A DNA stretch of 38,982 nt from a bacterium (GTDB lineage: Bacteria > Actinomycetota > Acidimicrobiia > Spongiisociales > Spongiisociaceae). Made by a program: the position numbers and the translations under genes. Shown here piece by piece: positions 1 through 38,982 of this stretch (position 1 is the first letter of the stretch; every line of letters starts with the position of its first letter). Under the pieces are notes generated by a model. That model was not told where the DNA came from. It searched no databases and saw only the letters and a list, made by a program, of their open reading frames with translations. Location of the stretch: contig JAPPHZ010000027.1 of assembly GCA_028820935.1 (NCBI GenBank), positions 1-38,982 of the forward strand. The letters run 5' to 3'.

Positions 1-54
1 ACAGGGTGGGGAAATTCACTGATCGAGACCGGGGAATCTCGACGATCGTCAACA
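1..54. mobile_element. IS21-family insertion sequence end (partial)
   Basis: Bases 2-54 are a perfect inverted copy of the last 53 bases of the window. Read outward-in, the sequence starts TGTTGACGATCGTCGAG and holds two related sub-repeats (GATCGTCGAGATTCCCC and GATCAGTGAATTTCCCC). A TG...CA terminus with internal sub-repeats is characteristic of IS21-family ends. The element would finish at base 54 with ...CAACA; its istA/istB genes lie outside the window. The family call rests on end structure alone. Confidence 0.6.
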
Positions 55-67
55 TAAGGAGTACCTG

Positions 68-564
68 GTGCCTCCTCGGAGGGCGACAACATTGGCAACA
101 GGGCGCGGGCGAGCCTCACTCATCAGTACGGCTCTGGGAGTGGGCCGCGGCGAGAGAGTCACCACGTCCGCCGACCCCTTCGTGACGCCGAACAATGTCA
201 GCCGCAACACCAACGTAGGCGGCGTGGCCACCTTCGTCTACCACCGCGACTCCGACACCGGCGCCATCGAGATGATCACCGCCCGGTCCGGGGATCTGGA
301 AGCCACCGCCCGCCAGATCTGGGCCGCCCCCATCCCCCCGGCTCCGGAGAGATAGTTCTGGTAGACCCCGCCAACAACCGCGCCGTAATACGGTCCGGCC
401 CCCGTGTCTGGCTAGTCGCCTACAGCCACACCGACCACCTGATGATCGGCCCCGACCGCGTCCGCATAACCACCTTCCGAGACGACCTAACCGTAGGCAA
501 TACCCTCACCTACCAGACAACCCCCACCGGCAGCGGCAGCACGTACACCCTCCCCAACGGCTAA
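68..564 (+). pseudogene. frameshifted remnant of an unknown protein next to the IS end
   Basis: A frame opens at a GTG 14 bases after the IS end, with AAGGAG in front, and runs 95 codons to a TAG at 353-355. Good protein-like sequence then continues in another frame through GEIVLVDPANNRAVIRSG and LVAYSHTDHLMIGPDRV to a TAA at 562-564. The simplest reading is one gene, possibly cut at its 5' end by the IS and then frameshifted near base 345. I do not recognise the family. Two independent short ORFs are possible but less likely, because the second part has no start codon at the junction. Confidence 0.4.
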
Positions 565-613
565 CCCCACCCCAGTTGCGCAGCCAGACCACAAGCGCCT
601 GCCGACACGTCCA

Positions 614-879
614 ATGGCAGTGGAGCGGTTCTAGAGAGGCTGATTGAGCGCTGGGCCGTTGCCGCTGCTTCACAGGCCAAGGCCCGCGCCATCAACGACC
701 CCGAAGGGTTAGTCGCGACCGTAGTTGGTATCAACGGGGCCTGGGGCTTCCGTAGCTCCTCCGAGGAAGCACTCGAGACCTGCAGTCTGTACTGATCAAC
801 TGGGCGACGTCGAAGATCGAAGACGGAGACGAAGACACTCCCAGCCATGGAGGGCTTGGATCTAGTTGTAGCGAGATGA
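614..879 (+). pseudogene. decayed HicB-like antitoxin gene
   Basis: Across three frames one can read VLERLIERW, then INDPEGLVATVVGINGAWGF, SSEEALET, VLINWATSKIEDGDED and finally PAMEGLDLVVAR followed by TGA. The order (an evaluated 'G.WGF' strand, a 'EEALE' helix, 'L.DGD..P..EGLDL') matches HicB-type antitoxins that pair with HicA. Single-base shifts near 790 and 838 break the frame, so no intact protein is made. The terminal ATGA overlaps the start of the hicA-like remnant, as expected for a former two-gene operon. Recognition is from motif order, not a search. Confidence 0.5.
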
Positions 880-1098
880 GCTGACAGCGCTGGCGCCGAC
901 TACAGAGACCTGAACTTGTCAAACGGTTCTGGCAGCTCGCCTGGGAAGGCCCGAGGCATAGCGCCAAGCAGACCTCATGGTGAAGGACCGCCTGACAGTG
1001 CGCACTCCCAACGCACACATAGGACATCGGCGGGCCTCCTTGCCACAATCTTGAAACAAGCCCATATCTCCCGCGACGAGTGGTTCAGCGCAAAGTGA
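876..1098 (+). pseudogene. decayed HicA-like toxin gene
   Basis: Pieces in alternating frames read ELVKRFWQLAWEGPRHSAK, then LMVKDRLTVRTPNAHIGD, then GLLATILKQAHISRDEWFSAK and TGA. The last piece is the characteristic HicA C-terminus (GTL..IL.QAGIS..E), and the middle piece replaces the strand that normally carries the catalytic His region. At least three frameshifts are needed to join them. HicA toxins are small mRNA-cleaving double-stranded-RNA-binding-fold proteins; this copy should be inactive. It overlaps the hicB-like remnant by four bases. Confidence 0.55.
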
Positions 1099-1193
1099 GG
1101 TGTCAGCCCAGATCGCCTAGTGGCGCAAGGGGGGATCTACCACTGGCCCTTGGTGGAAGGACGGTTTGGAGGCTCTGCGAACGTACCGGGACT

Positions 1194-1382
1194 TTAAGTT
1201 ATCGCACCCAATACAGCGCCCACTATCGCGATGATGATGGCTGTCATACCGACCCCGACGATCCGCTTGGTCTGAGAATCGAACCGTTCCTCGCTCCTCA
1301 ACAGCGCGTTGGCGAGGGCCTCATGGGATTCCGCCTGGCGAGCGTAGTCCTTCGCGTCTACCAGGGATTCGGCGACAGTCAA
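1194..1382 (-). CDS. small membrane-anchored protein, paralog 1
   Basis: A 62-residue product with a charged amphipathic N-terminal half (VDAKDYARQAESHEALANAL) and a C-terminal hydrophobic helix from about residue 42 to the end, with few flanking charges. It resembles the many short coiled-coil plus single-helix proteins of unknown role. The TTG start is chosen because AGAAGGAG lies about nine bases before it and the same start and leader recur in paralog 2 at 2595-2768. Function unknown. A -35/-10 pair (TTGAAA-17-TACGTT) lies about 30 bases upstream. Overlapping forward frames look like shadows. Confidence 0.6.
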   Translation of the reverse strand: MTVAESLVDAKDYARQAESHEALANALLRSEERFDSQTKRIVGVGMTAIIIAIVGAVLGAIT

Positions 1383-1445
1383 CGGCTTTGCTCCTTCTCG
1401 CTAACCCTGAACGTACCCTTACCCGGAGGAGATTTCAAGGGGTGT
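1222..1445. repeat. direct repeat, left copy
   Basis: This ~220-bp segment matches 2611-2831 in the same orientation. It covers most of the tiny membrane-protein gene, its leader and its promoter, and both copies end at the same TTTCAAGGGGTGT. Similarity is high in the leader and N-terminal codons and decays toward the gene's 3' end. The two copies flank the EamA gene. Confidence 0.75.
1410..1438 (-). promoter_or_regulatory. promoter of small membrane-protein gene 1
   Basis: TTGAAA, 17 bases, then TACGTT on the minus strand, followed by a short leader with AGAAGGAG before the TTG start. The same boxes are conserved in the second copy (TTGAAA-16-TACGTT). Confidence 0.5.
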
Positions 1446-1588
1446 GTCGCAGTCCTGCCGCCGGGCGGGTCAAGAACGCGAAAACCGCAGGAGCGTCGCG
1501 CCGTCCCCTCTACGAGGTTGAAGGAGGCATGATCCGTGGCCCGGAGGCTTGTTAGCGTGAGCGCACCCTTGCATCCTCCAGGAGGCCT

Positions 1589-2422
1589 ATGGCCATCCTC
1601 CTAGCCGGACTGACGTCGATCTTCTACGGGGTTTTCGACTTCGCAGGTGGGATGGCCACCCGCCGGGCCCCGGTCTTCGCAGTCGCCTTCTGGTCCAACA
1701 TCATGGCCTTGGCGCTTTCGGGTCTGGTTGCGTTCCTGTACCACATGGCGTTCGGGTCCGCCGTCAGCCTCTCCGACCTGGCTTGGGGAGCGGCGAGCGG
1801 TGTCGCCGCGGTCGCGGGGGTGGTCGCGTACTACGAAGGTCTCGCAAAGGGCAAGATGGCGGTGGTTGCTCCGGTATCCGCCATCACCCTGTCATTGATC
1901 CCGTTCATGTTCGGGTTGCTGACCGGTGAACGCTATGCCTTGTTGCCGTGGATAGGGGTTGCGCTCGCCGCCCCTGCGATGTGGCTGACCGTGGCGACCG
2001 GGAGCCGTGAAGACCGCCCTGGGAAGGCCATATACGGTCTCGGCGCCGGGCTGGGCTTCTCGGTGATGTTCATCGGGCTGGCGCAAGTCTCGGCCGACGC
2101 CGGAATGTGGCCGCTGATTCCCTTCAGGTGCGCTGCCGTTGCCACATCGGGTGTCCTGGTCGGAGCGCGGGGGATCCCGCTCAGGATGGCAAAGAGGGAA
2201 CTGCTGTTGAGTTTCGCCGCAGGGGGAGCAATCCTGGCCAACCTCACCTACGTGCTGGCAGTGCGGATCGGGCCGCTGGGACTCGTAGCGGTGGTGTCGG
2301 CCCTCTATCCGGCTGTGGTGGTGGTCATGGCCTTCCTGGTCTACAGGGAAAGGCCCGGTCCCCAGCGCATAGCGGGTCTCTTGTTGTCCCTGGGAGCCGT
2401 ATCCCTGATCGCCCTGAACTGA
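1589..2422 (+). CDS. EamA/DMT-family transporter
   Basis: A 277-residue integral membrane protein with about ten hydrophobic segments in two similar halves (about 1-130 and 145-277), the layout of the drug/metabolite transporter superfamily with two EamA domains. Conserved features include VSAITLSLIPFMFGLLTGER at the end of the first half and VSALYPAVVVVMAFLVYRER at the end of the second, the typical Pro plus E-R ending. These proteins usually export or exchange small metabolites or amino acids; the substrate cannot be read from sequence. The ATG has a strong AGGAGG six bases upstream. The gene lies alone between the two direct repeats, opposite in strand to both tiny genes. Confidence 0.85.
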   Translation: MAILLAGLTSIFYGVFDFAGGMATRRAPVFAVAFWSNIMALALSGLVAFLYHMAFGSAVSLSDLAWGAASGVAAVAGVVAYYEGLAKGKMAVVAPVSAITLSLIPFMFGLLTGERYALLPWIGVALAAPAMWLTVATGSREDRPGKAIYGLGAGLGFSVMFIGLAQVSADAGMWPLIPFRCAAVATSGVLVGARGIPLRMAKRELLLSFAAGGAILANLTYVLAVRIGPLGLVAVVSALYPAVVVVMAFLVYRERPGPQRIAGLLLSLGAVSLIALN

Positions 2423-2594
2423 TCGGCCGTCTGGGGGAGAGTTGTGAGTCTGGACTTCATGGGGCGCGGGGTTTCCGGCCGCAACGGTGGCGGAACCCAG
2501 CCAGCAACCAGAATGGTCTGGGTCGGGCACCGGACAGATGCATGGACGCCTTCGCCAGGCAGGCGCAGCCGGGGTCTAAGTAGTCAGGTGCCTG

Positions 2595-2768
2595 TCATCG
2601 CAGCACCGCGATGGTGATGGCAGACATCGTTAGAATCGCCCCGACGATCCACTTGGTCTGGGAAGCGAACCGCTTCTCGATCAACAACAGCGCGTTGGCG
2701 AGCGCCTCACGGGATTCTGCCTGGCGGGCTTCGTCCTTCGCGTCAACTACGGACTCGGTGACACTCAA
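2595..2768 (-). CDS. small membrane-anchored protein, paralog 2
   Basis: A 57-residue paralog of the protein at 1194-1382. The first half is nearly the same (ESVVDAKDEARQAESREAL, then ANALL) and is followed by a C-terminal hydrophobic helix (IVGAILTMSAITIAVL). The TTG start is set by the conserved AGAAGGAG nine bases upstream and by alignment with paralog 1. Function unknown; a membrane-tethered coiled-coil peptide is the visible architecture. It has its own copy of the promoter (TTGAAA-16-TACGTT). Confidence 0.6.
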   Translation of the reverse strand: MSVTESVVDAKDEARQAESREALANALLLIEKRFASQTKWIVGAILTMSAITIAVLR

Positions 2769-2831
2769 CGGGTCTTACTCCTTCTCGCTCACCCTGAACG
2801 TACCTTACCCCGAGGAGATTTCAAGGGGTGT
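2611..2831. repeat. direct repeat, right copy
   Basis: Partner of the repeat at 1222-1445, same orientation. Homologous recombination between the two would delete the EamA gene. Nothing else is recognisable from here to the next gene at 3038, apart from a possible -10 box TAGTCT near 2956. Confidence 0.75.
2797..2824 (-). promoter_or_regulatory. promoter of small membrane-protein gene 2
   Basis: TTGAAA, 16 bases, TACGTT on the minus strand, conserved with the copy at 1410-1438. Confidence 0.5.
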
Positions 2832-3037
2832 CCTGGTCTCGTTTCCATCCCGCCGTAGTCGGTTGATTGACCGTGCGCGACCTGAGACGGCGGTGGGTTC
2901 GAGGTGGAGGTCGAGGGCGAGCGGCAGTGCGTAGCGTGCGACCCGTCCTCGCGTAGTCTTCGGCAAGATGTTTCGGGCGGTCGGCACGGGTGTACTCGAG
3001 TGCTGGTCGCGGCTGTTGAGAATCCGCCGGTGGTGAG

Positions 3038-4729
3038 GTGAGGACGCCTAGGACAGTGCGCGCCGGGCTGGTTCGGGCATTGACGGCTGCCTTGGTGCTG
3101 ATGTCGCTGCTGACGCCGGGGGAGGTGGCCCCCGCCCAGGCCCAGTCGGTCCAGGCCCAGTCACAGGTGGAGTTGTGCGATCCGGGATCGGTGGAACAGT
3201 TCACCGATGTGGAGCCGGGCGACTACGGGGCGGCGTACATCCTCTGCATGCGCGCCCTGGGATTGTCGGTCGGCACCGGCGGCGGACGATACGGGCCCGA
3301 CCAGGTGTTGAACCGCGGCCAGATGGCCACCTTCCTGGTGCGGCTATGGCATGACGTGCTCGGTCGTCAGTGTCCCGAAGGGGGATCGCCGTTCACGGAC
3401 GTCTCTGCCGGTGGCACCCACTCGGAGGACATCGAATGCCTGTACAACCTGGGTATCACCGCGGGAGTGACACCCACCACCTACGGGCCGCAACTGCCGC
3501 TGAGAGCCTCCCAGGTGTCGCGGTTCCTGCTACGGGTCTATCGGAAGGCAGGGGACATCTGCCCCGACACCGCCGGCATCGAGCATGGCGGGTTGGATGA
3601 GGCGGTGAGCTGCCTCACCGCCCTGACGGTGCTGCCTCCGGGCGAAGGCCGCGGGTCGAGGTCGGTCACCCGGGCACAGATGGCGGTCTATCTGATCGGG
3701 CTGTGGCACAACCTTTCCGGACGAGGACTGCCACCCCCACCACCAACCATGCTGCGGCTGCACATCGCCTACAGCAGCTGCTACCTCAGCGAACGTTTCG
3801 AATGTTCGGACCTCGGGTTGATCGAAGCCGACGGTACGAATCACCGGCAGGTCCCCACCGCCGGGTGGCTACCACAGTCGATAGACACGTATCCGGCCTG
3901 GTCGCCCGACGGCGCCATGATCGCCTACAACCTCAGCGGCGAGATATGGGTGGTCGAAGCCGACGGCACCGATCACCGGCGTCTCACCACCACCGGCTAC
4001 GCCTCATCATCGTTCGCATGGTCACCCGACAGCTCCAGCATCGTCTACTACGGCTACGAGGACGGGACGGGGTTGTGGGTGATCGACGCAGACGGCACCG
4101 ATAACCGGCAACTGACCACCGCTCGCCACTTCGGGCCGTCCTTCGCATGGTCGCCCGACGGGACCCGGATCGCCTACCGCATCTACTACGGCCGCGAGGA
4201 CGGAGCGGCGTTGTGGGTGATCAACTCCGACGGGACCGGCAACCGAGAGCTCACCACGACCGGCCACGGCGCGCCGTGGTTCGCCTGGTCGCCCGACGCA
4301 ACCATGATCGTCTACTCGAGTTATGACCGGAACAGTGAGGAGGTCGGGCTGCGGGTGATCGACGCCGACGGGTCCGACGAGCGCCTACTCGCCACCGCCC
4401 GCAACGTCGCGTATGCGGCCTGGTCGCCGGACGGATCCAGGATCGTCTACTCGGGTCATGACCGGACTGGGGAGGAGGGAGGGCTGTGGGTGATCGACGC
4501 CGACGGTACCGATGGTCGCCTGCTCGCCGCCGCCCATGGCTACATCCTCGACCTCGACTGGTCTCCCGACGGCACCAAGATCGCGTACAGCCTCTGGCAA
4601 CCGGGCAACAGTACATGGATCCGGGTAATCGAAGCCGACGGCACCGGTGATCGACAACTCCTGGGCACCCGCCTCAGCCCCGAGGACCCTCTCCGCTTCA
4701 TGTGGTTGTGGTTCTTCACCGCCCCATGA
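3038..4729 (+). CDS. secreted SLH-domain and TolB-like beta-propeller protein
   Basis: 563 residues. A signal peptide is visible at 1-36 (RxxR start, hydrophobic ALTAALVLMSLL, cleavage near AQA-Q). Residues about 50-230 hold three S-layer-homology-type units: two clear ones (FTDV...YGPDQVLNRGQMATFLVRLW and FTDV...LGITAGV...RFLLRVY) and one degenerate. A PPPPP linker near 235 leads to a propeller with six PD40/TolB-type motifs (AWSPDGxxIxY) alternating with ADGTDxRxLTT loops. SLH units usually hold proteins to the cell envelope; PD40 propellers bind ligands or protein partners. The GTG start is chosen because it gives the complete signal peptide; ribosome-binding support is weak. Probably an exported surface protein; partner unknown. 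Confidence 0.8.
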   Translation: MRTPRTVRAGLVRALTAALVLMSLLTPGEVAPAQAQSVQAQSQVELCDPGSVEQFTDVEPGDYGAAYILCMRALGLSVGTGGGRYGPDQVLNRGQMATFLVRLWHDVLGRQCPEGGSPFTDVSAGGTHSEDIECLYNLGITAGVTPTTYGPQLPLRASQVSRFLLRVYRKAGDICPDTAGIEHGGLDEAVSCLTALTVLPPGEGRGSRSVTRAQMAVYLIGLWHNLSGRGLPPPPPTMLRLHIAYSSCYLSERFECSDLGLIEADGTNHRQVPTAGWLPQSIDTYPAWSPDGAMIAYNLSGEIWVVEADGTDHRRLTTTGYASSSFAWSPDSSSIVYYGYEDGTGLWVIDADGTDNRQLTTARHFGPSFAWSPDGTRIAYRIYYGREDGAALWVINSDGTGNRELTTTGHGAPWFAWSPDATMIVYSSYDRNSEEVGLRVIDADGSDERLLATARNVAYAAWSPDGSRIVYSGHDRTGEEGGLWVIDADGTDGRLLAAAHGYILDLDWSPDGTKIAYSLWQPGNSTWIRVIEADGTGDRQLLGTRLSPEDPLRFMWLWFFTAP

Positions 4730-4756
4730 CACCCCGTCCCTAGACCGGCCAGGGCT

Positions 4757-4809
4757 AGAACGCGAAAAAACTGGCACAGAACGCGAAAAGCCGGCAGAGA
4801 ACGCGAAAA
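4757..4809 (+). repeat. three direct copies of AGAACGCGAAAA
   Basis: The 12-mer occurs at 4757-4768, 4778-4789 and 4798-4809, spaced 21 and 20 bases, i.e. two helical turns. Further exact copies lie at 1473-1484, 4949-4960 and 8176-8187, and on the minus strand at 19760-19771. All lie outside confidently called genes (one is in the doubtful ORF at 4872-5126). Confidence 0.8.
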
Positions 4810-4871
4810 TTGCGCCGGCGATTCGCGAGTGCCGTCCGACGCGATCCGCGTGTCGGCCTGGTAGGTCGCGG

Positions 4872-5126
4872 ATGTGGCTGGGTGGGGTGGTGGGTGTGGT
4901 GTCGGCAGGGTCGGTGTTGCTGGCCTGGCAGATCGCGAAGATCCGACGAGAACGCGAAAATCACGCCGGCGGGCTCCGCCCGCCGGGCAGGGACTACTAC
5001 TACGGCGCCAGCCCGATCACCTACGACACTTTCCTGGAGAGAGTGATGGAAGGCGACACCCTGAGGGCAGAGGTCACCTCCCACAGATCCGCCGACGTCA
5101 ACACCTTCACCCGCAACCCCATCTAA
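4872..5126 (+). CDS. possible small membrane protein
   Basis: 84 residues from an ATG: a hydrophobic N-terminal helix (about 2-22, GGVVGVVSAGSVLLAWQIAKI), a charged stretch, then RDYYYGASPITYDTFLERVMEG and a polar tail. The frame continues openly upstream, and the motif array lies in that upstream part. The segment ITYDTFLERVMEGD faintly recalls the extracytoplasmic region of FtsH-like proteins (YSEFLxxVExG), but the rest of FtsH is absent. It could be a remnant or a chance frame, since the repeat hairpin at 4966-4986 lies inside it. Confidence 0.35.
   Translation: MWLGGVVGVVSAGSVLLAWQIAKIRRERENHAGGLRPPGRDYYYGASPITYDTFLERVMEGDTLRAEVTSHRSADVNTFTRNPI
4949..4986 (+). repeat. interspersed hairpin repeat, copy A (partial)
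   Basis: AGAACGCGAAAATC followed by an 8-bp perfect stem CCGGCGGG / CCCGCCGG around loop CTCCG (4966-4986). The same module occurs at 8176-8212, 28020-28053 and, inverted, 19973-20000, with different but paired stem bases. Here the conserved CCCTCCCCGCC tract lies apart, at 5127. Confidence 0.65.
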
Positions 5127-5152
5127 CCCTCCCCGCCGCGCCCACCCCGCTC

Positions 5153-5271
5153 GTTCCTCAGGATCAGGGCGGCACTTCTGGTGCGGTGTTCCTCAGGTTC
5201 GGAGGCCGCGACGTTCCTGAGGATCAGGGCGTCATTTCTGGTGCGGTGATCCTCAGGTTCGAGGCCGTGGC
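5153..5271 (+). repeat. two tandem 60-bp palindromic units
   Basis: Two units starting GTTCCTCAGGATCAGGGCGG (5153) and GTTCCTGAGGATCAGGGCGT (5213), exactly 60 bases apart. Each folds imperfectly on itself: CCTSAGGATCAGGGCG on one side, and CGGTGWTCCTCAGG on the other. Related pairs occur inverted at 20015-20125 (also 60 bases apart) and at 27933-27996 (35 bases apart). Confidence 0.8.
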
Positions 5272-5402
5272 GTCGTCGAGTGCCGGTGCCGCGCACCCAC
5301 ACCCCCGCACTTCGGCGAACAAGACCCTTGACGACGACCCTCATCGCGGGCACCTTGTAGGCATTGACGGGTCACAAGAGAGGCCAACGAAGGGAGATGG
5401 CT

Positions 5403-6320
5403 ATGGCGACACCGGCATTGAGAGCGAAGATCCGGCGCTTGGCAGAGTCACAGAATGGCCTGATAACGGGCGACCAGGCGATCAAGGCGGGTCTCTCGAG
5501 GTCCACTATCAGACGCAGGATCGAATCGAAGGAATGGGAGGGGTTGGAGAACGACATCTACCTCGTGTACGGGACCCGGTCGAAGATGGTCCATCTCCGG
5601 GCTGCCGTCCTCGCTCTCCCGGCAGTGGTCTCTCATGAGTCGGCAGCCCAGCTACAGGGGCTCGGCCACAAGACATTCACCGGAGCCGTGGTCACCGTGC
5701 CGCACCGCCGCAGCAACCGCTTCGTAGAGGTTGTAGTCCACCAGTCCACCGACCTCCACCGGCGACATGTCACCCATATCACCGGTCTCCCCGTCACCGA
5801 TCCCGTCCGGACCATGTTCGACCTGGCGTCCGTAACCGAAATCGACGAGCTCCGTAGCATCGCACAGAAAGCACTGGCGGCGCGCCGCGTGACCTATGAA
5901 GGCCTCGCCGAGATTCTCGAGGACCTGGGTCGGCGGGGTCGTCCCGGCACGACCCAATTCCGCAGGCTTCTCGAAGATGTAGCGCCCGGGCACGCCGCCC
6001 CGGAGAGCGTCATGGAGGAAAGGATGATCGCCCTTCTCAGCGAAGGCGGTCTGCCGATGCCCATTCTCCAGATGCCGCTCCCGTGGCGGAGTCCCACGAA
6101 GGGTCGGGTCGACTTCGCCTACGAGGACGCCCGGGTGATCATCGAGTGTGACGGGCGCCGGTGGCACACGACCATGGAGGCGTTCGAGAGCGATCGCCGC
6201 CGGGACAATCTCGCTCATCTGAACGGCTGGAGAGTCCTACGCTTCACCTGGAACGACCTCACCGAGACGCCGGCCAGGGTGCTGTACCAGATCTCCCAAG
6301 CCCTCCGCCTGGCCGCATGA
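5403..6320 (+). CDS. AbiEi-type N-terminal domain protein with DUF559 nuclease-like domain
   Basis: 305 residues. The N-terminal ~60 residues form a winged-helix region like the AbiEi antitoxin N-terminal domain (ESQNGLITGDQAIKAGLSRS, then RRRIESKEW). A middle region typical of AbiEi-like proteins follows (HESAAQL, TVPHRR, LPVTDPVRTMFDLA). Residues about 205-300 are a DUF559/Vsr-like nuclease fold (RVDFAYEDARVIIECDGRRW, then D.RRDN and GWRVLRFTWNDL), with the D...ExD pattern kept. Such proteins are common in actinobacteria, and their cellular role is not settled. The second of two close ATGs is chosen because AGGGAG then lies six bases upstream. No AbiEii toxin partner is next to it, so it is probably not a standard type IV antitoxin. 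Confidence 0.75.
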   Translation: MATPALRAKIRRLAESQNGLITGDQAIKAGLSRSTIRRRIESKEWEGLENDIYLVYGTRSKMVHLRAAVLALPAVVSHESAAQLQGLGHKTFTGAVVTVPHRRSNRFVEVVVHQSTDLHRRHVTHITGLPVTDPVRTMFDLASVTEIDELRSIAQKALAARRVTYEGLAEILEDLGRRGRPGTTQFRRLLEDVAPGHAAPESVMEERMIALLSEGGLPMPILQMPLPWRSPTKGRVDFAYEDARVIIECDGRRWHTTMEAFESDRRRDNLAHLNGWRVLRFTWNDLTETPARVLYQISQALRLAA

Positions 6321-6442
6321 TCCGCTGCCCATCTACTGACAACTTCCCAGGGCCTCCGGGGTCAGGGTCCTGATCCGGGAGGGGCTACCATCCTGTAGCG
6401 GACCACCCCATGCTCGGTCCAGACCGGCTCCCAGGAAGGCCA

Positions 6443-7243
6443 ATGACCAACAAGGCGCGCCCCACTTCCCTCACCGCTCCCCTGTACCGCCTGTACGAGC
6501 GGCGCCTCCTGCGCCAACTGGATCCGGACCGCCTCCCCCGCCACATCGGGATCATCCTGGACGGCCACCGGCGCTACGCCCGGGCCGAGGGCCTGGAGAC
6601 CTATTCGCACAGCTATCGCAGCGGGATGAGACGGTTCGAGGAGTTCCTGGGCTGGGTGGCCGAACTGCCCATCCCCTCCATCACCGCCTGGGTTCTGTCC
6701 ACCGAGAACCTGGCCCGGCCGGCGGAGCAGATCGAGCCCTACTTCAACACGCTGACCGAGATGTTCCAACGGCTTCCGGAACGCACCGACCGCCTGGGCT
6801 TCCGGCTGAAGGTGATGGGAAGCCTCGACCTTCTACCCGCCGACCTGGTGAAGGCCGCCAAGCATGCCGTGGAGACCAGCCGGTCCGCTTCGCAGGATTC
6901 CCGGACTGTCACGGTCGCCATGGGCTACGGAGGCCGCCAGGAAATCGTCGATGCCTGCCGCGACCTGGTGGATGAGCTACTCGGCAGGGGCACGCCTCCC
7001 GAGGAGTTGGCCGAGCATGTGGATGCCGCCGGCATCGGCACCCACCTGTACGAGCCCGACCAGCCGGATGCCGACCTGATAATCCGCACCTCGGGCGAGT
7101 CCCGGCTGTCGGGGTTCCTGCTGTGGCAGGCCGCCTACGCGGAGTATGCCTTCGTGGACGTGTTCTGGCCGGACTTCCGGCGGGTCGACTTCCTCCGCGC
7201 CCTGCGGGACTACGCCGCCGCCGACCGCCGTTTCGGCCGCTAG
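6443..7243 (+). CDS. divergent cis-prenyltransferase (UppS/Z-FPP synthase family)
   Basis: 266 residues covering the whole family: HIGIILDGHRRYA (catalytic Asp40), TAWVLSTENLARP, and DLIIRTSGESRLSGFLLWQ, then YAEYAFVDVFWPDF. The family condenses isopentenyl diphosphate onto an allylic primer in Z geometry, for cell-wall lipid carriers or short Z-prenyl diphosphates. Key positions differ from the usual sequence: DGN becomes DGH (His42), RTGGE becomes RTSGE, and SNFLLWQ becomes SGFLLWQ. The catalytic Asp and both C-terminal Arg remain. It may be a short-chain or specialised enzyme rather than the essential UppS. Start: ATG with AGGAAGG upstream. Its stop codon abuts that of the convergent methyltransferase gene. 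Confidence 0.85.
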   Translation: MTNKARPTSLTAPLYRLYERRLLRQLDPDRLPRHIGIILDGHRRYARAEGLETYSHSYRSGMRRFEEFLGWVAELPIPSITAWVLSTENLARPAEQIEPYFNTLTEMFQRLPERTDRLGFRLKVMGSLDLLPADLVKAAKHAVETSRSASQDSRTVTVAMGYGGRQEIVDACRDLVDELLGRGTPPEELAEHVDAAGIGTHLYEPDQPDADLIIRTSGESRLSGFLLWQAAYAEYAFVDVFWPDFRRVDFLRALRDYAAADRRFGR

Positions 7244-8047
7244 CTAGCCCGGACGAGCCGGGGCGCTACCGACCGGAGCCACGGCTTCCATCCTCTGCTC
7301 GGCGATGGCGATGTATTCGGGAGATATGTCCACCCCGATGTAGTCCCTCCCGGCCAGCAGAGCCATCTTGGGGGTGGTGCCGGATCCGCACATCGGATCG
7401 AACACCAGGTCGCCGGGCTCCGTCCATGACCGGATGTGGTCGGAGGCCAGCTTCTCGGGGAAGACGGCCGGGTGGCGGAAGGCCACCTTGTCCCTGGTCG
7501 TGCCCCCCAGGCCGACCGCATACGCCCAGATGTTGGTCCTGGTCTTCTCCTTCTTGAGTTCCTTGAGCACCTTGTTGTTGACCGCGTCCGGACCCTTGTT
7601 GTGAGGGAGCATCTCGTAGCCGCTCCGGACGGTCGGTTCGGTGAGCGGGTTGAAGGTCTTCGGGCTTCCCCTGCTCAGCACGAACATGAACTCGTAGGCG
7701 TTCGTGTAGGCGTTGGAGCGCATGAAGGGGGTGTTCTTCTTCCTGTAGATCATCACGTCATGCATCCGGAACCCGATCTCCTGGAAGAAGAGCCCCTGCC
7801 GGAAACTCGAGAGGGTGCGCCGCCCGCCGTCGATCTTGTCCCCGACCACCCACACGACCACGCCGCCTCGCTTGGTGACCCGGAACAGGCCGCGCGCGAT
7901 GGCCTCGAAGTCGAACGAGTACCCGTTGTAGTCCCGCAGGTTGTCGTAGGGAGGAGACGTGACGGTCAGGTCGACGGTTCCGGCGTCCATCCGGGCCATG
8001 AACTCCACGCAGTCCGCCACGTACAGCTGGTTGCGCCTGATGCTCAT
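7244..8047 (-). CDS. beta-class DNA N4/N6 methyltransferase
   Basis: 267 residues. Motif IV TSPPYD (about 30-35) precedes motif I FDPMCGSGTT (about 218-227), the beta-class order of N6-adenine/N4-cytosine methyltransferases (N6_N4_Mtase family). The central part (YRKKNTPFMRS, NAYEFMFVLSRG) carries the usual 'YEF.L.F.K'-like strand. A SAM-dependent DNA base methylation role is well supported; the recognition sequence cannot be read. No endonuclease gene is adjacent, so it looks like an orphan methylase. A second, unrelated methyltransferase is encoded upstream on the same strand, 425 bases away across a repeat. Confidence 0.88.
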   Translation of the reverse strand: MSIRRNQLYVADCVEFMARMDAGTVDLTVTSPPYDNLRDYNGYSFDFEAIARGLFRVTKRGGVVVWVVGDKIDGGRRTLSSFRQGLFFQEIGFRMHDVMIYRKKNTPFMRSNAYTNAYEFMFVLSRGSPKTFNPLTEPTVRSGYEMLPHNKGPDAVNNKVLKELKKEKTRTNIWAYAVGLGGTTRDKVAFRHPAVFPEKLASDHIRSWTEPGDLVFDPMCGSGTTPKMALLAGRDYIGVDISPEYIAIAEQRMEAVAPVGSAPARPG

Positions 8048-8175
8048 CCCGGCTCCGTGCCCGCCATCTGTGGGGTATGCGTGGTAGTCATGGTCCTCCT
8101 ATACGGCCTCACGCCTAGTCGTTACCGCTGCCTTCCAAGATGGCGTATCGAAGACCCAGGGCACCGCATCGCAGA

Positions 8176-8403
8176 AGAACGCGAAAATCGCGGCAAGCGG
8201 GCTCCACCCGCTGGGCCCTCCCCCGCCGCCACCACCTTGGTCCGAGACGCGTCCCGCCAAGCCCTCGGCGGGGCGGTCTCGAAACGATCTGATCCCTCGA
8301 GCGGGCCGGCCGACGTCCGGAGCCGGACCGTTGGTAATTACGGTTATCCAATAACCTATAGCGAGGATGTGACAAGTTCAACCCCCTTGTCGGCATGCAA
8401 CGG
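8176..8403 (-). repeat. interspersed hairpin repeat, copy D (diverged)
   Basis: On the plus strand it starts with AGAACGCGAAAATCGCGGC. A 6-bp stem AGCGGG / CCCGCT around CTCCA follows (8196-8212), then GGGCCCTCCCCCGCC and GCCACCACC. The distal end has GATGTGACAAGTTCAACCCC, matching the distal ends of copies B and C. A separate small palindrome GGTTAT-CCA-ATAACC lies at 8342-8356. The gap 8048-8472 between the two methyltransferase genes holds little else. Confidence 0.6.
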
Positions 8404-8472
8404 CCCGGGTGGAAGTCAAGACGTGTACGGCCCGGTGCCGGAAAAGAGCCGGAGCATGTAGCCACTCTGCGC

Positions 8473-9438
8473 CTAGCCGCCGGCGAGCCGGTGCCGCGGT
8501 CCCGCAGCCGCTGGGTTCGCACCGTTCTCATGCCGGGTGATCCTCACGTACTCCTTCACCACGTCGGCCTTCCCGAAGCCGGGGGTGATGGTGTTGTTCT
8601 GTGACAGGGCGGCGAAGTCCATGCCCAGCAACCGGTCGAGGGCGGCGGGGGTCCGGGCCTTGAACAGGATCCACTGTTTTGTGCGCTCGCAGCGGTCCGC
8701 GGAGGTCTCCCGCCTCGAGTAGTCCTGGTAGCCCTGCCTGGGCACGGCGAAGTCGAAGTCGTGGTCGAAGACCTTGAGCGCCCCGGGCGTGTTGTTGTAC
8801 TGCCACATCTCGAAGTCGGCGTGCCGGATGGCGGGCGGGCTCAGCAGGCGCATGTCCTCGAAGTCGTGGTTCGCCTCCCTGGTCCAGACCTGGAACTCGG
8901 CGTTGAGCCGGTAGTCCGGCTCGTCAGGGGTGTAGAAGGCCGGACCGGCGAGTTCCATCGCGGCGATCCACCGGAACCCGGGACGCAGGTTCTTGTGGAC
9001 CGAGTACTTCCGGAACTGGACGGGGACCACGAACGCAATGGTGTTCGCCATGGCGGCTGCCCGGTTGAAGAACCGGATGGCGAGCCTCGACCGGTGACCG
9101 AAGGGCGGATTGCCCACCACCACGGTGTGCCGGGGGTCCTCGATCGTGTCCTCGAAGGGCCAGGTCAGGAAGTCGTGCCGGACGATGCCGGGCCGCCGCG
9201 GGTCGATGTCGATGCCGATACGCCGGCCGGCGGGCAACAGGTCGAGGAAGCAGCCCTCCCCGGCGCTCGGCTCTACGTAGAGGATCCGGTCGCGCCGGAG
9301 ATCGCGGAGCCCGTCAAGCGTCTCGAACAGGAACCGGAGGCAGCGATCCGCAACGGCCGGCTTGGTGTAGATCTGATCCAGCCCGATGGCGCCGTCCTCC
9401 TCCCTGCCATGCCCAACCCTAGGTGTCGCCCCTGACAC
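8473..9438 (-). CDS. N6-adenine DNA methyltransferase-like protein
   Basis: 321 residues. IYTKPAVADRCLRFL near the N-terminus resembles the 'yfTP..va..m' entry of DNA methylases. Motif I is EPSAGEGCFLDLLPA (56-70), the acidic IDIDP follows, and motif IV is VVGNPPFG (107-114), giving an alpha/gamma-type order. The C-terminal half (SVHKNLRPGFRWIAAMEL, EFQVWTRE, YNNTPGALKVFDHDFDFA) looks like a substrate-binding part but has no motif I can name. It is probably a DNA adenine methylase of phage or plasmid type. GTG start; ribosome-binding support is weak, and a slightly later start is possible. Confidence 0.7.
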   Translation of the reverse strand: MSGATPRVGHGREEDGAIGLDQIYTKPAVADRCLRFLFETLDGLRDLRRDRILYVEPSAGEGCFLDLLPAGRRIGIDIDPRRPGIVRHDFLTWPFEDTIEDPRHTVVVGNPPFGHRSRLAIRFFNRAAAMANTIAFVVPVQFRKYSVHKNLRPGFRWIAAMELAGPAFYTPDEPDYRLNAEFQVWTREANHDFEDMRLLSPPAIRHADFEMWQYNNTPGALKVFDHDFDFAVPRQGYQDYSRRETSADRCERTKQWILFKARTPAALDRLLGMDFAALSQNNTITPGFGKADVVKEYVRITRHENGANPAAAGPRHRLAGG

Positions 9439-9534
9439 TCATGCGGCAATGCGAGGACGGGTTGGCCGGTCGGGCTTCATACGTCGGATAACCCCCATCC
9501 TGATCACCGGATGGATATTAATCCTCCAATAACC

Positions 9535-9554
9535 CTCACAGTGTGAGATATAAT
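9535..9554 (+). promoter_or_regulatory. -10 box with overlapping palindromic operator candidate
   Basis: TATAAT at 9549-9554 is preceded by the perfect palindrome CTCACA-G-TGTGAG (9535-9547), just where a repressor would block RNA polymerase. No good -35 box is visible at 16-18 bases. It serves the ATPase gene starting 33 bases downstream. Confidence 0.5.
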
Positions 9555-9586
9555 CAGCTCATAAGCACCATAGCGAGGGAGATACG

Positions 9587-11134
9587 TTGGCTACTTGGGT
9601 GCCAAGTCCCGAAGACCTTCAGACGGTATTAGGCGAGCAGAATCCGTGGTTCCAACTCCGCCGGGTTCCGTCGTCCATGGCACCGCCCAGCGACCGGCCC
9701 ATGGCGAGAGCGCTCTGGCGGTTGCTCGTCAGCGACCGGCCGCGGCGGTACCAGATCGTACTGGGGCCGCGCCGGGTCGGAAAGACCACCGTGCTCCACC
9801 AGACCGTGCGTCACCTCATTGACCAAGGCGTACCACCATCCCTCATCTGGTGGTTGCGGATGGATCATCCTCAACTCATGCAGCTGGATCTTGGTTGGCT
9901 CGTCCGCGGTGTCCTCGACGCGGTCGACGCGACTCCGGCGCGGCCGGTGTATCTCATGCTCGATGAACTGGTCTATGCCAAGGACTGGGACCTGTGGCTC
10001 AAGACCTTCTATGACGAAGGCCGGCCGGTCCGGGTAGCCGCCACCTCCAGCGCCACGGCCGCGCTGCGTGATCGCCGCCTGGAGAGCGGCGTCGGTCGGT
10101 GGACGGAGCAAATCCTCACCCCCTACCTCCTTCCCGAGTACCTGGAACTGCTGGACATCTCGTATCCCGTACAGGCAGGAGAAACCCTCGCCGAGAGCTT
10201 GGCCGCGTTAGCGGGGGGCCAGCACTCCTCGCCGGAACTCAAGCAAACCCGGAGGCGGCTGATGCTGGTCGGGGGTTTTCCGGAGCTACTGCTGGCCGAT
10301 CATCTGCGTTCTCGTCGTGATGGACCCGACTCAGGCCTCGGGTCCCAACACGTCCTGCGAAGCCAGCCGGAGTTGTTTCAGGCAGATCTGCTGAGTCCTA
10401 GTCGCGAGGAACCCGACCTAGTGCTTCAATCCCAACACGTCCTGCGAAGCGACGCTGTCGAACGTGCCCTGTACAAGGACATACCGCAGTCCTACGGGGT
10501 CCGCAACCCCCTGATGCTGGAAAGGCTCCTATACGTGCTTGCCGCGCAGGTGAGCGGGATACTCTCGCCTTCGAGGATAAGCCGGGAATTGGGCATATCG
10601 ATCCAGACGCTGGACCGGTACCTGTCCTATCTGGAGCGCGCCTTTTTGGTGTTCACCCTTCCGAACTACTCGGGCAGGGAAACCAATGTCCAGAAGCGTG
10701 GCCGCAAGCTCTACTTCGTGGATGGAGCGGTCCGCAACGCCGCTCTGCACCGGGGTCTGGCCGTACTTGACGACCCCGTGGAAATGGGGGCTCTTCTCGA
10801 GAACCTGGTGGCCGCCTCCTTGCGCGCCCTTGCCCAACGGACCGGGGTACGTCTCTTCCACTGGCGTGATAGTGATCACGAGGTTGATCTCGTGTTCGAC
10901 CACCCGGACCAACCCCTCGCCTTCGAGATAGCATCGTCGTCCAATCACAGCCGGTCCGGCCTCCATGCCCTGATCCGGCGCTATCCGCGGTTCAAGGGGG
11001 GTTGCTACCTCGTGACGCCGCAGGTGCCGGTCTTCCACCCGGATGACTCGGGCGTCGGGACCCTTCCACTGGACCTCCTGCTCCTCGCGGCTGGCGCCCT
11101 GACGAACAAAGACTTTGCCCGCATGGACAACTAG
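9587..11134 (+). CDS. AAA_14/DUF4143-type ATP-binding protein
   Basis: 515 residues. An N-terminal P-loop ATPase domain has GPRRVGKTT (60-68) and a Walker B-like YLMLDELVYAKDW (about 124-136). A helical lid and a 'LVGGFPELLL' segment follow, then a C-terminal DUF4143-like domain (winged helix 'ISRELGISIQTLDRYLSYLE', and 'LYFVDGAVRNA', 'LENLVAASLRAL', 'HWRDSDHEVDLVF'). The final 'DxEVDLV...AFEI' is the restriction-endonuclease-like fold typical of this family. These proteins are widespread and their role is poorly known. An in-frame duplication is visible: a 21-base identical repeat at 10343 and 10430, 87 bases apart, gives two copies of SQHVLRS. TTG start with GAGGGAG upstream. Confidence 0.8.
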   Translation: MATWVPSPEDLQTVLGEQNPWFQLRRVPSSMAPPSDRPMARALWRLLVSDRPRRYQIVLGPRRVGKTTVLHQTVRHLIDQGVPPSLIWWLRMDHPQLMQLDLGWLVRGVLDAVDATPARPVYLMLDELVYAKDWDLWLKTFYDEGRPVRVAATSSATAALRDRRLESGVGRWTEQILTPYLLPEYLELLDISYPVQAGETLAESLAALAGGQHSSPELKQTRRRLMLVGGFPELLLADHLRSRRDGPDSGLGSQHVLRSQPELFQADLLSPSREEPDLVLQSQHVLRSDAVERALYKDIPQSYGVRNPLMLERLLYVLAAQVSGILSPSRISRELGISIQTLDRYLSYLERAFLVFTLPNYSGRETNVQKRGRKLYFVDGAVRNAALHRGLAVLDDPVEMGALLENLVAASLRALAQRTGVRLFHWRDSDHEVDLVFDHPDQPLAFEIASSSNHSRSGLHALIRRYPRFKGGCYLVTPQVPVFHPDDSGVGTLPLDLLLLAAGALTNKDFARMDN

Positions 11135-11203
11135 TCGCCCCATCTTTAGGCTCCATGAACGCCGGCCCGGAAGCTCAGGAGGCTCGTTAGGACCCGTGCG
11201 CTA

Positions 11204-13153
11204 TCAGACCGCGGCGGGCGGGCGGAGGCGGTCGGCCACGGCGCGGGTCAGGCGGTCGAGGATGGCTGCGAGCAGGACGATGGCGATGCCGGCCTCGAAG
11301 CCGCGGCCCACCGCGTCGCTGCGCCGCAGGCCCCGGACGGCCTCCAGGCCCAGCCCGCCCCCGCCGACCAGCCCGGCGATGACGACCATGGCCAGGATGA
11401 GCATGATCACCTGGTTCACCGCCACCATCAGCTCGGGTGCGGCCAGCGGCATCTCCACCTGGCGGAGGCGCTGCGCCCGGGTCGCCCCGAAGCTCTCCGC
11501 CGCCTCGTGGGTCTCGGCGGGCACCCGGCGCAGCCCGAGGTCGGTGTAGTGAACCGCGGCCGGTAGCGCGTAGACGACCGAGGCGATGATGCCGGGGATG
11601 CGGCCCACGTGGAAGAGGGTGATCACCGGCACCAACAGCACGAAGCTCGGGATCGTCTGGAAGAAGTCCAGGACCGGCTTGAGACCGGCCCGGAGCAGGT
11701 CGTTGTGCGAGGACAGGATCCCCACCGGCAGGCCCACGGCCAGGGTGGCTGCCACTGCCAGAAGAACCTGGGCCAGGGTGTCCATGGACAGCTCCCACAT
11801 GCCCAGGAGGCCGATGGCTGCCAGCGCCGCACCGATCCCGATGGCCAGGCGCAGCCCCCGGGCCCATAGCCCGAGCACGACCCCGATCCCGATCATGGCC
11901 GGCCACGGGATGCCGGAGGAGAGGAGCTCGCGTAGCGGTATCACGAGCTGGGTGGTGACGAAGTCGCTGAACGGACCCGTCCCGATACCCGAACCACCGA
12001 TGTCGTACAGGTTGTCCCGGGCCCAATCGGTGAGGCTGTTGACGTAGGGGGCGAACCGCCAGCCGAGCGCCTTGGGGAATTCGTTCAAGCCGGCCAAGCC
12101 CCCGGCCACGGCGCCGACCGCCGTCACCACGGCCAGCCATCGGATGGCCGGGAGGTCGTCGCCCGGGTCGGCGGTGGCGACGCCGGTGGAGAAGCGGTCC
12201 AGGATGATGGCCATGATCACGATGGCGATGCCTGCTTCGGAGGCCTTGCCCACGTTGATGCTCCGCATGGCCTGCAACACCACCTGGCCGAGGCCCCCGG
12301 CGCCGATGAAGGCGGCTATCACCACCATGCTCATGGCCAGCATGGTGGTCTGGTTCATACCCGCGAAGATGGCCGGCCGCGCCTGGGGGAGACGCACCAG
12401 CCGCAGGGTCTGCCGCTCGGTGGCGCCGAACATCTCCGACGCCTCCACGGTGGACTGCGGGACGGTACGCAGCCCCACCTCGGTGAGCCTCACCACCGGA
12501 GCCAGGGCGAAGATCACCGTGGAGATCATGGCCGGCACCCGCCCGAACCCGAACAGCAGGACGAAGGGGATGAGGTAGACGAACCCCGGCATGGTCTGCA
12601 TGGTGTCCAGGGTGGGCCGGGTGATGCGAGCGACCGCGTCGCTGCGCCAAGCCGCGATACCCAGCGGGATACCGATGGCCATGGAGACGAGAACCGACAC
12701 TCCCATCAGCGCCAGGGTGGCGAACGCCTCGTTCCAGAGGCCCAACACTCCGATCAGGGTCACGCCGGCCAGACCGAGCGCGCCGGCGATCCGGCCCCGG
12801 GTCCACCACAGCCCCAGACCGGTGAACAGCGGGTAGCAATACCAGGGGAGCCACTTGAGGAGGGACTCCAGCCGGCGGATGGCCCAGTCCATGGTGTCGG
12901 TGAGCGGGTTCAGGAAGACGGTATACAACCAGTGGGAGTTCTGGTTGGTGATCAGCCAGCGCCGTGCCCGGTCGATCGGGTCGGCCAGCCCGATGTTCCA
13001 GGACTCCGGGAAGACGCCGAAGTCGGTGAGGATGCGGAAGGCCGCCACCAGCAGGATCATCCCGCCGAGTACCAGGGCGAAGCGCGCCGGCCCGCTTCTC
13101 CACGCGCCCCGGAGCCCGTCGGCGCCTGGGCGGACCCCGTCCAGCGCCGTCAT
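11204..13153 (-). CDS. proW: fused tandem glycine betaine/proline ABC permease
   Basis: 649 residues, about twice the usual ProW length. Two BPD_transp_1 permease domains are joined head to tail. Each has its own EAA-type loop ([20 protein letters not shown] in the first half, [20 protein letters not shown] in the second) and its own following GGLG segment. Many hydrophobic helices run through both. It should form the whole membrane channel of a betaine/proline/choline importer from a single chain. The ATG overlaps the end of the ATPase gene by four bases (ATGA), so they are translationally coupled. It is the last gene of the operon running from the binding protein. Confidence 0.9.
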
Positions 13154-14205
13154 CGCCGGTCCGGAGAGATCACGCCGGCGACCTCGTCCGCGTCGAGCAG
13201 CCCGACGGGTACCTCCTGCTCATCGCACACCAGCACCGGTTCGGTGGAGCCCAGCAGGTGGGGAAGGACCGCCTCCAGTGGCGTGGTCTCGGACACCTTC
13301 GGCCACCCGTGGTCGACCTCGGTTCCCTCCAGCGGCCGCATCACCGAACAGGCCTGCAGGACCTTCACCACCGGGGCGTCCTGGGTGAACGCCCGCACGT
13401 AGTCGTCCGCCGGGTCGGTGAGTATCTCCACCGGGGTGCCGACCTGCACGAACGCCCCGTCGTTCATGATGGCGATCCGGTCGGCCAGCTTCAGGGCCTC
13501 GACGAAGTCGTGGGTGATGAAGACCAGCGTCCGGCGCAGCCTCATCTGGAGCTCGATCAGCTCGTCCTGCATGTCCCGGCGGATGAGCGGGTCGAGTGCG
13601 GAGAACGGCTCGTCGAAGAACAGCACCTCGGGATCGACGGCCAGCGCCCGGGCCAGCCCCACCCGCTGCTGCATGCCGCCGCTGAGCTGCTGGGGGTGGT
13701 GGTCGCCCCAGCCCTCGAGACCGACGGTCTCCAGGAGTTCCCGGGCGCGCTCCTGCCGCTCGCGGCGGTCGATCCCCTGGACCTCCAGCCCGTAGGCCAC
13801 GTTGTCCACCACCGTGCGATGGGGGAACAGCCCGAAATGCTGGAACACCATCGCCATCTTCCGGCGCCGCAGGTCGCGCAGCGTGGCGCTGTCGGCACTG
13901 GTGAGCTCCGTGCCGCACACCTCCACGGTCCCCTCGGTGGGCTCGATCAGGTGGGAGACGCACCGGACGAGGGTGGACTTTCCCGATCCCGAGAGGCCCA
14001 TGACCACGAACGTCTCCCCCGGGGACACCTGGAAGGTGACGTCGCGGACCGCCACCACGCTGCCGACGGCCTCCCTTATCTCCTCCCGGCCGACTCCGGC
14101 CTCCGCCATCTCCCGCGCCTCGGCGGCCCGCCTGCCGAAGACCTTCCACACGCCCTCGACCCTGACACGGGAGGTCTCGCTACTGGTGTCTCTCGCTGTG
14201 TCCAT
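13150..14205 (-). CDS. proV: glycine betaine/proline ABC transporter ATPase
   Basis: 351 residues from the chosen ATG. Walker [10 protein letters not shown] (70-78), Q-loop [14 protein letters not shown], signature LSGGMQQRV, Walker [15 protein letters not shown] and switch His in FITHDF are all present. The N-terminal 'VWKVFG...A..M.EAG.GREEI' insert is typical of ProV/OpuAA. The C-terminal ~75 residues look like one CBS-like unit ([22 protein letters not shown]), shorter than the usual pair. It powers the adjacent fused permease. An upstream ATG in frame would add 25 residues and overlap the dehydrogenase gene; the inner start fits the family's N-terminus better, but this is not certain. 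Confidence 0.9.
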
Positions 14206-14245
14206 CACCTTGATCCAACTTCCGCCGTCGATTGTCGAGCGTTCG

Positions 14246-15883
14246 TCACCCGGCCCGCTCGGCTGGGTAGACCGGGACATCCAAGGGCTCCAGGGGCTGG
14301 TTGCCCAGGATGAGGTCGGCCGCCTTCTCCGCGATCATCATCACCGGAGCGTAGATGTTGCCGTTGGTGACCGTCGGCATTACGGAGGCGTCCACCACGC
14401 TCAGCCCTTCGGTGCCGTGCACCCGCATCGACCCGGGCTCCACAACCGACCGGTCGTCGATGCCCATGCGGGCCGTCCCGGAGGGATGCAGGGCGGTCTC
14501 GGCATCCCGGGCGACCCACTCCAGGATCTCCCGGTCGGTCGAGACCTCCGGGCCGGGCGACAGCTCCCCGGCGTTGTAGGGGGCGAACGCCGGCTGGTTC
14601 ATGATGCGGCGGGTCACCCGGACGGCCTCGACCCACTCCCGGCGGTCCTGGTCGGTGGAGAGGTAGTTGAAGCGGAGGGACGGCTTCACCCTCGGGTCGC
14701 GTGACTTGATCCGGACGTAGCCCCGGGCATCCGAGTACATGGGGCCGACATGGACCTGGTAGCCGTGGCCGTGGCTCGGCGAAGAGCCGTCGTAGCGGAT
14801 CGCCAGCGGCAGGAAGTGGAACATGAGGTTGGGGTAGGACACGTCCGGGTTGGAGCGGACGAAACCGCCGCCCTCGAAGTGGTTGGTGGCACCTGGTCCC
14901 CTCCGGGCCAGCCATTGCATACCGATCCAGGGCCGGCGCCACAGGCGCAGGGCCGGCTGCATGGACACCGGCCGGCGGGAGGCGTACTGGACGTACACCT
15001 CCAGGTGGTCCTGGAGGTTCTCGCCGACCCCCGGAAGATCGGTCACCACCGGGATGTCCAGCGACTCCAGGAGACCGGCGGGCCCCACCCCGGAGAGCTG
15101 GAGCAGCTGGGCGGATCCGAACGCCCCGGCGCACAGCAGGACGTGCCCGCCCCGGACGGTGCGGTGGCGGCCTCGCCGGCTGTACTCGACCCCGACCGCC
15201 CGCCTGCCCTCGAACAGCACCCGGTGGATGAGGGCGCCGGTCTTGACATCGAGGTTCTTGCGGCGCCTCACCGGGTGCAGGTAGGCCACCGAAGCCGAGA
15301 CCCGCCGTCCCCGGTGGATGTTGCGGTCGAACGCCGCGAACCCCTCCTGGCGGTACCCGTTCACATCCTCCGTCAGCCCGTACCCGGCCTCCTGCACGGC
15401 TTCGAAGAAGGCCGTGAAGAGGGGGCTGTCGGCCGGTCCCCGTTCCAGCACCAGCGGACCTTCGCCGCCCCGCCACCGGTCCTCGCCGGCCAGGCAGGTT
15501 TCGGACCGCTTGAAGTAGGGGAGGCAGTGGCGGTAGTCCCAGCCCTCCATTCCGGGCTCTGAGGCCCACTTGTCGTAGTCGGCCGGGTTGCCGCGCTGGA
15601 AGATCATGCCGTTGATGGAGCTGGATCCGCCGAGCACCTTTCCCCGGGCGTGGTAGATCCTTCGACCCCCCATGTGGGGTTCGGGATCGCTCTGGTATCG
15701 CCAGTCGTAGAAGCGGTTGCCGATGGGGAAGGCCAGGGCCGCCGGCATGTGGATGAACACGTCCCACTTGTAGTCCCGGCGGCCGGCTTCCAGCACCAGG
15801 ACCCGGTTGCCGGGGTCCGCGCTCAGCCGGTTGGCCAGCGCGCACCCGGCGGAGCCGCCTCCCACGATGATGAAGTCGTACAA
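14246..15883 (-). CDS. betA: GMC-family oxidoreductase, choline dehydrogenase-like
   Basis: 545 residues. The Rossmann FAD motif VGGGSAGC (8-15) is followed by the GMC signatures [20 protein letters not shown] and [19 protein letters not shown]. The C-terminal active-site region has HPSGTARMG and [19 protein letters not shown], with the catalytic His and Asn positions in place. Length and motifs fit BetA-type choline dehydrogenases, which oxidise choline via betaine aldehyde to glycine betaine. A related alcohol is possible, since GMC substrates are hard to predict. Its place between the binding protein and the transporter genes supports choline or a similar quaternary amine. TTG start with GAGGAG about seven bases upstream. 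Confidence 0.85.
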
Positions 15884-15907
15884 GAACTACTCCTCGGAGA
15901 AGGCCTG

Positions 15908-15941
15908 CGGCGCCGGCAGGTCTCGTAGGCTGCCGGCGCCG
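15908..15941 (-). promoter_or_regulatory. strong intercistronic hairpin after the binding-protein gene
   Basis: A 12-bp perfect inverted repeat (CGGCGCCGGCAG / CTGCCGGCGCCG) around a 10-base loop sits between the stop of the binding-protein gene and the start of the dehydrogenase gene. No T-tract follows, so it is not a classic terminator. It is placed to stabilise the upstream message or partly end transcription, giving more binding protein than transporter. Confidence 0.6.
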
Positions 15942-15959
15942 GGCTTTAGGGCCTGCCTT

Positions 15960-16940
15960 TTAGGAGGAGGGGATCCAGGCCCCCCAGACGTCGGGGTTGG
16001 CCTCGATCCACTGGGCCGCGGCCTCGTCCACCGTGAGCCCGTCGTTCTCGATGGCCGACAGCATCTGGATCTGGTCGGCGGTCGAGTAGCTCATGGCCCG
16101 CAGGAAGGCATCGGCGTCGGGGGCGTTGGTAGCCAGATCGCGGTTGACGATCTTGAACAATACGTCCTCCGGGTAGTCGCAGTCGATGCCGCCATCATCA
16201 CCCGTGGCGTAGCACGCATCGCTGTAGGCGGGGAGCGCCACCCGGGTGAGGTCGTAGGTATTGAACGCCGAGTGCGGGGTCCAGAAGTAGAAGAGAGCGG
16301 GCTCCTGGCGGCTGTAGGCCGAGTCCAGGGCGGCCAGGATGCCGGCCTCGGAGCCGACGTACACGATCTCGAGCGGCAGGTTCAGGTTGGCGATGATCTG
16401 CTCGTCGTAGATCGTCCAGCTGGGGTCACCGCTCATGAACTGGCCCTTGTCGCCGGTCTCGGCGGTGGCGAACAGACCCGCCAGCTCGGGATCGGCGAAG
16501 CCTTCCCAGGTTGCCAGCGCCGGGTGCTGGTCCACCATGTAGGTCGGCATGAACCAACCTATCTCACCGATCGGACCGATCAGGCCGGCGTTGTCCACGT
16601 TCCCGTCCGCGCTATCGATGAAGTCGGCCACGTTCTGGGCATGACCCGAGGGCCACACCTCGAGCGAGGCGTCGATATCTCCGGTGTTGATCGCGGCCCA
16701 CTGGGCGTTCTCGTCGATGTCCACCAGTTCGACGGTGTAACCGAGCTCGCTCTCCAGCAGCTGGGCCGCCACCGCAACGTTGGCCGCGGAGCCGTTCCAG
16801 GGGTTGACGGCGAGCTTGATCGTTGTCTGGGAGCCGCGGGAATCATCTTCCTCGGCGCAGCCGGCGACCATGAGCGCCAGCACCGCAAAGAGCGCGAAAA
16901 AGAGAAGGCGGCTTCGCCTTTTGGTGTTGCGGGTTCGCAC
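15960..16940 (-). CDS. proX: glycine betaine/choline ABC substrate-binding lipoprotein
   Basis: 326 residues. A lipoprotein signal is visible (basic RRSR, hydrophobic FFALFAVLALMVAGC, lipid-attachment Cys28), so it acts outside the membrane. The OpuAC-type binding domain follows, with aromatic residues at the usual ligand-cage places (AVNPWNG, EVWPSGHAQ, GWFMPTY, FYFWTPHSAF). A C-terminal SxxDQIQMLSAIENDGLTVDEAA helix pair is typical of ProX/OpuAC. It delivers the quaternary amine to the permease. The GTG start is chosen because GAGGAG lies six bases before it and it yields a normal signal peptide. It is the first gene of the operon. Confidence 0.88.
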   Translation of the reverse strand: MRTRNTKRRSRLLFFALFAVLALMVAGCAEEDDSRGSQTTIKLAVNPWNGSAANVAVAAQLLESELGYTVELVDIDENAQWAAINTGDIDASLEVWPSGHAQNVADFIDSADGNVDNAGLIGPIGEIGWFMPTYMVDQHPALATWEGFADPELAGLFATAETGDKGQFMSGDPSWTIYDEQIIANLNLPLEIVYVGSEAGILAALDSAYSRQEPALFYFWTPHSAFNTYDLTRVALPAYSDACYATGDDGGIDCDYPEDVLFKIVNRDLATNAPDADAFLRAMSYSTADQIQMLSAIENDGLTVDEAAAQWIEANPDVWGAWIPSS

Positions 16941-16962
16941 TGTGTACTCCTCATTCCAGGTC

Positions 16963-16986
16963 GGGAATATTCCCAGGCAGGCCTGC
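16963..16986. promoter_or_regulatory. palindromes upstream of the betaine operon
   Basis: Two perfect palindromes lie side by side 23-46 bases upstream of the binding-protein start: GGGAATATTCCC (16963-16974) and GCAGGCCTGC (16977-16986). The first is a plausible repressor operator for a choline- or osmolyte-responsive regulator. No regulator gene is adjacent. Confidence 0.35.
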
Positions 16987-17129
16987 AGCGTGCCCGGTCT
17001 CAAGATTACCCGTTGCGCGAGCGCTACACCATGCAAACGGTCATTTGTCCGCAGAGCGGCCCCTGTTCTACCAACGGTCGGATTCCCCTGGAGCCTCCCG
17101 GTCCGCGGTCCCGGGCCCGGCAGGTTCAC

Positions 17130-17135
17130 TACAAT
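17130..17135 (+). promoter_or_regulatory. -10 box for leaderless proA transcript
   Basis: TACAAT ends ten bases before the proA ATG, so transcription would start at or within a few bases of the start codon. No ribosome-binding site precedes the ATG, consistent with a leaderless message. The -35 region is unremarkable. Confidence 0.45.
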
Positions 17136-17144
17136 CGCCCTCTC

Positions 17145-18440
17145 ATGTCTTCGGGGGACTTACCACAGGATCAGGCGAGATCGGCCCGGGAGGCCCAGCG
17201 GGCCTTCGTGGTCGAGGGCGCGGCGGCGCGGACCGAAGTGCTGCGGAATCTGGAGCGCCTGCTCGGCGAGCGCGAGGACGACCTGCTGGCCGCCAACCAG
17301 CGGGACCTGGAGGCTCCGGGGGCGGACGACCTCCCGGGACCGATCCGCAAGCGCCTGGCGCTTTCGCCCTCCAAGCTGGAGACGTTACGGGAGGGCGTGA
17401 ACGTCCTGATCGACTCGGCCGACCCGGTGGGGCGACCCATGATCCGCCGGGAACTGGACGACGGGCTGGTCCTCGAGCAGGTGCGGGTCCCGATCGGCGT
17501 GCTGCTGATCGTCTTCGAGAGCCGCCCCGACGCGGTGATCCAGATCGGCTCGCTGGCGCTTCGCACCGGCAATGCGGTGCTCATGAAGGGCGGATCCGAG
17601 GCCCTGCACTCCAACCGGGCGCTCACCGACCTGCTGCGGGAGGCGGTGGTCAAGGCGGGAGGACCCGCCGACGTGGTCCAGAACGTGGAGGGCCGGGAGG
17701 CGGTGGCCGACCTGCTGGCCATGGACGAGGACATCGACCTGGTCGTCCCCCGGGGCTCCGCCGACCTGGTGCGCGCCATCAAGGCGGCCTCGCGCATCCC
17801 GGTGCTGGGTCATGCGGACGGCATCTGCCACGTCTACGTGGATGCCGCCGCCGATCCCGGCATGGCCGTGCGGGTGGCGGTTGACTCCAAGACGAACTAC
17901 GTCGCCGTCTGCAACGCCGCCGAGACCCTACTGCTCCACCGCGACTTCCGGGCCGGCCCGGCGGTGGTCCAGGCCCTGCTCGACGCCGGGGTCGATGTGC
18001 GCGGGGACGAGGCGGTGGCGGCCATGGCTCCGGGTGTCACGGCGGCCGGCCCGTCCGACTTCGGGCACGAGTTCGGGGATCTCACCATCGCCGCCCGGGT
18101 CGTTGACGGGGTCGACGAGGCCATCGACCACATCCACGCCTACGGGTCGGCGCACACCGACACCGTGGTCACCGAGGACGCCGGGGTCGCCGGGCGCTTC
18201 CTCGAGACGGTCGACTCGTCCTCGGTATTCTGGAACGCCAGCACCCGGTTCGCCGACGGGTTCCGCTACGGGTTGGGGGCCGAGGTGGGTATCGCCACCG
18301 GCCGCGTCCACGCCCGGGGCCCGATGGGGGCGGAAGGACTGTTCACCACCAAGTGGGTACTGCGGGGCGACGGGCATGTGGTGGGCGACTACGGGCCGGG
18401 CAAGCGGTCCTACACCCACCGGGACCTGGCGCTCGGCTGA
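17145..18440 (+). CDS. proA: gamma-glutamyl phosphate reductase
   Basis: 431 residues, normal length. This aldehyde-dehydrogenase-superfamily enzyme reduces gamma-glutamyl phosphate with NADPH to glutamate semialdehyde in proline synthesis. Visible signatures are VPIGVLLIVFESRPDAVIQI, LRTGNAVLMKGGSEA, the catalytic Cys256 in VAVCNAAETLLLH, and SSSVFWNASTRFADGFRYGLGAEVGI. The frame is open far upstream, but the ATG at 17145 matches the family's N-terminus and sits just after a -10 box. Neither proB nor obg is next to it. It lies divergently from the betaine operon, so proline synthesis and betaine uptake, both osmoprotective, start from one intergenic region. Confidence 0.95.
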   Translation: MSSGDLPQDQARSAREAQRAFVVEGAAARTEVLRNLERLLGEREDDLLAANQRDLEAPGADDLPGPIRKRLALSPSKLETLREGVNVLIDSADPVGRPMIRRELDDGLVLEQVRVPIGVLLIVFESRPDAVIQIGSLALRTGNAVLMKGGSEALHSNRALTDLLREAVVKAGGPADVVQNVEGREAVADLLAMDEDIDLVVPRGSADLVRAIKAASRIPVLGHADGICHVYVDAAADPGMAVRVAVDSKTNYVAVCNAAETLLLHRDFRAGPAVVQALLDAGVDVRGDEAVAAMAPGVTAAGPSDFGHEFGDLTIAARVVDGVDEAIDHIHAYGSAHTDTVVTEDAGVAGRFLETVDSSSVFWNASTRFADGFRYGLGAEVGIATGRVHARGPMGAEGLFTTKWVLRGDGHVVGDYGPGKRSYTHRDLALG

Positions 18441-18447
18441 CGCCGCG

Positions 18448-18888
18448 CTACACGACCAGCAGCACCAGCGTCTCGGCCACGCAGGCGGGCCTGGCGGACC
18501 CTTCCAACTCGATCGTCACCTTCTCCTCGAGAAGGATGCCGTTGGGCTTCTCCGACACGCCCGCTATCTCCCGGACCACCCGCACCCTCGAACCGACCGG
18601 GACCGGGCTGAGGAACCGCACCCGGTTGAGGCCGTAGTTGATGATCATCTCGAGTCCGGGGAGGTCGAGAACGGGTCCGATTCCCGGTGTCAGCGCCAGG
18701 GTCATGAACCCGTGGGCGATGGTGGCGCCGAACGGGCCTTCGGCAGCCCGGGCGGCGTCCACGTGGATCCATTGAGGGTCACGGGTGGCGCCGGCGAAGC
18801 GGTCGATGTCGGCCTGGGTGATGGTGTGCCAATCGCCCACGCCGATGACCTGGCCGACCCGAGCCTCCAGTTCCGCCCTGATGCTCAT
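18448..18888 (-). CDS. MaoC-family (R)-hydratase-like protein
   Basis: 146 residues, a single hot-dog fold domain. The hydratase motif is FAGATRDPQWIHVDAARAAEGPFG, then IAHGFMTLAL, with catalytic Asp and His in DPQWIH; the usual Asn before Trp/Leu is Gln. The pattern matches NodN/MaoC-type enoyl-CoA hydratases acting on CoA thioesters, perhaps in fatty-acid breakdown. It lies 19 bases after the AlaX-type gene on the same strand and ends seven bases from the convergent proA stop. Confidence 0.85.
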   Translation of the reverse strand: MSIRAELEARVGQVIGVGDWHTITQADIDRFAGATRDPQWIHVDAARAAEGPFGATIAHGFMTLALTPGIGPVLDLPGLEMIINYGLNRVRFLSPVPVGSRVRVVREIAGVSEKPNGILLEEKVTIELEGSARPACVAETLVLLVV

Positions 18889-18907
18889 CGGTCGCCCCGG
18901 TCGGCTG

Positions 18908-19633
18908 CTACGCGGGGTCGTCTTCGAGGGCCACCCGGATGCGGCGGAACCCCCGACCCTTCGACTGGACCTTGGTGATCCGCACCCGGCCCACCTCCTC
19001 GGTCGTGTTGACGTGGGTGCCGCCGTCCGCCTGGCGGTCCAGGCCCACGATGTCGATCACCCGGATCCGGCGCACCGAGCGCGGTATCAGGTTGACCTTG
19101 GTGCGGATAAGGGTGGGATCGAGATCGGCCTCCTCGCGGGGCATGAAGGACACCTCGACAGGCAGGTGCCGGGCGATGGCCTCGTTCAACGCCTGCTCGA
19201 CGGGATCCCGGTGGCTGGCGTCCCAGTTGGGGATCTCGAAATCCAGGCGACCGTGGCCGGGTTCCATGTTGCCGCCCGTCACCGGGCTCCGGAACCGCTC
19301 CCAGATCACTCCGCAGAGGGCGTGCATCGATGTGTGCGTACGCATCAGCCGGTACCGGCGGTCCCAGTCGATCCTGCCGATCACCTTCGTTCCCACCTTC
19401 GGAAGCCCGCCCTCGAGCCAGTGCCACACACCGTCCGAGTCCTGCTTGACCCGTACCACCTGGAGCCGGTCATCTCCGATCGCCAGCTCTCCGACGTCAA
19501 CCGGCTGACCACCCCCACCCGGATAGAACACCGTCCGGTCGAGCAACACCCGCCCGTCGTCAACGTCGGTGGCCACCACCTCAGCCGCCATCTCGCGGGC
19601 ATAGGAGTCAACCGAGTAGATCTGCTCCGTCAT
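18908..19633 (-). CDS. AlaX-type alanyl-tRNA editing protein
   Basis: 241 residues. An N-terminal part resembles the AlaRS beta-barrel (DRTVFYPGGGGQPVDVGEL). It is followed by the SAD-type editing domain with RTHTSMHALCGV (metal-binding HxxxH) and DRQADGGTHVNTTEEVG. These stand-alone proteins hydrolyse Ser (or Gly) from mischarged tRNA-Ala. In the second metal motif, usually CGGTH, the Cys is Asp (DGGTH); the His is kept. Asp could still bind metal. The ATG has no ribosome-binding site but lies ten bases after a TATCGT box, so it may be leaderless. An in-frame ATG 60 bases upstream is less likely. Confidence 0.85.
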   Translation of the reverse strand: MTEQIYSVDSYAREMAAEVVATDVDDGRVLLDRTVFYPGGGGQPVDVGELAIGDDRLQVVRVKQDSDGVWHWLEGGLPKVGTKVIGRIDWDRRYRLMRTHTSMHALCGVIWERFRSPVTGGNMEPGHGRLDFEIPNWDASHRDPVEQALNEAIARHLPVEVSFMPREEADLDPTLIRTKVNLIPRSVRRIRVIDIVGLDRQADGGTHVNTTEEVGRVRITKVQSKGRGFRRIRVALEDDPA

Positions 19634-19759
19634 AACGCCAACGATACCCCGATCCCGATCGGGCATTGTTCCCGCCCAACAGGTCCACCCCACCGGTCGG
19701 GAAGCACCACCCGCAGCCCCGTTGCCCTCATGTGGTCCGACCCGGTTCCGTGGAAGGAT

Positions 19760-20125
19760 TTTTCGCGTTCTCGTAACAAGGGGTTGAAACCGTCACAGAT
19801 CCGATATACGTTGCCTATCGCCAAGCACCTATACCGGCCGCTGGCACTGGTCCGATCGGTCCGGCCGGTCCGAGGGAACATCAAGGCTTATGGAGCGAAC
19901 GGCCGACACCCGGCATCCAGCCGGGCATGGCCGACCACGCTCCAACAGGATGGGTGGTGGCGGGGGAGGGGCCCGGTGCGGAGCACCGGTTTTTCGCGAC
20001 TTTTGGCGCCGGCGGTTCTTGAGGCAGAGGGCGTCACATGTGGTGTCCTGATCCTGAGGTTCGCCGACCGTCGGGTTCTTGAGGCAGAGGGCGTCACTTA
20101 TGACGCCCTGATCCTGAGGTTCGCT
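19760..20125 (-). repeat. interspersed repeat, copy B (long, inverted to copy C)
   Basis: About 350 bases aligning with the reverse complement of 27931-28242. Landmarks along the plus strand: TTTTCGCGTTCT at 19760; GGGGTTGAAACCGTCACAG; a 22-base identity GTTGCCTATCGCC...CACCTA at 19811; GGGCATGGCCGACCACGCTCC near 19922; GGTGGTGGCGGGGGAGG; a 7-bp stem CCGGTGC-GGA-GCACCGG (19973-19989) then TTTTTCGCGAC. It ends in two tandem 60-base units at 20015 and 20075, the second with a perfect GGGCGTCA-CTTA-TGACGCCC hairpin. A frame is open through the repeat but there is no gene evidence. The gap 19634-20186 contains nothing else recognisable. Confidence 0.8.
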
Positions 20126-20186
20126 CCGTGGCGATGGATCAACCGGACCCGGTCATCGGAGCGACTCCGGTAAGGAAAGGGACGGG

Positions 20187-20534
20187 TCAGCCGGCTTCCC
20201 TCAGGTCCTTGAGCCACCGCTGCCGGAGCCGGCGCCGTTCGCCCGGGGTGGTGCCACCCCAGACCCCCTCGGTCTGGTTGGTGCCCACCGCGTAGGACAG
20301 GCACTCGGACGCCACCGGGCATCCGTCGCATACCTGCTTCGCTCTCTCCACGCCCACCACGTCGCCCGGATCGGGGAAGAAGATGCCCGGGTCGGTCGTC
20401 CGGCACGCCGCTAGGTCGCGCCACGACGACCCACCCGCCGGGGACTGGGTCGCTGTGAGGATGAACGGTGTCGCGCTGCGTCTCATACCCCGTACAACAG
20501 CCGTCGGGCCTGACATGTTCCCTGTTTCTGACAC
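20187..20534 (-). CDS. WhiB-family iron-sulfur transcriptional regulator
   Basis: 115 residues. Four cysteines bind the 4Fe-4S cluster (Cys44, then C-x2-C at 69 and 72, and Cys78), followed by the turn GVWGG (90-94) and a basic tail ERRRLRQRWLKDL that contacts DNA. WhiB-like proteins are found in actinobacteria and their phages and act with the housekeeping sigma factor in redox, division or stress control. Which WhiB subgroup this is cannot be fixed from sequence alone. The GTG start gives a long N-terminus; internal ATGs at residues 7 and 17 are also possible, and 17 would give a more usual length. Confidence 0.92.
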   Translation of the reverse strand: MSETGNMSGPTAVVRGMRRSATPFILTATQSPAGGSSWRDLAACRTTDPGIFFPDPGDVVGVERAKQVCDGCPVASECLSYAVGTNQTEGVWGGTTPGERRRLRQRWLKDLREAG

Positions 20535-20552
20535 GCGGTCGGCAACGGACGG

Positions 20553-21788
20553 TCAGAAGGGATACGGAGGGGGGACCTCACCCGGTTCGTAGCGGGCCAG
20601 CTCGCGGCGGGCCACCGCTCGGACATGCACCTCGTCGGGCCCGTCGAGGATCTGCAGGGAGCGGACCTGCGCATAGAGATGGGCCAGCGGGAACTGCTCC
20701 GACACCCCGGCGGCGCCGAACAGCTGGATGGCGCGGTCGATCACCAGCCTGGCCATCCGGGGCACGGCCACCTTGATTGCCGAGATCTCGACACGGGCCT
20801 CGCGGGTGCCCACCGTGTCGATCATCCAGGCCGTCTTCAACACCATCAGGCGAGCCTGTTCGATCCGGATCCGCGAATCGCCGATCCAGTCCCGCACCAC
20901 ACCCTGGTCCGACAGCAGCGACCCGAATGCCTGCCTGGCCTGTGCCCGGGCGCACATCAGATCGAATGCCCGCTCGGCCATGCCGATCGCCCTCATGCAG
21001 TGATGGATCCGTCCCGGACCGAGGCGGGCCTGGGCCATGGCGAAGCCCCCGCCCCGCTCGCCCAGGAGGTTCGAGGCCGGCACGCGGACATTGTCGAAGT
21101 GGATCGTGGCGTGGCCTCCCCGATCGTGATAGCCGAAAACGGAGGAATCGTGCTCGATGGTCACCCCCGGACGATCGAGCGGCACCAGCACCATGCTCTG
21201 GCGCCGGTAGGGATGGGCGTCCGGATCGGTCACCCCCATGACGATCGCCACCCGACAGCGCGGGCTGGCCGCCCCGGTCGAGAACCACTTGCGACCGCGG
21301 ATGACGAGCTGATCGCCCTCCTCCGTGATACGGGTGCGGATGTTGCGGGGGTCCGAAGAGGCGACATCCGGCTCGCTCATCGAGATGCACGACCGGATGG
21401 CGCCCTCCAGTAGCGGATCGAGCCAGCGGCGCTTCTGCTCCTCCGTCCCGAACATGTGGAGGATCTCCATGTTGCCGGTGTCGGGGGCCGAGCAGTTCAC
21501 CGCCTCGGGCGCCAGCAGCGGGCTTCGGCCGGTGATCTCGGCCAGCGGTGCGTACTCAAGGACCGACAGGCCCGCCCCCCGGTCCGGATCGGGCAGGAAC
21601 AGGTTCCACAAGCCCCTGGCTCGGGCCTCCGCCTTCAGATCCTCCATGACCCGTGGATGGTGGTGGGGGTCCCCGGCAGCCGCCATCTGCTCTGCATAGA
21701 GGGCTTCGGCGGGGTAGACCATCCCATCCATGAAGTCAAGCAGCGCGGACCGGAGCCGCTCCACTCGCGACGAAAACTCGAAGTCCAC
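20553..21788 (-). CDS. acyl-CoA dehydrogenase family protein
   Basis: 411 residues. Standard acyl-CoA dehydrogenase layout: N-terminal helices, middle beta domain with CISMSEPDVASSDPRNIRT, GRKWFSTGA and GGHATIHFDNVRVPASNLLGERG, and a C-terminal helical domain with RIHHCMRAIGMAERAFDLM, RQAFGSLLSDQGVVRDWI and QLFGAAGVSEQFPLA. The enzyme uses FAD to introduce an alpha-beta double bond in acyl-CoA; chain length is not readable. FMDGMVYPAE and 'ARYEPGE' fit the ACAD10/11-like branch. The GTG start has GAGGAG about eleven bases upstream; a longer frame begins further up without support. The WhiB gene lies 18 bases upstream of the stop side on the same strand. Confidence 0.9.
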   Translation of the reverse strand: MDFEFSSRVERLRSALLDFMDGMVYPAEALYAEQMAAAGDPHHHPRVMEDLKAEARARGLWNLFLPDPDRGAGLSVLEYAPLAEITGRSPLLAPEAVNCSAPDTGNMEILHMFGTEEQKRRWLDPLLEGAIRSCISMSEPDVASSDPRNIRTRITEEGDQLVIRGRKWFSTGAASPRCRVAIVMGVTDPDAHPYRRQSMVLVPLDRPGVTIEHDSSVFGYHDRGGHATIHFDNVRVPASNLLGERGGGFAMAQARLGPGRIHHCMRAIGMAERAFDLMCARAQARQAFGSLLSDQGVVRDWIGDSRIRIEQARLMVLKTAWMIDTVGTREARVEISAIKVAVPRMARLVIDRAIQLFGAAGVSEQFPLAHLYAQVRSLQILDGPDEVHVRAVARRELARYEPGEVPPPYPF

Positions 21789-21985
21789 CGGTTGCGCTTC
21801 TCCTCGGGCGCTGACTGGGAACGTTAGCTTCCCTGCCGTCCGCCCCGAAGGGGCCGCCGAGAGCAAGCCGGGGCGCGCCCTGATCGCCGGCCCGGACCGG
21901 CTACACTTGGCAGGTACGCGGTCGGCTGTTCAGGCGGACAGCCGAGCGTTACCCGACTCTTGCCGACCCGCTAGGGGGTGACCGC

Positions 21986-22627
21986 ATGCTGAGATTCGTG
22001 GAAGAGATCCTCCTGCTCCTGCTCCGCGACGAGGACGGCAAGTTCTATCACGTGTCCCGGTTCGCGATGGATCGCGCCATCGCCGGGGCCGTCCTCATGG
22101 ACCTGGCCATGGAGAACCGCATCGACACCGATCTCGAGGACATGATCCTGCTCGATGCCACCCCCACGGGCGACGACCTGCTGGACCCGACCCTGGCCCT
22201 GATCGCCGCCGGGGAGAAGCGCAACGCCCTCTACTGGGTGGAGCAGACAGCCCGGTACTCCGACGAGATCCGGGAGGCGGCCCTGTCACGGCTGGTGGAG
22301 CGGGGGATCCTGGAACGCCAGGAGGATTCCTTCCTCTGGGTGTTCCGTTCGAGGCGCTACCCGGCGGTTGACGGCGAGGCGGAGCGCGAGGTCAAGCTGC
22401 GGATCATGGGGGTGCTGTTCAGCGACGAGATCCCCGACCCGCACGACGTGGTGCTCATCTGCCTGGCCGACGTGTGCGGCATCTTCAAGCTGTTGCTGTC
22501 CAAGCAGGAACTTGAGCAGGCCGCAGCACGGATCGCGCAGGTGCGGAAGCTGGATCTGATCGGCCAGGCCGTGGCCCAGGCCATCCATGAGATCGAGATA
22601 TCGATCGCCTCAGCGGTGATGTTCTAA
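21986..22627 (+). CDS. GPP34 (GOLPH3/Vps74-like) family protein
   Basis: 213 residues. LRFVEEILLLLLRDEDGKFY, ALAGAxL-like IAGAVLMDLAMENRIDTD, LLDPTLALI, and LVERGILERQEDSFLWVFRSRRYP, then FSDEIPDPHDVVLICLADVCGIF follow the GPP34 family from end to end. In eukaryotes the family binds phosphoinositides and Golgi enzymes. In actinobacteria it is common, predicted to be membrane-peripheral, and of unknown function. A possible -10 box TACACT near 21902 and a 7-bp hairpin CGGCTGT / ACAGCCG in the leader precede it. ATG start with AGGGGGTGACC upstream. Confidence 0.88.
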   Translation: MLRFVEEILLLLLRDEDGKFYHVSRFAMDRAIAGAVLMDLAMENRIDTDLEDMILLDATPTGDDLLDPTLALIAAGEKRNALYWVEQTARYSDEIREAALSRLVERGILERQEDSFLWVFRSRRYPAVDGEAEREVKLRIMGVLFSDEIPDPHDVVLICLADVCGIFKLLLSKQELEQAAARIAQVRKLDLIGQAVAQAIHEIEISIASAVMF

Positions 22628-22745
22628 GCCCGGCTTGACACGCCGTGCCGGAGAACGGGCACTCAACCACGTATGTAACTCCTTCGAGCCCCAGTGCCGC
22701 CGGAAGCTGCTTGACATCCCACCGGAGCGGTCTGCCAGGTCGGGC

Positions 22746-22766
22746 GGCCACTTGCAAGAAGTGGCC
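22746..22766. terminator. hairpin between convergent genes
   Basis: A perfect 8-bp stem GGCCACTT / AAGTGGCC with loop GCAAG lies between the convergent GPP34 and MFS genes, six bases from the MFS stop. It has no clear T-run; a bidirectional stop is inferred from position. Confidence 0.35.
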
Positions 22767-22771
22767 AGAGT

Positions 22772-24094
22772 TCACGAGCTTGCCAGCCGTGAGGTGGATG
22801 TGACAGTCCGGCGTCCGGGACGGGCCCAGAGGCTGTAGACGACCAGCACCGAGCCGAACGCAGCCAGGGCGTAGGGAGTGCTGATCGCCTCCGCTAGAGC
22901 GCCGAGCACCAGTGTTCCCAGCGGGAAGACGCCTCCCCACGCGAGCACGAACAGGCTCATCACCCGTCCCCGCTTGGACTCGGTGGCCAGGGTCTGGACC
23001 AGGGTGGTCAGGCAGGTGAGCAGGAAGAAGTTGAGGCCGCCCGCCACCGTCACAAGGATCCCCGCCGCCCAGACAGACCGGGTCACGGCGAACAACCCTT
23101 CAACCACCCCGAAAGCGACCGCGGCCCATGTGATGGTGGTCATGTTCAGCGGTAACCGGCCGCTCCCGGCCGTGAACGCGCCGAGCATGGCGCCGAGACC
23201 GATCAGCATTATCAGCATCGTGAAGGTCTGGTCGCTCCCGCCCAGAGTGTCGTAGGCGATCACCGGGAGCACGGCCATGTATGAGGTGCCGAAGACGGTC
23301 ACCATGGTGGCCATGGCCAGCGCCTTCATGATGGTGGGACGCTCCCGGACGTACTCGATGCCCTGGCGCATCCGAGCGAAGACGCCGAGCGTGTCCTGCT
23401 CGGGCTGGTAGGGCCTCAGCGTGATCATCGAGGTCGCCACCGCTCCGGACAGGGCTGCCACCGCCCACACCGCGAAGGTGCCTCCGGGTCCCCAGAGAGC
23501 CAGGATCGGCCCCGCCAGCGCCGGCCCTCCGATACGGGCCAGGTTGAGCCCGATCGAGTTAGTCGACACCGCGCTCCGCAGGTCCTCGGGTGGGACGGAA
23601 TTGGCCACCGCCGCCTGGTTGATCGGGATCGCGAACGCCAGCCCGACCCCGAAGACGAGGGCAAAGCCGAACATCACCACCACCGAGTCGGCGCGGCCGA
23701 CTATGACCAGGTAGCTCATGACCGCAGCCGCGACGCCCATGACGACCTGGTTGGCCACGATGAGGAGTTTCCGGTCGAGGCGGTCGGCCACCACACCCAC
23801 GAAGGGGGTGACCACAAGCATCGGGATGGAGTTGAAGAACGACAGCAGGCCCAGCATCCACGGGCTGTTACGGGTCAGGCGGGCCACCATCAACTGGAAA
23901 GTGAGCAAGCCGATCCAAAAACCCACCCGGTAGAAGAACAGCCCGGCCCACAGGACGGTGAAACTGCGATGCCGGAAGGCCCTCAGGGTTGATGTCGAGC
24001 CTCTATTGCGGGGTGTTCCTCGCCTCCCGGGCAGGGCGCGCCGCAGGCCGGTGACAGAGCGGAGCGTTGAAAGAGGTGGCAAACCGGATTCCAT
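22772..24094 (-). CDS. MFS transporter, EntS-like exporter family
   Basis: 440 residues with about twelve membrane helices. The N-terminal TLRAFRHRSFTVLWAGLFF and the loop DRLDRKLLIVANQVVMG between helices 2 and 3 match the MFS_3/EntS type. SVPPEDLRSAVSTNSIGLNLARIGGPALAGPIL is the helix 4-5 signature of that group. The middle LRPYQPEQDTLGVFARMRQGIEYVRERP is the cytoplasmic linker. These proteins export siderophores or drugs; the substrate is unknown. The ATG lacks a clear ribosome-binding site, and the first ~35 residues are unusually polar, so a later start is possible. Confidence 0.85.
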   Translation of the reverse strand: MESGLPPLSTLRSVTGLRRALPGRRGTPRNRGSTSTLRAFRHRSFTVLWAGLFFYRVGFWIGLLTFQLMVARLTRNSPWMLGLLSFFNSIPMLVVTPFVGVVADRLDRKLLIVANQVVMGVAAAVMSYLVIVGRADSVVVMFGFALVFGVGLAFAIPINQAAVANSVPPEDLRSAVSTNSIGLNLARIGGPALAGPILALWGPGGTFAVWAVAALSGAVATSMITLRPYQPEQDTLGVFARMRQGIEYVRERPTIMKALAMATMVTVFGTSYMAVLPVIAYDTLGGSDQTFTMLIMLIGLGAMLGAFTAGSGRLPLNMTTITWAAVAFGVVEGLFAVTRSVWAAGILVTVAGGLNFFLLTCLTTLVQTLATESKRGRVMSLFVLAWGGVFPLGTLVLGALAEAISTPYALAAFGSVLVVYSLWARPGRRTVTSTSRLASS

Positions 24095-24238
24095 CCGTAA
24101 ACAAGAACACCCGCCACCGTGACAGCGACGGGTTGACGGCTCCCAGACTAGTGGTCATGAGGGGTGGAGTTTGGGTAGCACCAGGAAGTTGGCGGTCCTG
24201 CTGGGCGATCCTGAACAACCCGCCTAGCCTGTCTACTC

Positions 24239-25108
24239 GTGAACCTTCACCTCCTGGACGCCACCTACGAGCTGTTCCGGGCCTATTTCGGGTATCCGAG
24301 GCGGGCTGCTCCGGACGGGATGGAGGTCGGCGCCGTCTACGGGGTGCTCGACTCCACGATCCGCCTGCTCCGCGAGGACGGGGTCACCCATCTGGCCGCT
24401 GCAACCGACGCGGTGATCGAGTCGTTCCGCAACGACATCTTCCCGGGCTACAAGACGGGCGAGGGAATCGAACCGGAGTTGCTCGGCCAGTTCCGGCTGG
24501 CGGAGGAGGCGTTGGAGATCCTGGGCGTGACCGTCTGGGCCATGCGGGACTTCGAAGCCGACGATGCCATCGCCACGGCCGCCCACCGCTGGAAGGACGA
24601 TGTGGAGCGGGTGATCATCCTCAGTCCCGACAAGGACCTGATGCAATGCGTGATCGGGGACCGGGTGGTGACGTTCAACCGCCGGGAACGCAAGCGCTAC
24701 GACGAGCGCGGGGTGGTGGAGAAGTTCGGCGTCCGGCCGTCCTCCATACCCGACTACCTGGCGCTGGTGGGTGACGCCGCCGACCGGGTTCCCGGGATTC
24801 CCGGCTGGGGCGCGAAGTCCAGTTCCACCCTCCTGGCCAGGTATGGCCACATCGAGGACATCCCCGCATCGCCCGGTAGCTGGGACGTGCAGGTCCGGGG
24901 CGCGGCCCGGCTGTCCACCAACCTGGAGGCGGCCCGAGCCGAGGCGGCCCTCTACCGGGAGCTCACCACCCTTCGACTGGACGTGCCGCTGGCCGAGGAT
25001 CTGGAGGATCTCGAGTGGCGCGGCGCCCATCGAACACGCTTCCTCGAGCTGTGCGACCGGCTCGGCTTCGGCGCCATCCGCACCCGGCCCGGCCGCTGGA
25101 GGGTCTAG
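24239..25108 (+). CDS. stand-alone 5'-3' exonuclease (Pol I exonuclease-domain family)
   Basis: 289 residues. LHLLDATYELFRAYF (Asp7) begins the nuclease fold; the acidic sites MRDFEADDAIAT and VIILSPDKDLMQC follow. GDAADRVPGIPGWGAKSSSTLL is the helix-hairpin-helix region that holds DNA. The family removes RNA primers and flaps in replication and repair. Here the domain is free, not fused to a polymerase. The GTG start has no ribosome-binding site, but TAGCCT at 24225-24230 ends eight bases before it, so a leaderless transcript is likely. Confidence 0.88.
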   Translation: MNLHLLDATYELFRAYFGYPRRAAPDGMEVGAVYGVLDSTIRLLREDGVTHLAAATDAVIESFRNDIFPGYKTGEGIEPELLGQFRLAEEALEILGVTVWAMRDFEADDAIATAAHRWKDDVERVIILSPDKDLMQCVIGDRVVTFNRRERKRYDERGVVEKFGVRPSSIPDYLALVGDAADRVPGIPGWGAKSSSTLLARYGHIEDIPASPGSWDVQVRGAARLSTNLEAARAEAALYRELTTLRLDVPLAEDLEDLEWRGAHRTRFLELCDRLGFGAIRTRPGRWRV

Positions 25109-25135
25109 CCACCCGACCGCCAACCCCGAGGTTCT

Positions 25136-25164
25136 TTGACATTGGTCCTTTCGTATGGTCTAAT
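25136..25164 (+). promoter_or_regulatory. promoter of the SAM-riboswitch operon
   Basis: TTGACA (25136-25141), exactly 17 bases, TCTAAT (25159-25164). Transcription should begin near 25171, about ten bases before the riboswitch. Confidence 0.75.
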
Positions 25165-25181
25165 CCTGCTGTTACAACGCG

Positions 25182-25260
25182 CTCATCCAGAGCGGTGGAG
25201 GGACAGGCCCTTTGAAGCCGCGGCAACCGACATGAGCGGTGCCAATGCCTGATCGATGAG
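25182..25260 (+). promoter_or_regulatory. SAM-I (S-box) riboswitch
   Basis: P1 is formed by CTCATC (25182-25187) with GATGAG (25255-25260). Between them the S-box core reads AGCGGTGGAGGGACAGGCCC, then TTTGAAGCCGCGGCAACC and finally GGTGCCAATGCCTG, in the right order and spacing. SAM-I aptamers bind S-adenosylmethionine and usually switch off sulfur-amino-acid genes. Just downstream are a bulged GAGGCGG/CCGCTC stem and a perfect GCGCTC-AGAC-GAGCGC hairpin (25287-25302), but no U-run, so the switching mechanism is not a plain terminator. It precedes a short ORF and the osmC-like gene, an unusual target. Confidence 0.88.
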
Positions 25261-25328
25261 ACTGCCGAGGCGGGATTCCGCTCGCGGCGCTCAGACGAGC
25301 GCGTACAAGCGAGAGGAGACTGTCACAC

Positions 25329-25427
25329 ATGGATCGCCTGCACTTCAAGCCTTCAGCATCTGGCAGGTGCATGTGTTGTCCAGGCTCCCGGGTGATCCAC
25401 CCGGGCGGTCCTGGCAACCGCCCGTAG
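25329..25427 (+). CDS. putative cysteine-sensing leader peptide
   Basis: A 32-codon ORF (ATG to TAG) with AGGAG about ten bases upstream, located between the riboswitch and osmC. Codons 14-17 are TGC ATG TGT TGT (Cys-Met-Cys-Cys), a dense run of sulfur amino acids. The RNA hairpin 25383-25449 begins one codon after this run. That is the geometry of ribosome-mediated attenuation, where slow reading at Cys codons changes downstream folding. Cys-rich upstream ORFs acting this way are known in mycobacteria. Expression of this one is inferred from position and codon content. Confidence 0.55.
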   Translation: MDRLHFKPSASGRCMCCPGSRVIHPGGPGNRP

Positions 25428-25449
25428 CCGACGCCACCACCCGGGAGCC
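25383..25449 (+). promoter_or_regulatory. structured leader with two competing hairpins
   Basis: A 12-bp perfect stem joins GGCTCCCGGGTG (25383-25394) to CACCCGGGAGCC (25438-25449), enclosing a 7-bp hairpin GGGCGGT/ACCGCCC (25403-25423). The same 5' arm can instead form a local 7-bp hairpin CCGGGTG-ATC-CACCCGG (25388-25404). The leader-peptide stop codon lies at the foot of the inner hairpin. The mutually exclusive folds suggest a translation-dependent switch. It does not match a riboswitch class I recognise. Confidence 0.6.
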
Positions 25450-25589
25450 AACAAGGCCAACCAGCCACGGGTCCTCGATCCCGGACCTGTCGCCGACGCT
25501 CCGGATCTATCAGGACGGGGACTAGGCCAGAGCTGGTACAGCACGCAAGAACCAATCCGTAACCACGGAATCACGAAGGAGAAGAGACA

Positions 25590-26144
25590 ATGAGCACTGG
25601 TGACATCAACGGAGTCGATACGGCTCACCTGTTGTTCGCGCGGGGAGTGGTCGGGGACACACCGGCCGCCGGCGACTACACGTGGAGGGCCTCGAACGAG
25701 TGGGTCCACGGAACCCACAGCAAGACGCAGATCGATGGCTACTTCGGTCTCGGCGAGGAGCGCAACCACAAGGGGACCTACGAGTTCGAGGCCGACCATC
25801 CGCTGGAGTTCAACGCGGAGGACAATGCCGCCACTCCCGTGGAGATCGTGCTGGCGGGCCTGGCCAGCTGCCTGACAGCCGGCGTGGCCGCGGTGGCCGA
25901 GAACCGCGAGATCAAGCTCCGCTCGGTGAAGGCCACGCTCGAGGCCGACATGAACATCGGGGGCATCCTCGGATCCGACCCCGATGTCAGGAACGGGTTC
26001 AACGACGTCCGGGTCAACTACGAGATCGACGCCGACGACACGAGCGAGGCCGATCTCGAGGCGCTGGTGGCGCAGTCCCAGAAGATCTCGGCGGTCTTCG
26101 ACATCATGACCAATCCCACCAACGTGACCGTAAGCGTCGGCTGA
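25590..26144 (+). CDS. OsmC-family protein
   Basis: 184 residues. The OsmC/Ohr fold is seen in FEADHPLEFNAEDNAATPVE, then IVLAGLASCLTAGVAAVAENR (Cys94) and a C-terminal SQKISAVFDIMTNPTNVTVSV. Classical OsmC/Ohr peroxidases use two cysteines; here the second Cys position is replaced, so peroxide reduction by the usual mechanism is doubtful. An N-terminal extension of about 40 residues (ARGVVGDTPAAGDYTWRASN) is present. ATG with GAAGGAGAAGAG upstream. Under a SAM-I riboswitch and a Cys-rich leader ORF, a role with organic sulfur or persulfides is a reasonable inference. Confidence 0.85.
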   Translation: MSTGDINGVDTAHLLFARGVVGDTPAAGDYTWRASNEWVHGTHSKTQIDGYFGLGEERNHKGTYEFEADHPLEFNAEDNAATPVEIVLAGLASCLTAGVAAVAENREIKLRSVKATLEADMNIGGILGSDPDVRNGFNDVRVNYEIDADDTSEADLEALVAQSQKISAVFDIMTNPTNVTVSVG

Positions 26145-26167
26145 GACGCCCGATCCGGAGTCATCGG

Positions 26168-27421
26168 ATGCGTACTACCACCGTCGTCATCGGCGCCGGG
26201 CACAGCGGCTTGGCGGCGAGCTACTTCCTGTCGGCTCGGGGCATCGACCATGTGGTCCTGGAGCGGGGTGAGGTGGCCAATACCTGGCGGACCGAACGCT
26301 GGGACTCGCTGCGGCTGCTGACCCCCAACTGGCAGGTCAGCCTGCCCGGCCTCGCTTACGACGGTGACGATCCGGACGGCTTCATGACCGTGACGGAGTT
26401 GGTGGGCGTCATCGACCGGTACGCCCGGTTGGTGAACCCACCTCTCCGGACGCGCACCACCGTCACCTCGGTCCGCCCGGACGGTGACGGTTACGAGGTG
26501 GTGACCGACCGCGGCGTGTGGCGGTGCCGGTCGGTGATTCTGGCCAGCGGGGGCTTCAACCTGCCCAAGGTGCCCCCCATCGCGGCCGCCCTCCCCGACT
26601 CGGTCCGTTCCGTCACCCCGCACGAGTACCGCCGCCCCTCCGATCTCGAAGATGGAGGGGTGCTGGTGGTGGGGGTGTCCGCCACCGGCATCCAGCTCGC
26701 CGAGGAGATCCATAGATCGGGCCGTCCCGTCACCGTGTCGGTGGGTGAGCACGTGCGCATGCCCAGGATCTACAGAGGCCGGGATATCCGGTACTGGATG
26801 GACGTGACCGGCGTCTCCGACGAGCGCTACGACGAGGCGGACGATGTGTTCCGCGCCCGCCAGGTCCCCTCGCCCCAGCTGGTCGGATCCCCGGAGCGCA
26901 AGACCCTCGATCTCAACGCCCTGACCGACCAGGGGGTGCGGATGGTGGGTCGCCTGGCGGGGATCAGGGACGGAAAGGCCCAGCTGTCGGGATCCCTACA
27001 CAACAAGGTCACCCGCTCCGACCTCAAGATGAACCGCCTGCTGACCACCATCGACGAGTGGGTCACGGAGAACGGGTTGGACGGACGGTACGATCCACCC
27101 CATCGATTCGAGCGCACCCGGGTCGAGGACTCGCCGCCGCTGCTGATCGATCTGGACGGGGAGAACGTCCGCACCGTGCTGTGGGCGACCGGGTACCGCC
27201 CCGACTACTCGTGGCTCCACGTTCCGGTGGTGGACTACAAGGGCCGGATCCGCCACGACGGCGGGGTGGTGAGCGATTCGCCGGGCCTGTACGTGATCGG
27301 GTTGAATTTCCTGCGCCGTCGCAAGTCCAGCTTCATCCACGGCGCCGAGGACGACGCCCGCGACCTGGTCGATCACCTGGCTGCCTACCTGGAGGCTCGG
27401 GTGCCGGTGGGAGTCGGCTGA
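26168..27421 (+). CDS. flavin-dependent monooxygenase-like protein (CzcO type)
   Basis: 417 residues. The FAD-binding VVIGAGHSGLAASYFLSARG lies near the N-terminus, with GEVANTWRTERWDSLRLLTPN after it, as in CzcO-like flavoproteins. A second dinucleotide site VVGVSATGIQLAEEI is near the middle, and LWATGYRPDYSWLHVP is the late FAD/ATG motif. Members oxidise small nitrogen- or sulfur-containing compounds or are uncharacterised. It starts 23 bases after the osmC-like stop, with no separate promoter, so it should be co-regulated by the sulfur-responsive leader. C-terminal GLYVIGLNFLRRRKSSFIHGAEDDA is typical of the family. Confidence 0.85.
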   Translation: MRTTTVVIGAGHSGLAASYFLSARGIDHVVLERGEVANTWRTERWDSLRLLTPNWQVSLPGLAYDGDDPDGFMTVTELVGVIDRYARLVNPPLRTRTTVTSVRPDGDGYEVVTDRGVWRCRSVILASGGFNLPKVPPIAAALPDSVRSVTPHEYRRPSDLEDGGVLVVGVSATGIQLAEEIHRSGRPVTVSVGEHVRMPRIYRGRDIRYWMDVTGVSDERYDEADDVFRARQVPSPQLVGSPERKTLDLNALTDQGVRMVGRLAGIRDGKAQLSGSLHNKVTRSDLKMNRLLTTIDEWVTENGLDGRYDPPHRFERTRVEDSPPLLIDLDGENVRTVLWATGYRPDYSWLHVPVVDYKGRIRHDGGVVSDSPGLYVIGLNFLRRRKSSFIHGAEDDARDLVDHLAAYLEARVPVGVG

Positions 27422-27467
27422 CCCATCGCCGGCGCCGGTGGCAGGACACGAGCGAGGAGGTAGGCGG

Positions 27468-27866
27468 ATGGATTACGAGCCGGGAACACCGATCGTGATC
27501 ACCGAGGCGGAAGGGGTGGGACTGACCACTCCCGAGCCGTTCGTGCGACATGTGAAGGCATTGCTGTCTCCCTTGCTCCAGCCGGGCATAGGAGACTTCG
27601 CCATAGGCACCTGCGAGGTACCGCCCGGCCAGAAGGGGAGCCTGCACACGCACGCGGACGCCGCCGAGATCTGGATGTTCTCGGAGGGCAGGGGTCGGGC
27701 GACGGTGGGTGAGCGGGAGATCGTCACCGGTCCCGGCACGGTCGTCTTCACGCCTCCCGGAGTCAGCCACCAGTTCTTCAACACCGGAGACAGCCCGGTG
27801 AAGCTGTTCTGGATGTACAGCCCGTCGGGCGCGGAGCGGGACGTCATCGACGCCTGCTTCAGCTAG
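27468..27866 (+). CDS. small cupin-domain protein
   Basis: 132 residues, one cupin barrel. Motif 1 is GQKGSLHTHADAAEIWMFSEGRG (His-x-His plus Glu as metal ligands) and motif 2 is GPGTVVFTPPGVSHQFFNTGD (His). The metal site is complete. Small cupins act as dioxygenases, isomerases or ligand sensors; the substrate is unknown. It is the third gene of the SAM-riboswitch operon, 46 bases after the monooxygenase gene, with GAGGAGG upstream of the ATG. A sulfur-compound-related activity would fit the operon but is an inference. Confidence 0.88.
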   Translation: MDYEPGTPIVITEAEGVGLTTPEPFVRHVKALLSPLLQPGIGDFAIGTCEVPPGQKGSLHTHADAAEIWMFSEGRGRATVGEREIVTGPGTVVFTPPGVSHQFFNTGDSPVKLFWMYSPSGAERDVIDACFS

Positions 27867-27930
27867 AAGGACCCCGACCCGCCCGTAGGACAGCGCCGAC
27901 CTAAGCCTCAGACCGCCACACACCGCGCCA

Positions 27931-28242
27931 CGAACCTCAGGATCAGGGCGTCATTTTTGGTGCGGTGTTCCTGAGGATCAGGGCGTCATTTTTGGTGCCC
28001 TCTGCCCAAAGTTCGAGAAGTCGCGAAAATCGCGGCGAGCGGGCTTCGCCCGCCGGGCCCTCCCCCGCCACCACCTGTCCTGGCTTGGAGCGTGGTCGGC
28101 CATGCCCGGCCGGTTGCCGGGATCGGCGGGTCGCTCCATGAAGCCTTGTATGTTCCCTCCGGGCCGGCCGGATCGATCGATGAGAGCCTTCAGGCCGGTG
28201 TAGGTGCTTGGCGATAGGCAACATATGGTGGGGGTGTGACAG
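27931..28242 (+). repeat. interspersed repeat, copy C (long, inverted to copy B)
   Basis: Starts with two units GGATCAGGGCGTCATTTTTG (first bases 27940 and 27975, 35 apart). It continues through TCGCGAAAATCGCGG and a 5-bp stem GCGGG-CTTCG-CCCGC (28039-28053) to GGGCCCTCCCCCGCC and ACCACC. Then come GGAGCGTGGTCGGCCATGCCC, a TAGGTGCTTGGCGATAGGCAAC end near 28201, and GGTGTGACAGATTCGACC. It fills the gap after the cupin gene; 28243-28419 shows nothing further. Confidence 0.8.
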
Positions 28243-28419
28243 ATTCGACCACTCCGCCCCTGATCCCCATTCAGGCGATCACTGTTGGCGTGGCGGGGAC
28301 GCGCGTAGGCGCAACGGGACGGTTTCAGATCCGCCGGCGGCAGCCATGTCCTGGACGGACTTCTGCGGGCACGGACGTATCACGACCCCGACACGTCACG
28401 AGAGCCGGGCGGGTTCGGG

Positions 28420-28665
28420 TCAGCCGCCTCCGATGGGCGGCAGGAAGTGGACCTCGGCGCCCTCGGGGACGGGCTCGTAGAGGGCGTCGGTCATGATCTC
28501 GCCGTCGATCGCCACCGCCAGGCCCGACCCCAGATGCTCCCCCAGGCCGGGAAACCGCCGGTCCAGGGCGTTGATCAGCGAGCGCACGGTGGTGGCCTCG
28601 ATCTCGACCTCCTCGACCCCTCCGGTGTAGCGCCGCAGCGCCGATCCGAAGATCACCCGGGCCAC
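28420..28665 (-). CDS. MoaD/ThiS-family sulfur-carrier protein
   Basis: 81 residues, a ubiquitin-like beta-grasp protein ending in PPIGGG; the terminal Gly-Gly is needed for thiocarboxylation. MoaD supplies sulfur to molybdopterin. EEVEIEATTVRSLINALDRRFPGL and VPEGAEVHFLPPIGGG are typical. The GTG start follows one base after the stop of the molybdenum-subunit gene, so translation is coupled. That placement suggests a MoaD dedicated to this enzyme's cofactor, or a cofactor-maturation role; ThiS-like use is less likely here. Confidence 0.88.
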   Translation of the reverse strand: MARVIFGSALRRYTGGVEEVEIEATTVRSLINALDRRFPGLGEHLGSGLAVAIDGEIMTDALYEPVPEGAEVHFLPPIGGG

Positions 28666-28666
28666 G

Positions 28667-30949
28667 TCAGCCGCCGTTGGCCCCGATGGCCTCCAGCACC
28701 TTGACCGGGGACATGGGCAGCTCGCTCATCCGCAGTCCGGTGGCGTCGTGGATGGCATTGGCCACCGCCGCCATGGGGGGCACGATGCCGACCTCGCCCA
28801 CCCCGCGCACTCCGTAGGGGTGGCCCGGATTGGGTACCTCGACAATGACCGTATCGATCATCGGCAGGTCAGAGGCGACCGGCATCCGGTAGTCCAGGAA
28901 TCCCGCGTTCTCCATGGTCCCGTCGGAGTCGAAGATGTACTCCTCGTTGAGCGCCCAGCCGATTCCCTGAGCCACCCCACCCTGCATCTGCCCTTCGACA
29001 TAGCTCGGATGGATGGCCCGCCCGGCATCCTGGGCGGTGGTGTACCGGAGGATCTTGACGTAGCCTGTCTCGGGATCGACCTCGACATCGCACACCTGGG
29101 TCGAGAAGGCGGCGCCCGCCCCCCGAGCGTTCACGGCGGCGCTGGCTGTGATGGGACCGCCCGTCCCGGCGGCGTCGGCGGCCAGATCCCTGGTGGTCAT
29201 AGGCGCCCGGTCCCCGGAGACGTGCTGGGCCCGTCCGTCCACCCATTCGACCTCCTCGACGTCGACATCCCAGACCTTGGCGGCCCGGACTCGCAGGTCG
29301 GCCACCACCTTGCGACAGGCGTCGATGACCGCCAAGCCGGTGGCGTGGGTGACCCGGCTCCCTCCGGTGACGTCGGTGTAGCCGACCGATTCGGTGTCGC
29401 TGACTATGGGGGTGATGTCGTAGACGTCGATGCCCAGTTCCTCCGCGGCCATGAGCGCCATCGAGGCCCGGCTCCCGCCGATGTCGGGACTGCCGGTGAG
29501 CACCGAGGCGGACCCGTCCTCGTTGATGTGTACCGTGGCGCTGGAGCTGCCCCCGAAGTTGAACCAGAAGCCGCTCGCCACTCCCCTGCCCTGGTTGGGC
29601 CCGAGCTCGATCGAGTATTGCGGGTGGTCCCGGACCGCCTCCACGGTCTCCCTGAAGCCGATCCGCTTGTGGATCGGCCCGTAGACGGACCGCACGCCCT
29701 CCTCGGCGGCATTACGGAGCCGGAAGTCGAGCGGATCCATGTCCAGCTGCTCCGCGATCTCGTCCAGCAGCGTCTCGGAGGCGAACGACGCCATCGGCGC
29801 TCCGGGCGCCCGGTAGGCGGTCACCTTCGGCATGTTGACCACCACGTCGAAGCCCTCGAGGAACACGTTCTCGATCGCGTAGGGGGCGAAGGCGCACATG
29901 CATCCCAGGCTCACCGGCGAACCCTTGAAGGCGCCTGCCTGGTAGGCCATGGAGCCCGACACCGCGGTCAGCCTGCCGTCCCTGGTGGCGCCCACCTTGA
30001 GACGTATCTTGCACCCGGAAGTGGGACCGGTGGCGCGGAACACCTCGTCACGGGTCATGACGATCTTGACCGGCCGGCCGGCCTTCTGCGAAAGCCGGGT
30101 CGCCACCGGCTCTATGTACACGGTCGTCTTGCCGCCGAAGCCTCCGCCGATCTCGGCGGGTATCACCTTCACCCGGGAAGGCTCCCACCCGAGCAGCTCC
30201 GCCGTGTGGGCCCGCACCATAAAGTGGCCCTGGGAGGAGCAGAAGACCATGGCCTTGCCGTCCTCGCCCACGTCCGCCACCACGGCGTGGGGCTCGATGT
30301 AGCCCTGGTGGACCGGTTGGGTTGCGAATTCCCGCTCCACTATCACATCGGCCTCGGCGAAGCCCTTCTCGATGTCCCCGCGGTCGATCACGTAGCGTGA
30401 GGCCACGTTGGAAGGCTTGTCCGGGACCGGATCCACACCCTCGGTGATCAGGTCCTCGTGGAGGATCGGGGCGTCGGGCGACATGGCCTCGGATACGTCC
30501 AGCACGTGAGGCAGGACTTGGTAGTCGACCTTGATGGCGGCGAGCGCCGTCAGCGCCTCCCGGCGGGAGGTGGCGGCTACGGCGGCCAGCGCATGGCCTT
30601 CGTAGAGCACCTTGTCACGCGCCATCACGTTGCGGCACAGGTCCAGGGGATCGTAATACTCCTCCCCGCTCCCTTCCCCGCCGGACTCCAGCATCGGGAA
30701 GTCGGCGCCCGTGACCACCGCCCGGACACCTTCCATCGCCTCGGCCGCCGAGGTGTCGATGGAGAGGATGCGGGCGTGGGCATGGGGAGACCGGAGCACT
30801 GCGCCGATCAGCATCCCGGGCAGGTTCAGGTCGGCGCCGTACTTGGCCCGGCCGGTCACCTTGTCGAGCCCGTCGTGGCGGACCGGACGGGTCCCGACCC
30901 ATTTGTAGCCAGGCTGGGAATCGGTGGTGGGGGTAGCGGTAACGGTCAC
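28667..30949 (-). CDS. molybdenum hydroxylase large subunit (xanthine dehydrogenase family)
   Basis: 760 residues. GRAKYGADLNLPGMLIGAVLRSP starts the Ald_Xan_dh domain; IPAEIGGGFGGKT and the active-site loop TAYRAPGAPMASFASE follow. The catalytic Glu719 lies in GVGEVGIVPPMAA. The loop lacks the AYRCSFR signature of form I carbon-monoxide dehydrogenase, so this is a xanthine-dehydrogenase-like hydroxylase of unknown substrate (purine, nicotinate, aldehyde or aromatic). The GTG start is chosen for AAGGAG six bases before it and because it begins 17 bases after the iron-sulfur subunit's stop. The frame runs 28 codons further upstream without support. Confidence 0.92.
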   Translation of the reverse strand: MTVTATPTTDSQPGYKWVGTRPVRHDGLDKVTGRAKYGADLNLPGMLIGAVLRSPHAHARILSIDTSAAEAMEGVRAVVTGADFPMLESGGEGSGEEYYDPLDLCRNVMARDKVLYEGHALAAVAATSRREALTALAAIKVDYQVLPHVLDVSEAMSPDAPILHEDLITEGVDPVPDKPSNVASRYVIDRGDIEKGFAEADVIVEREFATQPVHQGYIEPHAVVADVGEDGKAMVFCSSQGHFMVRAHTAELLGWEPSRVKVIPAEIGGGFGGKTTVYIEPVATRLSQKAGRPVKIVMTRDEVFRATGPTSGCKIRLKVGATRDGRLTAVSGSMAYQAGAFKGSPVSLGCMCAFAPYAIENVFLEGFDVVVNMPKVTAYRAPGAPMASFASETLLDEIAEQLDMDPLDFRLRNAAEEGVRSVYGPIHKRIGFRETVEAVRDHPQYSIELGPNQGRGVASGFWFNFGGSSSATVHINEDGSASVLTGSPDIGGSRASMALMAAEELGIDVYDITPIVSDTESVGYTDVTGGSRVTHATGLAVIDACRKVVADLRVRAAKVWDVDVEEVEWVDGRAQHVSGDRAPMTTRDLAADAAGTGGPITASAAVNARGAGAAFSTQVCDVEVDPETGYVKILRYTTAQDAGRAIHPSYVEGQMQGGVAQGIGWALNEEYIFDSDGTMENAGFLDYRMPVASDLPMIDTVIVEVPNPGHPYGVRGVGEVGIVPPMAAVANAIHDATGLRMSELPMSPVKVLEAIGANGG

Positions 30950-30965
30950 GCCTGTCTCCTTTGTC

Positions 30966-31454
30966 CTATGAAGCCGCGGCGGTCTCTCCCATACGGTCGG
31001 CCGCGTCCAGGATCGACCGCACGATCTTGTCATAACCGGTGCACCGGCAGAGGTTGCCGGCGACGGCGTAGCGCACTTCTTCCTCGGTGGGATCCGGGTT
31101 GCGGTCCAGTAGCGCCTTGCCGGCCACCAGGAAGCCGGGCGTGCAGATCCCGCACTGCAGGGCCGCTCCCTCCAGGAAGGTCTCCTGGAGCGGGTGGAGG
31201 CCGTCCGGGCCGGCCATCCCCTCGACCGTCTCGATCGTCGCCCCCTCCGCCTCCGGGGCGAAGACCAGGCAGGAACAGGTGAGGCGCCCGTCGAGGATGA
31301 CCGAGCACGCCCCGCAGTCGCCCGTGGCGCAGCCCTCCTTGACCCCCATCAGCCCGACCACGTCACGCAGCGCGTCCAGAAGGCTCTGATCCTCCTCGCA
31401 CAGGAACTCGGCGGGGTCGCCGTTGATGGTGCAGGTGACATGCTTTCTGCTCAT
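30966..31454 (-). CDS. molybdenum hydroxylase 2Fe-2S subunit
   Basis: 162 residues. The N-terminal plant-ferredoxin-type site has GCATGDCGACSVILDG (Cys42, 47, 50, with Cys62 completing it), and the second helical-domain site has LQCGICTPG and NLCRCTGYD (Cys101, 104, 136, 138). These two clusters pass electrons from the molybdenum centre to FAD. Normal length for CoxS/XdhC-type small subunits. Middle gene of the operon. Confidence 0.95.
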   Translation of the reverse strand: MSRKHVTCTINGDPAEFLCEEDQSLLDALRDVVGLMGVKEGCATGDCGACSVILDGRLTCSCLVFAPEAEGATIETVEGMAGPDGLHPLQETFLEGAALQCGICTPGFLVAGKALLDRNPDPTEEEVRYAVAGNLCRCTGYDKIVRSILDAADRMGETAAAS

Positions 31455-31484
31455 ACGGGGATCCTCACTGGTGCGGGCGCTTCA

Positions 31485-32345
31485 TCAGCCGGTCCGGGCG
31501 GCGCGACGGGCCGCCAGCCTGAGGGCCCTCACCGCCAGCACTCCGGCCACCTGCCGGCGGTATGCGATGGTGCCGCGCTTGTCGTCGATGGGGTTGCAGA
31601 CCGCCGAGGCCTCCGCCGCCACCCGTTTCAAGGCCTCCTCGGTGAGCGGGTGGCCCACCAGGATGTCCGCAGCCGCCGGAACCATGACCACGGTGGGCGC
31701 CACGGCGCCCAGGGCGACCGACACCTCCCGGCATCTTCCCGCGTCATCGAGCGTGAGGCGGGCGCCGGCGCCGACCACCGCGATGTCCATCTCGGTGCGG
31801 GGGATGAACCGCAGGTAGGCGTCGGAGGTGCGGGGCGGGGGACGGTCGAACACGAGCTCGACCAGGAACTCGTCGGTGGCCAGCGACGTGGTGCCGGGGC
31901 CGGTGACCACCGAGGCCACCGGGATGGTTCTCATTCCCGCGGGTCCGGCGATCACCGCCCGACCGTCGTTCACCACCATGGCCGGAACGGAGTCGGCGGC
32001 AGGCGAGGCGTTGCACAGGTTGCCGCCCAGGCTGGCGCGGCTCTGGATCTGATCCGATCCGATCAGGTGTGCCGCCTCCACCAATCCCGGCAGGTCGGCG
32101 ACCAGGTCCTCCTCCTCGCTCAGCCGTGCCGAGGGGGCGGCGGCGCCGATCACCCACGTATCCCCTTCCCTGTGAAGGTCTGTCAGCCGGTCGATCCGCT
32201 TGAGATCGACTGCCACGCCGGGCTCCGGCCGGCCCATCCGCAGCTGGGGGATGAAGTCGGTGGCCCCGGCGTACACCTGGGCACGGATGTCGCCGGCCAG
32301 GACCGAAACGGTCTCTTCGATGGATGTGGGGGCGACATACCTCAT
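31485..32345 (-). CDS. molybdenum hydroxylase FAD-binding subunit
   Basis: 286 residues. AGATDFIPQLRMGRPEPGVAVD and IGSDQIQSRASLGGNLCNASPAADS are the FAD-binding motifs of CoxM/XdhB-type subunits; the C-terminal CO_deh_flav_C region (RFIPRTEMDIAVVGAGARLTL) follows. It transfers electrons to the external acceptor. ATG at the family's usual N-terminus (MRYVAPTSIEET); GGAGGAGG lies somewhat far upstream. First gene of the four-gene operon that ends with the MoaD-like gene. Confidence 0.92.
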   Translation of the reverse strand: MRYVAPTSIEETVSVLAGDIRAQVYAGATDFIPQLRMGRPEPGVAVDLKRIDRLTDLHREGDTWVIGAAAPSARLSEEEDLVADLPGLVEAAHLIGSDQIQSRASLGGNLCNASPAADSVPAMVVNDGRAVIAGPAGMRTIPVASVVTGPGTTSLATDEFLVELVFDRPPPRTSDAYLRFIPRTEMDIAVVGAGARLTLDDAGRCREVSVALGAVAPTVVMVPAAADILVGHPLTEEALKRVAAEASAVCNPIDDKRGTIAYRRQVAGVLAVRALRLAARRAARTG

Positions 32346-32510
32346 GGCACAACCGAACTCGTAGCTCCTCCTCCGGAGAACTGGACAAAGGCGCTCGTCG
32401 AGCCCCCGGAGACGGCCCGCAGGGTAGCAGGCACGCGTGTCTCCGAGCATGGCGCCACCATCGGCCGGCGCCCTCCTGCCGCCACGGCCGTTCGGCCCCA
32501 CACCGCTAGC

Positions 32511-32541
32511 GTTGCGGATTGCAACCCCCGCACAACAATCC
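32511..32541. promoter_or_regulatory. inverted repeats in the divergent promoter region
   Basis: Two overlapping inverted repeats lie between the divergent hydroxylase operon and the Ldh_2-type gene: GTTGC-GGATT-GCAAC (32511-32525), and GGATTG...CAATCC (32516-32521 with 32536-32541). TAGCGT at 32507 could be a -10 box for the rightward gene. A shared operator is possible. Confidence 0.3.
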
Positions 32542-32580
32542 GGCACGAGTACCCGCCGGCGGAACCGAGAGGACACCAGC

Positions 32581-33639
32581 ATGTGGAAGGTCTCACCCAC
32601 CCGGCTCGAGGACATCTGTACCGCGATAATCCGGGCGGCGGGAGCGCCCGGCTCCGACGCCCGGCTGGTGGCGGACCACCTGGTCGACAACGACGTCATC
32701 GGGCACCACTCCCACGGGGTCATACGGCTGTGGGACTACATCGAGTGGGCTCATCAGGGCGATCTGATCCCCGGCGCCCGTCCCCGGATCGTCAGCGAGA
32801 CACCCTCCACCGCCCGGATCGACGGTAACTGGAACTTCGGCCAGGTGGTCGCCACCTACGCAACCGGCCTAGCCATCGAGAAGGCCCGGACCGCCGGGGT
32901 CAGCGCGGTGACCATCCGGAGGGTGAAGCACATCGGCCGGCTGGGCCGCTACGCCGAGCAGGTGGCCGGGGAGGGCCTAGTGTCGATGATCTTTACCAAC
33001 GGCGGCGGCCACGGCATCAACCAGGCGCCGTTCCGCGGCACGGAGCGGAAGCTGTGCTCCAACCCGATAGCCATGTCGGTGCCGTCCCGCCTGGCCGGAC
33101 CCTTCCTGCTGGACTTCGCCACCTCGGTGGCGGCGGAGGGCAAGGTGCGCGTATACAGGGCGCGGGGAACTCCCACACCCTCCGGCTGGATCCTCGACTC
33201 CGACGGGAACCCGTCCACCGATCCCGGGGACCTAGCCGCCGGCGGGGCGTTGCTCCCGTTCGGAAGGGCCGAAGGGCACAAGGGCTACGCGCTCGCGTTC
33301 ATGGTGGAGTTGCTGGCCGGGGTGATGTCGGGCGGGGGTATCTCGGGCGATCCCGGCCGTTCCTTCAGCAACGATTCGATGATCATCGTGATCGATCCCG
33401 AGCTTTTCGTGCCCATTGCCGAGCTCCAGGAGCGGTCCCTGACGCTGACCGAGCACCTCAAGGACACCCGCCTGGCCGATGAGTCGGAGCCGGTCCTGTA
33501 TCCGGGCGAGAAGGAAGCGGAGGCGCGGTCGGCCAATCGGGGACGTGACATCGAGCTGCCCGACCCGGTACGCCAACAGCTTCTGACGATGCTCCGGCGA
33601 TTCTCGCTACCCGAGGCGAAGTTCGCCTCCTCCGGCTAG
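32581..33639 (+). CDS. Ldh_2-family NAD(P)-dependent dehydrogenase
   Basis: 352 residues. The malate/L-lactate/ureidoglycolate dehydrogenase family is recognised by DNDVIGHHSHGVIRL (catalytic SHG, His45), YATGLAIEKAR, GGGHGINQAPFRGTERKLCSNPIAM and LLDFATSVAAEGKVR, plus AEGHKGYALAFMVELLAGVMSG. Members reduce or oxidise 2-hydroxy acids, including ureidoglycolate in purine breakdown. Its divergent pairing with a xanthine-dehydrogenase-like enzyme makes a purine or N-heterocycle pathway attractive, but the substrate is not readable. ATG with GAGAGGA upstream. Confidence 0.9.
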   Translation: MWKVSPTRLEDICTAIIRAAGAPGSDARLVADHLVDNDVIGHHSHGVIRLWDYIEWAHQGDLIPGARPRIVSETPSTARIDGNWNFGQVVATYATGLAIEKARTAGVSAVTIRRVKHIGRLGRYAEQVAGEGLVSMIFTNGGGHGINQAPFRGTERKLCSNPIAMSVPSRLAGPFLLDFATSVAAEGKVRVYRARGTPTPSGWILDSDGNPSTDPGDLAAGGALLPFGRAEGHKGYALAFMVELLAGVMSGGGISGDPGRSFSNDSMIIVIDPELFVPIAELQERSLTLTEHLKDTRLADESEPVLYPGEKEAEARSANRGRDIELPDPVRQQLLTMLRRFSLPEAKFASSG

Positions 33640-33715
33640 TTGGCCGCTGACCACTCCGGAAGCCTGAACAAATCATCAAGGCCGGGATGGGACCTGGTGA
33701 AGAGCGGGGGAGGGG

Positions 33716-33760
33716 TGGGCCCACCTGGATTTGAACCAGGGACCTCATCCTTATCAGGGA
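33716..33760 (-). other. 3' half of tRNA-Ile(GAT), integration-site scar
   Basis: On the minus strand it reads TCC-CTGATAA-GGATGAGG, then TCCCTGG-TTCAAAT-CCAGG and TGGGCCCA. That is a tRNA-Ile anticodon loop with GAT, the variable region, a perfect 5-bp T-arm, the 3' acceptor strand and discriminator A. No D-arm or 5' acceptor strand exists at higher coordinates, so the gene is truncated at the anticodon stem. Such 3' halves are left at one end of elements that integrate in tRNA genes. The ancestral side is lower coordinates; the inserted DNA lies at higher coordinates. Confidence 0.8.
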
Positions 33761-33766
33761 GGGTAA

Positions 33767-34509
33767 TCTCGCAGTTGAGAGGGCTATTATGTGGCTGTGT
33801 CCCACAATCCGACCCACAGTCGGTCAGGGACGACCAACCAACCCTCTAGCGGCGCGGTTTCGACCGGCGATTCTGCGAAACATTCGGCTGGCCCTGACAG
33901 GGGCCATACCGATCCGAAGCCTACACGTCCGCGGTCCAGACCCAATCCACCGGCAGAGGTGGGCCCTCAGCGGTCCCGACGTAAGACCACCGGGAACTGA
34001 GAGGCTCGAGTAGCCCGACGTCTACATGGACGAGGGGTGGGAGTGGACGACGCCGATCATCAGAGCCGCGAATGTGCGGAGCGATCCCGAACGAAGCGGA
34101 CTGTTCGTTGTTGAGCCCTCCGCGTCTCAAGTGGCGGAGTTTAAGACCGCGTAAACTGCCAGTTAGCTCACTGTTTTCGTTCCTCAACAATAGGAGTCGT
34201 GCAGGCTCTCCGAGGGGTTACAACTCGCCCGGCACCTACACGAACCCTCCAGACGCTGTCAAGGCCGGCTGGGAGGGTCGCGGTTCTCACCGACCGAAAT
34301 TGCGCGGCTAGAGGATTGGTAGGTGGTTACGTTTCGTCAGTATTGAGGACCTTGGAGAGGAAGTCCACTGTCGACGCGACTCCCCTGATCTGAACCGCGG
34401 TCTCGATCAGGGCGTTCGTAGCAACCGGGGGTCGACTTCGGCGGCTAACGCGATCGTCAAATAGGTCAAAGGACCCTCGCCCCCTGCACTACAAGGAGAC
34501 CGGTCTTCA
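33767..34509. other. gene-poor stretch inside the putative island edge
   Basis: No convincing gene. A 42-codon ORF (34026-34154, MDEGWEWTTPIIRAANV...) and a minus-strand stretch ending ...VATNALIETAVQIRGVASTV (stop near 34327, no start) are protein-like but unsupported. A perfect hairpin AGTTTA-AGACCGCG-TAAACT lies near 34137-34156. AGACCGGTCT, a 10-bp palindrome, sits at 34497-34506 just past the end of the large gene. No integrase is visible. Confidence 0.4.
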
Positions 34510-37500
34510 CTATCGGCTGAAGTCGCTCGGGCGGGGGAAGCCGGTTCTTATGATGGCTATGCCGACCATCGATGGGATTGGTGGGTTTGACCCTGCTGTT
34601 GTCTCAGGGTATGCCCATCCGATGTCATTGCCCATGATTCCAGCGGGTGCCCGTTTTGGTGATACGTCTAATACGGCAAGCAGTGAGATAGGAGCGTCGC
34701 CTGCTGATGCGTATTGTGTGGGCTGGCTAGTGAATCGCTGTTGGGCACGTTCGAGCGAGATCGGGTTGTATTTTTCTACTTTTAGTTCGAGGACTATATT
34801 GCCGAGCAGCAGGTCGGTCGTTCCACCGGCACGTCCTGTACCTTTAGCGAGCCTTGCCCCGATAGCCTGGTCGGATGAGAGGAAGAATCTCAGTTCGCTT
34901 TGGAACCACTCTTCGTCGGGTTCGTGCTTCCCTCCTAAGCGCTCGTCAAGGGCGTTGTGTCCGTACCTCAACACTCCCTCGAGGAGCAACCGGATGTCGC
35001 GCCGGTCCTTCACCTCAAGCTGTGGCAGTCTGTTCTGGAGTTCATTCATCATGCTCTGAAGGCGCCTGGCTGTGTGGGGCATGTCGAGCGGCGTGGCGCT
35101 ATCGGGTTCGAATGTGACCAGTTCGAGGGTCGTGTTACCAGCCAGGCGTGTGTCGAGTTGCTCTGAACCGTGTCGGAACATCGCCCGTGCTGTCAGACTG
35201 AGGGGAGGTGTGTTGAGAGGCCGTTCTCCGGCCACGCGGATCTCCAGCGGCTGTTCTAACGCGTCTGGGGTGAAGGTAATGTCCGAGGCGTGTAAGTAGT
35301 CTGGTGGGTGCACGGTCAGAAATGTCACATCGAGCCGGTCTGCGTTGGTCGGCCACTCGCTGACGCGTGCTTCGACTTGGAGTTGGTGCATGGCTCCGGG
35401 CCGCAACACGGTAGGCCGCATCACTGGTTCGCCGTCCAGCCGGATCAAGAGAGCAGCCGAAGGCTCCGTACGTTGCTCGTCAGATTCGAAGGGGGTTTGA
35501 GATACGCGAGGCGAGCTGCGGAACGACGTAGTTATTCGTGGGGGTAGTGGAACTTGGCTAAGCTTTGAGGCGACGAGCCGAGGCATACGGTGGTTGGTGA
35601 GCGTGGCGAGTAGTTTGCATGCCTCGGCCAGGCTCGGTGGCCAATGTTCCTGACATTGCTCGGCAACGGCCTCGGCGCGTACTTTGGCGGCGACGGCGTG
35701 CCGATGCGTTTCGGGTTCAGCGTTCCAGAGGGCGTTGGTCCAGCGAACTCCATGGATCAGTGCCTCAACCAGCTCTGAGAACGCCCATACGACGTCGTTC
35801 TCAGTCCGTGTTGACGTGTCTCTGAACACTGCGAGGGCAGCAGAGAGCGGCTCTACATTCCGGGAACCTTGCTCAATAGCACCAAGGGTGTCTAAGAGAG
35901 CGGTCCGCGCCCGTATGGCTCCTAGCGAGTCGGGCTCCGAGTCGCTCGCTGCGTGATCTGCGCGCAGTTCCTCTGCTTTCTCGCAGATGCCTGCTAGGTG
36001 TTCAATGTCTCCAAGTGCAACAGCCTGTTCTAGCTCGAAGCGCAAGAGCGTTAGGCGGACCGCCCGGCGACGCGCACTCATTTCGATGGTATCAGGGATC
36101 GTGTCCAACAAGCTACGAATCAGACGACAAGCGACATCGGGTCGGCTTTGTTCAGCAAAGACATCAGCCGAGAGAAACAGCCGTTGCCGATCTGAACCTA
36201 CGGCGGCCAACTCTGTTTGTTCAAGCGACTCGATCTGAACCTCGGTAAGGTCCCGCCGACCAAGTTCTTGGAGGATTTCCATCTTCCTGTGGTCACCTGC
36301 GTACTCAAAATGCTCGTCGTCGGCGGTGAGGGCCCTGATAGCAACATCGGACCAGCCTTTCGCTTGCAGCAGCGACCTGTTCCTTAACAGTGTGTCACGA
36401 GCACTTGAAGGAGGCATCGAGGCAACCGCCACCAGTGCCACTAGCCGGGTACCGCGCAACAGCCGGGCATCGTCGTGCGCTAATCGGAGTGCTGCATCGA
36501 TGGCGTGTTGGACAACCAGCTCATGACTCCGCTCTTTCGCGTGAGCTAGAGCTACCACGAGAAGCTTGTCGGCGACGCTTTGTTGATCGACCAGGTCAGG
36601 TGGTATCCGGCGGCTGGCGTCAATAGCCCCCTTCACTACGATCAGGTACGGGTCGCTCAGGCCAGCAACGACGGCTTCAGCGAGCAGCGGTGGGAGACTT
36701 TCCGATGGAAGCGCCTTCATCACGATCTCAGCCGCCTCCAGCCCCGCGGCGCGGACGATCTGCTCGGCGGCGAATATCGCCGTGTAAATGAGCGGGAGAA
36801 TCTCACCTGTGTACCTGAGCGGCTCAGCGGCGACCCGCGCGGCTACTTGGACGAGTTTCGCTCGGACGTCGGGTGTTGTTTCGGCGTGCCTGTAAATCTC
36901 CTGACAAGTAGTGAGAAGGCCACCTGGGTCAAGGTGCCCTGCCGCCACCACAGCGTCGACGACATTGCGCACAATTTGGCTGATACAGTCTTGCTCGACC
37001 ATCTTCCCGATGGCACCTCGAGGGCCGTCCGGATCGGACTCTTCGAAGGTACGTGCGTGCTCAAGCCACGACAGGAGCAAGAACAGGATACGGTTGGTCG
37101 ACCCGACCGTGGTAGGCGAGGCCAGTATCGCCGGTCTGAGCAGTTCGGCGGCCTTGCGTTGATAGTCTTCTTGGAGGTTGTAGTCCAGCCATACTCGTTG
37201 TTCTGACAGAACCATCAGTGCTCGATCAAACACCACGGTCGCAACCTCGGACGACGGGGGTTCGGATCCGCGGCGCAGGGCGGCCTCGAAGCAGCGAAGC
37301 AGCCGAACCCGGTACTCGGGACTCGCACGATGCCATCTCGGCGCTACCGCCGCCTCGACATCAGAAGGATCGTTGCGGAGAACCAAGGCGACAACATCGA
37401 TGATCTTATGCGACGGCTCGTCGGCGTTGATCAGGTCCTCGGGGAATCGCAGTCCGTCCAACAACGCGGACAGAAGACGCGTACCGGCATCTGCATCAAC

Positions 37501-38436
37501 TGAAACGACATGCTGCGCAGCGGCCGCAGCTCCCGCCCGGCGCCACGATTCACCACGAGCGAGCAACGCCTTGAACCTCGACTCAACCGCATCTGGACTG
37601 AGAGAGTGATAGTGGAGTAACGCCGCAGGCTCGCCACCCCGTCGGAACATCGCGGGAAGGCCCGCCCAAGCGGCGTGGAATATCACGCCGTCGACCAGGC
37701 CATCATCCAGATCCTCTTTCGTGCCGTTCTCGCTCAGGTAGCGACAGCCCTCTGATTGGGCCCACCCATCGCGAACTGCCGAGACACACAGAGAATGCAA
37801 GAGGGCTGATCCCGTCGATGCGTCGACCCGGAGGAGCACCTCTAAGAGCACCGGGATTCTCAACTGGTCTGCGTCCACGTAGAGCATCTGTTTGATCTCA
37901 TCAGAGAACACTTCTGGGGCGAGTTCGGCTGCAGCCCGGAGTTCGTTGGCTGCTTCCTCGTCCCACCGATGAAGGTCAACCCTGTTTACCAGTCCGACCA
38001 CCTGCTGAGCAGCCGCGCTCAGCGATCCTGCTACGAATGTGCGATTGTTCACGCGCTGTTGGCGTTCCTCGGCAGCGACACGCTCTCGCTCAGCTTCTTC
38101 CTGCTCTCGCTCGTCGCGTTCTGCGATCTGCTGCTCCGCCCATGTGCCTAGATTCGGGATCCTCCCCCCACGAGACCGGTCGGTGCACTGGCGGCAGTTG
38201 TTCTCATAGAAGCTGACAGCCGACTCTGATAGCTGCATCAGATACGGGTTGGCGGGCTTCGTGGCGTAGTCGCATGTGAATCCCCCGCCAGTGACCGGGA
38301 GACCACTCATCTGCTCAACTAACCCGACTCCTCCCACACGATGGGCGCGGATATGGGTACACCATGCCTTTCCGAGCTCCATCATCTCCTTATTCTTGCG
38401 GCCAAGCTCAAGCGCCTCTTCGACCATATCGGTCAT
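34510..38436 (-). CDS. 1308-residue protein: Cys cluster, coiled coil, helical repeats, PD-(D/E)XK-like C-terminus
   Basis: I do not recognise a named family. Visible parts: residues 20-90 hold WCTHIRAH, FTCDY and NNCRQCTDR (Cys26, 55, 81, 84), a likely zinc- or Fe-S-binding head. Residues 99-131 are a charged coiled coil. Residues about 135-960 are almost all helix pairs rich in Leu/Ala, like HEAT or TPR scaffolds. About 990-1110 is beta-rich (ALLIRLDGEPVMRPTVLRPG). About 1120-1250 carries GGTTDLLLGNIVLELKVEK with Asp1208, Glu1217, Lys1219 and a later QPTQY, the pattern of PD-(D/E)XK nucleases. The composition is lower in G+C than neighbours. The ATG lies three bases after the stop of a broken upstream ORF. 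Defence or nucleic-acid processing is inferred. Confidence 0.8.
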   Translation of the reverse strand: MTDMVEEALELGRKNKEMMELGKAWCTHIRAHRVGGVGLVEQMSGLPVTGGGFTCDYATKPANPYLMQLSESAVSFYENNCRQCTDRSRGGRIPNLGTWAEQQIAERDEREQEEAERERVAAEERQQRVNNRTFVAGSLSAAAQQVVGLVNRVDLHRWDEEAANELRAAAELAPEVFSDEIKQMLYVDADQLRIPVLLEVLLRVDASTGSALLHSLCVSAVRDGWAQSEGCRYLSENGTKEDLDDGLVDGVIFHAAWAGLPAMFRRGGEPAALLHYHSLSPDAVESRFKALLARGESWRRAGAAAAAQHVVSVDADAGTRLLSALLDGLRFPEDLINADEPSHKIIDVVALVLRNDPSDVEAAVAPRWHRASPEYRVRLLRCFEAALRRGSEPPSSEVATVVFDRALMVLSEQRVWLDYNLQEDYQRKAAELLRPAILASPTTVGSTNRILFLLLSWLEHARTFEESDPDGPRGAIGKMVEQDCISQIVRNVVDAVVAAGHLDPGGLLTTCQEIYRHAETTPDVRAKLVQVAARVAAEPLRYTGEILPLIYTAIFAAEQIVRAAGLEAAEIVMKALPSESLPPLLAEAVVAGLSDPYLIVVKGAIDASRRIPPDLVDQQSVADKLLVVALAHAKERSHELVVQHAIDAALRLAHDDARLLRGTRLVALVAVASMPPSSARDTLLRNRSLLQAKGWSDVAIRALTADDEHFEYAGDHRKMEILQELGRRDLTEVQIESLEQTELAAVGSDRQRLFLSADVFAEQSRPDVACRLIRSLLDTIPDTIEMSARRRAVRLTLLRFELEQAVALGDIEHLAGICEKAEELRADHAASDSEPDSLGAIRARTALLDTLGAIEQGSRNVEPLSAALAVFRDTSTRTENDVVWAFSELVEALIHGVRWTNALWNAEPETHRHAVAAKVRAEAVAEQCQEHWPPSLAEACKLLATLTNHRMPRLVASKLSQVPLPPRITTSFRSSPRVSQTPFESDEQRTEPSAALLIRLDGEPVMRPTVLRPGAMHQLQVEARVSEWPTNADRLDVTFLTVHPPDYLHASDITFTPDALEQPLEIRVAGERPLNTPPLSLTARAMFRHGSEQLDTRLAGNTTLELVTFEPDSATPLDMPHTARRLQSMMNELQNRLPQLEVKDRRDIRLLLEGVLRYGHNALDERLGGKHEPDEEWFQSELRFFLSSDQAIGARLAKGTGRAGGTTDLLLGNIVLELKVEKYNPISLERAQQRFTSQPTQYASAGDAPISLLAVLDVSPKRAPAGIMGNDIGWAYPETTAGSNPPIPSMVGIAIIRTGFPRPSDFSR

Positions 38437-38439
38437 CAG

Positions 38440-38742
38440 CTACCCCTCACTGTTGTACTCGCATACCGTTGCAATATCCAACCATTGCTCTGCGATCACT
38501 GCCAACCACCGAATCGCTCCTCTGAATCGCACATACTCGACATAGCTGGCCGCGATGTGTTCAGGTGGGTTGACATAGCGGGCGATGTAGCGTCGTGAAC
38601 GGTGGCCGAGGCACCGTTCGAATCGTACGGGTCGACGTTGGTTGCTTGAAACCTGTCACGCCACGCCCGGCGTAGCCTTCGGAGCCCATGGGAGGGCTCG
38701 GGCTTGCTCGGGTGTGATGAGATCCTCGAAAGGTGAGCGCAT
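38440..38742 (-). pseudogene. small ORF interrupted by an in-frame TGA, upstream of the large gene
   Basis: One frame runs 100 codons from ATG to a TAG that ends three bases before the large gene's ATG. It is broken only by TGA at 38656-38658 (codon 29). Before it: MRSPFEDLITPEQARALPWA. After it: RRYIARYVNPPEHIAASYVE and GAIRWLAVIAEQWLDIATV. Both parts look like real protein, and no other start fits the second part. Most likely a nonsense mutation (from CGA or TGG) in a gene once co-translated with the large one; readthrough or a sequence error are alternatives. Family unknown. Confidence 0.5.
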
Positions 38743-38929
38743 GGAGCGCCAGCCTAGGGACCGTCCCCACCCGCCGACGGAGAGCAGCCGCGCTGCTTCC
38801 GGGACCATCACTCACACCGACGAGAACAGGTGCCACCCGGACGTCCTGAACACCGGCAGCGCAGAGGGTGTCAACTCTTCCAACCAGCAACTAGAGAACG
38901 GCCAACGCAACTGCGGTAACTGCCGCTAG
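38741..38929 (+). CDS. possible small Cys-containing protein ending at the IS junction
   Basis: 62 codons, ATG with AAAGGTGAG about five bases upstream, ending in GQRNCGNCR and a TAG whose last base touches the IS end. Polar, with Cys31, 58 and 61. Its start overlaps the divergent broken ORF. Chance cannot be excluded; no family recognised. Confidence 0.25.
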   Translation: MERQPRDRPHPPTESSRAASGTITHTDENRCHPDVLNTGSAEGVNSSNQQLENGQRNCGNCR

Positions 38930-38982
38930 TGTTGACGATCGTCGAGATTCCCCGGTCTCGATCAGTGAATTTCCCCACCCTG
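38930..38982. mobile_element. IS21-family insertion sequence end (partial)
   Basis: Begins TGTTGACGATCGTCGAG and continues through CCCCGGTCTCGATCAGTG to ATTTCCCCACCCTG: the exact inverted copy of bases 2-54. The flanks of the two ends (TAAGGAGT on the left, GCCGCTAG on the right) do not match, so these are not the two sides of one insertion with a preserved target duplication. Confidence 0.6.

What the first reader, a model, noticed from the sequence alone, without database searches (positions are those of the whole stretch)
25136..25589. Composite leader: SAM-I riboswitch, Cys-Met-Cys-Cys upstream ORF and a switchable hairpin before osmC
A consensus promoter is followed by a textbook S-box aptamer, then a 32-codon ORF with TGC ATG TGT TGT, and one codon later a 12-bp stem whose 5' arm can also form a local 7-bp hairpin. 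This could integrate SAM level with cysteine (or methionine) charging. The downstream genes (OsmC-like, flavin monooxygenase, cupin) are not standard methionine genes, suggesting an undescribed organosulfur pathway.
Basis: partly seen in the sequence, partly recalled or inferred. Interest (0 to 1): 0.8.

Follow-up and report, generated by a model that had tools for sequence, protein, structure and literature searches.

The report
SAM riboswitch gating a cysteine-methionine attenuator
In a group of mostly uncultured soil, water and sponge bacteria, an RNA sensor for the sulfur metabolite SAM sits directly in front of a tiny gene rich in cysteine and methionine codons and a switchable RNA fold, so that two different sulfur signals can be read one after the other before sulfur genes are switched on.

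Summary
A SAM-I aptamer (68.3 bits) is followed by a platform beside the Shine-Dalgarno of a 32-codon uORF. The uORF reads Cys-Met-Cys-Cys one codon before a 12-bp stem, its stop codon lies between the stem arms, and osmC follows. In 84 loci from relatives in the same order (Acidimicrobiia MAGs), Cys/Met codons fill 44% of the eight codons before the stem in the uORF frame (15% and 3% in the other frames), and 83 uORFs stop before the 3' arm. The stem covaries at 8 of 12 pairs. A covariance model finds 90 strong copies in 62 genomes: 54 follow SAM-I by 42-139 nt, 36 lack it. They precede osmC, metY, metZ-like, rhodanese and sulfonate-transporter genes. SAM-I sites elsewhere in the class lack the uORF. 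Most likely SAM gates translation of a sulfur-amino-acid sensor uORF whose ribosome position picks the downstream fold. SAM binding, stalling and the output step are untested. Each part has precedents; this serial fusion was not found in the papers searched. New variant of a known kind.

The parts
25136..25164 (+). Promoter: TTGACA (25136-25141), 17-nt spacer, TCTAAT (25159-25164)
   Evidence: sequence; conserved in relatives; not scored by the strict scan
25180..25262 (+). SAM-I riboswitch aptamer (RF00162)
   Evidence: 68.3 bits, E 5e-14
25177..25184 (+). Outer P1 5' strand ACGCGCTC, able to pair with the anti-P1 strand at 25297-25304
   Evidence: 8-bp complementarity; best match has p<0.05 in 57 of 84 SAM-I loci; sequence varies while pairing is kept
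25297..25304 (+). Anti-P1 strand GAGCGCGT, also the 3' side of the hairpin that sequesters the uORF Shine-Dalgarno
25312..25319 (+). Shine-Dalgarno of the uORF (AGAGGAGA)
   Evidence: sequence; present in nearly all loci with SAM-I
25329..25427 (+). Sensor uORF, 32 codons, stop TAG at 25425-25427 between the stem arms
   Evidence: frame and stop position conserved in relatives
25368..25379 (+). Cys-Met-Cys-Cys codons (TGC ATG TGT TGT), proposed stall site
25383..25394 (+). 5' arm of the long stem (stem 1), GGCTCCCGGGTG
25387..25405 (+). Local 7-bp hairpin (stem 0) that competes with stem 1
   Evidence: recurs in 43 of 67 distinct loci; own pairing exceeds swapped partners in 500 of 500
25438..25449 (+). 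3' arm of the long stem (stem 1), CACCCGGGAGCC
25430..25435 (+). GACGCC, position of the left arm of stem 2 in relatives; its partner is weak or lost in the window's genus
25576..25581 (+). Shine-Dalgarno of osmC (AAGGAG)
   Evidence: sequence
25590..26144 (+). osmC-like gene (PF02566)
   Evidence: homolog of PDB 2opl
26168..27421 (+). Flavin-dependent oxidoreductase/monooxygenase (Pyr_redox_3; nearest NCBIfam TIGR04046, below its cut-off)
   Evidence: paired with osmC in 79 of 80 loci
27438..27866 (+). Cupin_2 protein (ATG possibly at 27468), next to osmC only in close relatives

Best explanation
The leader is a two-stage sulfur sensor. Stage 1: a SAM-I riboswitch with a P1/anti-P1 platform controls translation initiation of the 32-codon uORF, not of osmC directly. 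High SAM keeps P1 formed and the uORF Shine-Dalgarno in a hairpin. Stage 2: when SAM is low the uORF is translated, and ribosomes sense charged Cys- and Met-tRNA at Cys-Met-Cys-Cys. If they move freely they stop between the stem arms, and the 12-bp stem can form behind them. If they stall on the Cys/Met codons their footprint covers the 5' arm, the 12-bp stem cannot form, and the alternative downstream fold (stem 2 in most relatives) is favoured. The long stem is taken as the OFF state and stalling as ON, so the operon would be fully on only when SAM and charged Cys/Met-tRNA are both low. Shown by comparison: aptamer, platform, uORF frame, Cys/Met codons, stop position and mutually exclusive covarying stems. 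Inferred: SAM binding, stalling, the ON/OFF assignment, and the output step (Rho-dependent termination or another effect, since there is no U-tract and no consistent sequestration of the osmC Shine-Dalgarno).
For: SAM-I at 68.3 bits. Anti-P1 helix conserved with varied sequence at about +34 and within about 10-15 nt of the next Shine-Dalgarno: of the uORF in composite loci, of the gene itself in metH loci. Cys/Met codons 296 of 672 in the uORF frame over 84 loci, no stops in that frame, and the stop before the 3' arm in 83 of 84. Codon identity drifts between Cys and Met while the position is kept: CMCC, CSC, CCC, MCVC, MAMM, MCMCLC. Stem 1 covaries: 8 of 12 pairs, 23 cells, 0 of 500 shuffles. 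Stem 2: own pairing 16.7 against 13.6 +/- 0.27 with swapped partners. Local hairpin: 15.07 against 14.27 +/- 0.21. 90 strong model matches in 62 genomes of the order, 54 with SAM-I 42-139 nt upstream. Targets are sulfur genes: osmC, metY (TIGR01326), SsuA family (TIGR01728), rhodanese, Cys/Met PLP enzymes.
Against: Equilibrium folding does not show the uORF Shine-Dalgarno opening when P1 is forbidden (0.32 to 0.37 unpaired), so the SAM step would have to be kinetic or is over-read. Masking the 5' arm barely changes osmC Shine-Dalgarno accessibility (0.58 to 0.66). No U-tract follows any stem in the window or most loci. Stem 2 is weak or absent in the window's own genus. No expression data exist for these uncultured bacteria. 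Loci are related and not independent, and the model R1 includes the codon columns, so its matches lean towards them.
Confidence: 0.75

Rival explanations
1. Two independent off-switches in tandem: the SAM-I riboswitch acts by itself (termination or mRNA decay), and the uORF-stem is a separate Cys/Met attenuator with its own access to ribosomes; SAM does not gate the uORF.
For: The attenuator occurs without SAM-I in 36 of 90 strong copies, several with a -10 element directly before the uORF start, and SAM-I works alone in front of metH and threonine synthase. Equilibrium folding shows little change at the uORF Shine-Dalgarno.
Against: The anti-P1 strand and the Shine-Dalgarno of the uORF sit together at a fixed distance, the same platform that stands before the gene's own Shine-Dalgarno in metH loci. 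In composites no other ribosome entry to the uORF is seen.
Confidence: 0.15
2. The uORF encodes a functional Cys/Met-rich microprotein (metal or thiol binding); the RNA stem is incidental or a stability element.
For: The peptide motif CPGSRV is nearly invariant in the window's genus.
Against: Outside the genus the peptide changes almost completely. SRV is explained by the paired 5' arm, Cys and Met replace each other, and no CxxC-type spacing is kept. The arms covary as RNA.
Confidence: 0.05
3. Inverse logic: uORF translation is needed for expression (it shields the leader from Rho or couples to osmC), and stalling at Cys/Met codons lowers output.
For: In M. [quoted passage not shown] In one relative (G111a) the uORF frame runs on to overlap the osmC start.
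Against: Sulfur-acquisition and methionine genes are expected to rise, not fall, under Cys/Met limitation. In 83 of 84 loci the uORF stops between the arms, well before the gene.
Confidence: 0.15

Closest known systems
Cysteine-responsive attenuators of mycobacteria (poly-cysteine leaderless short ORFs; Canestrari et al. 2020, doi 10.1111/mmi.14498; paper not held, known through PMC13236596 and own knowledge)
   Same: Cys-codon uORF upstream of sulfur genes, ribosome stalling proposed to alter downstream RNA pairing; the SAM-free members here also look leaderless
   Different: Here Cys and Met are mixed, several covarying exclusive stems surround the stop codon, and in 54 copies a SAM-I riboswitch precedes an SD-led uORF; no consistent osmC Shine-Dalgarno sequestration was found
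Riboswitch-controlled uORFs of M. tuberculosis: B12/ppe2 (PMC11260477) and Mbox/pe20 (PMC12810186)
   Same: A riboswitch with a translational platform regulates a uORF and not directly the main gene
   Different: Those uORFs are not described as amino-acid sensors; different ligand, organism and stems
metL leader peptide of Streptomyces lividans (PMC8079986)
   Same: Leaderless mixed Cys/Met leader peptide (MSTTSDRTPATEATTTPGARCMCRRMCAF) before metNIQ, without a typical Rho-independent terminator
   Different: No riboswitch described with it; different peptide and stem
uORFC-8-2 motif of Rhodobacterales cysS (PMC8632094)
   Same: Two tandem Cys codons in a uORF within conserved stems
   Different: Ends in an intrinsic terminator with a U run, single target cysS, no riboswitch
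SAM-V riboswitch before osmC in Ca. Pelagibacter ubique (PMC5069961)
   Same: osmC induced by sulfur limitation downstream of a SAM riboswitch
   Different: Other riboswitch class, acts directly on the gene's ribosome binding, no sensor uORF

Membership tests
SAM-I (S-box) riboswitch, RF00162 | Aptamer sequence and structure above Rfam gathering score | tested here: met
   68.3 bits against 44.4
SAM-I (S-box) riboswitch, RF00162 | P1/anti-P1 expression platform | tested here: met
   ACGCGCTC/GAGCGCGT; best match has p<0.05 in 57 of 84 loci, with varied paired sequences
SAM-I (S-box) riboswitch, RF00162 | Binds SAM and lowers expression | not testable with these tools
   needs in-line probing and reporters
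Leader-peptide (ribosome-mediated) attenuator | uORF with codons of the regulated amino acid next to alternative stems | tested here: met
Leader-peptide (ribosome-mediated) attenuator | Stop codon placed between the pairing arms | tested here: met
   83 of 84 loci
trp-type transcription attenuator | Intrinsic terminator: hairpin followed by a U-tract | tested here: not met
   no T-run after stem 1 or stem 2 in the window and most loci
Mycobacterial-type cysteine translation attenuator | uORF-controlled hairpin sequesters the main gene's Shine-Dalgarno | tested here: inconclusive
   mean accessibility 0.58 to 0.66 when the arm is masked; 15 of 45 loci rise by more than 0.1, 1 falls
Mycobacterial-type cysteine translation attenuator | Leaderless uORF | tested here: not met
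   the window uORF has an SD and a long 5' leader; SAM-free relatives look leaderless
Rho-dependent leader termination | C-rich, G-poor rut region exposed between the uORF and the gene | tested here: inconclusive
   C 35%, G 26% downstream of the stem, but the upstream part is as C-rich
Described Rfam family for the uORF-stem region | Match to any Rfam model | tested here: not met
   only chance-level matches

The most novel reading that the evidence does not exclude
A riboswitch that decides whether a ribosome-based amino-acid sensor is deployed: SAM-I gates a Cys/Met-codon uORF, making a serial two-input sulfur logic gate in cis. It would have arisen in one acidimicrobiial order by placing SAM-I in front of a pre-existing leaderless Cys/Met attenuator that also runs a wider sulfur regulon, with the osmC leader later shared with sponge-associated Proteobacteria.
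Probability: 0.6. Interest if true: 0.8.

Novelty: new variant of a known kind. Interest (0 to 1): 0.7.

Why it matters
Riboswitches and leader-peptide attenuators are normally treated as alternatives. Here they are joined in series in 54 copies with clear comparative support, so one mRNA leader can read both the end product (SAM) and the charging of its precursor amino acids. It offers a natural two-input device, a regulon of sulfur genes in uncultured Acidimicrobiia, and a route to genes of unknown sulfur function such as the widespread osmC-flavin oxidoreductase pair.

Tried and rejected
Intrinsic terminator after the stem: rejected, no U-tract. Consistent sequestration of the osmC Shine-Dalgarno by the long stem: not found. 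Equilibrium folding as proof of SAM gating: does not show it. The CPGSRV peptide as the conserved element: rejected, SRV follows from the paired arm and the rest varies. The pattern TGYCCNGGNTCNCGNGTN as a finder: mostly chance inside coding genes, with a few true SAM-free copies. A known Rfam family for the uORF-stem: none. The element in other orders of the class: the only outside match below E 1e-3 is G154, inside a long coding frame; and 38 of 39 SAM-I loci from other orders show no Cys/Met uORF, the single short candidate being unconvincing. Proteobacterial osmC orthologs carry SAM-I and a uORF but not this stem. The Canestrari paper is not held.

Full report
What is in the window. The leader runs from a TTGACA-17-TCTAAT promoter (25136-25164) through a SAM-I aptamer at 25180-25262 (68.3 bits), a platform ending in AGAGGAGA (25312-25319), a uORF at 25329-25427 with TGC ATG TGT TGT at 25368-25379, and a 12-bp stem 25383-25394/25438-25449 with a competing local 7-bp hairpin at 25387-25405, to osmC at 25590. 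The stem region folds far better than shuffles (z -4.4). Downstream genes are OsmC, a Pyr_redox_3 flavin oxidoreductase and a Cupin_2 protein.

Where it occurs. The genome carries a second SAM-I site, also followed by an osmC paralog with the same kind of leader. In the order, 95 of 138 genomes have SAM-I. Named records place the relatives in Acidimicrobiia MAGs, many from sponges. I aligned 32 leaders (A1) and built a covariance model R1. It finds 90 copies at E <= 1e-4 in 62 genomes of the order; 54 lie 42-139 nt after a SAM-I aptamer on the same strand and 36 have no SAM-I. In a class-wide sample of 395 genomes the only match outside the order below E 1e-3 lies inside a long coding frame. 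SAM-I sites in other orders of the class precede, mostly directly, a threonine-synthase-like gene (my reading of the translations), and 38 of 39 show no Cys/Met uORF; the one short candidate (L288) is unconvincing. So the composite appears to be an invention of this order.

The uORF is a sensor of Cys and Met codons. In 45 loci the eight codons before the 5' arm hold 150 of 360 Cys/Met in the uORF frame, against 44 and 5 in the other frames, and never a stop in frame. In 39 further loci it is 146 of 312 against 57 and 16. The uORF stops before the 3' arm in 83 of 84. The identity drifts (CMCC, CSC, CCC, MCVC, MCMCLC, MAMM) while the place is kept. Caveat: R1 includes these columns, so the second set is not fully independent, and loci share ancestry.

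The stems. Stem 1 (5' arm: 3' arm) has two-sided changes at 8 of 12 pairs, 23 cells, 0 of 500 shuffles, and slid controls fall to 32-51% paired. Stem 2 (left arm just before the 3' arm, right arm mostly 7-25 nt after it) pairs better with its own partner than with partners from other loci (16.7 against 13.6, sd 0.27). It cannot nest with stem 1. It is weak in the window's own genus. So stem 1 excludes both stem 0 and stem 2: a two-state switch of {stem 1} against {stem 0, stem 2}.

What SAM controls. The outer P1 5' strand can pair with a strand about 34 nt after the aptamer. The best match has p < 0.05 in 57 of 84 loci, and the paired sequence varies (ACGCGCTC/GAGCGCGT, CGAAGCGCT/AGCGTTTCG, GAAACGCT/AGCGTTTC, CTCGTTGTGTTC/GAGCGCAACGAG). 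This platform stands immediately before a Shine-Dalgarno: that of the gene itself in metH loci, that of the uORF in composites. Hence SAM most likely gates uORF translation. This is inference: equilibrium folding shows only 0.32 to 0.37.

What it regulates. Copies precede two osmC paralogs, metY (TIGR01326, 698 bits), an SsuA-family sulfonate binding protein with an SsuC-like permease (TIGR01728 236.8 bits, above cut-off), rhodanese domains, and Cys/Met-metabolism PLP enzymes. Several SAM-free copies have a -10-like element just before the uORF start and so look leaderless, like the mycobacterial cysteine attenuators. The simplest history is that SAM-I was placed before an existing attenuator.

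How it most likely works. SAM low: the uORF opens. Cys/Met charged: ribosomes reach the stop between the arms and stem 1 can form behind them. Cys/Met uncharged: ribosomes stall, cover the 5' arm, stem 1 is blocked and stem 2 is favoured. I take stem 1 as OFF because sulfur genes should rise under limitation. The output step is open: there is no U-tract, osmC Shine-Dalgarno accessibility changes little, and the region is C-rich but not more so than its neighbours. Rho-dependent termination is the leading guess by analogy with the Mtb Mbox leader (PMC12810186).

Against what is known. Each part is known: Cys attenuators in mycobacteria (cited in PMC13236596), a mixed Cys/Met leader peptide of S. 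lividans metNIQ (PMC8079986), a Cys uORF before cysS (PMC8632094), riboswitches acting on uORFs in M. tuberculosis (PMC11260477 and PMC12810186), and SAM-riboswitch control of osmC under sulfur limitation (PMC5069961). Searches of the held literature found no SAM-I element feeding an amino-acid-sensing uORF; subscription papers are not covered. I therefore call it a new variant of a known kind.

Noticed in passing
L221, L222, L223, L224, L225, L228, L236, L242, L245 (upstream of the osmC match): Sponge-associated Alpha- and Gammaproteobacterial MAGs carry the osmC-flavin oxidoreductase pair behind a nearly identical SAM-I aptamer and platform (called by Rfam in L222, L223, L236; by eye in others) plus a different uORF, often ending Cys-Thr-stop on a hairpin. 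This suggests horizontal transfer of the leader with the operon.
   Followed up: partly
window 25590-27421; L206-L285: osmC and the TIGR04046-like flavin oxidoreductase are adjacent in 79 of 80 loci across several phyla, including cultured Amycolatopsis, Mesorhizobium and Solirubrobacter: a conserved gene pair of unknown function.
   Followed up: partly
L176, L179, L181, L182, L184, L175, L188, L190: A SAM-free Cys/Met uORF attenuator stands before rhodanese-type sulfurtransferase genes, often with the -10 directly before the uORF start (leaderless).
   Followed up: partly
L187 (G020:C30) and L183 (G040:C247): A Cys/Met attenuator before a metZ-like Cys/Met PLP enzyme lies divergent to a SAM-I site on the other strand (metH in G020).
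   Followed up: no
G030a (L045), G030c (L079), G055a (L108): In two genera the stem is replaced by a short hairpin next to or over the uORF stop (e.g. GAATGCC-CTA-GGCATTC after HRCCRMP), a minimal version of the same design.
   Followed up: no
window 28667-32723 (-): A xanthine dehydrogenase/CO dehydrogenase-like molybdoenzyme set (large, small and probably FAD subunits) follows the operon on the opposite strand.
   Followed up: no
L277 6300-6439: A c-di-AMP riboswitch (73.4 bits) downstream of the osmC locus in an acidimicrobiial relative.
   Followed up: no
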